Source: a virus. From it: a stretch of 48,625 nucleotides of DNA. A model generated the notes under the pieces. The model worked only from the letters and a program-made list of their open reading frames with translations. It ran no database searches and was not told where the DNA came from. The translations under genes were made by a program, and so were the position numbers. Location: positions 1 to 48,625 of the IMG/VR virus record IMGVR_UViG_3300033182_001244. One strand, written 5' to 3'. Below are positions 1 to 48,625 of the stretch, piece by piece (positions within the stretch are counted from its first letter, which is position 1; each line of letters opens with the position of its first letter).

Positions 1-501
1 AGAAGAACCACGAACAGCAGATGATGAAGTTGACGCAGCTATGACTTTACTACCGTTCTCCAGTTCAATATTTCCTTTGTTCCAAACGACTACCCCTTGC
101 TGTAACCATTTCGGTAAATTTTCGTATGCTGTTTTCCATCTGTCTAATAGTTCTCTTGCTGTTGAACCTTTGTTTGCGAGTATGGCAATGTTGACTTGAT
201 CATTGAATAGAGCATAATGTAGAAGATATGAAACAATTGTTGTTGACTTACCAGTCTGGCGTGGCATCTTACAGATCACAAAACGATTATTGTGAAATGT
301 ATTTACCATTTTTTCTTGATAATCGTAAAGATCGAAGTTGACAAGACCTCTATCAACGTGAACAATTTTTACATATTCTCTTGCGAAATGAATCGGATCT
401 TTGGCACAAGTCATATATTCTTTGAGAGTATGTTCATCATACTCTACTGGAACATATGCTGCTTTGAGTAGTGGATTGCCTAAGTAGTTTTCTGTAGCCA
501 T
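1..501 (-). CDS. gp17: Terminase large subunit gp17, N-terminal part (runs off the window)
   Basis: This is the ATPase end of the DNA-packaging motor that pumps genome into the prohead. The frame is open from an ATG at 501 to base 1, giving 167 residues without a stop. The remaining ATPase and the nuclease domain lie outside. The Walker A segment PRQTGKST sits at residues 80-87, and it aligns with the SRQLGKTT type loop of T4 gp17. Downstream, a LANKGSTARELLDR stretch, WNKGNIELENGSK and AVRGSS also follow T4 gp17 closely. A strong ribosome site (AGGAGAGGTG) lies about 12 bases upstream of the ATG. The gene ends the late cluster and lies 6 bases after the nuclease-like ORF. The identification is secure; only the C-terminal two thirds are unseen. 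Confidence 0.96.
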   Translation of the reverse strand, partial: MATENYLGNPLLKAAYVPVEYDEHTLKEYMTCAKDPIHFAREYVKIVHVDRGLVNFDLYDYQEKMVNTFHNNRFVICKMPRQTGKSTTIVSYLLHYALFNDQVNIAILANKGSTARELLDRWKTAYENLPKWLQQGVVVWNKGNIELENGSKVIAASTSSSAVRGSS

Positions 502-507
502 TTGAAA

Positions 508-1641
508 TTATATCACCTCTCCTCTAGGTTTGTCTTGTATAATAATTCTGGAATTAGTTTTTCCTGTTTTAGGCGATTTAAATAATTTTACGAACCCTTC
601 TCGATTTGTTTCTTTGAAATCAAGTTTTATTCGATTATCTTGATCAAGATCACGTTTTCTTATGATCAAATAAAATTTTCCAACTTTTTTCTTATATTCA
701 TTAATACTGTAAAATTGACCATTTGGATTTAAATAAAATTTTCCGTCTTCCTCATCAACTTTCCCAGTAACATTTATCGGACCCTGATACATATAGTCTA
801 TTGGACCGCCCATAGCTTCATTTCCTCTTAAAATATTCTCAACATATTCTTCTGGTATTTCATAACTCATATCTGGAATTAAATATGCGCCAATAGTATC
901 ACCATCTTTTAATTTTTCACTGATTATTTTTCGACCACCTTTAGTTTTACTCTCAATTTTTATACTTTCAATGTATTTCTGTGCTTGAGTGTAAAAATCT
1001 TGAATTAACTCGGGAACAATTCTATTTAAACCTGATAATCCCCCACCCGCTAAAGATGGTGTGGTCGGTCCCTTGCATGAAATACCAATTTCTCCTTTAT
1101 CCGTTTTGATGATAACATCAATGTAAGGTTCATCATTATAATCATTTTTACCGACTTTTTTTTCGGCACCTGTTATTTGATATCCCAGTAATTTTCTATC
1201 TTTTGCACAGTTGTTAGAAATTTTGCAGTGTCGATTTAAAACATTATTATTGATAAAATTTATTAAACTGCTTTCTTGTCTCTCGGAACCTGATCCTGAT
1301 GATTTTCCTGCTCCTCCACCAAATTCTTTGTCTTTGAATAATGAAGTAAGTCTAACGTAATTTTTACCTTTCAGTTCAATCATCATATAATCACTTGCAT
1401 CTCTTTTTTCTAACCATTTCCAAATTATATCCGAAATATTTTTATTAACGTTTTTATCGTATACAACATCTTTTTTAAATTTAAATTTACCTGTTGCGGT
1501 ATATGGTTTGTCTTTGGGTTTTGGCTGAGTTCCAATGTAAAATGAACCACCATTTATTATTCTATTTGCTAATATTGTGTATCTTTTATCCGCAGAACCT
1601 TTAATATTTTTTTTTAAATCTCCATATTGAATAGTTGCCAT
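508..1641 (-). CDS. Unassigned 377-residue protein between gp16 and gp17, nuclease-like
   Basis: I do not recognise a named family. The centre has a glycine/serine-rich stretch (FGGGAGKSSGSGSERQES, about residues 107-124). It is followed by a block that looks like a PD-(D/E)xK nuclease core: PYIDVII with Asp at about 175, then a beta strand ending in ISCK at 187-190, where Ser replaces the usual Glu of ExK. Similar glycine-rich leaders followed by such cores occur in hypothetical marine phage proteins I believe to be endonuclease-like; that is recollection, not a search. The start ATG overlaps the gp16 stop (TAATG), so translation is probably coupled. The position between the two terminase genes suggests either a packaging accessory nuclease or an inserted selfish nuclease. 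The function is unproven. Confidence 0.55.
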   Translation of the reverse strand: MATIQYGDLKKNIKGSADKRYTILANRIINGGSFYIGTQPKPKDKPYTATGKFKFKKDVVYDKNVNKNISDIIWKWLEKRDASDYMMIELKGKNYVRLTSLFKDKEFGGGAGKSSGSGSERQESSLINFINNNVLNRHCKISNNCAKDRKLLGYQITGAEKKVGKNDYNDEPYIDVIIKTDKGEIGISCKGPTTPSLAGGGLSGLNRIVPELIQDFYTQAQKYIESIKIESKTKGGRKIISEKLKDGDTIGAYLIPDMSYEIPEEYVENILRGNEAMGGPIDYMYQGPINVTGKVDEEDGKFYLNPNGQFYSINEYKKKVGKFYLIIRKRDLDQDNRIKLDFKETNREGFVKLFKSPKTGKTNSRIIIQDKPRGEVI

Positions 1642-2039
1642 TACTTCTTTTCCTTTAGCATTTTTTGAAGTTCTGCTGTGCTACCAACAAACAATGCGTT
1701 AGTAACATTATTTGGTCCTTTTTTGACTTCTTGAGTAATATCTTTTTTCTGTTTGTGGATGTTGACAAGATTTTGATTTTGTTCACCAACCGTCTTGATC
1801 AATTGACCAAGTACCTCATACATACGTGCATTTCCACTATCTCTCGCTTCCTGCATCAACTCATGAATAGCATCATGCCCACGCTCAATGATATTATAAT
1901 AATTTTCACGAGCATATTTGTAATCTGTTTCTAAATCTTCATCATTGGATTCGATATGAATTCTTTCTACAGAATCATTTACAACTGTAACGTTATTTGA
2001 AATTTCGAGTAACTCGTCTAATTTTTCTTCAAAATTCAT
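1641..2039 (-). CDS. gp16: Terminase small subunit gp16
   Basis: This is the small terminase that recognises DNA and stimulates the gp17 motor. At 132 residues it is a little shorter than T4 gp16 (164). The central segment, with YARENYYNIIERG and later ARMYEVLGQLIKTV followed by a lysine-rich helix, is the family signature (Pfam DNA_Packaging, T4 gp16 type). The protein is predicted to be mostly helical and coiled-coil, which fits a ring-forming small terminase. A modest ribosome site (AAAGG) precedes the ATG at 2039. It follows the lipoprotein gene by 2 bases and overlaps the next ORF by one base, so it lies in the same transcript as gp17. The 1665-1934 frame on the other strand is only a shadow. 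Confidence 0.92.
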   Translation of the reverse strand: MNFEEKLDELLEISNNVTVVNDSVERIHIESNDEDLETDYKYARENYYNIIERGHDAIHELMQEARDSGNARMYEVLGQLIKTVGEQNQNLVNIHKQKKDITQEVKKGPNNVTNALFVGSTAELQKMLKEKK

Positions 2040-2041
2040 AA

Positions 2042-2380
2042 TTAACCTTTTTGATCATACCAATTGCCAAGTTTTTCTTTGCAAGTTTTTGAACTATTTT
2101 TTAAATCTTTTTTAATAGTTTTATTTGACATCTTATCAATAAACTCTTGCTGTGTCAATTTAATTCTTAAATCATCAACAGCACAACTACATTGCATTGC
2201 AACTTTTTCTTCATTAAGTTTATATTTTAAATGTAATTTTTTATTGCGATTAAAATCCATTTTCAAACTTGCTGAACAACTATCAAACGCATAATTAACT
2301 ACAGACGATTCCCATCCTATTTTTTTTGTTGCACAAGAACTTATAATTAAAACTAAAAATAATGTTAAATATTTAAACAT
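2042..2380 (-). CDS. Small cysteine-rich lipoprotein
   Basis: The product is 112 residues from the ATG at 2380. It starts MFKYLTLFLVLIISSC, a short lysine-bearing n-region, a hydrophobic core and a lipobox-like ISSC with Cys about residue 16. This predicts signal peptidase II cleavage and a lipid anchor. The mature part has four more cysteines (DSCSA, QCSCAVDD, KTCKEK), a pattern that recalls small host envelope proteins. A longer frame back to 2461 exists, but it overlaps gp15 and would bury the signal peptide. The chosen start has a GGGGGA ribosome site and overlaps the gp15 stop by 8 bases. Possible roles are an outer-membrane spanin subunit, a superinfection-exclusion lipoprotein or a captured host protein. 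Nothing in the sequence decides between them. Confidence 0.75.
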   Translation of the reverse strand: MFKYLTLFLVLIISSCATKKIGWESSVVNYAFDSCSASLKMDFNRNKKLHLKYKLNEEKVAMQCSCAVDDLRIKLTQQEFIDKMSNKTIKKDLKNSSKTCKEKLGNWYDQKG

Positions 2381-3311
2381 ATTCCCCCGTATCAAAGTCA
2401 AAATCTTTAGGTATACTAAACAATGTAATTGTTGTGTTTGTATTGAAACTATCATTATCAACCTGCTGATCTGATGATGGATTTTGATCTGGAACTATAC
2501 TAATGTGTGATATTATACTATCTCTAGATAATGATTTATCACTATTTTCTGTAATTAAAAAATTGGTTCCATTTTCTAATTCTAAAAAATTTAGACCGTA
2601 ATTTGAGCTATTTTCAAGTAATATTTTGTCTAAAATTGATTCGCTTGGTACTTCATCATCTAAATTTTCCCTAAATGCAATGTCAATAGATTTTATTAAG
2701 TTAGAACTAGATTTGATGTCAGGATATATGTATCCTTTAAGTGTAAAATTTAATGTCCATATTATTGCTCTTCTGGCCGTAAAGTCGCCTTCATAAGTAT
2801 CTTCTACGCTTGCTCCATTTATAATAATCGGCACATCTAATTTTAAACCCATTTCTGTTAAAATATTTACAGATACAGTAAACTCAGGTGTAAAAAATGG
2901 TAGTATTTGTTCTAGTAATTGTGTACCATCTTCAGCATTATCCACAAAAATATACAGAGAAAAATCAAATGTATATGGAACTGGAGCGTACATTTTTTTT
3001 GACGTATTTGTCCAAAAATCTTTTTTTACTATTGTCGTTGCTGGATTAAGTTTTCTTTGTGCATCATAATTCATCGATATCATTTCAAATCCAATCCTAG
3101 GTAATGTTATAGCAACATTATTTGTTAGATCAGGATCTGAAGTCAATCTAGTTAAAAATTTTTGTTTTGGTCCATACGCAACTGGAACTTTAATTTTTGA
3201 TACAACACTATTATTTGAATTTCTTTTTGTTAAGTATAAATCATTAAATAATGTTCCAAATACAGTTACATATTTTCTAATTGTTCTATGGTAAAATGCT
3301 TGTCCTAACAT
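2373..3311 (-). CDS. gp15: Tail sheath/tail completion protein gp15 with C-terminal extension
   Basis: gp15 caps the finished tail and makes the joint with the gp13/gp14 neck. The first 220 residues match T4 gp15 throughout: an N-terminal aromatic FYHRTIRKYVTVFGTLFNDL, VPVAYGPKQKFL, then PRIGFEMISMNYDAQRK and LEQILPFFTPEF, and near residue 190 the ARRAIIWTLNFTLKGYIYPD block. The protein is 312 residues against 272 in T4. The extra part, from about residue 222, carries leucine-rich ILLEN / FLELEN / FLITEN strands that also occur in the gp7-position and Ig-like proteins here. The ATG has a GGAG ribosome site and a late promoter motif (ACTAAATA) about 30 bases upstream, so gp15 may head the sub-operon gp15-lipoprotein-gp16-gp17. 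Confidence 0.93.
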   Translation of the reverse strand: MLGQAFYHRTIRKYVTVFGTLFNDLYLTKRNSNNSVVSKIKVPVAYGPKQKFLTRLTSDPDLTNNVAITLPRIGFEMISMNYDAQRKLNPATTIVKKDFWTNTSKKMYAPVPYTFDFSLYIFVDNAEDGTQLLEQILPFFTPEFTVSVNILTEMGLKLDVPIIINGASVEDTYEGDFTARRAIIWTLNFTLKGYIYPDIKSSSNLIKSIDIAFRENLDDEVPSESILDKILLENSSNYGLNFLELENGTNFLITENSDKSLSRDSIISHISIVPDQNPSSDQQVDNDSFNTNTTITLFSIPKDFDFDTGEYV

Positions 3312-3341
3312 ACTACTCCAAAATATTACTATATGTAGTAT

Positions 3342-3349
3342 TATTTAGT
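3342..3349 (-). promoter_or_regulatory. Late promoter of gp15
   Basis: The minus strand reads ACTAAATA, one of the forms of the T4-type late promoter TATAAATA. If the octamer spans -13 to -6, transcription starts near 3336. This leaves a leader of about 25 bases with GGAG just before the gp15 ATG. It is the reverse-strand half of a small inverted arrangement whose other half (TAATAAATA) faces the plus-strand gene. Confidence 0.6.
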
Positions 3350-3350
3350 T

Positions 3351-3359
3351 TAATAAATA
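3351..3359 (+). promoter_or_regulatory. Late promoter motif abutting the plus-strand gene
   Basis: The plus strand reads TAATAAATA, and the final A lies exactly 5 bases before the ATG at 3365. By T4 late-promoter geometry the transcript would begin at or next to the A of the ATG. No Shine-Dalgarno is present. It is back-to-back with the gp15 promoter. Confidence 0.55.
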
Positions 3360-3364
3360 GTTGT

Positions 3365-3715
3365 ATGGCTATTACAATAAAAACTCAAGGACAGAATTTA
3401 ACCATGTATCAAGGCAGTAACTTTGAAAAAACGTTTACTGCCAAAGACGCTAACACCGCAAATGTTACAATTAATGGTGGATCATGCTCTTCTCAAATGA
3501 GAAAAAATCATACGACCACTAACAATTCTTTCATCTTAGATTTTACAACATCAATATCAGGAAGTAATGTAACAATCTCAGCGAATTCAACTCAAACAGC
3601 ATCAATGATATCAGGTGTTTATGTATATGATATTGAATATACTCAATCTGATGGGGCGACTAAAGAACGAATTGCAGAGGGCATGGTTACTATAATTCCA
3701 AATGCAACAAAATAA
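3365..3715 (+). CDS. Small conserved protein, possible Ig-like virion or decoration protein (lone plus-strand gene)
   Basis: The product is 116 residues from the ATG at 3365, beginning MAITIKTQGQNLTMYQGSNF. The frame is open back to 3281, but the upstream part would encode an unrelated hydrophobic stretch inside the gp15 start region, and the MAITI start is typical of this family. The sequence is almost all beta: alternating Thr/Ser/Asn strands, an SQMRK block and a SGVYVYDIEYTQSDG strand near the end, followed by GMVTIIP. Similar short proteins occur in marine T4-like phages as hypothetical or structural proteins (from memory). It is the only plus-strand gene in 40 kb of minus-strand late genes. 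It abuts the gp14 stop and has its own late promoter motif. Confidence 0.72.
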   Translation: MAITIKTQGQNLTMYQGSNFEKTFTAKDANTANVTINGGSCSSQMRKNHTTTNNSFILDFTTSISGSNVTISANSTQTASMISGVYVYDIEYTQSDGATKERIAEGMVTIIPNATK

Positions 3716-6112
3716 TTAATAATTATTATTTTCTGAAAACGGATTTGATTCTGAGAAATCGATTATATCATCAGCTTCTCTTTCTATTTCAAAATTTTGT
3801 GCCAAATCATCATTAACGAAAACTTGCTCATCTGATTGACCAAATACTTTAATAGTTGCTTTATTTGAATTTTGAATCAATTCATTATTAGTAAATTTAT
3901 TTGTAGACCGCATCACTTTAATAGAATCCGAATCTTTAAATGCTAGTTCACCAGTCGAACCACTTGTCAAGCCAATAAGTGTTTCCCCTAATGTGAAATT
4001 AGAATCAGGATCAGCAATTGTTATAGTTGGTGTAGATGTATATCCATATCCACCCGTTATAGAGATAGAATCGACTTTTGCGGATGTAGCGTTAATTGTG
4101 GCAATTGCAGTTGTTGGAAAATTTGAAATTGTTCCCGTGGGATCATCAAATGTAATAGTCGGATCTGATAAGTAAAATTTACCGCTATTTGTCACTGTGG
4201 TAGAAGATACATAACCATATGATGAAATTGCAGATGTTGCAGTAGCATTTATATTATCAAAATCGTCATATGTTCCTGTCGGTTCTGCAATCGTCAAAAT
4301 TGGTACAGATGTATAATATTTTCCACCTTCAGATATGGTAATCCCAATCAATACTCCATCAGATATGGCAGCAGTAGCTGATGCTTTAAAATCTTCTGCT
4401 GTACCTGTTGGATCAGAAATAGTAATACTCGCATAATTAATATACTTATCTCCTGCATCCAAAATCGAAATTGATGTAACTTCACCGTCTGTTACAGTTG
4501 CTGTTGCGGTTGCTCTAACCGCCTCGAAATTTTCTGTAAATATTAGACTTGATGCTGCCGACCCATTGTATACTGAAGCATCATCATAAAATTTAACATT
4601 ATCATAAAACTGAGAACTTGTTGTATCGCCAATTGTAAATTGACCATTTTCCAAAAAGATTTGATTTTCATAATTGGAATTACCAAAATACGAATAATAC
4701 CAATCTCTAGTTCTACTTGATCCATTCGGTGTTGTCCACCAAGAGAATGTTGTGCCATTCCAACTAAATTCAAATGTATTCCAGCCCGCCCCAGATGCTA
4801 TAGATATAGATTGATTTGTGATTATCTCATCCATATTATTGTCATTTAAATTTCTAATTTCTATTGTGATTGTCTTATCAGCTACCCATTTGACATTGAA
4901 ATTTTCAGACTGATACAAATATCCGGATGTTGGGGTAGAAGTTCCATTATAATAATAATCAAATATTACTGTTCCTACACTATCAGTACCTTCTCCCGTA
5001 TCTAAATCTAACTCTATTTCTGTTAAATATGCAGAATATGTTCCGCTACTAACTTGTAATGTAGAGTAATACAATGCTTCCGGAAATGATACTGTTACTG
5101 TTGGATTACTGGTGTAGAATTTACCACCATTAGTTATGGATATTGATGAAACTGCATTTCCGACTACTGTAGCAGTCGCTGTCGCAGTTTGTCTATCTAA
5201 TGTGGGTTCAGATACTGTGATTGAAGGATTACTTGTATAAAAACTACCAATATTAGTAATCGTTGCTCCAGTCACAACTCCATTGGTTAAAATAGCTGTT
5301 GCTGTTGCAGTAACTGGTTCACCTGGTGAAGAAATATAAATTGATGGTGCTGAAGTATAATATATACCTTTATTTGTTAGAGCCAATTCAGTAATTGTGC
5401 CACCCACTCTTGTTGCAGATGCCGTAGCGGTTATGGGGGAAGATAAATCAGGATCAGAAATAGTAACGGTTGGAACTGTGTAATAATAAGATCCCCCAGA
5501 AGTTACTGTAATATCACTAATTAAATAATCGGTTACAGTCGCCGTTGCTGTTGCGGTATCACCAGTTTCATACTGATATTCATAAACATACGTATTTTCT
5601 CGTTCGATTTTATCAATGTCATTAATTCCTGTTCTAATTTTCTGTCCATCATACTGCATTAATTCACAAGTAAGATCAAAAATTGGTAATTTGCCAAATT
5701 GATAAAAAACCGATTCATGTTCCACATATCTTATTTCATACAATTTTTTGTTAAGTGGTAAAAATATTAGATCACCTTCTTTAGGTCTTGTGTAATTTTC
5801 AATTTCTAAATTATCAAATCTCCTACGTGCTACTGAAAACACAACTTGATCGCGTATTTCCAAACCAAATCTTGAAATGAAATCACCTTCTCCTTCAAAT
5901 CCATCTACTGTTTTAATGTACATTTCAACTAAATGAGAAGCATTAAAATCCGAAATAGTATCTTCCAAATAAATCTCATCTTTATTTACAATAGTTCTTG
6001 GTAAATAATAAACATCAATACCAAAATTTTTAATAGCTTCAATAATTAAATCTTGGTGTAAAATTTGTTCAGGTGTATACTGATATTTGTTAAAATAAGG
6101 ATTTGTAGCCAT
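3716..6112 (-). CDS. gp14: Neck protein gp14 enlarged by repeat and lectin-like domains
   Basis: gp14 joins gp13 and gp15 in the head-tail connector. Residues 1-185 match T4/cyanophage gp14: DLIIEAIKNFGIDVYYLPRT, then EMYIKTVDGFEGEGDFISRFGLEIRD and VARRRFDN. The last 50 residues, ending DIIDFSESNPFSENNNY, are the usual gp14 C-terminus. Between them lie more than 500 extra residues (798 in total against 256 in T4). These comprise four repeats of about 45 residues with Y(T/S)S(N/A)P(T/S)(V/I)T and TATATA strands (about 186-345). Next is a domain of about 190 residues that resembles a concanavalin/laminin-G jelly roll (FEFSWNGTTFSWWTTPNG), then about four more repeats. The insert is probably displayed at the neck. 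The ATG overlaps the gp13 stop (TAATG) with AGG just upstream. Confidence 0.92.
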   Translation of the reverse strand: MATNPYFNKYQYTPEQILHQDLIIEAIKNFGIDVYYLPRTIVNKDEIYLEDTISDFNASHLVEMYIKTVDGFEGEGDFISRFGLEIRDQVVFSVARRRFDNLEIENYTRPKEGDLIFLPLNKKLYEIRYVEHESVFYQFGKLPIFDLTCELMQYDGQKIRTGINDIDKIERENTYVYEYQYETGDTATATATVTDYLISDITVTSGGSYYYTVPTVTISDPDLSSPITATASATRVGGTITELALTNKGIYYTSAPSIYISSPGEPVTATATAILTNGVVTGATITNIGSFYTSNPSITVSEPTLDRQTATATATVVGNAVSSISITNGGKFYTSNPTVTVSFPEALYYSTLQVSSGTYSAYLTEIELDLDTGEGTDSVGTVIFDYYYNGTSTPTSGYLYQSENFNVKWVADKTITIEIRNLNDNNMDEIITNQSISIASGAGWNTFEFSWNGTTFSWWTTPNGSSRTRDWYYSYFGNSNYENQIFLENGQFTIGDTTSSQFYDNVKFYDDASVYNGSAASSLIFTENFEAVRATATATVTDGEVTSISILDAGDKYINYASITISDPTGTAEDFKASATAAISDGVLIGITISEGGKYYTSVPILTIAEPTGTYDDFDNINATATSAISSYGYVSSTTVTNSGKFYLSDPTITFDDPTGTISNFPTTAIATINATSAKVDSISITGGYGYTSTPTITIADPDSNFTLGETLIGLTSGSTGELAFKDSDSIKVMRSTNKFTNNELIQNSNKATIKVFGQSDEQVFVNDDLAQNFEIEREADDIIDFSESNPFSENNNY

Positions 6113-7119
6113 TAACCTGGACCAACCATAAAGTCTATTGGTAATTCATATTTCAATGACATATTTTCTTCTATGTCCCGCAATTCGGTAATTGCATCAT
6201 CAAATAATTGTCTTCCGTCTAATGTGATTCCTCCAGGTAAAGCAACACCTTGATATTTAATTAAATTTGATCCCCATTGTTTTTTAAATAACGCAGTAAC
6301 ATATCTTTTTAGAAACATGTCATTGTATACGTCTGTAAAAGTTTCTGGATCAACAATTCTAAATGCATCAACAACGACATATTGATCTTTCGATAAATCA
6401 TTATCCCAATCGATATCCAAATGTAATCTATTTTGATGTCTATTAAATCTCAATGGTTTTTTACCAACAAAAATATCATTAAGCAATTGTATATGTTGCA
6501 TTGATAAATTATAATTTATAATAGATGTTGATGTTAGATAAGGCAATTCATTTAGATGAAATTGATATCTAAATGAAAACATGCTAGACGATATTTGACC
6601 GCCCCCAGAATCTTGAATATCGAATATTCCGACAATACCAGTAATAGAATCAGTTAATGGTATATAATGATTATCCAAATCACCAAATGTTAGATATCCA
6701 CTATCCGATGAAACAGTTGCTGTGACACCTGATTTTTGACCTTCTATTGTTTCGGAGGATGAAAAAGATGAACTTACATTATTATTTGCTATACCCGTTG
6801 AATCATAATGATTTTTAAATGTTATAATACTAGAATTTGATGATATAATGGTCGCTTTAGCATTGGATGTTGCACCAACAATTTGTTCCCCATCGGAGAA
6901 ATTACCTGATGATGAAGTGATTTTTAATTCCGATGCAGTAATCTTATGTATATGATACATTCTTTCAATACCATCAAAGTGATATTCTTGAAAAAATTGA
7001 ATACCTTCATCTATTCTATCTTCCAATTGATCATCATCAACATTTATCTCAATCACTGGTGATCCTAGTGATCTTAAACAATACTGCTTTAATTCTTCTC
7101 TTGAAGATGGTGTAGCCAT
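6112..7119 (-). CDS. gp13: Neck protein gp13
   Basis: gp13 forms the first neck ring on the portal after packaging. The N-terminus (ELKQYCLRSLGSPVIEINVDDDQLEDRIDEG followed by FFQEYHFDG) and the later parts (LLNDIFVGKKPLRFNRHQNRLHLDIDW, then VDAFRIVDPETFTDVYNDMFLKRY) follow T4 gp13. Its 335 residues compare with 309 in T4. Much of the difference is an inserted module at about residues 65-140, made of a NFSDGEQIVGATSNAKA unit and an ETIEGQKSGVTATV unit, of the type also present in gp14, gp8 and DUF4815 here. AGGAAAAATTA precedes the ATG. It lies 13 bases after the fibre gene and overlaps gp14. Confidence 0.93.
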   Translation of the reverse strand: MATPSSREELKQYCLRSLGSPVIEINVDDDQLEDRIDEGIQFFQEYHFDGIERMYHIHKITASELKITSSSGNFSDGEQIVGATSNAKATIISSNSSIITFKNHYDSTGIANNNVSSSFSSSETIEGQKSGVTATVSSDSGYLTFGDLDNHYIPLTDSITGIVGIFDIQDSGGGQISSSMFSFRYQFHLNELPYLTSTSIINYNLSMQHIQLLNDIFVGKKPLRFNRHQNRLHLDIDWDNDLSKDQYVVVDAFRIVDPETFTDVYNDMFLKRYVTALFKKQWGSNLIKYQGVALPGGITLDGRQLFDDAITELRDIEENMSLKYELPIDFMVGPG

Positions 7120-7132
7120 TAATTTTTCCTAT

Positions 7133-10100
7133 TTAAGTTGATGGATTTAAAATGGTTGTACCATCAATATCATATACTATCAATCTACATCTAACACCGT
7201 TTGCATTTATTTCACCTGTGCTTGTTATATCATCATATGCGTTTAATTTTCCATATAATGTTAAATTATTAGGTGAACCATTTTCTCCAATTTGAACACC
7301 ACCGGTATACTTAGTAGTTCCAGAAAATTCGGTGTCGCCAGTAATTTCGAGATCTCCAGAGACACTAACATTTCCGGAAACCGTAAGATCACTCTTATGA
7401 ATACTGTTACCCCAAACTGTCAAATTAGAGTTTTCACTACTTGATCCAATCGAAACATCACCATCTAAATTAGATAGTCCACCAACAGTAATATCTCCAG
7501 CTACAGATAAATTTTCACTAGCTGTTAAATTACTTCCATTAACATCTAATGTTCCTGTTATCGTAGCATCACCATATACGGTTAGGGTAGAAGGATCGTT
7601 TTCTTCTCCAATTGTAGTATCCCCATTAACTGTTAAATCTCCACCCAAATCAGTATTTCCAGTAACACTTAAATTTTCACCCCCTGTAATATTTCCATTA
7701 TTAACAGTTAATGTGCCTGTAATTGTTCCATTACCCCAAACTTTAAAATTAGAATTATTTTTTGATTCACTACCAATTGTCACATTATTAGCTACTAATA
7801 GATTTTTTCCAATTTGTGCTGATAATGTAGAAACTAACCATTGACTAGTACTAACATTTTGTGTTGCTATGATTTTTTCGTTAACTGTCAATATTTTACC
7901 CACGGTGACGTTTTGATCTATAGTTGTATTTCCCGTGACATCAAGATTGGTTCTTACAAAAGTATTTCCAACTAACCAGGTATTTGCGCCACCAACATAT
8001 ACATTTCCAGTTAAACTTGTATTGCCCGAAACGGTTACTGTACCGTCTATGTCAGTATTTGAAACAATATCAAAACTTTTTATTGTTTGTTGATTTTCAT
8101 CAACATATGTTAATGATGTAATAAATCCACTGATACTACTATTACCTGTAACTGTTATTTCTTTGTCAATAACAGTATTGCCGCGAATAAAAACTTCATG
8201 GTTTTTATCAAATGGGCCCAAATAAGTTGTTGAACCATTGATCGTCACAGTGTTCGCAAATGTTGCAGCTCCTGTTAGCGCAAAAGTATTCGAAGCAACG
8301 ATTTTACCCGTAAGTGTAGAATTACCAGAGACTGATAACTTTTTATCTATTACAACATTTTGAGAGACATCCAAATCTTGTTGAAGATATGTGTCTCCTG
8401 TCACTGTCATATCACCATTCATAGCTGTATCTCCCGACATTGACATTCCGCCCGATACAGCTACTCCTCCTGTTGCAGCTATTGCCCCACCTACCGATAA
8501 ATTTCTCTTTACATCTACATCACGCTTTGATATCACATCTCCCCAAAAAGTTAATGTCTGAAATGTTCCATCGTCCGAACCAACTGTAAAATTATTTGAT
8601 ACAGTTACATCATGGTTCATTGCAGTATTTCCGCCAACAGTGACATTTGAAGTTATTTCAACATTACCTAAAATTTCCCATGAACTCGGTGAATAAACAT
8701 CATTATTATTATAATATAATCTCATGGAATAATTTTGAGGTATTTTTGTGCTTTCATTAATCTCACCAGTACCTAGGTAAACATAACCTTCAACAGCATT
8801 ATTGTATGAAATATAGTAAGCGCCGCCTCTTTGATTGTCTGCATTTTCTCCAACACCTAAAATTGCAGATCCAAAATTACTGCCATCTACTGCAAGATAA
8901 GTATGATCACCACCTTTGATGTATACATCTCCATCGATTTTTAGATGACCGTCTTCATACAAAGATGGTTGAGTATCAATATGAACATTTCCCGTAAATT
9001 TTGTTAAACCTAAAACATCTAATTGATATTCTGGATTTGATTTATTAATACCAATACTTCCACCTGCTTCTACTGTTATCAATGATGCAGAAGAATTAGC
9101 AACTTCTAACATTTTTGTTTGTGATACAATAGTATCATTTCTAACGTATAAAGTTGTACCTGTAGTGTCTACTGCTTTGGAAACAAAACTCACTAAATTG
9201 CTGCTATGACCATTCAAAGTAGAAATATGTAATATAGATCCTGTTGTTATACCATCACTAACGATATTAAAAGTATTTTGTGTCGTATTATCAGATACAA
9301 TATTGATAGAGTAATTATCAGAATCTTGATCTATATCAATACCTTTACCTGCCCTCATATTCATATACAATGCGGTTGTTCCTATCGCCTCACTTCTTGC
9401 TTGCTCAATGTTTATCAATTTTCTCAAGTTAGTTGATGTATTTTCATCTCTAACATGCATCAAAGATCCTGAGAATGCCGTATCAGTACCGCCACCATCA
9501 GATAAATTATTATATTTTATATCTAATAGATTACCAGTGGTTATGGTACTTGTCTGTAAATTGAAACCATTAGATGATGTTTGTCCAGAAACAATTGTGG
9601 CCGCACTTTTAGTTCCTCGTGCAGCATTTAAATAAAAACCAACAGTATCATCAGTTGTTGCTTGATGAACATGCAATTTACCAGATAATGGAGCAAATGC
9701 ATTTGCTCCAGCGACTTGTAAAGATCCGCCATGGTCTGTAAGTATTCTTGCTTTTGGATTTGATAATCCTGCAGAAAATTCAATAATATCAGTGGAATTA
9801 ACATATTTTATATAACCCTGATCAACATCTGCTTCATCCCCAAAAAATATGTGAGAATTTTTTGAAGAATTTGATAACAATGTCATTCCAACATTATCAC
9901 TATTTTCTAAAATTAATTCATCACCATTAATGAATTTAGCGGCAACTTGAGCTTGAGTCAATAAATTTTCTAACAATCCATCTTGTGTATTGGCGCTTCC
10001 TGATCTAATATGTACTCTTCCAGAAGATGTTGTAGCTGTACGAGTAATACCATCCCATTCAGGAAAATAACCAATGCCAACGTTGGCATTGGTTACATCA

Positions 10101-10786
10101 GCACCTATTATCATTCCTGTATTTGAAACAATTGTAGAATTTGTATTAATGGTCAAGTCCGAACTGTGAACTATTGTGTCTCTAATAACTTGAGGCTCAA
10201 AATACCCGCCTTCAAAAGTTGCACTGGTGAGAGTATGCGTTCCATCAGTTATCGTCAACTTACCGGTATAATCCGAAGTCATGTAAATATTAGACGCATA
10301 TATTTCCCCATAATTTAATACAAATTGATTTACAGTACCTAAATCACTAACAGTTGCACCATTCAAATCTATAACTGATGCCCCATTCGCTCTTAGTGTT
10401 GCGCCATTTAGATTTATTTCACTGTGATTTAACTGTACATTTTCAATTTTACTGTCTGGAGTCGAACCTGTAATTCTGTCACCGCCATCTAGAAAAATAT
10501 GATGAACATTACCAAGAGATGCTACATTTGCGGAAAGGAAAGTGACATTTGAAGTGCCAGATGAAAAATTAAGTTTATTACCCGCAACCTCATCAGATGA
10601 AACGGTATTCGAAATAATTGTGTTAATACTTACTGTACCCAATGAATCTGCGGAAATTAATGCTGTCGTAGGATTCGAATCCGTGCTCTCATTAATAACA
10701 GTAATCAATTGATTGGTTGTAACTCTCCAATCTTCAAATGTTTGGGTCAGCGTAACTTCATTAATATTAGGTTCGGATAATGCCAT
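7133..10786 (-). CDS. Long repetitive fibre-like structural protein
   Basis: The product is 1217 residues. The N-terminal third is a mixed beta region (INEVTLTQTFEDWRVTTNQLI at the start) and probably carries the virion-binding part. From about residue 640 to the end there are tens of short units of the form (V/L)(T/S)V(S/T/N)GN(T/V)(S/T), such as SVSGNTSLTGN and TVTGNSSISG. That is the look of a trimeric beta-structured shaft. No S74-type intramolecular chaperone or obvious receptor-binding tip is seen; the C-terminus ends LIVYDIDGTTILNPST. The gene occupies the place of T4 genes 11/12/wac between the baseplate genes and gp13, so a tail fibre or a collar fibre (fibritin-like) are both possible. 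GAGGAAAA lies before the ATG. A perfect 28-bp palindrome lies inside it at 10068-10095. Confidence 0.8.
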   Translation of the reverse strand: MALSEPNINEVTLTQTFEDWRVTTNQLITVINESTDSNPTTALISADSLGTVSINTIISNTVSSDEVAGNKLNFSSGTSNVTFLSANVASLGNVHHIFLDGGDRITGSTPDSKIENVQLNHSEINLNGATLRANGASVIDLNGATVSDLGTVNQFVLNYGEIYASNIYMTSDYTGKLTITDGTHTLTSATFEGGYFEPQVIRDTIVHSSDLTINTNSTIVSNTGMIIGADVTNANVGIGYFPEWDGITRTATTSSGRVHIRSGSANTQDGLLENLLTQAQVAAKFINGDELILENSDNVGMTLLSNSSKNSHIFFGDEADVDQGYIKYVNSTDIIEFSAGLSNPKARILTDHGGSLQVAGANAFAPLSGKLHVHQATTDDTVGFYLNAARGTKSAATIVSGQTSSNGFNLQTSTITTGNLLDIKYNNLSDGGGTDTAFSGSLMHVRDENTSTNLRKLINIEQARSEAIGTTALYMNMRAGKGIDIDQDSDNYSINIVSDNTTQNTFNIVSDGITTGSILHISTLNGHSSNLVSFVSKAVDTTGTTLYVRNDTIVSQTKMLEVANSSASLITVEAGGSIGINKSNPEYQLDVLGLTKFTGNVHIDTQPSLYEDGHLKIDGDVYIKGGDHTYLAVDGSNFGSAILGVGENADNQRGGAYYISYNNAVEGYVYLGTGEINESTKIPQNYSMRLYYNNNDVYSPSSWEILGNVEITSNVTVGGNTAMNHDVTVSNNFTVGSDDGTFQTLTFWGDVISKRDVDVKRNLSVGGAIAATGGVAVSGGMSMSGDTAMNGDMTVTGDTYLQQDLDVSQNVVIDKKLSVSGNSTLTGKIVASNTFALTGAATFANTVTINGSTTYLGPFDKNHEVFIRGNTVIDKEITVTGNSSISGFITSLTYVDENQQTIKSFDIVSNTDIDGTVTVSGNTSLTGNVYVGGANTWLVGNTFVRTNLDVTGNTTIDQNVTVGKILTVNEKIIATQNVSTSQWLVSTLSAQIGKNLLVANNVTIGSESKNNSNFKVWGNGTITGTLTVNNGNITGGENLSVTGNTDLGGDLTVNGDTTIGEENDPSTLTVYGDATITGTLDVNGSNLTASENLSVAGDITVGGLSNLDGDVSIGSSSENSNLTVWGNSIHKSDLTVSGNVSVSGDLEITGDTEFSGTTKYTGGVQIGENGSPNNLTLYGKLNAYDDITSTGEINANGVRCRLIVYDIDGTTILNPST
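10068..10095. repeat. Perfect 28-bp palindrome inside the fibre gene
   Basis: The left half reads TAACCAATGCCAAC and the right half is its exact reverse complement with no spacer. On the minus strand it encodes part of NANVGIGY in the fibre protein. It could form a 14-bp hairpin in RNA or a cruciform in DNA. With this base composition, a palindrome this long is expected far less than once in 48 kb. Confidence 0.9.
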
Positions 10787-11006
10787 TGTTTTCCTCGTTA
10801 TTTAATTTATCCAGGATTAACCTCATCATCATCTTTAATTCATCAACATCTTTTTTTAAACTATTTATTTCTTTGGTTTCGTTTTTTAAATCGTTGATTT
10901 GTTTCAATCGTAACCTGTGCTTTTCCAATGCTTTTAAATCTTTTGCGATTAAAGCGTTAGAATGTGAATCTCTATGATATCTAGGATCATCTGTTAAGAT
11001 TTTCAA
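10767..11006 (-). CDS. Small coiled-coil protein
   Basis: The product is 79 residues. It opens MKILTDDPRYHRDSHSNALIAKD, a head that I recall from short hypothetical proteins of marine T4-like phages next to baseplate genes. From about residue 26 it is one charged amphipathic helix (LEKHRLRLKQIND, then INSLKKDVDELKMMMRLILDKL) with heptad spacing typical of a coiled coil. The start ATG overlaps the stop of the 2285-residue DUF4815 gene by 4 bases, and its tail overlaps the start of the fibre gene by 20 bases, so the three are probably translated together. It may be a fibre assembly factor or a trimerising connector between baseplate and fibre. That role is inferred from position and shape only. 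Confidence 0.75.
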   Translation of the reverse strand: MKILTDDPRYHRDSHSNALIAKDLKALEKHRLRLKQINDLKNETKEINSLKKDVDELKMMMRLILDKLNNEENNGIIRT

Positions 11007-14000
11007 GGTTGACCTTCACTATCTAACGCTACCGCCCTAATGTCTGATATTCTAGGTATACCTATAAATGTATCTTGAGCAACACGATTGAGAGCAAAAA
11101 CTATTTTTATAGCAAAAGTTCTAAAATTATTAAATTGTGTACCCGTAGAATTTTTATAGGATATGTATTGATCTTTGGTCTTATATGCAAAGCTCTTAAA
11201 ATCATTCTCGTTTAGAGAGTATGTCGAATTTGCTGTTTCTTGCGTCATCAATATATATGGTTTTTCGTCAAATGGCTCAGAATCTTCTGTGGCCAATACT
11301 TTGTAAAAAACATATATTTCAGATCCTCTTGGTTTATATGCATTTATATAAACTTTTAAATCTCTGGCATCAAAGTTTTCTTCTAATGTCACTCTTCTGG
11401 TAATGTATCTCGCAGAATAATTCCCTCCCGTAGAATGTTCGACATTTGCAGTAAGCATTTCAGAACCTTTTGCCCCTTCACCACTTATTTTTATTACTGC
11501 ACCATCGCCAGCAACATAATCATTGCCCCCATCATAAATAGTCACCGTCGGATTAGTTAAATAACCAGCACCGCCATTCTGTACGACAACTTTATTGATT
11601 ATACCATTCGCATATGCATTTGCTGTCAATGTTGCAACATTAGATCCAATATCAGGACTTGATACTACAAAAACACTTGTATTGCTCAATAAATCATCAT
11701 CATAACCAGATCCTCTATTTGTAATAATTATATCTGAATTGGATATACTTCCATTATTAATTATATTTTCGACACAGATGACACCAAATCTAGTGGAATT
11801 TAAAAACGGAGATATTAGTGTATTTGTTGTTTCAAAATATACATTAATTTGCATACTGTTTGCATATTGAGGATTTCCCGTATCACTGGTATATGTTATT
11901 TGTTTTTGACTATTTAAATCTAAATTCTTATTGATTGTAAATAATTCCGCGGATTCTTTTACACTTGAAGATTTATTAGTAGAATAATATCTAAATTGTG
12001 ATAAAGTTTGTGTAAAGTTTTGAACATCAGTGACAAATTTAATGGTATCAAAAACAGTATTACTATTAGTCAAAGACAATGAGTTTGGTTTATTATCTAA
12101 TCTAGCATAACCACTTTTTTGTGAAAATTCGCACCTATTGACATTAAACATTAGACCGAAATCTTCTTGAGGTATCCAATTGCCTAAATTATTAGGTTTA
12201 AAGAAAGAACCAACATAGGGCTGTTTTGATATAGTACTAGTTGTTCCAGTATGTGATGCGCCCAATTGATACGCATATAGATCATAAATTGAACTATTTG
12301 TTTGTACAACAATAGCATATTCATTAGGAGGCAAATAAACTGGATGATCGAATTTAAAAATAGTTTGTGATCCAATATCCAAATTATTCCTATTCGCAGT
12401 ATATGAGTTTCCTAATGGGGTTTCAGGAAATTCCCCATTAATATTCGGAGTTGGTATACTCGTATTCGCTGTTATTCTGGCAGGAGTTAATACAACTTCT
12501 GTTCCAGGAATCACCGTTGATGCGCTTGGTATGCCATTTATGACAGGTCTCAATTGTAAAATAACAGATTTTTTTGCCGAAACTGATAAATCTTTATGGT
12601 TAAAATATAATGTAACTTTATCAGCAAAAATACCTTCAGGATATTGATTTTTATCAACAATAAAAGTTTGGGCCATTGGATTTAAAAACTCTGAAGATTG
12701 CGATCCTTTAGCATCAAAAGAAACTCTAGAGACTCTTTCTTGAGTCATATCTTCTCTTTTTATTATTAAAGGCCTATGAGATAATATACCAAATTCATTA
12801 TCTAAATTCAAAGCACATCTAGAATAAAATATATCTTCCGCGACAGAAGTTGTTACAGCTGGAATGTTTGAAGGATCATCACACAATCTAAATAAATTCT
12901 CAGAACCAAAATATTTATTCGGTTCAATGTGAAATTTACCCGCCGTAACACCTTCGGAATTAACAATCAATTCACCATCCACATATTCATAATGTCGAAC
13001 TGCTTCAATATTACCTGTTACAGAACTTCTCTCTCCAATAATAGTAACTCCCTCGCCGAATGCTTGTTCATTAGAGATATCCGTAATCATAATCGAACAC
13101 GAATTTATTGAATTTCTATCTGACATATACAAAACTGTGGCCGTATTTCCTGCACTATCACCAGATCCTATAATTCTAATTTTTTCATAATTTCCTGATG
13201 TAGTCTCAAAAACATTTGATGAATTAACTTCTGACAGAGTAATCAAAGATGCCTGTTTAACTTTATGAGTCACTGCAAAATCACCAAAGAACGCATAAAC
13301 ATTTTTTCCTGGTTTTAAACCTTTCGCAACAAAATTTACATACTGTTCTCTTACTCTAGGAACAACACTTAAATTAATTACTTTATTACCAAAAGTTTGA
13401 ACTATTTTTTCAGGAATATTACCACTTTTTATACCAGTTAATGTTTTTTGTTGATTGGTGGTTTTCGCTCTTCGATCATTATCCGCAAAATCGCCTACAT
13501 CTCTAATGCCTTCCTTTATATCATTATTAATTTGTTTACCCGACCAAAGTTCTTCCCAATCATTATAGTGCGTTCCATGGCCATTGTTTAACGGACTATG
13601 TATCCAATTGTCATACTGACCTTCAATATTTACCTTAACATCAACGATTGATGTTTGATCATACCAAATATCAGAAAAAGGGTTCATTTGTAATTGACCA
13701 ATATAATTTTGAATCGAAAATGGATTAATCTTTACAGTATTTTTTGAATTAATTCCTGCTTGTGATATTCCTCCAGTAAATGGCTGACTAACAAAATTAT
13801 TTGATGAAAACGGCAATGTTAACACACCACCATTATTTACTAATGTTGATGGATTGACCTCATCCGTAGTTTTTTTGTATCTATAATCGAAGTTATATGC
13901 GTCTGATGTAAATGTTGGTCTTAAATGTTTATTATCATAATCAATTGATGACGCATAATCGCCATTAAAAACATCACCAATGTTATGACCAGCACATGGA

Positions 14001-17000
14001 TCTACTAAAATACCATTTTTAAATCTATCGTTATTATTTGAATCGGTTATTACTAAGCCATCAGCTTCTTTTTCCAACAAACTTAAGGAAACATAATATT
14101 CAAGATTTTCGATTCTTTTTTCAAGTTTACCAATATCTCTCATGGTATATCTTTTATTTTCAATATACCTAGTTTTTACATCTTTAGGATTAAATGTATA
14201 TGCCGGAAGTTCTAATGAATATAATGTTAGAGCATCTTCATCATCAGGTGGTAATACAGGATTTAAATCCGATATACCTTCTATTATTCTAAAAGATTTA
14301 TCTCTTCCTATTGCAATTTTATCTTTTCTGGGCAAATAATGATCATAACCAACATCTAAACTGAAGTCATAATCGGGAAGTGCTTTTTCATGAAATACAT
14401 TTGATGTTGTCTTTTTATCATTTGTAAATGATTCCCCAAGTACAGTGTCTACGGTATCAATACCAATTCTTTTTGGTCTAAAATCTATAACATCTCTTAA
14501 TTCAAATTTCTGCCCAGTTATCGAACTTGTATAACTAGGAATTAGTTCATATTTGGTATTTCCAGATCCTAGATAATTATAAGATTTAACTGTAAACGGA
14601 CCATAACCCTCATGCTTATAATAATTTACCACTGCCAATACTTGACCTATCGGAGCGGGTTTTCCGGGTTTAAGAGTAATCGTTGAATAATCGTAAAAAT
14701 TATCTCTTTGTCCATCATCAAAACTGAAATTGCTTGTTATGTCAAAAACGCTTGGTGTTTCTCCAATTGCTGATGCAATTGCCGATACCATCATTGTATT
14801 GCTAACATTTTTTGTTGGATCTAATGAATCAACAATTGCTACAACTTCTGCAACATCTGAAATTCTTAAACTATTTGGGGCGCCAGGTCTAACATCTATA
14901 TCGGTTGAAAACGATATCTGCCCCAATAACGCTTGTGTAGTATTTGACGTTACATATTTTTCCAACGTATTAACACCACAAACTGTTGTATTCGCTGATA
15001 CTAAAACTTTTTTACCTAAACTACCCTGAGTAAAATTAGCGTCATCTACAATTGTCGTGGCCACAATATGTAATGTCTTGTTTAAATAATTTGGAGATAA
15101 AGATGAACTGCCTCCATCAGTATCTAAGTTGATTGTCAAAATTTCACCATCACTTGAAATTGACATAGTTCTTCCAGAACTCATTCCAGTAGATGATAAA
15201 CTTGTAAATTCCAAATAATCACCTTCTTGCTGATCGCCATCTTCACCAACAACAGAAACTATATAATTTTGTGATGAATCTAATTCAGACATTAATCCAT
15301 CAACACCTGGATAAAATTTTTCTCCTGCTGGTGCAGTAATTTGCGCAGAATTGGCAACTAAATTTTTGACAAAAGTTCTTTTCATTTTATATTTTACATT
15401 TCCACTGATGTCCTTTACTGCTTTATTTTGTATAGGAAATACCAATGATCTCTGATCATCATTATTACCAAAAAGTATGGTGTCGCCAATATCTGAAGTA
15501 TTTGTCTTTCCTGACAAATCTACATTAAAACCCGCTTCAATTGTTGTTCCATCAGATGATGTTTTAATGCCTGATTTAACATCTTTTATTCCAAAAGAGA
15601 CTGAAAACGATGAACTAGTTGTTGTTGGTTGAGTTAAAGGTTGATCTAATACTGCCGTATATGATGTACCGGGATCTAATACCGTATTAGCTCCAGTATA
15701 TTTCACAATTCTTCTAGTATCAGATGTTGATATACCAAGTGCTGTGGTATTAATTGTAATTGTAGATCCGTAAAGTGAGTTTACTGTTGGAAACTTTGAT
15801 CCATCTAAATGAACCAATAAAGTATTGCTATTTCCTGCTAATACATCTCCTGTGTAATTTTCAAAATCAAAATCAAATACATGCGCATCATAAACTGTTG
15901 GAAAAGTTCTGTGCATAGTTCTTGCAGTAGATGGATTTGAAATATTCGTTGTGTATACATCATTAACTGCGTCATCTCTAAAAGAATAATAATCAATTTG
16001 TCTTAGTCTTGCAGTACCAATTTTTGTATTGGAGATTGTATTCTCATTAGTAGTATCGATGGCAACAAATTTAATATCAGAATTTGAATCATGTATTAAA
16101 ATATTTTCTGTTGCTAAAGTAGCATCTGTTCGAGTTGTAGATGGCCATTTAACAATATGCAAATCAATTAAATCCATGCCCGAACCTTTTGCTGATCCGG
16201 CTGATGTATTCACCCCAGTATCAAAAGTTGTATTTGACCAGACATCTGTAATTCTAAAGTATGGTCCAAAATCTACTCCTTGACTTTCATTTACGACTGT
16301 TCTAAAATCTCTGGCTTTATTGACATCTAAATAAGTTGTACTGACAGTTTCAAATTCAAACCCTTTAACATATGCTTTTCCTGGACCGACACATGCTGAC
16401 AATTTTTTGGAATTGCCTATTTTTTGTCTTGGAGAACCATCACCTAATGTAGTAGGCGAAGATATTGAAAATGCGGTTGTATTGGCAAGGGTAGAAATTA
16501 TTGCTGTTTTATTAATATTTCCAGATAAAAACATCTCATCACCAAGATTAAAATCTCTAATAATATTTGTACCCTCACCAACAATAATTTGAGATGTTGA
16601 TGTCGCTGATCTATTTGTAGAATAACCAACTGTTCTATGATTTTGAATATCTAATGAAAATGGTTTTACTGTGAAATCACCAGATTGTTCGTATGTTCTT
16701 CTGGCCATTGTTTTTTCAATATCACCTATAATAGGATATTTAACTTCTTCTACAACTTGACCATTTTCTATTCTAAGAAGTTCTATAAAATTTTGACTAG
16801 AATTTTTTTCAATCGGATCTACTATACCTTTTACGTACTGTATTGGACCAGAAGATACTATTGGTGGTTTTCCATTTATTATATAACTGAATTGTGTTGT
16901 ACTCGGAACAGTTGCAATAGAAAATTTACCATTATATTCTGGACTATCCGAATCTGTTACTACAATAGTATCACCAACTTTTAATAAATGGTCTGAAGCG

Positions 17001-17860
17001 GTGGTTATATTAACAACCCCTGATTTACCATCAGGATTTACCGAAAAAGTTGCTCCATCAGGAATAATTGTTGCACCTTTTTCAAAATTATTTTTCTTTT
17101 CAAGTGATAAGTAAACTTTATATCTATTTGCACCAGGAGCAGTATGATTAGGACTTCCTATTGCATTGTCTAATAATTGATCATCTTCTATAGATGATAC
17201 AATTTCCTCATTGATACTCAGTCCAATTCTATAAGTGGGATTTTTTTTATATTTGTCCAAAACAATTGTTTGAGGCTCCACATATACAAAATAACCCCCA
17301 ACATAAAAAACACCCTCATCAACACTAATTATAGACCCATCACCTGTGCTCAAACTAGTTGATAATTCGATTGACCCATTTAATCCTTGGTCAACACCCG
17401 CTGCATTTGCAAAATAAACAATTTCTTCATCTGGAGTTGATATAACTTCATCGTCTAAAAATAAAGTATCATCTGTATAATTAATGAATAGTGTATTCTG
17501 ATCTTTTGTTGTAAATTCCGTTGCCGTTATTACCTCTGCCCGGGCCCCAGATGTCTGTCCCACAATAGTTTTACCAATAAAATTCAATACATTGATTTCT
17601 TGACCCAAATAATTCACTTTAACTTTTAAAGATTTAATTTTCGTATTTAATGTTAGATCACATCCAAAAACTTTTGATCCATTTCTATAAATAGAACTTC
17701 CAACCTTTTCAATTTGGTTTTGTAATAATGACTGGAGTTGGGTCAATTCTCTTGCCTGAATAGAATAGCCTGGTCTAAACAATATTTTGAGAAATTTATT
17801 TTCTTCTTTGAAATCATCAAAATATGGATATATGTTAAAATCTTGAGTTAATTTTGGCAT
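11003..17860 (-). CDS. Giant DUF4815 baseplate/structural protein
   Basis: This is a 2285-residue virion protein. The N-terminus (FNIYPYFDDFKEENKFLKILF, then RPGYSIQARELTQLQSLLQNQI) is the signature of DUF4815, a family in marine T4-like phages that I take to be baseplate or fibre-attachment proteins. Near residue 80 a FIGKTIVGQTSGARAEV unit, near residue 280 a HLLKVGDTIVVTDSDSPEYNG unit, and near the C-terminus two GYDDD / GYLTNPTVTIYDGG units are modules shared with other proteins here. The rest is long beta-rich sequence with VYINAYKPRGSEIYVFYKV near the end. It stands where T4 has genes 9-12 and ends 4 bases into the coiled-coil gene. TGGAGT precedes the ATG. A role in the outer baseplate is inferred from position. 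Confidence 0.85.
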   Translation of the reverse strand: MPKLTQDFNIYPYFDDFKEENKFLKILFRPGYSIQARELTQLQSLLQNQIEKVGSSIYRNGSKVFGCDLTLNTKIKSLKVKVNYLGQEINVLNFIGKTIVGQTSGARAEVITATEFTTKDQNTLFINYTDDTLFLDDEVISTPDEEIVYFANAAGVDQGLNGSIELSTSLSTGDGSIISVDEGVFYVGGYFVYVEPQTIVLDKYKKNPTYRIGLSINEEIVSSIEDDQLLDNAIGSPNHTAPGANRYKVYLSLEKKNNFEKGATIIPDGATFSVNPDGKSGVVNITTASDHLLKVGDTIVVTDSDSPEYNGKFSIATVPSTTQFSYIINGKPPIVSSGPIQYVKGIVDPIEKNSSQNFIELLRIENGQVVEEVKYPIIGDIEKTMARRTYEQSGDFTVKPFSLDIQNHRTVGYSTNRSATSTSQIIVGEGTNIIRDFNLGDEMFLSGNINKTAIISTLANTTAFSISSPTTLGDGSPRQKIGNSKKLSACVGPGKAYVKGFEFETVSTTYLDVNKARDFRTVVNESQGVDFGPYFRITDVWSNTTFDTGVNTSAGSAKGSGMDLIDLHIVKWPSTTRTDATLATENILIHDSNSDIKFVAIDTTNENTISNTKIGTARLRQIDYYSFRDDAVNDVYTTNISNPSTARTMHRTFPTVYDAHVFDFDFENYTGDVLAGNSNTLLVHLDGSKFPTVNSLYGSTITINTTALGISTSDTRRIVKYTGANTVLDPGTSYTAVLDQPLTQPTTTSSSFSVSFGIKDVKSGIKTSSDGTTIEAGFNVDLSGKTNTSDIGDTILFGNNDDQRSLVFPIQNKAVKDISGNVKYKMKRTFVKNLVANSAQITAPAGEKFYPGVDGLMSELDSSQNYIVSVVGEDGDQQEGDYLEFTSLSSTGMSSGRTMSISSDGEILTINLDTDGGSSSLSPNYLNKTLHIVATTIVDDANFTQGSLGKKVLVSANTTVCGVNTLEKYVTSNTTQALLGQISFSTDIDVRPGAPNSLRISDVAEVVAIVDSLDPTKNVSNTMMVSAIASAIGETPSVFDITSNFSFDDGQRDNFYDYSTITLKPGKPAPIGQVLAVVNYYKHEGYGPFTVKSYNYLGSGNTKYELIPSYTSSITGQKFELRDVIDFRPKRIGIDTVDTVLGESFTNDKKTTSNVFHEKALPDYDFSLDVGYDHYLPRKDKIAIGRDKSFRIIEGISDLNPVLPPDDEDALTLYSLELPAYTFNPKDVKTRYIENKRYTMRDIGKLEKRIENLEYYVSLSLLEKEADGLVITDSNNNDRFKNGILVDPCAGHNIGDVFNGDYASSIDYDNKHLRPTFTSDAYNFDYRYKKTTDEVNPSTLVNNGGVLTLPFSSNNFVSQPFTGGISQAGINSKNTVKINPFSIQNYIGQLQMNPFSDIWYDQTSIVDVKVNIEGQYDNWIHSPLNNGHGTHYNDWEELWSGKQINNDIKEGIRDVGDFADNDRRAKTTNQQKTLTGIKSGNIPEKIVQTFGNKVINLSVVPRVREQYVNFVAKGLKPGKNVYAFFGDFAVTHKVKQASLITLSEVNSSNVFETTSGNYEKIRIIGSGDSAGNTATVLYMSDRNSINSCSIMITDISNEQAFGEGVTIIGERSSVTGNIEAVRHYEYVDGELIVNSEGVTAGKFHIEPNKYFGSENLFRLCDDPSNIPAVTTSVAEDIFYSRCALNLDNEFGILSHRPLIIKREDMTQERVSRVSFDAKGSQSSEFLNPMAQTFIVDKNQYPEGIFADKVTLYFNHKDLSVSAKKSVILQLRPVINGIPSASTVIPGTEVVLTPARITANTSIPTPNINGEFPETPLGNSYTANRNNLDIGSQTIFKFDHPVYLPPNEYAIVVQTNSSIYDLYAYQLGASHTGTTSTISKQPYVGSFFKPNNLGNWIPQEDFGLMFNVNRCEFSQKSGYARLDNKPNSLSLTNSNTVFDTIKFVTDVQNFTQTLSQFRYYSTNKSSSVKESAELFTINKNLDLNSQKQITYTSDTGNPQYANSMQINVYFETTNTLISPFLNSTRFGVICVENIINNGSISNSDIIITNRGSGYDDDLLSNTSVFVVSSPDIGSNVATLTANAYANGIINKVVVQNGGAGYLTNPTVTIYDGGNDYVAGDGAVIKISGEGAKGSEMLTANVEHSTGGNYSARYITRRVTLEENFDARDLKVYINAYKPRGSEIYVFYKVLATEDSEPFDEKPYILMTQETANSTYSLNENDFKSFAYKTKDQYISYKNSTGTQFNNFRTFAIKIVFALNRVAQDTFIGIPRISDIRAVALDSEGQP

Positions 17861-17863
17861 TAG

Positions 17864-19654
17864 TTAAAACTCCAGTAAAATCTTAAAATTTTCAACCTGG
17901 TCGGTTAATCTTTGTATTTTTTCTCTATTTTCGACATACAATATGTCTCCACTGTATGGTTTGATATCTCTTTTTTTTATACCATCTGATAGAATATATC
18001 CGGTCGCATCAGTCTTTGCACCTCTAATCGGCAAATTTTCATCAAATTGTCCAAATGCTTTATTAATTCTCAATTTTGTTCTACTAGTGAAATCTACAAC
18101 ATAACCATTAGCTGTACTTGTTTCCAAACTATTGCCCTGATAAACTTGTTCATCGAGTTCAAATAATCCAACTGTTCTGATCATAGTTAATGTCAAAGAT
18201 TGATCAGCCATTGTTGCGGTGAAAAAAGTATTTGAATCATCGTTTTTTAATGGATCTCTCAATAAGCCTATTTGTCTATAATCATTTGATGTTGTAAAAT
18301 ATCCAGACTCATTACCTTTTAACACAACATCAATTGTCACATAATTACCACCCAGTTCTTCAATAGCGTTCTTACCGTGGCCACCTATAGGACCAATAAC
18401 AACTTCTCCTGTCGCTCCGGAGCCATGAGATGCATTTGCGCTAATATGAACTGTTGCAAAGCTATAATTTTCCCCTTTTGAACTGATTCTAATATCAGTA
18501 ATACCATGAGTTGTATTACCGAGTGTTCTACCTGTTGATCCAGAACCATCACCGTCAATCGAAATGCTTGGAGATATAATATAACCAGAAGATGTATTCG
18601 GTGTGATTACAAATGAAGGACTAACTGTTATTCTTCTAGCGGTCGATTCATATGAAATTATTTTTGATGATTCGCCCTGACCAGCGTTATTTTGTATATA
18701 AATCGTTGATCCCACGTATATATTATCCTCACTAGTATTTGCAGTGGTTGATAATATCAATACAGATGAATTAGAAACTGAAGTAAAAATTCCCTCATTA
18801 AATTTATATGTAGAAATAGGCTCTGCATTTATTGTTGCTCTTGCCCCTGATGTTCGCCCAATAACAACTTCTCCTGAAATAAATTTTTCAGCAAAAAAAT
18901 TACAAGTTAATTTTGATGATGATGATTCAAAAGTTTTTAGTTCAGCGGTACGTCCAGAATTTAATCCCACTAATGTTTCACCTATTAAATAATCTTGATC
19001 TTCTCCGTTCACATTTGTTGGCGATGATGTAAAGGTGACTAAAAAATCACCATTAGATTTTTTATTAATTATATCGATTGATCCCGATTTAGCTCTATCT
19101 TCAATAATACTTTGAAGAGATGTGTCATATGATAATCCTATTTTTTGAACTGGCATATTTTCAGCGGTTAAAAATTTCAAAGAATCTCTAGAATTAATTT
19201 TATATAAAAATTTCCACTTATATCCATCAGATAATTCTATGGTCTCAATACCTGTTCCTGTTGGCATTACCGTTGAATATCCATTAGATAAATTATTTTG
19301 TAGACATTTATAAACATTCATGTCTTCAGTCAAAACATAAAAATCTTTATCGTATAAATCAAAATCATCATGATGATATGCTGTATACGGACTATTGGGT
19401 GACCAATTTATTCGCCTAACAACATGTTTTACATCAGTGGGGCTGATTTTTTTTGCAGCAATCATATCATCCCAATACCTATAATTTGTATTGATAAAGG
19501 TATCCGTAGGAGAAGGTACATTATTATCGTCATCATTCCATTTAATACTTCTACCAATGAAAAGATAAAGATTTGTGGCACTAATCTCACTTAAAGATTC
19601 TATAAATTGTTCTGCGTTATGTATTTTAAATTTTTTAGTTACTATATTAGGCAT
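17864..19654 (-). CDS. gp8: Baseplate wedge protein gp8 with inserted modules
   Basis: gp8 is a wedge component that binds gp7 and gp10 in T4. The N-terminus contains LYLFIGRSIKW, a DDMIAAKKI stretch, VVRRINWSPNSPY and, near residue 150, LSDGYKWKFLYKI. The last 40 residues (YSGDILYVENREKIQRLTDQVENFKILLEF) match the T4 gp8 C-terminus closely. It is 596 residues against 334 in T4. The excess is an insert of about 260 residues (from about 205 to 470) with GETLVGLNSGRTAEL and GEVVIGRTSGARATI units and a KGENYSFATVHIS unit. There is no Shine-Dalgarno before the ATG. Instead a TAAATA late promoter motif lies exactly 5 bases upstream, so this gene may start a leaderless transcript. Confidence 0.9.
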   Translation of the reverse strand: MPNIVTKKFKIHNAEQFIESLSEISATNLYLFIGRSIKWNDDDNNVPSPTDTFINTNYRYWDDMIAAKKISPTDVKHVVRRINWSPNSPYTAYHHDDFDLYDKDFYVLTEDMNVYKCLQNNLSNGYSTVMPTGTGIETIELSDGYKWKFLYKINSRDSLKFLTAENMPVQKIGLSYDTSLQSIIEDRAKSGSIDIINKKSNGDFLVTFTSSPTNVNGEDQDYLIGETLVGLNSGRTAELKTFESSSSKLTCNFFAEKFISGEVVIGRTSGARATINAEPISTYKFNEGIFTSVSNSSVLILSTTANTSEDNIYVGSTIYIQNNAGQGESSKIISYESTARRITVSPSFVITPNTSSGYIISPSISIDGDGSGSTGRTLGNTTHGITDIRISSKGENYSFATVHISANASHGSGATGEVVIGPIGGHGKNAIEELGGNYVTIDVVLKGNESGYFTTSNDYRQIGLLRDPLKNDDSNTFFTATMADQSLTLTMIRTVGLFELDEQVYQGNSLETSTANGYVVDFTSRTKLRINKAFGQFDENLPIRGAKTDATGYILSDGIKKRDIKPYSGDILYVENREKIQRLTDQVENFKILLEF

Positions 19655-19659
19655 ATAAT

Positions 19660-19667
19660 TATTTATT
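19660..19667 (-). promoter_or_regulatory. Late promoter motif abutting gp8
   Basis: The minus strand reads AATAAATA. The last base lies 5 bases before the gp8 ATG (19654), so the expected +1 is the A of the ATG. No Shine-Dalgarno lies between. Three other genes in the window have the same spacing. Confidence 0.55.
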
Positions 19668-22600
19668 CAAGTTATTTTTCTAATTTCTTGATTGTTGAAT
19701 GTTGTATATTCTTCGAACAGTAATTTACCTTCTGTTGATACATTACCATTATACAATAAACTGGATGGGGGTATACCATCTTCTAATAATAATTGTCCAA
19801 TACCATCTTTTTTATTAACAACATACATAAAATTATTCGATCCATCATATGGATTATTTAAAGTTATTTTTGTAGAGTCTTCCTCAAATTCGATCTTCTT
19901 AGCTGTCAATAAAATAATTTTTTGATCAGATTTTCCATTTCCCAATGATTTATTAACAATTAACGATTGTGTATCTCCGGTTTCTAGCAACATTCTGTCA
20001 GCAGGATCACCAGAATTTAATATCATCACATCATCATCTTCAGTTATTAAACGGTCTCTATCAACTATAGATTTAATTCTTGCATTTAAATTGTCATTGG
20101 ATGACAATCTGATAACATCCCCTACCGATAAATCAATATGAAATTGAGAATCATAAGAAATTATTTCAAAAGATCCATCACTAATACCATTTGCTGATGT
20201 AGTGCCACTAACAACACCTTCTGTTAATAAATGATCAACGTCTCTTTCATTAAAATAAGATAATAATTCTATAAAAGTTTCTGTAGTTAGTATATCATTA
20301 TTTTGAGTTATTAAATTATATCCATCTTCGGTGATTAAATTAAAAGAACTACCCGTATTAAATGATGTATTAGCTATTAAACAAGAAGAATTTATTATAT
20401 CCAATACCTTAAATTTATCAAAACTTAAATATGTAGTTATAATATCATTAATTTTTAAATCATTTTGAAAATCTGTTCCTTCTTTTCTATTTACTGTTGC
20501 ATTTACAACATAAGGCGTAGCTGGAACTGCTGGTTGTATAGTCTTATATGCAAACTTATAATCAGATAAAACATCAAAAACCGTCCAATTTGATCCATTA
20601 TACACAGGTGATAGATTTGGTGTTTCTTCTGAAAACAAAATATTTGACGTACTAAAAATATCACCTATATTTAATTCATGCTTTTCAAATGTTTCTACTG
20701 TTGCAGTTGAATCAATTCCTACAATAGATTTTATAGTTATCTTACTGGTATCTAACCCGCCAAATACGACATTGGAAGAAACCGAACTGACAGTAGAATA
20801 TTTAAAAGTTACATCATTTACGTCAATACTATCTTCAAGCATAATTTTACTCTTATCTTCATAAATTAAATCAGACTTATCTTCTAATATTAGCTGAGAT
20901 ATATCATCTCCAGATGATACTATTGTTTGATCATCAAATAAACCCTCGGTCGAATGAGTAATTAACATATAATTATTTTGAGCGTCTAATTCCTGAGATA
21001 ATACAATTGCCGTTGCAATACTATCATCATCATGAACCTGAATTATGTTATCATCTTTTTTAAAATTAGATGTTGGTTTTGAAATTATAAATCTGTTAAT
21101 CACATTAGAAGAATCTCCTTTAATTTTACCTTTTAATGGAGTTTCCAATAATAAATCGCCATAAGTAACTGTAAATAACTGTTCATTATCAATAATCAAA
21201 GAACTGTTAGACGGATAATCCGTATTGATATTTGTGCCTGTCAGAAAATTTTGACCGCCTTTCAATGTCACCGTACTCTGAGAAGTTTTTAATATTTTAG
21301 CATCAGTATTATAGGAAGGATCAGTATATTTTTCAGTTAAAAATACATTATTATTTGAATTTTCCATCAGAACAGAATCACCATCTTCAAATAGAATAAA
21401 ATCATCAAAACTTAAATTCAAATTTTTTGGTTCTGGTGTAAATTCTCCGAACAATTTTAAACCCGATGGGTGTAATAATTTGTTAATCAATTCGGAATAT
21501 TCATTCAATTGTTTTTCATTTTTTATAGAATATGAAAAATCTTGATAATAATCGCTATCAATTATTTTTTTCGAATCACTCAAAAAACCATTTTCTTTAA
21601 TATATCTTCCATCATCTTTTGATATAGCGCCAATTTTTACTTTAAATTGTGCATCACCCGAACCTACGTCATCTAATGTCGCTGTAGGGGTCGATGTAAA
21701 TCCAACACCAGGATTTGTTATAACAATTTTTTTAATAGATCCAGTTTCACTTACTCCAGGCTCAATTCCCAAAATAGCATTTTTGCCCAATGAACCACCA
21801 AAAGAAGAAGCACTACCAGTAAAAGCAATCACAGCTTTTGCTGATGATGAAAAACCTTTTATGACATCTTTGTTTTTAAAATCAATTGTAGAGAATAAAT
21901 ACCGATCTGTCAAGTCATGATCAAATTGTAGTCCAAATTTAACATATATACCCTCATTATATTTTATAGATCCAGTTGCGGGTGTTGTCAATGTATCAGA
22001 AACTGAATATGTGAAAGATTTATCTGTCACTCCTACAATAGTATGCTCTCCATTATAATCTTCAGGCGATGCACCAGTAATGTTAACTTTTTGCCCAGTT
22101 TCCATCCCGTGATTAAAAGAAGTTTTAACAGTTGCAAGGGTTAAATCTCTGGTTATAGATACAGTATCAAATTCTAATAACTGATCGCCTCCTGTTATTG
22201 TAAATTCCGTAGGATTGTATTCTGATGATGTTGAAAAATTAATTGAGTTTATATTTCTTCTAAATTTAAATTTATTATCAGTAAAATTTCCCCCAGATGT
22301 TATTTGTACATCATAAACGACTGGTTTATCGGTTGACGGATAAGAAACGCAGTTAATGGTAAGATCATTTACACCTTTACCGTATGCCCCAAAATATTTG
22401 ATTGGTGAATATCTTGCTCTGTATGGATTATCAAAATCATCGATGTCTTTGACTGTTCCATAAAAAGTTCCAATTTTTTTACCATCTAAAGTTGTTATTT
22501 TTTCACTTGGTATAAAATTTCCAGTTATAGTAGAAGTTGAAGCTACTAGATCAGGATCTTTTTCAAAATTTAATATTCTGAGAGAAGTAGAACCGTATAT

Positions 22601-24070
22601 TTCACTTGTTTGTTCATTAACTGATGTCATTTGAGGAAGTTCTAAATATCCAGTTCCAACGACAACAGTTTTTATTTCACTAATCGTTCCAGCATTCAAT
22701 CTAACAAATTTAAATGCATCAATCAATCTAGAATCTTTGTCTATTATTATTTCTTCTTCTTTTTTAAAACCATAATCTGAGTCATTTAAAAAAATATGTG
22801 CATAATTAATAATATAACTATCTACAAAAGAGTGCGTGAAATTATAGTCTATATCAACTATCCTACCCGCAAATCCAGAACCTCGCGTGCCAAAATTATT
22901 TACAGAAACCGTATCACTTAAAGTATATCCATCACCCCCATCAAAAATGTAAAAATCCGACAAGGTTCCATCACTGACTTCAGTAACTTTTGCGCTAGCC
23001 TCAATACCACCACCCCCAGTTATTGTCAATGTATCACCAACAGCATAATTTGTTCCTGGATTAACAATTTCAATTTCAGAAACTAAACCTTGAATTTTCC
23101 CAAAACCCCGTGTATCATCAACTTCATTAGTATAAACAGTTTCACCAATTACAAAATTGCCAGACCTCTCCCTCAATGAAATTTCAGTAACAATAAAACT
23201 TCCTGCGGCAAACCTAAAAACGCGATTAACAATTGCGGTAGAATTACTTTGAGTTCCTGTTATTTTTCTTCCTTCAAAATATTCTATAGGATCTTCAGAA
23301 GACAATCTGATTCTATCTAATTGCTCCCAAGTTCCGGATGATGATTTTATTATTTGTTCTTTGGGATATATAACATCAGTATCTAAGACACCATAAACAC
23401 TTTTAAATAGATATTGATAAGAGCTTTCGATTCCTCTTGATCTATAAACATCTACAATATGTTTTGCTAATAATTTTCTATCTACAGAGGAATTTTCAGG
23501 TATGTTTAAAAGTATTTTTTTTAAAAAATCACTTAAAAATGATGTGGTTGAGCCGTCTATATCAATTTGATCTAATAAAGATCTTGATTCGAATAGAGGA
23601 TTTTTAGTAAATCTATTAACAGTCGCTTTGGTTCTATTAATAGAACCAACAATTTCCTCACCTGGTATAAAGTCTATTGAAGTGATATTTTTCACATAAA
23701 TTACAGAATCTGTTGTTGTCATATTACGATCAACAACTGCTGTAGCGCCTGACTGCTTACCTACAATAGATTCATTAATTATAAATGTGTCAGTATTTTT
23801 TCGGTCACTTTCTAAAATTAATCTATCAATTCCAAAATCATCATTTTCAAGTGAAATGTAATAATCTCCGACTTCAGTAATAATTTTATATTCATCTTTA
23901 ACATAATTTTCAACAACTAATTCATGTATTTCTAGCCACTTATAGTATTCCTTTAAAAATATAGAAAAATTTTCACCCTCTTCTTTTATAAAATCGGGCA
24001 ATAAAGAATCAACTAATGAGGATATTTTTTTAGTTTGTAATATATTTTCAGTGCTAATAAAATCGTACAT
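19667..24070 (-). CDS. Large baseplate structural protein in the gp7 position
   Basis: The product is 1467 residues. Residues 20-47 (SLVDSLLPDFIKEEGE then FLKEYYKWLE) and residues 205-227 (VDVYRSRGIESSYQYLFKSVYG) are blocks I recall from large structural proteins of marine T4-like phages. The rest is a mosaic of small modules. These are KQSGATAVVD and FIPGEEIVGS (residues 104-145), GTNYAVGDTLTITGGG and GDGYTLSD (about 330-390), and GVGFTSTPTATL. Two HGMETGQKVNITGASPEDYNG-type units and many (L/I)LEDG or (L/I)(I/L)TE(D/N) strands follow. It stands between gp6 and gp8, the place of T4 gp7 (1032 residues), so a wedge-scaffold role is likely. I cannot show homology to gp7 itself. There is no clear ribosome site. 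A 22-bp palindrome lies inside. Confidence 0.75.
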   Translation of the reverse strand: MYDFISTENILQTKKISSLVDSLLPDFIKEEGENFSIFLKEYYKWLEIHELVVENYVKDEYKIITEVGDYYISLENDDFGIDRLILESDRKNTDTFIINESIVGKQSGATAVVDRNMTTTDSVIYVKNITSIDFIPGEEIVGSINRTKATVNRFTKNPLFESRSLLDQIDIDGSTTSFLSDFLKKILLNIPENSSVDRKLLAKHIVDVYRSRGIESSYQYLFKSVYGVLDTDVIYPKEQIIKSSSGTWEQLDRIRLSSEDPIEYFEGRKITGTQSNSTAIVNRVFRFAAGSFIVTEISLRERSGNFVIGETVYTNEVDDTRGFGKIQGLVSEIEIVNPGTNYAVGDTLTITGGGGIEASAKVTEVSDGTLSDFYIFDGGDGYTLSDTVSVNNFGTRGSGFAGRIVDIDYNFTHSFVDSYIINYAHIFLNDSDYGFKKEEEIIIDKDSRLIDAFKFVRLNAGTISEIKTVVVGTGYLELPQMTSVNEQTSEIYGSTSLRILNFEKDPDLVASTSTITGNFIPSEKITTLDGKKIGTFYGTVKDIDDFDNPYRARYSPIKYFGAYGKGVNDLTINCVSYPSTDKPVVYDVQITSGGNFTDNKFKFRRNINSINFSTSSEYNPTEFTITGGDQLLEFDTVSITRDLTLATVKTSFNHGMETGQKVNITGASPEDYNGEHTIVGVTDKSFTYSVSDTLTTPATGSIKYNEGIYVKFGLQFDHDLTDRYLFSTIDFKNKDVIKGFSSSAKAVIAFTGSASSFGGSLGKNAILGIEPGVSETGSIKKIVITNPGVGFTSTPTATLDDVGSGDAQFKVKIGAISKDDGRYIKENGFLSDSKKIIDSDYYQDFSYSIKNEKQLNEYSELINKLLHPSGLKLFGEFTPEPKNLNLSFDDFILFEDGDSVLMENSNNNVFLTEKYTDPSYNTDAKILKTSQSTVTLKGGQNFLTGTNINTDYPSNSSLIIDNEQLFTVTYGDLLLETPLKGKIKGDSSNVINRFIISKPTSNFKKDDNIIQVHDDDSIATAIVLSQELDAQNNYMLITHSTEGLFDDQTIVSSGDDISQLILEDKSDLIYEDKSKIMLEDSIDVNDVTFKYSTVSSVSSNVVFGGLDTSKITIKSIVGIDSTATVETFEKHELNIGDIFSTSNILFSEETPNLSPVYNGSNWTVFDVLSDYKFAYKTIQPAVPATPYVVNATVNRKEGTDFQNDLKINDIITTYLSFDKFKVLDIINSSCLIANTSFNTGSSFNLITEDGYNLITQNNDILTTETFIELLSYFNERDVDHLLTEGVVSGTTSANGISDGSFEIISYDSQFHIDLSVGDVIRLSSNDNLNARIKSIVDRDRLITEDDDVMILNSGDPADRMLLETGDTQSLIVNKSLGNGKSDQKIILLTAKKIEFEEDSTKITLNNPYDGSNNFMYVVNKKDGIGQLLLEDGIPPSSLLYNGNVSTEGKLLFEEYTTFNNQEIRKIT
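23628..23649. repeat. Perfect 22-bp palindrome inside the gp7-position gene
   Basis: The left half reads TTGGTTCTATT and the right half is its exact reverse complement with no spacer. On the minus strand it encodes part of GSINRTK, between two shared modules near residues 142-148 of the protein. Confidence 0.88.
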
Positions 24071-24078
24071 TTTTGCCG

Positions 24079-25887
24079 TTAATTAGTATTCGTGATCACT
24101 GAAACATCATTAAATTTAAGATTTATTACATTTTCTTCAATTAATAAAATTTGTTCATTTTTAGAAGCAATATCTGTGCTATCAGGAATAACTGTAAACT
24201 CTATGTAATCGCCCAAATAAGTTACGGGTAAAAATGATGATATGATTATTTGACCTGTTGCATAATCAACAGTACCAGCGTTTTCATTCAATGTTGTTTT
24301 GACACCATTAATAAATGAAGAAATGACTAATCTACCATCTATATCTTCAAAAAAAGAATTTGGTCTTAATGTTAAAGTCGCATCTAGATAAGTGAAACTT
24401 GACGATATTACTGATCCCGTGTGTCCAACGTGGGGATAGTGTATTGTATTGTTAAAATTTAAGACATAATTTGATGGTAGTTCCAGATCAGGCACAAAAC
24501 TTTTCTTTAAACTTAATTTAACCATATTACCCAAAATGGAAGTATCTGCATCATCAATAATCCTACTAAAATTAGACAATCTAAAAGTTTTATTGAATTG
24601 CTGTAAATCGTTATTCGAATACGAAAGAATGTTATTGACGAGTCTTCGTCTCAATGCAGCATTACTGTATATGCTTAATCTGGAGTCATAAGAAACTGTA
24701 ATTATTGGAGAAATAAAAGTATAATCTATGTCAACTAATTCTGGTATTATGGATGCCAAATTATATTTTTTAACAATATTATTTGCAATATTTTCTTTCA
24801 CCGAATCGGTTAAATATAATCCTTTCTTTGGTTTTATTCCAATAAAAACTTTTCCAAATTCAGGAGGATTTTTAGATTCTCCGCCAAAAACAATTACAGA
24901 ATCAGCATATGGGTAATCACGTTTTATAATTCTCTTATAGTCTTCAAAAGTTACTGCCCTATTTTGTGTTTCATAATGTCTAGGCGCATTGAATTTTATA
25001 GATGATAAAGTTTCTTCATCTGAGCCACCAGCGGAAGGATCATTTAAAGTCACTGCAATAGACTGAACATTTGATGGGGGTTGAATATTAGTAAATGAAT
25101 CCGCACCATTTCCTAACAAACCTGATGTTACCATATAATCTACAATAATTATATTACCTAATCTAGGTTTATATCCCAAAATACCATCACCAAAAACCAA
25201 TTCCGTTCTCAAATCAGAAGTTTCTTGAATAAAATAAACATTAGAGTTAGGTTTTATGTCAAAAATGTCATTTGCTAATTGATATTGACTTCTTTGTGTG
25301 TTTTCCAAAGATTCTTGCACAATAACATTGATTGTAGTGTGATCAACTCCCAAATTTGGAATGATAAATCTTTGATCTTTATCTAAACTAACCGTATATC
25401 TAAATGTTAAAGGATCTCCCTCCTTTAATTCAACATTGTTGATAGTGATTATATTATTATTAAAATTTGTGTCAACATTTATTGATTGAGTTGTGACAAA
25501 AGAATGATTGATTCCATCAATTATAGCATTAAATTTAGTATTTTTTGGTATGGTGATCGAAGAGGGTTTATTTTCTGGAGTTACTATTAAATTAACATTT
25601 GCAGTAGCACCCGTTCTAGATTTGGGAGTATATCCTAATGCCTTTGCGTGAGAAATTATTGCGTTTCTAGTTATTGCACTATCTAAAAACATTTCATTAT
25701 AAACCATGTTTAGATAATAAGCATTATAATGGGTATTATATGCTAAAAGATCTAATAACGATGAAATTGCGGAGCCCTCAAAATTATAATCTCTAAAAAT
25801 ATCTTGTGTCTGAAGATATGTTTTTAAGTTATTTTTGATTTGATTAAAATCAAGGCCAGCAATTCTTTGTGTAGCGAAATCTGCCAT
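24079..25887 (-). CDS. gp6: Baseplate wedge protein gp6
   Basis: gp6 forms the continuous inner ring that joins neighbouring wedges. The N-terminus is highly characteristic: a GLDFNQIKNNLKTYLQTQ helix, FEGSAISSLLDLLAYNTHY, then FLDSAITRNAIISHAKALGYTPKSR. This is the gp6/baseplate J-like signature. Further on, DPSAGGSDEETLSSIKFNAPR and VTFEDYKRIIKRDYPYADSV are also typical. Its 602 residues compare with 660 in T4. AGAGGATAATA precedes the ATG. The gene follows gp25 by 2 bases, as in T4-like phages where gp25 and gp6 interact in the core bundle. No inserted modules are seen here, unlike in the neighbouring wedge genes, which suggests the inner ring is structurally constrained. Confidence 0.95.
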   Translation of the reverse strand: MADFATQRIAGLDFNQIKNNLKTYLQTQDIFRDYNFEGSAISSLLDLLAYNTHYNAYYLNMVYNEMFLDSAITRNAIISHAKALGYTPKSRTGATANVNLIVTPENKPSSITIPKNTKFNAIIDGINHSFVTTQSINVDTNFNNNIITINNVELKEGDPLTFRYTVSLDKDQRFIIPNLGVDHTTINVIVQESLENTQRSQYQLANDIFDIKPNSNVYFIQETSDLRTELVFGDGILGYKPRLGNIIIVDYMVTSGLLGNGADSFTNIQPPSNVQSIAVTLNDPSAGGSDEETLSSIKFNAPRHYETQNRAVTFEDYKRIIKRDYPYADSVIVFGGESKNPPEFGKVFIGIKPKKGLYLTDSVKENIANNIVKKYNLASIIPELVDIDYTFISPIITVSYDSRLSIYSNAALRRRLVNNILSYSNNDLQQFNKTFRLSNFSRIIDDADTSILGNMVKLSLKKSFVPDLELPSNYVLNFNNTIHYPHVGHTGSVISSSFTYLDATLTLRPNSFFEDIDGRLVISSFINGVKTTLNENAGTVDYATGQIIISSFLPVTYLGDYIEFTVIPDSTDIASKNEQILLIEENVINLKFNDVSVITNTN

Positions 25888-25889
25888 TA

Positions 25890-26369
25890 TTATCCTCTTA
25901 TTTTATCTAAGGTCGTATTGAAAGTAATCAATTCAGTTTGTTGGTTCACTAAGCTAAATACGATTGTAACATCATATTTTTGATTTTCAGTATCACCCTT
26001 TACAGTAATTGATCTAGCCGAAACTCTAGGCTCATAATTATTTAATATCGTAGTTATTATTTCTTCCAGTCGTCTTTCAGCTATAAAGTCCATTGGTTCA
26101 AACAATAAAGAATCAATATTTGATCCAATACCAGGTCGAAATAGTTTTTCACCGCGTTTAGTGTACATTAATGAACGAATGGATTGAAAAATAGAATTTT
26201 GATTTTTTCTAATGATCAAATCATTAGTGATAGGATTGATATTAAATCCAACATCTAAATCTCTGTATTCAGTTTCTAATTGTTTTTCTCTTAATCTTTT
26301 TGCATATATGTCACTATCATCAACATAATCTATGTAATTTGCATTTATTTTATTTATTGTATCTGTCAT
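25890..26369 (-). CDS. gp25: Baseplate wedge protein gp25
   Basis: gp25 is the lysozyme-fold wedge protein that contacts gp6 and the first sheath ring; it has no lytic activity. The signature blocks are present: SIFQSIRSLMYTKRGEKLF, then RPGIGSNIDSLLFEP near residues 80-95 and ILNNYEPRV at about 110-118. The last part (YDVTIVFSLVNQQTELITFNTTLDKIRG) closes the fold. At 159 residues it is longer than T4 gp25 (132) by an N-terminal segment of about 25 residues. The ATG at 26369 has no Shine-Dalgarno but has a perfect late promoter octamer TATAAATA ending 5 bases upstream. gp25 is therefore probably the first gene of a leaderless gp25-gp6 transcript. Confidence 0.95.
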   Translation of the reverse strand: MTDTINKINANYIDYVDDSDIYAKRLREKQLETEYRDLDVGFNINPITNDLIIRKNQNSIFQSIRSLMYTKRGEKLFRPGIGSNIDSLLFEPMDFIAERRLEEIITTILNNYEPRVSARSITVKGDTENQKYDVTIVFSLVNQQTELITFNTTLDKIRG

Positions 26370-26374
26370 ACTTA

Positions 26375-26382
26375 TATTTATA
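26375..26382 (-). promoter_or_regulatory. Perfect T4-type late promoter before gp25
   Basis: The minus strand reads TATAAATA, the exact T4 late consensus. Its last A is 5 bases from the gp25 ATG. With T4 geometry (-13 to -6), +1 falls on the A of the ATG. It is the clearest of the motifs in the window. Confidence 0.7.
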
Positions 26383-26384
26383 AT

Positions 26385-26654
26385 CTATTCTAAATATCCC
26401 TCACCTTGTGCTATAACCTTAGCTGGAACGACTATTGGTCCAGGGGAAGGCGCTACAGTTGAGGCATTAACACCTCCATTGGCATCTCCCTCAACTATGG
26501 TTTTTACTTCTGCTTGTATCAAATATTGATGAATTGCAATTGACATATTTTCTGCTAATATTCGTTGACCGTCTTCAGTAGAACTAATGGTATTAAATGC
26601 CAATATATGCGCTAATTTTAAATTCTCAGCCAACGTATCTTTGTTTAGTGCCAT
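26385..26654 (-). CDS. Small structural-type protein, copy B of a tandem paralogue pair
   Basis: The product is 89 residues. The N-terminal half is a helix (LAENLKLAHILAF, then NMSIAIHQYLIQAEV). The second half contains VKTIVEGDANGG, a proline/valine linker, and a terminal AQGEGYLE. The 12-residue VKTIVEGDANGG block and the GYLE end are shared with the gene immediately upstream, so the two arose by tandem duplication. The DNA of the shared block differs at several synonymous positions, so the event is not recent. The ATG overlaps the stop of the other copy (TAATG), indicating coupled translation. I recognise no named family. Position just before gp25 suggests a baseplate or virion role, but that is inference. 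Confidence 0.75.
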   Translation of the reverse strand: MALNKDTLAENLKLAHILAFNTISSTEDGQRILAENMSIAIHQYLIQAEVKTIVEGDANGGVNASTVAPSPGPIVVPAKVIAQGEGYLE

Positions 26655-26905
26655 TATTCTAAATAACCTTTACCTTGTCCTACAACTTTTGCTTTAGCAA
26701 CAGGACCGCTTGGGACGCAGATTCCCCCATTAGCATCTCCCTCTACAATTGTTTTTACTGTTGCAGATTTAACAAAAACATCAATTGCATTTGCTAACTC
26801 CTCACAAAGTTGCGGTAAAGAATCTTGATTACCGGAAGCAACAGCTTGTGAATTTTGATATGCCATATACATCATATCTTCTAACATTTTTGGGTCTAGT
26901 GGCAT
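26654..26905 (-). CDS. Small structural-type protein, copy A of a tandem paralogue pair
   Basis: The product is 83 residues with the same layout as its neighbour: an N-terminal helix (MLEDMMYMAYQN to VFVKSATV), the block VKTIVEGDANGG, then a short proline-bearing linker and GQGKGYLE at the end. It differs in having a cysteine after the glycine block (GGICVPSG). The shape, a helix followed by a short beta hairpin with glycine-rich turns, recalls small decoration or joint proteins found in many phage tail modules, though I cannot name one. AGGAAATA lies before the ATG. The gene follows the 1385-residue Ig-like protein by 6 bases and lies in the same minus-strand run. Confidence 0.75.
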   Translation of the reverse strand: MPLDPKMLEDMMYMAYQNSQAVASGNQDSLPQLCEELANAIDVFVKSATVKTIVEGDANGGICVPSGPVAKAKVVGQGKGYLE

Positions 26906-26911
26906 TATTTC

Positions 26912-29900
26912 CTATGTTGTAAATTGTCCAAAATTTTGATCTGAATTCAGAGCAACATTTTCAGTATTTTTCAATCCTGTAAATAATTTGACATAAAAAA
27001 AATCAGGTGTCGCTAACGGTTCTTCATGATTCATAATTAATACATTATCGTTTTCACCTGTTACATAAAAAGAAGTTGTCAAAGGAACTAAACTAGTAAA
27101 ACTTGAGTCGCTAAATATTCCTATAGAAGTAGTGGAATACTCATATGTGCCTATTTTTTCATTAAATGTAAATATTAATGGTGTATCAACCGTTATATTT
27201 GTTAATTCAGAATTTTCATCGGTCAAGTAAACCAATCTTCCACTGGTATATATACCAATAGAAATGCATTTAAATTCATCATTCGTCTCTACAGTTGCAG
27301 CGGATTCCAAATAATACTCAGAACCTAATTTTATTTTACCTTTAGATTCTACAGTATTTTTTATTCTTAAATTTAGGTCGATCCCTTGGGTCAAATGCAC
27401 ATTGGGATAAAACAAAGGCTGAAACTCGAATGTAGTATCATTTTTAGATCTAATAAAATTAGATGATAACGGAACACAACTAGAAAAGTTTAAAGATTCT
27501 TGGATCAAATGGTGAGAACCAGGACTTATGTCTTCAAAAGTTACAATATCACCATCTTCGTATAAAATATCGCCCCCCGATGTATATCCATCAAAAGATA
27601 GTAAAATATTAGATTTACTATCAGGTAATGATGAATTTGGCACCTTAATGGAATCTACATTCATCGTTTGATTAAATTCAATAATAACATTTGATAAAAC
27701 ATCTATATCTGTTTTAACAGATCCCTGGGAATCAAGAGTTATCAATGATGCATCATTTTTCCTCATTTTAACTGTTGCGGTCAAATCAGTAGTTGCGGTA
27801 GTAAATCCTGCATTTGAATAATCAACAGGATCATTTAACAATCCATATGAATTATTTCTAATACCTTTAATCCGATCTCCATTTATTAATGGGTGCAACT
27901 CATTAAATAATGTATATAATAATTTCTTAGTGCTCGAAGAATATGTTATTACAGTCATTTCGGATGGTTCAGTTATTGAAGCACTTTGAATCGAAAATGC
28001 AGCATCATTTTTATTTTCTATTTCACATATTTCTCCTGGAAGTATGTTTTTAATAATTCCACCACTAGAAGGTATCTCATTATAAAAAATTTCGTCTAGT
28101 GTAGAAAAATCTTCTAATAACAATTTACTATTGTCCGTAATATCTGACGCAGTTTCTAATATCAGATAACCAATATTTTCTAAAATAAATTCACCACCAT
28201 AATTTAAATCAGATATATAGCCTTTTCCTGTTGATGTTAAACCAACAAATTCATCGCCCGTTTCTATACTACCACGATTCGACCTAACAATTAATTTTCT
28301 TGATCCTCTTAATAATTCTCCTTCCTCATATCCCAAATCAGCGGAAGGAACTTCTTTCATCGTTAAACTTCTAATATTCGTAATAAATTCTTTTTCTAAT
28401 TTATTGGTATCTATTGCGGTATCACCAACCTCTGTTGTAACTTTAAGCACATAATTAGAATTTCCTGATAAATTTGACATTAATGCAAAAGTATAAGTAT
28501 CATTAACATCAATAGTTTGTGATGCCTGTGGTTGTGATGCAAATTGAACAACCGAAGCAAAATTATCGCAAGACAATTGAACAGAACCTTTAGGTCTAGT
28601 ATCTGTTGTATTAACTGTAATTGTATCAGCATTCATACTTTCTGAAAATTGTATTACTAAATTCTCACCAGATAAATCTAAACTAACTGAAGTTAAATTC
28701 AGGGGGTCATCAATTTCGCTTGATGTATCGCTATATAATACGGCCCCAGATATCTGTGATGATGCTGAACTAGTAAAGTAAACTTTTTTGATGGTTGGCG
28801 GAAAAACATCTCCAAATAAAATTTCTTCCTTATTTGTTTGGGAATTATATATTTTAAAACCTAATGGTATGGAGTTCGTTATATAATCAGAACTAATATT
28901 TGTCCCACCCAAATCTTGTATCGAGTTCTTAACTTTTATTTTAAATGCTTTTCCCATTGAAAAATTTGTTACATCAATTGCAAAATATGAATTACCTGTA
29001 TTTGCTGTTATAGATTTACAAGGTATTAATGTTTCAAAATCATCATAAGATAATTGTATTGTGCTGTCAAATGCGGACTCTTCGTTTTCTAGGTCGATTG
29101 TCTTATCTGTACCATCGGCATAATAAATTTTTGATGTATCAGCAACACAAACAGTAGAAGTGTTCATAGATTGTGAAAATTTTACAAAAACAGTATTATA
29201 TTTTTCATAATAACTATTTTCACTCTCGTAAAGATAAAGTCTAAAATTACCGGTTGCCGATATTGGAGAAGTATCTGTAATATTATCTGAATCATCTAAA
29301 GTTATAGAAAATATAGTATCACTATTGATTTCACTTATCTCAAATATACCATTAAAAATAGATTCATTCGCTCCAGTTATATAAATTGAATCATTTTTAT
29401 TAAAAGTGTGCGGATGATTCACAACAATTCTAGCCTCAGTTAACGAAATTCTAGTATACGTGGAAATCAATAATTTTGCTGTAAAATTTTCATCTGACCC
29501 TGGCAGTGTAGTTATAACTGTAGGCGCTGAAGAGTTAAATGGATGGTTGGTTATATTAAAAATAGGGATAGAATTTGATGTTATATAATTTCTGATTATT
29601 AAATTATCATATTCAATATCTAAAATAGAATTATTCGAAAATCCATTATCAATTATTAAACCATCATCATTAATTGTATGAAATCTTGTCAATTTATTAT
29701 TTTTGTTTTGTTGACCAAAAAACTTACCTTTGGGTAAATTACTAGATTGACCGCTTGTGTCTTTAATCGACTCAAAAGAAACATTTAATAAATCAGAATT
29801 ATCAAGTGATACATTATTAATTGTTGGGCGAGTTTCGATTTTCTCTGCCATTGTATATGTTATCGTAGATGTTCCAGTTGTAGTTTGAGATGTCGAGACT

Positions 29901-31069
29901 ATAATATCATGCCGCATAAAATTAACATAGTAGTTTAAATATCCAGCTACTCCGGCAGTAGTTATTGAATTGTCGATCTCAAAAGTATCATTTGTCAACT
30001 TTGTAACTGTATATAATCCTTCAGATAATCCCGACCCACTTACAATATCATAAATTGTGATTTCATCACCAGTGTCTAATTTATGGTCTGAAGAAGTTAC
30101 AACTGTAGGTTCAGATGTTGAAAATGCAACATTTAATTTATATGATTCTTTTCTCAATTGATATTTTATATTTTTACTTTCATCAATACTTATAATATCA
30201 GCAACAACTGGACCTGTTGTTTTATCTTTTCTCGAAATTCTTAATCCAGCAGCAACATCCAATCTTTCATCGCCATCATCAATAGTTTCAGAATCATCAT
30301 ATAATTTTACATTGAATCCATCGTAAAATTTATCAGATTTTAAGATCATAGATTTTGTATTATCTGTAGTGAAACCTTTTAAACTTGAAACATCAAAACT
30401 TAATGATTGACCATTCTCATCTTTTATATCGTTTTTTGATATGTTGATAAAATATGTTAAATTTGATGATAAATTAACAATTGGTTCTATAGTATAAATT
30501 TGTGTGTTTGAATCTTCAAAATTAGGAATTGTTTTAAATTCAACAATTTGGACATCTGAACCGGTTACTGAATCAGTCGATGAATCATCAGCTAACACTG
30601 ACGGAGGTTTTGCTTTAAATCCTGCTATATTATTAGTGATCGTTTCGGAAATATCGGCAGATCCCTCTGAATCGGCAGATCCCTCTGAATCGGCAGATCC
30701 CTCTGAATCGGCAGATCCCTCTGAATCGGCAGATCCCTCTGAATCGGCAGATCCCTCTGAATCGGCAGATCCTGAACTATCTTCCGATTCAGATATAAAA
30801 GTTGAATTGACAATATGAGTTAATACTAAACTACCTCTTTTTCCTCTTTTAGATTCTTCTATATTTTTATCATTTGTATAAACACTTACTGTATCGGGAT
30901 CTAAAGGATTTGTAAATATTATCTTAAAATCCACATCAATAGGAACAAATATCGTTTTATTCTCATAATCATAATCAGAATATTCACCTAAATTATCATA
31001 AGAAAAATCTTCTAATATTTGTTCACCATTTTCAATTCTGCTTGTTTTACCGCTTCTATTGTACGCCAT
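26912..31069 (-). CDS. 1385-residue structural protein with bacterial Ig-like (Big_5/SbsA type) domains
   Basis: I see about five copies of a strand pair typical of SbsA-like Ig domains. They read IDVDFKIIFTNPLDPDTVSV (about residues 44-63), FVKFSQSMNTSTVCV, LVIQFSESMNADTITV, VIIEFNQTMNVDSIKV and PLIFTFNEKIGTYEY. Between them are other shared modules, including HKLDTGDEITIYDI, HTFNKNDSIYITGANESIFNG and EFVGLTSTGKGYISDL, and (I/L)LEN/LLLEDF strands. Residues 100-135 are six perfect GSADSE repeats flanked by a very acidic serine-rich linker. There is no signal peptide or membrane segment, so it is presumably virion-borne, perhaps a fibre or adhesin of the baseplate edge. The ATG overlaps the stop of the preceding gene (TAATG) with GGAG upstream. 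Confidence 0.82.
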   Translation of the reverse strand: MAYNRSGKTSRIENGEQILEDFSYDNLGEYSDYDYENKTIFVPIDVDFKIIFTNPLDPDTVSVYTNDKNIEESKRGKRGSLVLTHIVNSTFISESEDSSGSADSEGSADSEGSADSEGSADSEGSADSEGSADSEGSADISETITNNIAGFKAKPPSVLADDSSTDSVTGSDVQIVEFKTIPNFEDSNTQIYTIEPIVNLSSNLTYFINISKNDIKDENGQSLSFDVSSLKGFTTDNTKSMILKSDKFYDGFNVKLYDDSETIDDGDERLDVAAGLRISRKDKTTGPVVADIISIDESKNIKYQLRKESYKLNVAFSTSEPTVVTSSDHKLDTGDEITIYDIVSGSGLSEGLYTVTKLTNDTFEIDNSITTAGVAGYLNYYVNFMRHDIIVSTSQTTTGTSTITYTMAEKIETRPTINNVSLDNSDLLNVSFESIKDTSGQSSNLPKGKFFGQQNKNNKLTRFHTINDDGLIIDNGFSNNSILDIEYDNLIIRNYITSNSIPIFNITNHPFNSSAPTVITTLPGSDENFTAKLLISTYTRISLTEARIVVNHPHTFNKNDSIYITGANESIFNGIFEISEINSDTIFSITLDDSDNITDTSPISATGNFRLYLYESENSYYEKYNTVFVKFSQSMNTSTVCVADTSKIYYADGTDKTIDLENEESAFDSTIQLSYDDFETLIPCKSITANTGNSYFAIDVTNFSMGKAFKIKVKNSIQDLGGTNISSDYITNSIPLGFKIYNSQTNKEEILFGDVFPPTIKKVYFTSSASSQISGAVLYSDTSSEIDDPLNLTSVSLDLSGENLVIQFSESMNADTITVNTTDTRPKGSVQLSCDNFASVVQFASQPQASQTIDVNDTYTFALMSNLSGNSNYVLKVTTEVGDTAIDTNKLEKEFITNIRSLTMKEVPSADLGYEEGELLRGSRKLIVRSNRGSIETGDEFVGLTSTGKGYISDLNYGGEFILENIGYLILETASDITDNSKLLLEDFSTLDEIFYNEIPSSGGIIKNILPGEICEIENKNDAAFSIQSASITEPSEMTVITYSSSTKKLLYTLFNELHPLINGDRIKGIRNNSYGLLNDPVDYSNAGFTTATTDLTATVKMRKNDASLITLDSQGSVKTDIDVLSNVIIEFNQTMNVDSIKVPNSSLPDSKSNILLSFDGYTSGGDILYEDGDIVTFEDISPGSHHLIQESLNFSSCVPLSSNFIRSKNDTTFEFQPLFYPNVHLTQGIDLNLRIKNTVESKGKIKLGSEYYLESAATVETNDEFKCISIGIYTSGRLVYLTDENSELTNITVDTPLIFTFNEKIGTYEYSTTSIGIFSDSSFTSLVPLTTSFYVTGENDNVLIMNHEEPLATPDFFYVKLFTGLKNTENVALNSDQNFGQFTT
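30654..30773 (-). repeat. Perfect 18-bp tandem repeat, 6.7 copies
   Basis: Six identical 18-bp units and a 12-bp partial unit encode GSADSE repeats in the Ig-like protein. The unit is about 56% G+C, well above its surroundings. Because 18 is a multiple of 3, copy-number change keeps the frame. It also leaves other frames open, which produces shadow ORFs on both strands. Confidence 0.97.
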
Positions 31070-32142
31070 TAAATGAACTCCACACTATCTATGGTTGTTT
31101 GACTGACTAAAAATGGATATTGTGTTTTGTATTCATCGTCCATTCTTATATTTTCATTACTCATGACGTTTTTATTTACTTTAACATTGTATCTTGCATC
31201 ACTAGTAGATTTTAAAGAGTTCACAGGTGTAAATATTACACTGTAAATTTGTTTTCCGTTTATAGTCGTCTCTGCAATACCTGGATTAACGAAAAATGGT
31301 ATTCGTTTAGTGCTATCATCAATATTATCACCCAAATATAAAATTACAGAATCATCTATACCAGGAACAGATATATTCGTTGAGTCTACTGTTCCTGTTA
31401 TTATCAAAGATGATTGTTTTATTTTTGGAGAGACATCAACATCTCTTCCCTGTACTTCCGACAGTTTAAGGATCTCATCTTGAGTCAATTCATCTGAGTT
31501 ATTTGTAAAATTTACTTTAATTTTAGTTGTCTTACTCGCTACAATATCTCTTTCATTCAAACTCACATATTGATTATCTTCATCTTGCACTTCAATACTA
31601 TAGACATATGGCTTTAATTTGCTCACAATCGTGTCATCTCCGCCACTCAAATTAGATATAAAACTCTTACCGAAAGTCTCTAATGTAGAATAATCAGAAA
31701 CAAATTTATTCCATAATTCATAGTCAGAACCCGCTGCGTACAATACAATGCCACCGCAATATTTTAAATTATTTAATTCGGAAAAACTGACATATTTTGG
31801 CTCTTTTGTATTTCGATCAGGATGTACAAGAGAAGGTTTTAAAGTTCTTGTGGTTACAGTTTCGGACAATCCTGTCACTGGATTTATTAATGGGTATGTT
31901 TCCTCAACTTGTTCTAATGATACGGTGGGCAAAGATTCTCCCTCGATATATTCAATTTTTGATCCTTTCAAATCTTCTATAAACCCATTTATTCCTCTGG
32001 AACCTTTAAATTGTGCGCTATAAATTCCCGTTCCATTTAATCCATTAGCAAGAGATTGTAATAATTTTTGAATCTTTTGATTCAAATCAGTCAATTTTTT
32101 TATCATTCTCTCTAAAAACGCAATACTTCTCTCTAATCTCAA
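31069..32142 (-). CDS. Unassigned structural protein, possibly split from the gene before it
   Basis: The longest frame is 357 residues. It starts with TTG at 32142, directly after the TAA of the previous gene and in the same frame. An ATG at 32106 (13th codon, GAGAG just upstream) is the more ordinary start and would give 345 residues. The N-terminus is a long amphipathic helix with leucine heptads (LERMIKKLTDLNQKIQKLLQSL), then GTGIYSAQFKGSRGINGFI and, near residue 130, YCGGIVLYAAGSDYELWNKFVSDY. I recall this combination of helical hairpin, TG(I/V)Y strand and AAG.D segment from large tail structural proteins of other myophages, but cannot name a family. The C-terminal half is beta-rich and ends in TTIDSVEFI. 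Confidence 0.65.
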   Translation of the reverse strand: MRLERSIAFLERMIKKLTDLNQKIQKLLQSLANGLNGTGIYSAQFKGSRGINGFIEDLKGSKIEYIEGESLPTVSLEQVEETYPLINPVTGLSETVTTRTLKPSLVHPDRNTKEPKYVSFSELNNLKYCGGIVLYAAGSDYELWNKFVSDYSTLETFGKSFISNLSGGDDTIVSKLKPYVYSIEVQDEDNQYVSLNERDIVASKTTKIKVNFTNNSDELTQDEILKLSEVQGRDVDVSPKIKQSSLIITGTVDSTNISVPGIDDSVILYLGDNIDDSTKRIPFFVNPGIAETTINGKQIYSVIFTPVNSLKSTSDARYNVKVNKNVMSNENIRMDDEYKTQYPFLVSQTTIDSVEFI

Positions 32143-34203
32143 TTATATATCATTTTTTACCCAACCCTTGATACCCTCAACTTCATCTATAATATCACCA
32201 ATCACTTCACCATATATTGGAAACAATTCCTGCACTCTTAAAAATTGCCAATTTGGTGGATTGCCCATTTTTACTTTATACGTCTCAAAAAAAGGATGTG
32301 TAACAGTATTATGTTCCCAAGCAAACTTTTTTCTATTCGGAACATTTATCAATAGATCAACGCCTTCAGACTCTATTCCACTACTCGTAATTCTACCAAG
32401 TTCGATTGAAATTACATTCATATAAACCACAGAACCCAATTTATCTCTCACAAATAAAATGTCTTCAATATTTGCATTGGAAACTGGTTTGTCGGCAATA
32501 TATATTTCTTTAATTACTAAATTCATACCTAATGATGGTACAATTTTACTAAGTTTTCTTAAATCATAAAAATCATTTTGCACCCACGAATTATCACTTT
32601 CAAAACTTGGTGTCGAATTAAAAATATAAGGATGTTTTACAATAGCGCCTTTTTTTAATTTTTTTGAAACAAAATTAACCATTTCATTTATAAAACTTTT
32701 ATTATTGATCAAAAAATAATCAAAATAAATTCTATCACCTAAAGTGCTAAATGTAGAATTAAATTTAGAATCTATTGAATCTGAAAAAATAGGAAAAACA
32801 TCTGTAATTATTTTATTATCATCACTTATAGTTCCACGAAATTCATTTGAAATATTTAATAAAGCAGTTGCATCAATGCCCGGAAAAAACATTGGAATTT
32901 GATTTTGAGGTGCAAAATTTTCCAAATGTTCATCTGGAATATTATTTACAATTTTATTATTAGATTTATCAGTTAATTGTGCAATTTGCTTTTGAAGTGC
33001 TATCTTATCTATCGTATCTTGATTAATCCCAGTTTTTTTGATGATATTACCGCCAACATTTGGAGTATTTGATTTTTTTATTTTACCTCTAACATTTTTA
33101 ACTATTACAATATTAGGGCCTGCTAATTGTCCATTGGCAATTTTTATATTTTTATGCTCAATCACTTCAGCCGAAAAATCACTTGCCCAGCCATTATCTT
33201 GTGTTATTATATCGCCAGGTTGAAACATAGGTAAAACTGCCATATCAGCATGATTTGATGATTTGTATATCTTATCGGGTATATGTTTTCTAGGTGATAC
33301 ATCATTATTATAAAATAATTTTGCAGAAATACTACTATCAACGGTTCCATTTAAAATACAAGGATATCCCAATTCAATTTCAAACAATTTATTGTCAGAT
33401 TTTTCTCGTTTTTTTGCTCTTTGCACTTCATCATACAAAAGACCCCCAAAAAAATCAGCAAAAGTCTGTAAAATTTGAGTCAATTCACTAAAAGATGGTA
33501 ATGCAAAAAACATAACCGATGCGTTATATTTACCAGTACCAGTAGGACGATCTTTATCATTAATATCTGAAAAAGATCTAGTAACAATATCAATAAATTG
33601 AGATGGTGTTAATTCTCTTTTATTTAAAAATTTAGAAATTACTTGTAAAACATCATAAGTGATTGGATATTCATTTTTCCACAATGAAGGATTTATCATG
33701 GTCATAACACCATTTAGTGCGCCCATGACACCATCCTGAGATAGAACTTTCGTTCTATCGCTGTCAGGAATATCATCCGGTGTTACTAGTCTACTCCTTC
33801 TTCTAGTCGTTTGTGGAACTATGAGACCAGATTCTTGATCAAATTCAACATCAACATTATGATTAATATAAGACGCAAGTGATAAAATACCTTGTGCGAG
33901 TTTTGATGGATCAAATTCAGGAGGTTTTACTCCGCTTTCCCAAGGCCAAACCGACAACGAACCAGCACCGATATTTTTTAAATCCTCCAAAGTATCAATC
34001 AAAGAATCTAACATTGGTATTAGTACAGCAGAAATTGGATCTGCCAATGTATTTAAATATACCTTTGCTACATTAAACACTGATACTAAACCCTCAATTA
34101 CATCAGCAAAATTACTACCAAATTCACCCACACTTTTTACAAAATTAACAACATTTGAATCTGCCGCACTAAATACCGATTTGTTTTTCTTAAACTGGGT
34201 CAT
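32143..34203 (-). CDS. Unassigned 686-residue structural protein
   Basis: The N-terminal 85 residues are strongly helical (VVNFVKSVGEFGSNFADVIEGLVSVFNVAKVY, then ISAVLIPMLDSLIDTLEDL) and could form an amphipathic bundle. The middle contains an MFFALPSFSELTQILQTFADFFGGLL segment and a charged stretch. The last third (FFETYKVKMGNPPNWQFLRVQELFPIYGEV) looks like a tail structural protein. I recognise no family with certainty. It lies after gp5 and a 59-residue ORF, before the Ig-like protein. The ATG overlaps the stop of the small ORF by 14 bases, with AGAGG upstream. Its stop codon TAA is followed at once, in the same frame, by the next ORF, so the two could be one ancestral protein of over 1000 residues. 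Confidence 0.7.
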   Translation of the reverse strand: MTQFKKNKSVFSAADSNVVNFVKSVGEFGSNFADVIEGLVSVFNVAKVYLNTLADPISAVLIPMLDSLIDTLEDLKNIGAGSLSVWPWESGVKPPEFDPSKLAQGILSLASYINHNVDVEFDQESGLIVPQTTRRRSRLVTPDDIPDSDRTKVLSQDGVMGALNGVMTMINPSLWKNEYPITYDVLQVISKFLNKRELTPSQFIDIVTRSFSDINDKDRPTGTGKYNASVMFFALPSFSELTQILQTFADFFGGLLYDEVQRAKKREKSDNKLFEIELGYPCILNGTVDSSISAKLFYNNDVSPRKHIPDKIYKSSNHADMAVLPMFQPGDIITQDNGWASDFSAEVIEHKNIKIANGQLAGPNIVIVKNVRGKIKKSNTPNVGGNIIKKTGINQDTIDKIALQKQIAQLTDKSNNKIVNNIPDEHLENFAPQNQIPMFFPGIDATALLNISNEFRGTISDDNKIITDVFPIFSDSIDSKFNSTFSTLGDRIYFDYFLINNKSFINEMVNFVSKKLKKGAIVKHPYIFNSTPSFESDNSWVQNDFYDLRKLSKIVPSLGMNLVIKEIYIADKPVSNANIEDILFVRDKLGSVVYMNVISIELGRITSSGIESEGVDLLINVPNRKKFAWEHNTVTHPFFETYKVKMGNPPNWQFLRVQELFPIYGEVIGDIIDEVEGIKGWVKNDI

Positions 34204-34369
34204 TATCTTTTTCCTCTAATTCTTTTCTTTCTGCTTTAGCTTTGTCCAATTCATTGCGAAGAGCTTCTAAAAATATTTTATTAAATTCTAATGTTTGATT
34301 TAATAGATTAATCATCTTATGATTATAGACAGTTCCCTGCTTAAATAATACATCTTCTTTATTGTTCAT
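34190..34369 (-). CDS. 59-residue helical protein between gp5 and the 686-residue gene
   Basis: This short frame reads MNNKEDVLFKQGTVYNHKMI, then a helix of NLLNQTLEFNKIFLEALRNE followed by LDKAKAERKELEEKDNDPV. Its ATG overlaps the gp5 stop (ATGA), and its stop overlaps the start of the next gene by 14 bases, exactly filling an otherwise empty 162-base gap. This chained overlap, with coherent helical and charged composition, argues that it is real. It is predicted as a coiled coil. The function is unknown; a chaperone or small linker protein of the hub is possible. Confidence 0.65.
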   Translation of the reverse strand: MNNKEDVLFKQGTVYNHKMINLLNQTLEFNKIFLEALRNELDKAKAERKELEEKDNDPV

Positions 34370-36372
34370 GATAGTAATTGCACTAAATTTTGCTGTAACA
34401 TTGTAAAATCTGTTAAGTTTAATGGTGTTCCAGATACACCTGTGGCTGTCGGAACCGTTATTTTAGTAATTGCATTTAATAAATTTTCTAAAAATGTTTT
34501 TAGATCTTGACCAAATCCGCTTTTTAATGATAACAACCCAGACTCTTCTATTGTAATTTGCCCTCCAATTAAATTTGACAATTTTATTGATACACCATCA
34601 GTAATATCAACACCCGATAATGAACTAAAATTGATAGGTCCGGTCGGAACATTAATTTCAAATCCTTCTCGACCAATAGAATAAAATTTAATTCCTTTGG
34701 GTGTTTGCGAAAATTCAGATAATGTCCCTAGACCTAATCTCATAAAATGCCCCTCAATTAATGCTGGAAAATTAATATCGTGTTCAATGCTGCCAAATTG
34801 TAAATTCGTAGACTTACCTGCTGTAAAAGTCACACCAGTTATATTTTCCTCAATACTCCTTAATGCTTGTGTTCTCACTTTAGCGGCAGTAGAATTTAAA
34901 AATATATCTCCAGTTGTTGTTATTGTTGCACCCTGTGATTCTAACTGCATATCTCCCGATCTAACAACATATTCGCCAGCATATTCTTGAAACGATTTAG
35001 TTGCTCCAGTGACATTAAAATTTAGACCGAAGATATCAAAGTTTGCCGTATCTTTAGATAATGAACCATTTGACGTAAACATATATTTTGCCGCATAAGA
35101 CATAAACTGATTTTTTCCATTCGAATAAAGAGAAATATCACCGTCATATGCTTGCAGATATATATCTGATTTTTTACCAACAATAACTCTAAAATCTTGA
35201 GATTCGGTGTTTCTAGAATTTACAAATAGATTAAATCCGCCTCCAGTATTTAAATGCTGATTACCAATAACATGTGAAAAACTATCAGCATCAACCATTT
35301 CATATCTATCTCCGACAGTATTTGTAACAAAATCGCCATTCTGATCAAATTCTAAAAAACTATTCGTTCTGTGCAGAAGCCTAATTCTTTCAAATCCTGG
35401 AGAATCGTCCAATTCAAATATGTGTCCACTTTCAGTAAAATTTATATGATTAAACGGATATTCGGGATTAAAATTGTTTGATGGCATATCAAATGTACTA
35501 CCATTTTCATCACAAGGTCCGGCCGATTCTATATCAGAATGAAGATTTCTTCTCGCCTCATTCAATCTAACATTCAAATCGTTAGACTTACTATATACCT
35601 CTGCCATAGGATTCGCCATGCTATTATTTTTTTCAAACTTTATTTTAGTTGATGCGAACAGTGGCGTAGATGGCAAACTCCAAGCGATTCTACCTTCTTT
35701 ATCAAATCCCATATTATCTTCTTTTGGATTCGGAGACCACGCATGTCTGTGATAGATATACTCGCCATTTTCATCTACAACTTTTACTATTCCTCTATCA
35801 GATAATTCATCATACACAAATTCAGCAAATGCTTTTTTATCAATAGTCAATTGATTTTTACCATCAAAAGAATAACCATTCTCCTCAACATGTTTATATT
35901 CAACTATAAATGCTTTCCTACCATCATCATATCTATCAATAAAAAATGGGGGATACGGATATGTCTTTCTCTCAGAGAATGGTCGAGGATCAAAAAAACC
36001 TCTTTCACTGTTCGCAATAGTTCCTGGTATTCCAACACAAGAACCCAGAACGACCGGTTCTTGCGCATCTCTACCATCTCTGAAAAATCCAAATACGTGT
36101 GAACCTTCCATCAATCCAGTGGGAGAAAATCCAACTCCAGATATTCCAGAAGAATGTATAGGGTTAATCACCTGTGCCCAAGGCAGTTCGGCTGTAGGAA
36201 TGCCTTGAGATGTTTTATCATCAGTATGAAAACCAATACATCTAACCTTCACTCTACCCAAGTACAAAGGATCTTTACGATCTTCAACGACACCATACCA
36301 CCAGACAAATCCGTCCAGTCCCATGAAATCTTTAGTATCTATTTCTCTTAATAAATTTGAAAATTTTTCCAT
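34366..36372 (-). CDS. gp5: Baseplate central spike/hub protein gp5, without lysozyme domain
   Basis: gp5 forms the trimeric needle that pierces the outer membrane. The OB-fold at about residues 20-120 is clear: FVWWYGVVEDRKDPLYLGRV, ELPWAQVINPIHSSGISGVG and GSHVFGFFRDGRDAQEPVVLGS. Around residue 315 TESGHIFELDDSPGFERIRLL matches the entry to the T4 gp5 beta-helix, and NQHLNTGGGFNLF continues it. In T4 the region between them is a lysozyme. Here the roughly 190 residues lack the lysozyme Glu-Asp-Thr pattern and have another sequence (KAFAEFVYDELSDRGI, YIYHRHAWSPNPKED). The C-terminal prism is longer than in T4, with looser octapeptide repeats. Length is 668 against 575. It follows gp27 by 1 base, consistent with the gp27-gp5 hub complex. 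Confidence 0.93.
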   Translation of the reverse strand: MEKFSNLLREIDTKDFMGLDGFVWWYGVVEDRKDPLYLGRVKVRCIGFHTDDKTSQGIPTAELPWAQVINPIHSSGISGVGFSPTGLMEGSHVFGFFRDGRDAQEPVVLGSCVGIPGTIANSERGFFDPRPFSERKTYPYPPFFIDRYDDGRKAFIVEYKHVEENGYSFDGKNQLTIDKKAFAEFVYDELSDRGIVKVVDENGEYIYHRHAWSPNPKEDNMGFDKEGRIAWSLPSTPLFASTKIKFEKNNSMANPMAEVYSKSNDLNVRLNEARRNLHSDIESAGPCDENGSTFDMPSNNFNPEYPFNHINFTESGHIFELDDSPGFERIRLLHRTNSFLEFDQNGDFVTNTVGDRYEMVDADSFSHVIGNQHLNTGGGFNLFVNSRNTESQDFRVIVGKKSDIYLQAYDGDISLYSNGKNQFMSYAAKYMFTSNGSLSKDTANFDIFGLNFNVTGATKSFQEYAGEYVVRSGDMQLESQGATITTTGDIFLNSTAAKVRTQALRSIEENITGVTFTAGKSTNLQFGSIEHDINFPALIEGHFMRLGLGTLSEFSQTPKGIKFYSIGREGFEINVPTGPINFSSLSGVDITDGVSIKLSNLIGGQITIEESGLLSLKSGFGQDLKTFLENLLNAITKITVPTATGVSGTPLNLTDFTMLQQNLVQLLS

Positions 36373-36373
36373 T

Positions 36374-38200
36374 TTAGTATATCAATTGATTATTAGTATC
36401 ACCAGGTTTTTTAGGATAAGTGTTGGGATGAGTTTCTGAATTACCAGCACCAGGAACATTCAATGGAGTGCCTGTATCTTCACCTTCTAAAATAACACCA
36501 CCTCCTGAGCCATCTCTTATAACTTCTGGCTCCCATTCTTGTAACGGTTCAAATAAAACATCCTTAATCAATTCCATTTCAGTCATATAAATTCCTTCAG
36601 TATTCATAGTATGTCTAATTTTTGATAACAAATAATTACCCTTATAATAAGAATGTTCTTCATTATCATACCTATATGATGGTAATTTTATTTCAACTAT
36701 TTCACCGACTCTTCTATTATGATCTCCAGCAATTGTAATATCCAATACAATATTATTTAATGACATTTTTTGAGCATATCTTTGCAAAAGATATCTTTCA
36801 ATCTGATTATCTGCCGCAAATTGTGTTTTTTTACCTGCCGTCATTATTCTATCTAATAATGAAACATGAATTTTTAAATCATGTAAATGATTTGTTGACT
36901 TATATTTGTAAAACGCTTGAGAACTTCCTAGTCCAATATGATATTCTCCGACAAGAGGCCCGTATTCATTATTAAAATTATTTCTCATATGCTCTCTAAT
37001 ATGTCTAAAATTTTGTATTTCTGTTAAATAATGATTTTCATAAAGATTTATTCTTTGAGTTCCTTTTTTAAAAAAACTATTTTCTTGATCGCCATCCGTC
37101 GCATAAACTCTATTATTACCGGAATAATGATCTTCCCCTATCATTTGAGTGATTGGATCGTAAGTTAAAAGTTGTGATCCATATAATCCTCCAACTAAAT
37201 TTGATATTATATCAAAAGTTGATTTGAATTTATAATTCATAATTGTAGTATCATTACTCGAAAGAGTATACCCTTCAACATTTTGGGGTCTGATAATATA
37301 ACTAACAGAAGGTACAGTGGAAGATATAACTTGTGCTGGAGTACTCACACTGATTGCTGTTGAACTCTCTCTTTCGCTTGGATTTAATTGTCTTACATCA
37401 ACCCCGAGTTCAGATGTCGCTTCACCCATATTCATATTATAATCGGCAGGCTCAGATGTAATCTGTGGATCCAATAAATCATTTATTGATTTGAAAAAAA
37501 ATCCAGTCTTATTCTCAAAAAAAACAAAAGACCCATAATTAGGATTTGGACGATTGCTATTTCCACCATTTTCACTAAAACTAGACGAAACTGATTTATT
37601 TGCCACCATATTGATTGCCTGAAAAGGTCTGATATATGGAAAAATAAAATCTCTTTTAAAAAATGTTGCATCTGCGTTGCCCACCCTCTCAAATAATAGT
37701 GGTTTTCTTTGATCCAAATCAACATTTTTTTGTATATAATTTTCCCATATATCATATACAATTTCACTCGCTATTTTTGATTTATATGATTTTGATATTC
37801 TATATTTTAAATTTAATATAAATTCTCTTGAGACAAAATGTAACTGATAGATTTGTTTACGATCTTTAAATAATCTATTTGACATTTTATAAACTACAAA
37901 TGTTTTTTCATAAAATGTATCTGGTAGTTTTGTATTATTAAACTTAAAATAAATTTCTTCTTGCCCTATAATAGGCACAACCTCTTCAAATCCCCTAGAA
38001 TCTAAAATAGTTATATCACCTTTTATAACATTATCATCAAACAAAGTTTCATAAATGTTAAAATTTACCATTGAAGAAGCATCTATTGTAAACTGTTTGC
38101 CTTGATAATTATATAAAATTATCTCATACTTGCCTTCTGTTGAAAAATTTTGTTGAGATTCTGATCCGCCAGTTTCATTATCAACGAATAAATTTGCCAT
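36374..38200 (-). CDS. gp27: Baseplate hub protein gp27
   Basis: gp27 forms the trimeric torus between tail tube and gp5 needle. The N-terminal tube-like domain (YEIILYNYQGKQFTID and FNIYETLFDDNVIKGDITILDS) is followed by HFVSREFILNLKYRISKSYKSKIASEIVYDIWENYI. Then come FIFPYIRPFQAINMVANKSVS and FVFFENKTGFFFKSI, which together are the hub-protein signature of the T4 gp27 type. At 608 residues it is much longer than T4 gp27 (391). The C-terminus is Gly/Pro-rich and may be a flexible tail. It is directly upstream of gp5, its binding partner, whereas in T4 the two genes are apart. AGGAGAT lies 9 bases before the ATG, which overlaps the gp53 stop. Confidence 0.85.
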   Translation of the reverse strand: MANLFVDNETGGSESQQNFSTEGKYEIILYNYQGKQFTIDASSMVNFNIYETLFDDNVIKGDITILDSRGFEEVVPIIGQEEIYFKFNNTKLPDTFYEKTFVVYKMSNRLFKDRKQIYQLHFVSREFILNLKYRISKSYKSKIASEIVYDIWENYIQKNVDLDQRKPLLFERVGNADATFFKRDFIFPYIRPFQAINMVANKSVSSSFSENGGNSNRPNPNYGSFVFFENKTGFFFKSINDLLDPQITSEPADYNMNMGEATSELGVDVRQLNPSERESSTAISVSTPAQVISSTVPSVSYIIRPQNVEGYTLSSNDTTIMNYKFKSTFDIISNLVGGLYGSQLLTYDPITQMIGEDHYSGNNRVYATDGDQENSFFKKGTQRINLYENHYLTEIQNFRHIREHMRNNFNNEYGPLVGEYHIGLGSSQAFYKYKSTNHLHDLKIHVSLLDRIMTAGKKTQFAADNQIERYLLQRYAQKMSLNNIVLDITIAGDHNRRVGEIVEIKLPSYRYDNEEHSYYKGNYLLSKIRHTMNTEGIYMTEMELIKDVLFEPLQEWEPEVIRDGSGGGVILEGEDTGTPLNVPGAGNSETHPNTYPKKPGDTNNQLIY

Positions 38201-38769
38201 TAATATAATCTCCTAAATTCGTTCAAAATTGATTCTACATAGACAGGTTCAACTAACAATATATCTCTTTTTTTCTCATTTTTCACATACTCATAATCAT
38301 AATTTGTAATCTCGAAAGAAATATCAGATGAAGTACTATCAAAAGTATCCTTATCAATTATAACTCGCTTTTCTGCATATATAATACCATTTATATCGTC
38401 AAGTTGCTGATCTCTAATTATCATTTCATAATGATGTATTGTATTTCTTGCTGATAAAATTGATCCGTATTTTTGTTTAATATAACTATTAAAATTATCA
38501 TCTGTCAATGGCCAGTCATAATATGGATCTATAATATCGTTCATTAATAAAATTAACCACGTATAATCAACTGATCCATAAATTCGATAAGATAACATAT
38601 CGGGTCTTTCACCATTTTCGATTCTATACACAAAACTACTTGATATATTACTCAGCATTTGCTGTTTTAATCTAACTCTTTTAGTAATATCTGTTACGGT
38701 TACATATTCTTTTCCTTTTTCTCTAAAATTGTATCTTATTTTAGGAAAATTTGTAAAATATTCTGACAT
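38200..38769 (-). CDS. gp53: Baseplate wedge protein gp53
   Basis: gp53 clamps the wedge inner ring in place. The 189 residues match T4 gp53 (196) in length and in the central block: RIENGERPDMLSYRIYGSVDYTWLILLMNDIIDPYYDWPLT, at about residues 50-90, corresponding to T4 PEELANAIYGNPQLYWVLLMCND. The C-terminus (EKKRDILLVEPVYVESILNEFRRL) follows the T4 pattern of an ILxx.DI..F...L helix. The ATG overlaps the stop of the preceding gp48-like gene, with GAAGAAGG as ribosome site. It is in the gp48-gp53-gp27-gp5 run. Confidence 0.93.
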   Translation of the reverse strand: MSEYFTNFPKIRYNFREKGKEYVTVTDITKRVRLKQQMLSNISSSFVYRIENGERPDMLSYRIYGSVDYTWLILLMNDIIDPYYDWPLTDDNFNSYIKQKYGSILSARNTIHHYEMIIRDQQLDDINGIIYAEKRVIIDKDTFDSTSSDISFEITNYDYEYVKNEKKRDILLVEPVYVESILNEFRRLY

Positions 38770-39896
38770 CAGTAGCCTTCTTCTATATAATCTCTGTGAA
38801 GAGCAAAATTTTCTTTAAAAACTAGATTCAATGATATTTCTGTTGGTGATCCATCTTTAAAAAATTTTTGAGAATAGTTAGTTGTCAATGATGTTAAAAC
38901 TGATTGACCAATTTTATGTAAATTAGGATTCCCCGTTTCATGTGAATCATAAGTGTAAAATGTAATAGTATATACATTAGGAAACTTAAAAAATGCTGAC
39001 TTTGCAATATTATTAACTTTATAACTTACATTATTTTTTTGTTTAACTATAATTTCTGTATTTGGATTTATTTTATTTAAATTATAATCTTCTAATTCAT
39101 TATTATCTTCTGTTTTTTGATAATAAACATTCTTTCTCATATCAATCGAAGGCAGACTAGGCAACATACCGTCTTTGAGATTTGTAATAATTCTCATAAC
39201 TCTTTCAGATTCTATAGGATTTTTTGGTCTAAAAGTAAATTCAAATGAATGTTCTCTTAAATTTTTAACACCAGTAAACACTAAAGAAGTATAGGGATTT
39301 CTTTGCTGTCTCATTGAAAGTGCTGCAATATCTTCACCTTTTGCTCCTGTGAGATTGAGCCCATTCATCAAATCACCTATTGCAGTTGCTGAATTAAATT
39401 TAAATCTATCCCAAGCATCTGGCGCATATCTATCAAATCCTTCTTGTGCAACACCAGAAATTGATTTTCCCATACTAGAATAAAAAGTTGAAGTTCTATT
39501 TATCAGCGAAGATTGATCCTTAAGATAATCACCAAAAGCACCTATTGCAGTAGATGTCAATTCTTCGGCATTTTGAGCTATCACTTCCCCAAAAAAACCC
39601 ATTTTGACTTCATCATAACTAGCGGAGTATGAAGTTTTTAAAGAACCTTGGGGTAAGTATAAACAAAATGTTCTAACAATATCATAATATCCTGTTTCGT
39701 CTCCTGATATTGTTTCATTAAAGTTATCAATACCTGATGAATTATTTTTATTTAAAGGGTCAGAAGATTTTTTTAATGAATTATAGGTCAATTCTTTAAT
39801 TAACATAAAATGTTGTGCCGAATCTTCATACTCGCCCAAGTTTAATGGAAATCTAAGTTCCTGATTTGTTGTTCCTATTTGTGTAAAAAAACTCAT
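38769..39896 (-). CDS. gp48: Tail-tube cap protein gp48-like
   Basis: In T4, gp48 and gp54 sit on the hub and start tail tube polymerisation. This 375-residue protein (T4 gp48: 364) has the FEFTFRPKNPIESERVMRIITNLKDGMLP strand-helix and a C-terminal EISLNLVFKENFALHRDYIEEGY, which matches the TLEITMREIITLNRASLY end of T4 gp48. The middle is low in conserved residues, with a helical part (AEELTSTAIGAFGDYLKDQ). The product of the preceding gene shares the same two motifs, so the two are paralogues. AGGACAATT precedes the ATG, which overlaps the upstream stop. Assignment to gp48 rather than gp54 is by the C-terminal match and length. Confidence 0.75.
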   Translation of the reverse strand: MSFFTQIGTTNQELRFPLNLGEYEDSAQHFMLIKELTYNSLKKSSDPLNKNNSSGIDNFNETISGDETGYYDIVRTFCLYLPQGSLKTSYSASYDEVKMGFFGEVIAQNAEELTSTAIGAFGDYLKDQSSLINRTSTFYSSMGKSISGVAQEGFDRYAPDAWDRFKFNSATAIGDLMNGLNLTGAKGEDIAALSMRQQRNPYTSLVFTGVKNLREHSFEFTFRPKNPIESERVMRIITNLKDGMLPSLPSIDMRKNVYYQKTEDNNELEDYNLNKINPNTEIIVKQKNNVSYKVNNIAKSAFFKFPNVYTITFYTYDSHETGNPNLHKIGQSVLTSLTTNYSQKFFKDGSPTEISLNLVFKENFALHRDYIEEGY

Positions 39897-40813
39897 AATT
39901 GTCCTAAAGTTTCAATAAATGGTGAAAATTCTTCTCTATTTCTCTCTCTGGTATAAATTTCCGTTTCCTTAAATGTCATAGAAAATTTTGTGGAGAAAGG
40001 GTACCCATCATTATAAAAAGCTGGAGTAGCAGTTCCAGATGAATACTCCACATCAAATTTCTCTAAAACAGCATTTCTTATACTAACCATATATTTACTT
40101 CCTGGTCTGTTATTCGCATTTTCAAAATTAAAATTTGATGCTTCGGTTGGATAAAAGTTGATGTCAAAAATATCAGGCAAATTTTGAATGCCTAATCTTT
40201 TTCTAAATCCATTCGTTTCTTCAAAATTTTCAATAGGCATCATAGATTTTTTGAATTGCTTTACAATCTGTACCAAAGTATCTGATTCTCTATCGTTTTT
40301 AGGAATTAATTCATAAGAAAAAGAAAAACTTCTAAAACCAGAGTTTGAAAAAATATTTGTCATGAAAGAACTTTGTATTACTCCCATTCCTTGGTTTACT
40401 GCGGATTTTAATGTAGGAGTTGCTGATAATGCCATATCAGATGCCATTTTTGCAAAATTCGATGAATTAAATGATGAGACTGTGTTTTTTAATATTGTAG
40501 AAAAATCTGTTGATAGTCCTGAAAAACTTCCAACACTACTTCCAATTGCAGCAGCACCTCCAATTCCAAAATCTGATTGGGTGTATGATACATTAACTCC
40601 ATCGGAAATGGATGGTATAGGTAATGCTATAAACCCCAAATGATTTGTTTTGTTTGCAGTATCTCTTGCCTTAATCGTAAAAACAGCAAATTTAAAAGAT
40701 TCGGATGCCAAATCATCTGAGGATTCGGTCCCCAAATTTTCTGGAAAATAGTATTTAATACCTACATCGGTTTGATTTGATAGTTTTGCTATTTTTGATG
40801 CGTTATCTGTCAT
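39893..40813 (-). CDS. Tail-tube initiator/cap paralogue (gp54/gp48 family)
   Basis: The product is 306 residues. The motif SFSFSYELIPKNDRESDTLVQIVKQFKKSMMP and the end FSMTFKETEIYTRERNREEF repeat the corresponding parts of the next gene, so it belongs to the same tube-like fold. T4 gp54 is 320 residues and is the partner of gp48, which makes gp54 the likely equivalent, though direct similarity to T4 gp54 is weak. The middle has a Gly/Ala/Ser-rich helical segment (GIGGAAAIGSSVGSFSG). It is the first gene of the minus-strand late block, with a late promoter motif ACTAAATA and an AGGGAG ribosome site in a leader of about 15 bases. Confidence 0.7.
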   Translation of the reverse strand: MTDNASKIAKLSNQTDVGIKYYFPENLGTESSDDLASESFKFAVFTIKARDTANKTNHLGFIALPIPSISDGVNVSYTQSDFGIGGAAAIGSSVGSFSGLSTDFSTILKNTVSSFNSSNFAKMASDMALSATPTLKSAVNQGMGVIQSSFMTNIFSNSGFRSFSFSYELIPKNDRESDTLVQIVKQFKKSMMPIENFEETNGFRKRLGIQNLPDIFDINFYPTEASNFNFENANNRPGSKYMVSIRNAVLEKFDVEYSSGTATPAFYNDGYPFSTKFSMTFKETEIYTRERNREEFSPFIETLGQL

Positions 40814-40833
40814 TTTACTCCCTAATATACATA

Positions 40834-40841
40834 TATTTAGT
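40834..40841 (-). promoter_or_regulatory. Late promoter at the head of the minus-strand tail block
   Basis: The minus strand reads ACTAAATA in the 28-base gap between two divergent genes. The predicted start is near 40828, giving a 15-base leader with AGGGAG before the ATG at 40813. In contrast to the four ATG-abutting motifs, this one has room for a Shine-Dalgarno. Confidence 0.6.
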
Positions 40842-41276
40842 ATGGCTTATAAAGGAAAATATAGAGTAAAAAACTTACAAAAATATAAGGGAGATCCAAA
40901 AAACGTGACTTATCGTTCATTATGGGAACGAAAGTTCATGGTGTATTGCGAAGAAAATTCAAGCATAATTGAATGGTCCAGTGAGGAAATCGTCATACCA
41001 TATCGCTCACCAATAGACAAAAAAATTCATCGTTACTTTCCTGATTTTTGGATTAAAATAAAAAAAGAAAATGGCACGACTGAATGTGTACTGATAGAAG
41101 TCAAGCCAAAAAAACAAACAGCACCGCCAAAGAAACCAAAAAAAATGTCTAGAAGATATTTAAACGAGGTTTTCACATATGGTATCAATGAAGCAAAATG
41201 GAAAGCCGCAAAAGAATATTGTGCAGACAGAAAATGGAAATTTGAAATAATCACTGAAGATCATTTATTCAACTAA
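40842..41276 (+). CDS. gp4: Head completion protein gp4
   Basis: gp4 acts on packaged heads before the neck is added. The 144 residues match T4 gp4 (150) along their whole length: LQKYKGDPKNVTYRSLWERKFM, EWSSEEIVIPYRSP, then HRYFPDFWIKIK and LIEVKPKKQTAPPKK. YFPDFW followed by a strand with EVK (P-D...E-x-K) is the PD-(D/E)xK nuclease core of the TnsA-like type, consistent with a proposed DNA-end trimming role. The C-terminus has INEAKWKAAKEYCADRKWKFEIITE. It is the first gene of the plus-strand block and is divergent from the tail-cap gene, with a 28-base shared gap. No TAAATA motif faces it on the plus strand, so its promoter is not clear. Confidence 0.94.
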   Translation: MAYKGKYRVKNLQKYKGDPKNVTYRSLWERKFMVYCEENSSIIEWSSEEIVIPYRSPIDKKIHRYFPDFWIKIKKENGTTECVLIEVKPKKQTAPPKKPKKMSRRYLNEVFTYGINEAKWKAAKEYCADRKWKFEIITEDHLFN

Positions 41277-41279
41277 ATA
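41273..41279 (+). promoter_or_regulatory. Late promoter motif abutting the 192-residue gene
   Basis: The plus strand reads CTAAATA, overlapping the gp4 stop codon, with 5 bases (TATAT) before the ATG at 41285. There is no Shine-Dalgarno. It is one of four motifs with this exact spacing. Confidence 0.5.
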
Positions 41280-41284
41280 TATAT

Positions 41285-41863
41285 ATGGCAGAAAAAAGCT
41301 TTTTACAATCATTAAAAGATACAATTAGAAGAAATGAAGATCGACCAAAAACCAAAAATGCGGCCGATTGGTTTCGAAGAAAAGTTAGTGCTCTAAAGGG
41401 AGAACTTAGGGGTAAATTTTCCAAAAACGATACAGCAAATGAATTCTATCAAAAATCCAAAAAAAGTCGAATAAAAAATATAGAACCTGGAGTTATGGCA
41501 GCATATTTTTATGATCCAAAATATAAAATGCAATTACCGTATTATGATAGATTTCCAATGATACTTTGTATAAAAATGTACCATAATGGTTTTCTCGGAA
41601 TAAATTTTCATTATCTATCCCCACTTCTTAGAGCAAAACTAATGGATGCTATTGAACAAAAAAATAGCATTAATTGGAATGCATTAGTTAATATTAAAGA
41701 AATAAAACCAACAATAAAAAGATATTTATGGAAACATATAACATCTAAAATTGTTATCATAGACGATTCAGAAAAAAATATTGCTTTATTTTTACCATTA
41801 GAAAGATTTAAAAAGCAAGATAAATTGACCGTATGGTCAGATAGTAAAGGAATGATCCGATGA
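41285..41863 (+). CDS. Conserved unnamed protein between gp4 and the tube-like gene
   Basis: The product is 192 residues. The N-terminal 55 residues are basic and probably helical (SLKDTIRRNEDRPKTKNAADWFRRKVSALKGEL). From about residue 68 a conserved block follows: GVMAAYFYDPKYKMQLPYYDRFPMILCI, then GINFHYLSPLLRAKLMDAI. I have seen this YYDRFP...GINFHYLSP block in hypothetical proteins of marine T4-like phages beside the tail genes. It has no assigned role that I know. The end (ERFKKQDKLTVWSDSKGMIR) is polar. It could be a DNA-binding or packaging protein, given the basic N-terminus and the gp4 neighbour. The stop overlaps the start of the next gene by 4 bases. No ribosome site is present; the late motif is 5 bases before the ATG. 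Confidence 0.75.
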   Translation: MAEKSFLQSLKDTIRRNEDRPKTKNAADWFRRKVSALKGELRGKFSKNDTANEFYQKSKKSRIKNIEPGVMAAYFYDPKYKMQLPYYDRFPMILCIKMYHNGFLGINFHYLSPLLRAKLMDAIEQKNSINWNALVNIKEIKPTIKRYLWKHITSKIVIIDDSEKNIALFLPLERFKKQDKLTVWSDSKGMIR

Positions 41864-42456
41864 ACATATCGTCCTTCAAACAAGCATTGACCACTCTACA
41901 AGGTCCCGCACCAGTAAATAGATTTTTTGTATATATCGAAGGCGGTCCTGATATAAATTATAGAAATGTTAAAAACGAACTATATTTAATGTGCGAATCG
42001 GCGGAATTGCCTGGTAAAAATTTAATGACATATGATGATAAATTATATGGACCAATAAGAAAAATACCATATGCAATGGGTTTTACCGAAACAACTATGA
42101 CCTTTTTGTGTACAAATGGAGGATTAAGAGAAAAAAGATTTTTTGACGAGTGGCAAAATCTTATAATAAATAACACGTCTAGCGATGTATCATATTATGA
42201 TGAGTACAAAGCAACAATTAAATTACAACTTTTTGACGAATTTAATAATTTAAATTTTGAAGTGTTATTTCTAGAAGCATATCCATTAACTGTTTCTCCG
42301 ATATCACTCACACAAAGCCCATCTACAGACTATGCTAGAATTACAGTATCATTCTCATACAGAAGATGGACCGAAGATATTAATACAAAACAGACAATAT
42401 TGTCAAGACGTGCTGATGCACAAGAATTGTCAAGACGTGCTGATGCACAAGAATAA
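41860..42456 (+). CDS. Tail-tube family protein (gp19-like)
   Basis: The 198 residues carry the gp19 tail tube fold signature: MCESAELPGKNLMTYDD and YGPIRKIPYAMGFTETTMTFLC, followed by EKRFFDEWQNLIIN and, near residue 140, FLEAYPLTVSPISL with ARITVSFSYRRW near 170. T4 gp19 is 163 residues. The C-terminal SPISL...TVSFSYRRW also resembles T4 gp54, which shares the tube fold, so this may be gp54 or a second tube protein rather than the main gp19, which I would expect next to the sheath gene. The last 18 residues are a perfect duplication LSRRADAQE-LSRRADAQE. AAAGGA precedes the ATG and the start overlaps the previous stop. Confidence 0.85.
   Translation: MNISSFKQALTTLQGPAPVNRFFVYIEGGPDINYRNVKNELYLMCESAELPGKNLMTYDDKLYGPIRKIPYAMGFTETTMTFLCTNGGLREKRFFDEWQNLIINNTSSDVSYYDEYKATIKLQLFDEFNNLNFEVLFLEAYPLTVSPISLTQSPSTDYARITVSFSYRRWTEDINTKQTILSRRADAQELSRRADAQE
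42400..42453 (+). repeat. Perfect 27-bp tandem duplication at the end of the tube-like gene
   Basis: Two identical 27-bp units directly precede the stop codon and encode LSRRADAQE twice. The unit is about 44% G+C with a CGT arginine codon, richer than its surroundings. Each unit holds a small hairpin, GTGC-TGAT-GCAC. Confidence 0.97.
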
Positions 42457-42491
42457 TTATTTAATAATTTGACACAGGCAAAGGATTTTTT

Positions 42492-43235
42492 ATGGCATTA
42501 CCAAAACTTGATGTGATTTATCATGAGATGAACATAATATCTAAAAAAGAAACTATAAGGTTTAGGCCTTTTTTAGTAAAAGAAGAAAAAATACTGTTAA
42601 TGGCTCTCGAAAGTGGTGAAGAAGCCGAAATGGTCAAAGCAACAAAACAAATTTTAAACAATTGCATTCTAAATGATGACATCGACATTGAAAAATTACC
42701 ATTATTTGACATGCAATATATGTTTTTACAGTTAAGAGCAAAATCTGTAGGTGAAATAAGCGAGTTAAAAGTTAGGCATCCTAATGGAAAAAATTCATTA
42801 GGAGATGAGTGTAACCATATGACCGATTTGAGAATTGATTTATCTAAAATTAAACCATTGATTAATGAAAATCATACGCCAAAAATACAACTCAATGATA
42901 GTGTTGGAATATCCATGAAATATCCTACATTAGAAATTCTTCTAAAAATGGAAAATATTGATGAGAATGAAAAAAGTTCTGTTGAATCGATATTTGATAT
43001 AATGGCTGATTGTATAGATTTTATCTACGATAAAGATGAAGTTTATTATTCAAACGAACATAGTAGAGAAGAATTGATTGAGTTTATTTCATCATTAAAC
43101 ACACAACAATTTAATAAGATTAGAGATTTTTTTAATACAATGCCTGCAATGGTACATCATGAAAGTTATATTTGTTCAAAGTGCGGACAAAAAGAAACTT
43201 TAACATTTTATGGTGTAGAAAGTTTTTTTTCGTAA
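42492..43235 (+). CDS. gp26: gp26 baseplate/tail assembly protein, probable tail assembly chaperone (G-like)
   Basis: The 247 residues belong to the T4 gp26 type (Pfam T4_baseplate). The N-terminus (FRPFLVKEEKILLMALES) and NNCILNDDIDIEKLPLFDMQYMFLQLRAKSVGE near residues 55-85 are the family signature. The C-terminus has CSKCGQ (Cys228 and Cys231) and YGVESFFS. The CxxC could be half of a zinc site, together with C and H residues in DECNHMTDL. It lies directly upstream of the tape measure gene, which is where tail assembly chaperones sit in other tailed phages. It ends at TTT TTT TCG TAA, a T8 run where a -1 slip would join it to the following 66-residue frame. AAAGGA lies before the ATG. Confidence 0.88.
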   Translation: MALPKLDVIYHEMNIISKKETIRFRPFLVKEEKILLMALESGEEAEMVKATKQILNNCILNDDIDIEKLPLFDMQYMFLQLRAKSVGEISELKVRHPNGKNSLGDECNHMTDLRIDLSKIKPLINENHTPKIQLNDSVGISMKYPTLEILLKMENIDENEKSSVESIFDIMADCIDFIYDKDEVYYSNEHSREELIEFISSLNTQQFNKIRDFFNTMPAMVHHESYICSKCGQKETLTFYGVESFFS

Positions 43236-43429
43236 GCCTGTGTCATAATACGTTAAAAAACTATTTTACAACAATTTTTAATTTGATAACGCACCATAAA
43301 TACAATTTGTCTGATTTGGAAAATTTGATTCCTTATGAGCGTGACATTTATGTTGGATTGTTAATTGATTATATCAAAGAGGAAAATAGAAAAATGAAAG
43401 AACAGCAAGCACATCAGAAAAAAAGATAG
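43172..43429 (+). CDS. C-terminal extension of gp26 in the -1 frame (T-like, possibly gp51)
   Basis: This frame continues gp26 after a -1 slip at 43223-43229. From the slip it encodes 66 residues (FVSLCHNTLKNYFTTIFN, then a segment HHKYNLSDLENLIPYERDI followed by YVGLLIDYIKEENRKMKEQ). No ATG exists in it before the Met near its end; the nominal start at 43172 is a TTG inside gp26 without a ribosome site. The fusion would be 312 residues. The LENLIPYERDIYVGLLIDYI helix followed by a charged tail is like the T parts of lambda G-T type chaperones, and the tape measure starts 9 bases after its stop. In other T4-like phages the small gene after gp26 is annotated gp51 (baseplate hub assembly); it may be the same thing. 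Confidence 0.7.
   Translation: MFKVRTKRNFNILWCRKFFFVSLCHNTLKNYFTTIFNLITHHKYNLSDLENLIPYERDIYVGLLIDYIKEENRKMKEQQAHQKKR
43223..43229 (+). other. Candidate -1 ribosomal frameshift site
   Basis: A run of eight T gives the heptamer T TTT TTT in the gp26 frame, two codons before its UAA stop. Both tRNAPhe could re-pair after a -1 slip. The next codon in the new frame is TTC, and the frame then stays open for 66 residues. I see no strong downstream hairpin, only AT-rich sequence. Confidence 0.6.
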
Positions 43430-43438
43430 GATAAAAAA

Positions 43439-46400
43439 ATGGCCGAAGAATCTAATAAAGCAAAATTAAATGAAGTAATTGATGAATTACAAAATAATAC
43501 TGAAGAAAATCAAGAAACTGTTACAGAGAATAAATTACTATTGTCTGAAACAATATCGGATTTTAAAAAAATCGCCAAAACTTACATTGAAATTGCAAAA
43601 TTAAATAAATCGGCAGCAAAAGCATATAATTCTTCCGATTATACTACAGTAAAACCCGAAAATATACCTGAAGAAAAAACTATTCAACAAATTGAAAAAT
43701 CAACACCTCAATTAAAACCATTGTCAGAAATAAGTTCTATGATGATGCAGTTGATTAAAACAAATAATGAAAAACATGACAGGTTATACAAATTATTCAA
43801 TGATCAATATAGACAAGAAGATATTAGAAGAAGAGAAAACGAAGCCGAGAAAAGCAAAAAAACATCAAAAACGACAAAAAGTAAATCAAGCAAAGGTTTT
43901 TCAAAGGCAACTAATTTTCTAAAAAATATATTACAAACTGCTTTTTTAGGAAAAGAAGGCACATCATTATTGAAAAGTTTAATACCTAAAAGTTTTGATA
44001 AAGATTTTGGTTTGGTTTTAGTACGAAGTATCGCTGGAGCATTAATTGGACCTGAATTTTTAAAAGCAATACAAGCATCAATGGCAGCGGATGGTCTAGA
44101 AAATAAAATAATAGCATTTTTTGATGAATTATTTACTGGAGAAAAAACTGTTCTAGAGTCTATAGGCATTGGTGCGCTGACAGGTCTCGCGGCATTAGGT
44201 CCTTCAGGGATTATAATAGGGGGAATATTAGCAGGCGTATATAATGCATTTTCATCTTATTTTAGTAGCTCTAACATGACAGAAGATGATAAAGAAGCAT
44301 TAAAGAAAAAAATAAAAGATTTTATTTTTGGAGATGCTGGTGCAATGGCCGTTGGTGCATTGGTAGGATTTAAAGCATTTGGTTTACCAGGCCTCATAAT
44401 AGGGACAGGAGTTGTTGCAGCAGGATCTATTATGTCAACTTTTATGGAAAATTATGAAAAATCAAATGAAAAAACAGACTCGGGAAAATTAAAAGAAGCC
44501 GCTCTTAAAACACTAAAAGATAAACCCAAATTAAGTGGATTTTTACTTGGTGGCACTTTAGGTGGACTAATAGGAACTGCAATAGGGGGTCCGGTTGGAG
44601 GTGTTGCTGGCGCAATAATTGGAGCGGGTGTTGGTGCAGTTGCAGGAATAGTCGCAAACAAAATACTATCTAAAGCAGAGGGAGAAGACGGTAAAATAGA
44701 TTCTACTAAAATAAAATCTGCCGTTTTAACTCTTATGAAAGAAAATCCAAAATTTGCTACAATAATAGCAACTACTACAGCAGGTGGTTTGTTGGGCGCT
44801 TTTGGTGGTGGTCCAATGGGCGCTATAGCAGGAGCAATACTTGGTGCAGGTGTGGGCCTAATAGCAGGACCACTAGTTGATCAAATATTGAAAACTGATG
44901 CTATGACTACTGGCTCGGGAAAATTATCTGATGCTGTTGTAGAAGTGATGAAAAAAAATCCAACCCTTAGAAGAATAAGTTTAGGAGCGGCAACCGGAGG
45001 TATACTCGGAGCAATATCTGGTGGCCCTGTAGGTATGATTGCAGGTGCAATTATAGGTGCGAGTATTGGCTATATGGTTGATTTAGTTGATAAAGACTTG
45101 CTGGCAAGAAAGGAATCAAACAAAAAGGCAGGATCAAATACTCCTATGTTAGATGCTATTTTACAATCAATAAATGAAAATCCAGAAATTGCTAAATGGG
45201 GATCATCAGTCATTGGAGCAGCAGTAGGAACTGCGGTAGCAGGTCCTGTAGGATTAGTCGCTGGCGCATTTTTAGGATATGCTTTTGGAAAAGTTTCAGA
45301 AATGGTTGCTGGTGTATTTGCAAGACAACAACAAAATTCTAATGAATCTATTCTCAAGTCTATAGCAAACGAACTGTTAAAAACGCCCATATCCGGTCTC
45401 GCTGCTACCGGAGCATTAATAGGCGCTGGTGCAGGGTTATTTTTAGGCCCAGGGGGTGTTTTAGTTGGAATGGTTGTGGGTGGTGTATTAGGCGCTGCCG
45501 TAGGAGCTATTGTAAAAATGTTAGATAATTTAGGTGTATTTGACTATTTGGGAGAAATGTATGAAAAATTTCGTAAGAGCGTGGAGCTTGCCATGGAGGG
45601 GGAATTCTCAAAAGCATATGAAGTGATGAAAGGAAATTTAGCATATACAGAAGAAGGAATAAAAAAATTAATTGATGAAGGAAATATAGATGATGCTATT
45701 AGAAGTTTAGCATTAGTAGCGACTAATATTCCTGAAGAATTAAAAGATAAATTAGAAAATGTCAATAGAGAAGTCTCAGACATTAAAACTGAAGAAGCAG
45801 AATTTATTTCTAATAATCCAAAGATTAATTTCCAAAGATTCAAAGAATTTTTAAAAGTTAAAAATATAGATATAGGGGATTTAGATAAGAAACAGAGACT
45901 AGAAGTATTAAACCAATACAGTCAAGAATCTGGTTTATCTGAACGGCTAAACGGCAATTTTTTTGATGAAAGAACTAGACAAGCAACACGTGAAAAAAAA
46001 CAATTACTATTTTTTATGAATAATATACTTAGTCCTATGTCTAAATTAGTAAGTGATCAACAAGATGTATTTGGCCAATTGTCAAATTATCTAGGCGATT
46101 CGAATTTACAAAATATTGATATAAGTACAGCCGAAGGACAAAAAATTCTGGTAGAAAGATTCTTTAGATCAATACAACAAATTCCCCCCACAGTAGAAAA
46201 TAATAGCAAAGGATCTTATGTTAAGACACCCATATTAACAACCGTAGGAGAAAAAGGTCCGGAGATGATACTGAATCAAGAACAAATATATGGTGTGACT
46301 AGAGAAATACTAACTCAAAGATATGAAAATGAAATTTTAAAAATGTCGGCGGGGCAAATTCCAATGCCACCGCCGGCTATTCCAAATGTAGTTGATAACA

Positions 46401-46486
46401 AAAAAGTGAGCATTCAAGAAACATTTAATGTGACTGAAATATTGCCCATGCCATCATCACATTTTTCTTTAATGGATGCTGCTTAA
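43439..46486 (+). CDS. Tail tape measure protein
   Basis: The protein sets tail length and is ejected with the DNA. It has 1015 residues, against 590 for T4 gp29. Residues 1-150 are a charged coiled-coil region, ending in a Lys/Ser-rich KKTSKTTKSKSSKG. Residues 240-695 hold seven glycine-zipper hairpins of about 70 residues, with Gly-Pro turns near 254, 316, 384, 459, 529, 602 and 669 (GGPVGGVAGAIIGAGVG type); most are followed by an amphipathic helix such as AVLTLMKENPKFA. Near residue 937 TTVGEKGPEMILNQEQIYGV is the C-terminal tag common to many tape measures. At about 1.5 angstrom per residue the tail would be near 150 nm (inference). AGGATAAAAAA precedes the ATG. The stop overlaps that of gp32. 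Confidence 0.9.
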   Translation: MAEESNKAKLNEVIDELQNNTEENQETVTENKLLLSETISDFKKIAKTYIEIAKLNKSAAKAYNSSDYTTVKPENIPEEKTIQQIEKSTPQLKPLSEISSMMMQLIKTNNEKHDRLYKLFNDQYRQEDIRRRENEAEKSKKTSKTTKSKSSKGFSKATNFLKNILQTAFLGKEGTSLLKSLIPKSFDKDFGLVLVRSIAGALIGPEFLKAIQASMAADGLENKIIAFFDELFTGEKTVLESIGIGALTGLAALGPSGIIIGGILAGVYNAFSSYFSSSNMTEDDKEALKKKIKDFIFGDAGAMAVGALVGFKAFGLPGLIIGTGVVAAGSIMSTFMENYEKSNEKTDSGKLKEAALKTLKDKPKLSGFLLGGTLGGLIGTAIGGPVGGVAGAIIGAGVGAVAGIVANKILSKAEGEDGKIDSTKIKSAVLTLMKENPKFATIIATTTAGGLLGAFGGGPMGAIAGAILGAGVGLIAGPLVDQILKTDAMTTGSGKLSDAVVEVMKKNPTLRRISLGAATGGILGAISGGPVGMIAGAIIGASIGYMVDLVDKDLLARKESNKKAGSNTPMLDAILQSINENPEIAKWGSSVIGAAVGTAVAGPVGLVAGAFLGYAFGKVSEMVAGVFARQQQNSNESILKSIANELLKTPISGLAATGALIGAGAGLFLGPGGVLVGMVVGGVLGAAVGAIVKMLDNLGVFDYLGEMYEKFRKSVELAMEGEFSKAYEVMKGNLAYTEEGIKKLIDEGNIDDAIRSLALVATNIPEELKDKLENVNREVSDIKTEEAEFISNNPKINFQRFKEFLKVKNIDIGDLDKKQRLEVLNQYSQESGLSERLNGNFFDERTRQATREKKQLLFFMNNILSPMSKLVSDQQDVFGQLSNYLGDSNLQNIDISTAEGQKILVERFFRSIQQIPPTVENNSKGSYVKTPILTTVGEKGPEMILNQEQIYGVTREILTQRYENEILKMSAGQIPMPPPAIPNVVDNKKVSIQETFNVTEILPMPSSHFSLMDAA

Positions 46487-47400
46487 TCTTGTTCAGCCAA
46501 ACGAGCAAAATAAGACATATCTTCATCATCATCCTCTTCAGAATTCGCTGAAGATGCATATGCCGGCATGGGTTTACGATCTTCGCGCATTTCTTCCTCG
46601 GCTGATGATCGCATCTGAACAGATTGAACAACTGGCTCGTCAACTTCTGAAGTTCCAAGAGCAAGAACAGCATCAAGTCGCTCTTTCAGTTCATCATAAG
46701 TCTTAAACTGATCTTCGGAAGTAAACTCAGAAAGAGCATACTCTGCGTTCCAAACTGCTTCAAGTTCTTCATCAGTTTCAAGCAATTGCTCGGGTTTATC
46801 AAACTCAGACTTATCATAGTTTTGATAACCTTCAACTTTACGAATCTTTAATTTAAAGTTTGCACCTTCCCACAAATCAAATGGATTTACAGGAGTTTCA
46901 TCTTCAAACTCTGGATTCATCAGATCATTGATCTTGTCAAAGATTTTCTTACCGAACTTGTAAAGAAAAACTTTACCTTCATTTTGAGGATTTTTTGGAT
47001 CAGATACAACATAAATGTTGCTGATGTAGGTCAAACGGCGCTTTTGTTTTCGCGCAATTTCTTTATTCGCTTCAATTCCAGAATTCCACAACTGAGAGTT
47101 GTATTCTGAAACTGGGTCTTTTTTACCGAGTGTAGTCAAAGAATTCTCAATGTACCACAAACCTGTTGGTCCTTGAAAACCATGATTGAAAACTCTTGCC
47201 CAAGGAATGTCTTCTCCTTGAACAGGTGGGAGAAAACGAATCACAGCATAACCATTGCCAGATTTGTCTACTTCAGGTTTCCAAAAGCGATCATCAACAT
47301 AACTCTTAGATTCTGAGGATGTATCAATCTTCTCAATCTCTTTGTTGAGTTGCTTCATGAAGGAGTTGCGGTTTTTCTTGAGTTCAGATAGTGAAGTCAT
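46483..47400 (-). CDS. gp32: Single-stranded DNA-binding protein gp32
   Basis: gp32 coats single-stranded DNA in replication, recombination and repair. The 305 residues (T4: 301) align with T4: NGYAVIRFLPP, FNHGFQGPTGLWYIE, then RRLTYISNIYVVSDPKNPQNEGKVFLYKFGKKIFDKI and FDLWEGANFKLKIRKVEGYQNYDKS. In T4 the zinc site uses His64 and three Cys. Here the His is kept (NHGF) but the cysteines are replaced in ENSLTTLGKKDPVSEYN, as in other marine T4-like phages, so there should be no zinc. The N-terminal helix is short and basic (ELKKNRNSFMKQL), and the C-terminus is acidic (SEEDDDEDMSYFARLAEQD), as expected for protein-protein contacts. A GAAAGG ribosome site lies about 8 bases before the ATG, and the gene follows gp59 by 15 bases. 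Confidence 0.96.
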   Translation of the reverse strand: MTSLSELKKNRNSFMKQLNKEIEKIDTSSESKSYVDDRFWKPEVDKSGNGYAVIRFLPPVQGEDIPWARVFNHGFQGPTGLWYIENSLTTLGKKDPVSEYNSQLWNSGIEANKEIARKQKRRLTYISNIYVVSDPKNPQNEGKVFLYKFGKKIFDKINDLMNPEFEDETPVNPFDLWEGANFKLKIRKVEGYQNYDKSEFDKPEQLLETDEELEAVWNAEYALSEFTSEDQFKTYDELKERLDAVLALGTSEVDEPVVQSVQMRSSAEEEMREDRKPMPAYASSANSEEDDDEDMSYFARLAEQD

Positions 47401-47415
47401 CGTATGCCTTTCGTA

Positions 47416-48021
47416 TTACGTTGTATATTGTTGTATTTTGTCTCGCAATATTTTGCGAAACTTCGTCTTATCCACCTCCAAAAATGGAGTATACTTCAAA
47501 ACTTTATTTCTAAACTGAGGCCAAACAAATTTCTCATCAATTCGTTTGTCCCAATCAGGAAAAAAGTTAAGAATCAAATTCAGTATTGAGAAAGTCTCTA
47601 TACTAACATATTTAGCAATTGTTTGTTTTAGAAGCAACGGATGTTGACCTTTTTCAATTTTGAACCACTGTTCAAATTCATTTTCATCTAAGAGTTTTTC
47701 AATATCGTTACTAAAAACATAACTCATGCTTTGAATACGCTTATTCCAATTAGTGTAGCACACTTCTGCTTGGGTGTCAAGCGCATCTCCGATCCACATA
47801 TTTTCATCATCAATAAAGTTAGCCACAAAAAATTTAACGATTTCTTCATCCTTGAAATTTTTTGCTAATTTTATAAAGAGATAATGATCGTTACGCTTCT
47901 TAAATGTTTCGTATGAGACCTTTCTCTTCTTATGCTTGAAGTAATCAAACTTCTCAGCATGAAAATGTGTCTTGATTGCAACATACTCTTTGTAACAATC
48001 AAATGGTTCCATTTTAATCAT
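47416..48021 (-). CDS. gp59: Helicase loader gp59
   Basis: gp59 loads the gp41 helicase onto gp32-coated forks. The 201 residues are close to T4 gp59 (217) in length and pattern: YKEYVAIKTHFHAEKFDYFKHK, then YETFKKRNDHYLFIKLAKNF followed by IVKFFVANFIDDENMWIGDALD. IETFSILNLILNF occurs near residue 140. The DENMWIGD and KRNDHYLF blocks correspond to T4 NQDAWIGD and KRRDKYFF. All of it is helical with a basic surface. The ATG overlaps the gp33 stop by 4 bases; a second ATG three codons on is possible. Order gp33-gp59-gp32 is the T4 order. Confidence 0.93.
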   Translation of the reverse strand: MIKMEPFDCYKEYVAIKTHFHAEKFDYFKHKKRKVSYETFKKRNDHYLFIKLAKNFKDEEIVKFFVANFIDDENMWIGDALDTQAEVCYTNWNKRIQSMSYVFSNDIEKLLDENEFEQWFKIEKGQHPLLLKQTIAKYVSIETFSILNLILNFFPDWDKRIDEKFVWPQFRNKVLKYTPFLEVDKTKFRKILRDKIQQYTT

Positions 48022-48242
48022 AGTCCAGGTATTGTAGCAGTTCTAGGAAGAAAATGCAAATTAATTGCTTCTTCTCTTACTTTTTGCTTCAACATACCTT
48101 GAACTAATTTTCCTGCTGTTTCTGGTTCCATTTTGTTCTCCTCACAATAATATGATATCGCTTCAATATATCCCATTTTAGTTTTAGAGACTATTTTTTC
48201 TATAATCTCTGTAAATTCGTGAGGTTTAAGAGTCTTAATCAA
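48018..48242 (-). CDS. gp33: Late transcription co-activator gp33
   Basis: gp33 bridges host RNA polymerase and the sliding clamp so that the gp55-type sigma can use TATAAATA late promoters. The product is 74 residues (T4: 112), similar to the short marine forms, with HEFTEIIEKIVSKTKMGYIEAISYYCEENKMEPETAG and a C-terminus EAINLHFLPRTATIPGL. The start is a TTG at 48242, preceded by a strong AAGGAGA site 7 bases upstream, and it overlaps the clpP stop (TTGA). No in-frame ATG lies near the N-terminus, so the TTG start is well supported. Its presence fits the late promoter motifs seen in the window. Confidence 0.88.
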   Translation of the reverse strand: MIKTLKPHEFTEIIEKIVSKTKMGYIEAISYYCEENKMEPETAGKLVQGMLKQKVREEAINLHFLPRTATIPGL

Positions 48243-48625
48243 GACATCTCCTTTACTTCATCACAAATACCATACTTCAATGCCTCATGAGCAGATAACC
48301 ACACATCATGCGGCGGAAGTAAAAGATTACGAATATCATCATCAGCAATTCCAGTACATTTGCGATAATGATTAATCATTCGTTCTGTTGTCAAATCGTA
48401 TTCTTTCTGGGCTGCAAAAAGTTCATGCTCTTTACCAAACGTTCCCCAAGTATACTGGTGAGAAAGAATGCTTGTATTTGGCGTGAGCATACGTTTACCT
48501 TTTTTACCCGCCATGAAGATTGACAATCCAGCACTTGCGACCATTCCAAGACCAACCGTATGGATTGGAATAGATGAACCGCGCATTACATCAATCAATG
48601 CGAATGCTGAAGTCGTATCACCTCC
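48239..48625 (-). CDS. clpP: ClpP-type serine protease, C-terminal part (starts outside the window)
   Basis: The reading frame enters from the right edge and ends at 48239, giving 128 residues. Read from the edge it begins GGDTTSAFALIDVMRG. The catalytic serine is in MVASAGLS (fragment residue 31), the histidine in LSHQYTWG (residue 56) and the aspartate in PPHDVWLSAHEALKYGICDE (residue 107). The Ser-His gap of 25 and His-Asp gap of 51 match the spacing in bacterial ClpP (25 and 49). An apparent start at 48598 is a TTG inside the gene, not the true N-terminus. It shares a 4-base overlap with gp33. Possible roles are capsid protein processing or remodelling of host proteolysis; the sequence does not decide. 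Confidence 0.9.
   Translation of the reverse strand, partial: GGDTTSAFALIDVMRGSSIPIHTVGLGMVASAGLSIFMAGKKGKRMLTPNTSILSHQYTWGTFGKEHELFAAQKEYDLTTERMINHYRKCTGIADDDIRNLLLPPHDVWLSAHEALKYGICDEVKEMS

Follow-up and report, generated by a model that had tools for sequence, protein, structure and literature searches.

In the window (the whole analyzed stretch of 48.6 kb, 31.6% GC, virus record IMGVR_UViG_3300033182_001244 of IMG/VR), which belongs to a marine T4-like phage, the gp26 gene very probably gives rise to two proteins, a short tail assembly chaperone and a longer -1 frameshift form that results from slippage on a T TTT TTT heptamer shortly before the gp26 stop. This reading of gp26 and its extension is based on sequence, conservation, and homology with gp26 and gp51 of phage T4; from these and from the analogy with lambda, we infer the frameshifting itself, its rate, and the binding roles in this phage.

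The gene is embedded in a T4-like tail region with a tail tube cap, gp4, gp2, a gp19-like tube protein, gp26, the extension, and the tape measure (Table 1). The tail tube gene ends in a perfect tandem of two 27-base units (positions 42400 to 42453), which encodes LSRRADAQE twice just before the stop. A tblastn search of 50,697 phage records found no match for the tape measure protein, which was therefore assigned by its PHROG profile and its position only; it contains glycine-zipper-like segments, and it lacks such a match although its chaperone is well conserved. In HTVC008M, DLP_6, phiM12, and Melnitz (L004, L007, L009, and L015), an extra small gene of about 330 to 450 nt separates the extension from the tape measure gene; it is absent from the window.

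Table 1. Tail region features of the window, with the basis of each assignment
Feature	Position	Strand	Basis or remark
Baseplate tail tube cap protein	39893-40813	-	
Tail tube (gp19-like), upstream neighbor of gp26	41860-42456	+	phrog_45, E 4e-30
gp26, predicted short tail assembly chaperone (TAC-N, lambda G equivalent), 247 aa	42492-43235	+	Pfam, phrog_150, AlphaFold2
Predicted -1 frameshift fusion, 312 residues (TAC-NC, lambda GT equivalent)	42492-43429	+	Inferred from conservation; in-frame counterpart T4 gp51
Slippery heptamer T TTT TTT, in gp26 frame	43223-43229	+	Sequence; lies within 8-T run 43223-43230
Putative -1 extension, gp51-like (TAC-C, lambda T equivalent)	43229-43429	+	phrog_634, tblastn relatives, alignment; 66 residues and TAG
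gp26-frame stop TAA	43233-43235	+	One sense codon (TCG) after heptamer
Tail tape measure protein, 1015 aa	43439-46486	+	phrog_28 (tail length tape measure protein), E 4e-8, and position

The gp26 protein matches Pfam family T4_baseplate (PF12322) with an E value of 1.6e-57 and 195 bits (cut-off, 24.5) over profile positions 6 to 218 of 219, as well as phrog_150 in the PHROG profile search (E 1.3e-64), and tblastn homologues occur in 979 of the 50,697 phage records. Neither the Pfam nor the PHROG scan revealed similarity to lambda G, and the gp26 profile had no match among PDB sequences. The AlphaFold2 model is confident (pLDDT 91), and in a comparison with viral proteins, most of its nearest fold neighbors are baseplate hub proteins of the gp26 type. 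In a PDB fold search with this model, no solved structure was significant; the HK97 tail assembly chaperone 2ob9 had the highest listed probability (0.30), which is a weak match (E 1.7, TM 0.41 by target), and proteasome folds with a TM of about 0.12 were discarded as noise.

The 3' end of gp26 reads GAA AGT TTT TTT TCG TAA. After a slip on the heptamer, reading would resume at codon 43229-43231, with base 43229 read twice, and the resulting fusion would comprise 246 + 66 = 312 residues. The -1 frame is open from position 43163 to the TAG at 43427-43429. A preliminary description, made from the DNA letters alone, had placed the heptamer in the gp26 frame close to its stop, had followed the open -1 frame through it for another 66 residues, had predicted a 312-residue fusion beside a 247-residue gp26, and had noted the tape measure start 9 bases after the end of that frame; all of this was confirmed. 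It had also stated that the -1 frame has no ATG until near its end, and the first one is indeed found at 43394, with the non-ATG starts TTG (43172) and GTG (43181) occurring upstream.

The extension matches phrog_634, the "baseplate hub assembly catalyst" gp51, at profile positions 56 to 120 of 121 (E 4e-27). It additionally matches the C-terminal positions 231 to 276 of phrog_150 (E 6e-4), which suggests that in some gp26 family members the extension is part of the gp26 reading frame. Homologues were detected by tblastn in 550 of the 50,697 phage records, and in the phage regions read, the extension directly follows gp26. It was modeled as mostly helical with moderate confidence (pLDDT 72). 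Its weak matches to PDB sequences, mostly HIV gp41 helices, were taken as chance similarities of coiled coils, and its Pfam matches were all weak and inconsistent.

The ends of gp26 were compared in 17 phage regions, T4, and 80 environmental contigs; the environmental loci were obtained by an alignment-based scan, while a single-sequence scan of viral contigs returned no loci. Both gp26 and the extension are present in 92 regions, or 81 once those with more than 75% identity are removed. The heptamer is found in the gp26 frame at the same place in all 92 (T TTT TTC in 61, T TTT TTT in 31), at a distance of 0 to 8 codons from the gp26 stop (1 codon in 72 and 0 in 12). The gp26 frame continues for 8 codons past the heptamer in L070, L073, L084, and L092, so the arrangement can do without a stop near the slip site. 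Conservation of the -1 frame sets in at the first base of the heptamer, i.e., at the first F (FFR/FFF...), with 37 to 64% identity to the window in the alignment. The arrangement is kept in marine contigs and in isolates of the Kyanoviridae, Straboviridae, Emdodecavirus, Chakrabartyvirus, and Menderavirus, and the heptamer persists in distant isolates, e.g., DLP_6, phiM12, and Marzo. This comparison had been suggested beforehand as a check, and the T-run, the -1 frame, the missing start, and the location ahead of the tape measure gene proved to be retained.

Runs of six T's followed by a pyrimidine are common in the AT-rich window, with 68 on the plus strand and 55 on the minus strand. The expected number of slippery ends was derived from each gene's own codon usage for 84 nonredundant gp26 sequences ending in FF; 82 of these are slippery versus 35.8 ± 4.2 expected, and the other two, T4 and its relative FBB1, both lack the extension. 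Other FF sites within the same gp26 genes are slippery in 8 of 95 cases. Elsewhere in gp26 of the 81 nonredundant relatives, 8 of 19,685 codon positions carry the in-frame heptamer, compared with 81 of 81 at the slip site. The heptamer at the end of gp26 is more than chance.

That the extension is instead a separate small gp51, translated from its own start (TTG or GTG in the window) or by re-initiation past the gp26 stop, is highly unlikely. Such non-ATG starts do lie upstream in this contig, and many GenBank records annotate a separate coding sequence from an internal start, but 57 of the 92 relatives lack any ATG, GTG, or TTG in the -1 frame ahead of the conserved domain, counted to 20 nt past the heptamer, and an early -1-frame start preceded by a Shine-Dalgarno-like site occurs in no more than 4 of the 92. 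The -1 frame of Melnitz, C48C1, and ACG-2014f becomes open as late as 10 to 13 nt before the gp26 stop. It is because the frame has no start or opens late that gp51 has been annotated from internal starts, which often fall within the conserved domain; the gp51 of the Melnitz record, for example, begins 53 nt downstream of the gp26 stop. An independent start would also leave the invariant heptamer unexplained, whereas a -1 shift accounts for the missing starts and the conserved heptamer together.

Exceptions are phages of the Ackermannviridae type (L013, L100, L101, L102, L104, and L105) and the Vibrio phages D503 and K364 (L018 and L103), which have a divergent -1 extension without a T6 heptamer and whose gp26 ends with ATT TTC ATT TAA or similar. 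An ATG that overlaps the gp26 stop (TAATG), a point in favor of independent translation, is present in Limestonevirus, a Yersinia phage, and the Vibrio phages. Kuttervirus and Klebsiella RCIP0012 have TAATT, thus neither T6 nor ATG, and no usual start codon before +29.

The long form could also originate from RNA polymerase slippage on the 8-T run, which would yield mixed mRNAs and is conceivable in this contig with regard to the length of the run. As a rule, however, six T's are too short for polymerase slippage, and T TTT TTC is a standard ribosomal site; with only six T's before the C in 61 of the 92 relatives and the in-frame register of the heptamer kept throughout, a transcriptional origin is barely credible. 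The error-prone nature of homopolymer runs and the in-frame fusion in T4 gp51 speak for a third reading, in which an in-frame fusion gene was split by gene decay or by a mistake in sequencing or assembly. It has a negligible probability and is already refuted at the family level, since the same -1 arrangement and heptamer recur in 81 nonredundant genomes and contigs of many sources, including the isolates S-PM2 and HTVC008M.

For ribosomal frameshifting on the heptamer, a candidate stimulator is GAGG, which many relatives (e.g., L003, L005, L010, and L004) have in conserved Glu-Gly codons 10 to 14 nt ahead of the heptamer. The Glu codon is GAG in 30 of 52 nonredundant cases versus 12.3 expected; the other Glu-Gly sites have GAG in 9 of 45 cases (Fisher P 2e-4). 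Pairing with the anti-Shine-Dalgarno sequence averages -6.1 kcal/mol versus -4.6 kcal/mol in synonymous shuffles, and the z score of about -9.8 is an upper bound because the 75% cut reduced but did not remove sequence relatedness. The element resembles the internal Shine-Dalgarno sequence of dnaX, and GAGG before the slip site is a probable frameshift stimulator. In the window, only GGTG is present upstream of the heptamer, with a Shine-Dalgarno-like affinity no better than expected. A clear stem-loop downstream of the heptamer is likewise missing in this contig (z +0.6), and such a structure is therefore not a general requirement; over the 81 relatives, the mean z score of a downstream stem-loop was -1.15, with 31% below -2. 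The missing stem-loop and the unremarkable affinity in the window, together with the weak fold match to a solved chaperone and the Ackermannviridae extension that lacks a T-run, count against the frameshift model. About as likely as not is the combined proposal that the conserved GAGG boosts frameshifting as in dnaX and that in the Ackermannviridae either re-initiation or a weaker site has taken the place of the slip site.

According to the frameshift model, most ribosomes would terminate at the gp26-frame TAA and release the 247-residue short form. A minority would pause at the heptamer and slip by -1, with the two Phe-tRNAs re-pairing on TTT TTT, and would then read on into the 312-residue form with its mostly helical gp51-like C-terminal domain. 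In the lambda system, the binding partner of G is the tape measure and that of the T domain is the tail tube subunit; the virion retains neither of the two chaperones (PMC5009743). By analogy, the short form may coat the tape measure and the long form may bring in tail tube subunits before both leave.

The situation in T4 itself is different. A 2016 review describes G-T frameshifting as widely conserved "except T4" (PMC5009743), and T4 gp26 and gp51 are classed among the hub assembly chaperones, gp51 being required but absent from the particle (PMC3004832). Gene 26 of T4 is followed by gene 25 without an extension, its end reads GAG TTC TTT GAG with no slippery site, and gp51 is encoded divergently and adjoins gene 26. 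T4 gp51 matches phrog_150 at positions 13 to 280 of 282 (E 3e-84) and phrog_634 with an E value of 1e-23. Profiles of the extension and of the fusion were built from the frameshift family alone; the extension profile finds T4 gp51 at E 6e-6, while no other frame of this 15-kb stretch of T4 scores better than E 0.2. The fusion profile can be aligned to residues 7 to 244 of T4 gp51 and 4 to 207 of T4 gp26. Judged from these alignments, T4 gp51 is a gp26 paralogue with the extension in frame, and T4 gp26 is the short form only. Since gp51 combines a gp26-like part with the extension and gp26 has neither extension nor slip site, T4 most likely makes the short and long chaperone forms from two paralogous genes.

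The proteins annotated as "baseplate hub" (gp26) and "baseplate hub assembly catalyst" (gp51) in hundreds of T4-like records thus most likely represent the short and long chaperone forms of a single frameshifted gene. It follows that many gp51 start annotations in the Kyanoviridae are probably wrong. The finding should help annotation and would account for the "missing" gp51 start.

With respect to known systems, the slip site T TTT TTT of this contig differs from that of lambda, G GGA AAG. The lambda G/GT genes (Xu et al. 2004; review PMC5009743) share with this contig overlapping frames before the tape measure gene, a late -1 shift, and a startless second frame. The overlapping frames, the conserved heptamer, and the T4 homology point to a lambda G/GT arrangement, in which, by homology and position, the short form would be G-like and the long form GT-like. 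The preliminary description had recognized this layout, and its proposal, with gp26 in the role of G and the gp51-like extension in that of T, is in line with the T4 gp51 paralogue and with the published assignment as quoted in later papers. T4 gp26 is homologous to the short form and T4 gp51 to the whole fusion including the extension, yet T4 uses two divergent genes where this contig uses a frameshift. In the Vandenendeviridae and Andersonviridae (PMC12846349), which are different phage families, a -1 shift likewise occurs at the end of TAC-N, on a GTTTTT motif.

Some T4-like phages have short and fused chaperone copies without a frameshift (Vladimirov, Gautam and Davidson, Virology 2022;566:9-15, as cited in the PRFect paper, PMC10885494). 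PolyT slippery sequences were described in TAC-N genes of T4-like phages (Vladimirov et al. 2022, as cited in PMC12846349), and this contig likewise has its polyT slip site at the TAC-N end. As far as the citing papers relate it, the principle was already published in 2022 for T4-like phages, and the window, read correctly from sequence alone, is a further example. The T4 genes named in that work are reportedly 26 and 51, and frameshifting is said to be conserved in several T4-like groups. Nothing categorical separates this contig from the published TAC-N/TAC-NC pairs as they are summarized there; it is uncultured and has a T8 run and no evident stimulator. The gain over the published work lies in the breadth of the evidence, in the possible stimulatory element GAGG, and in the Ackermannviridae without a T-run.
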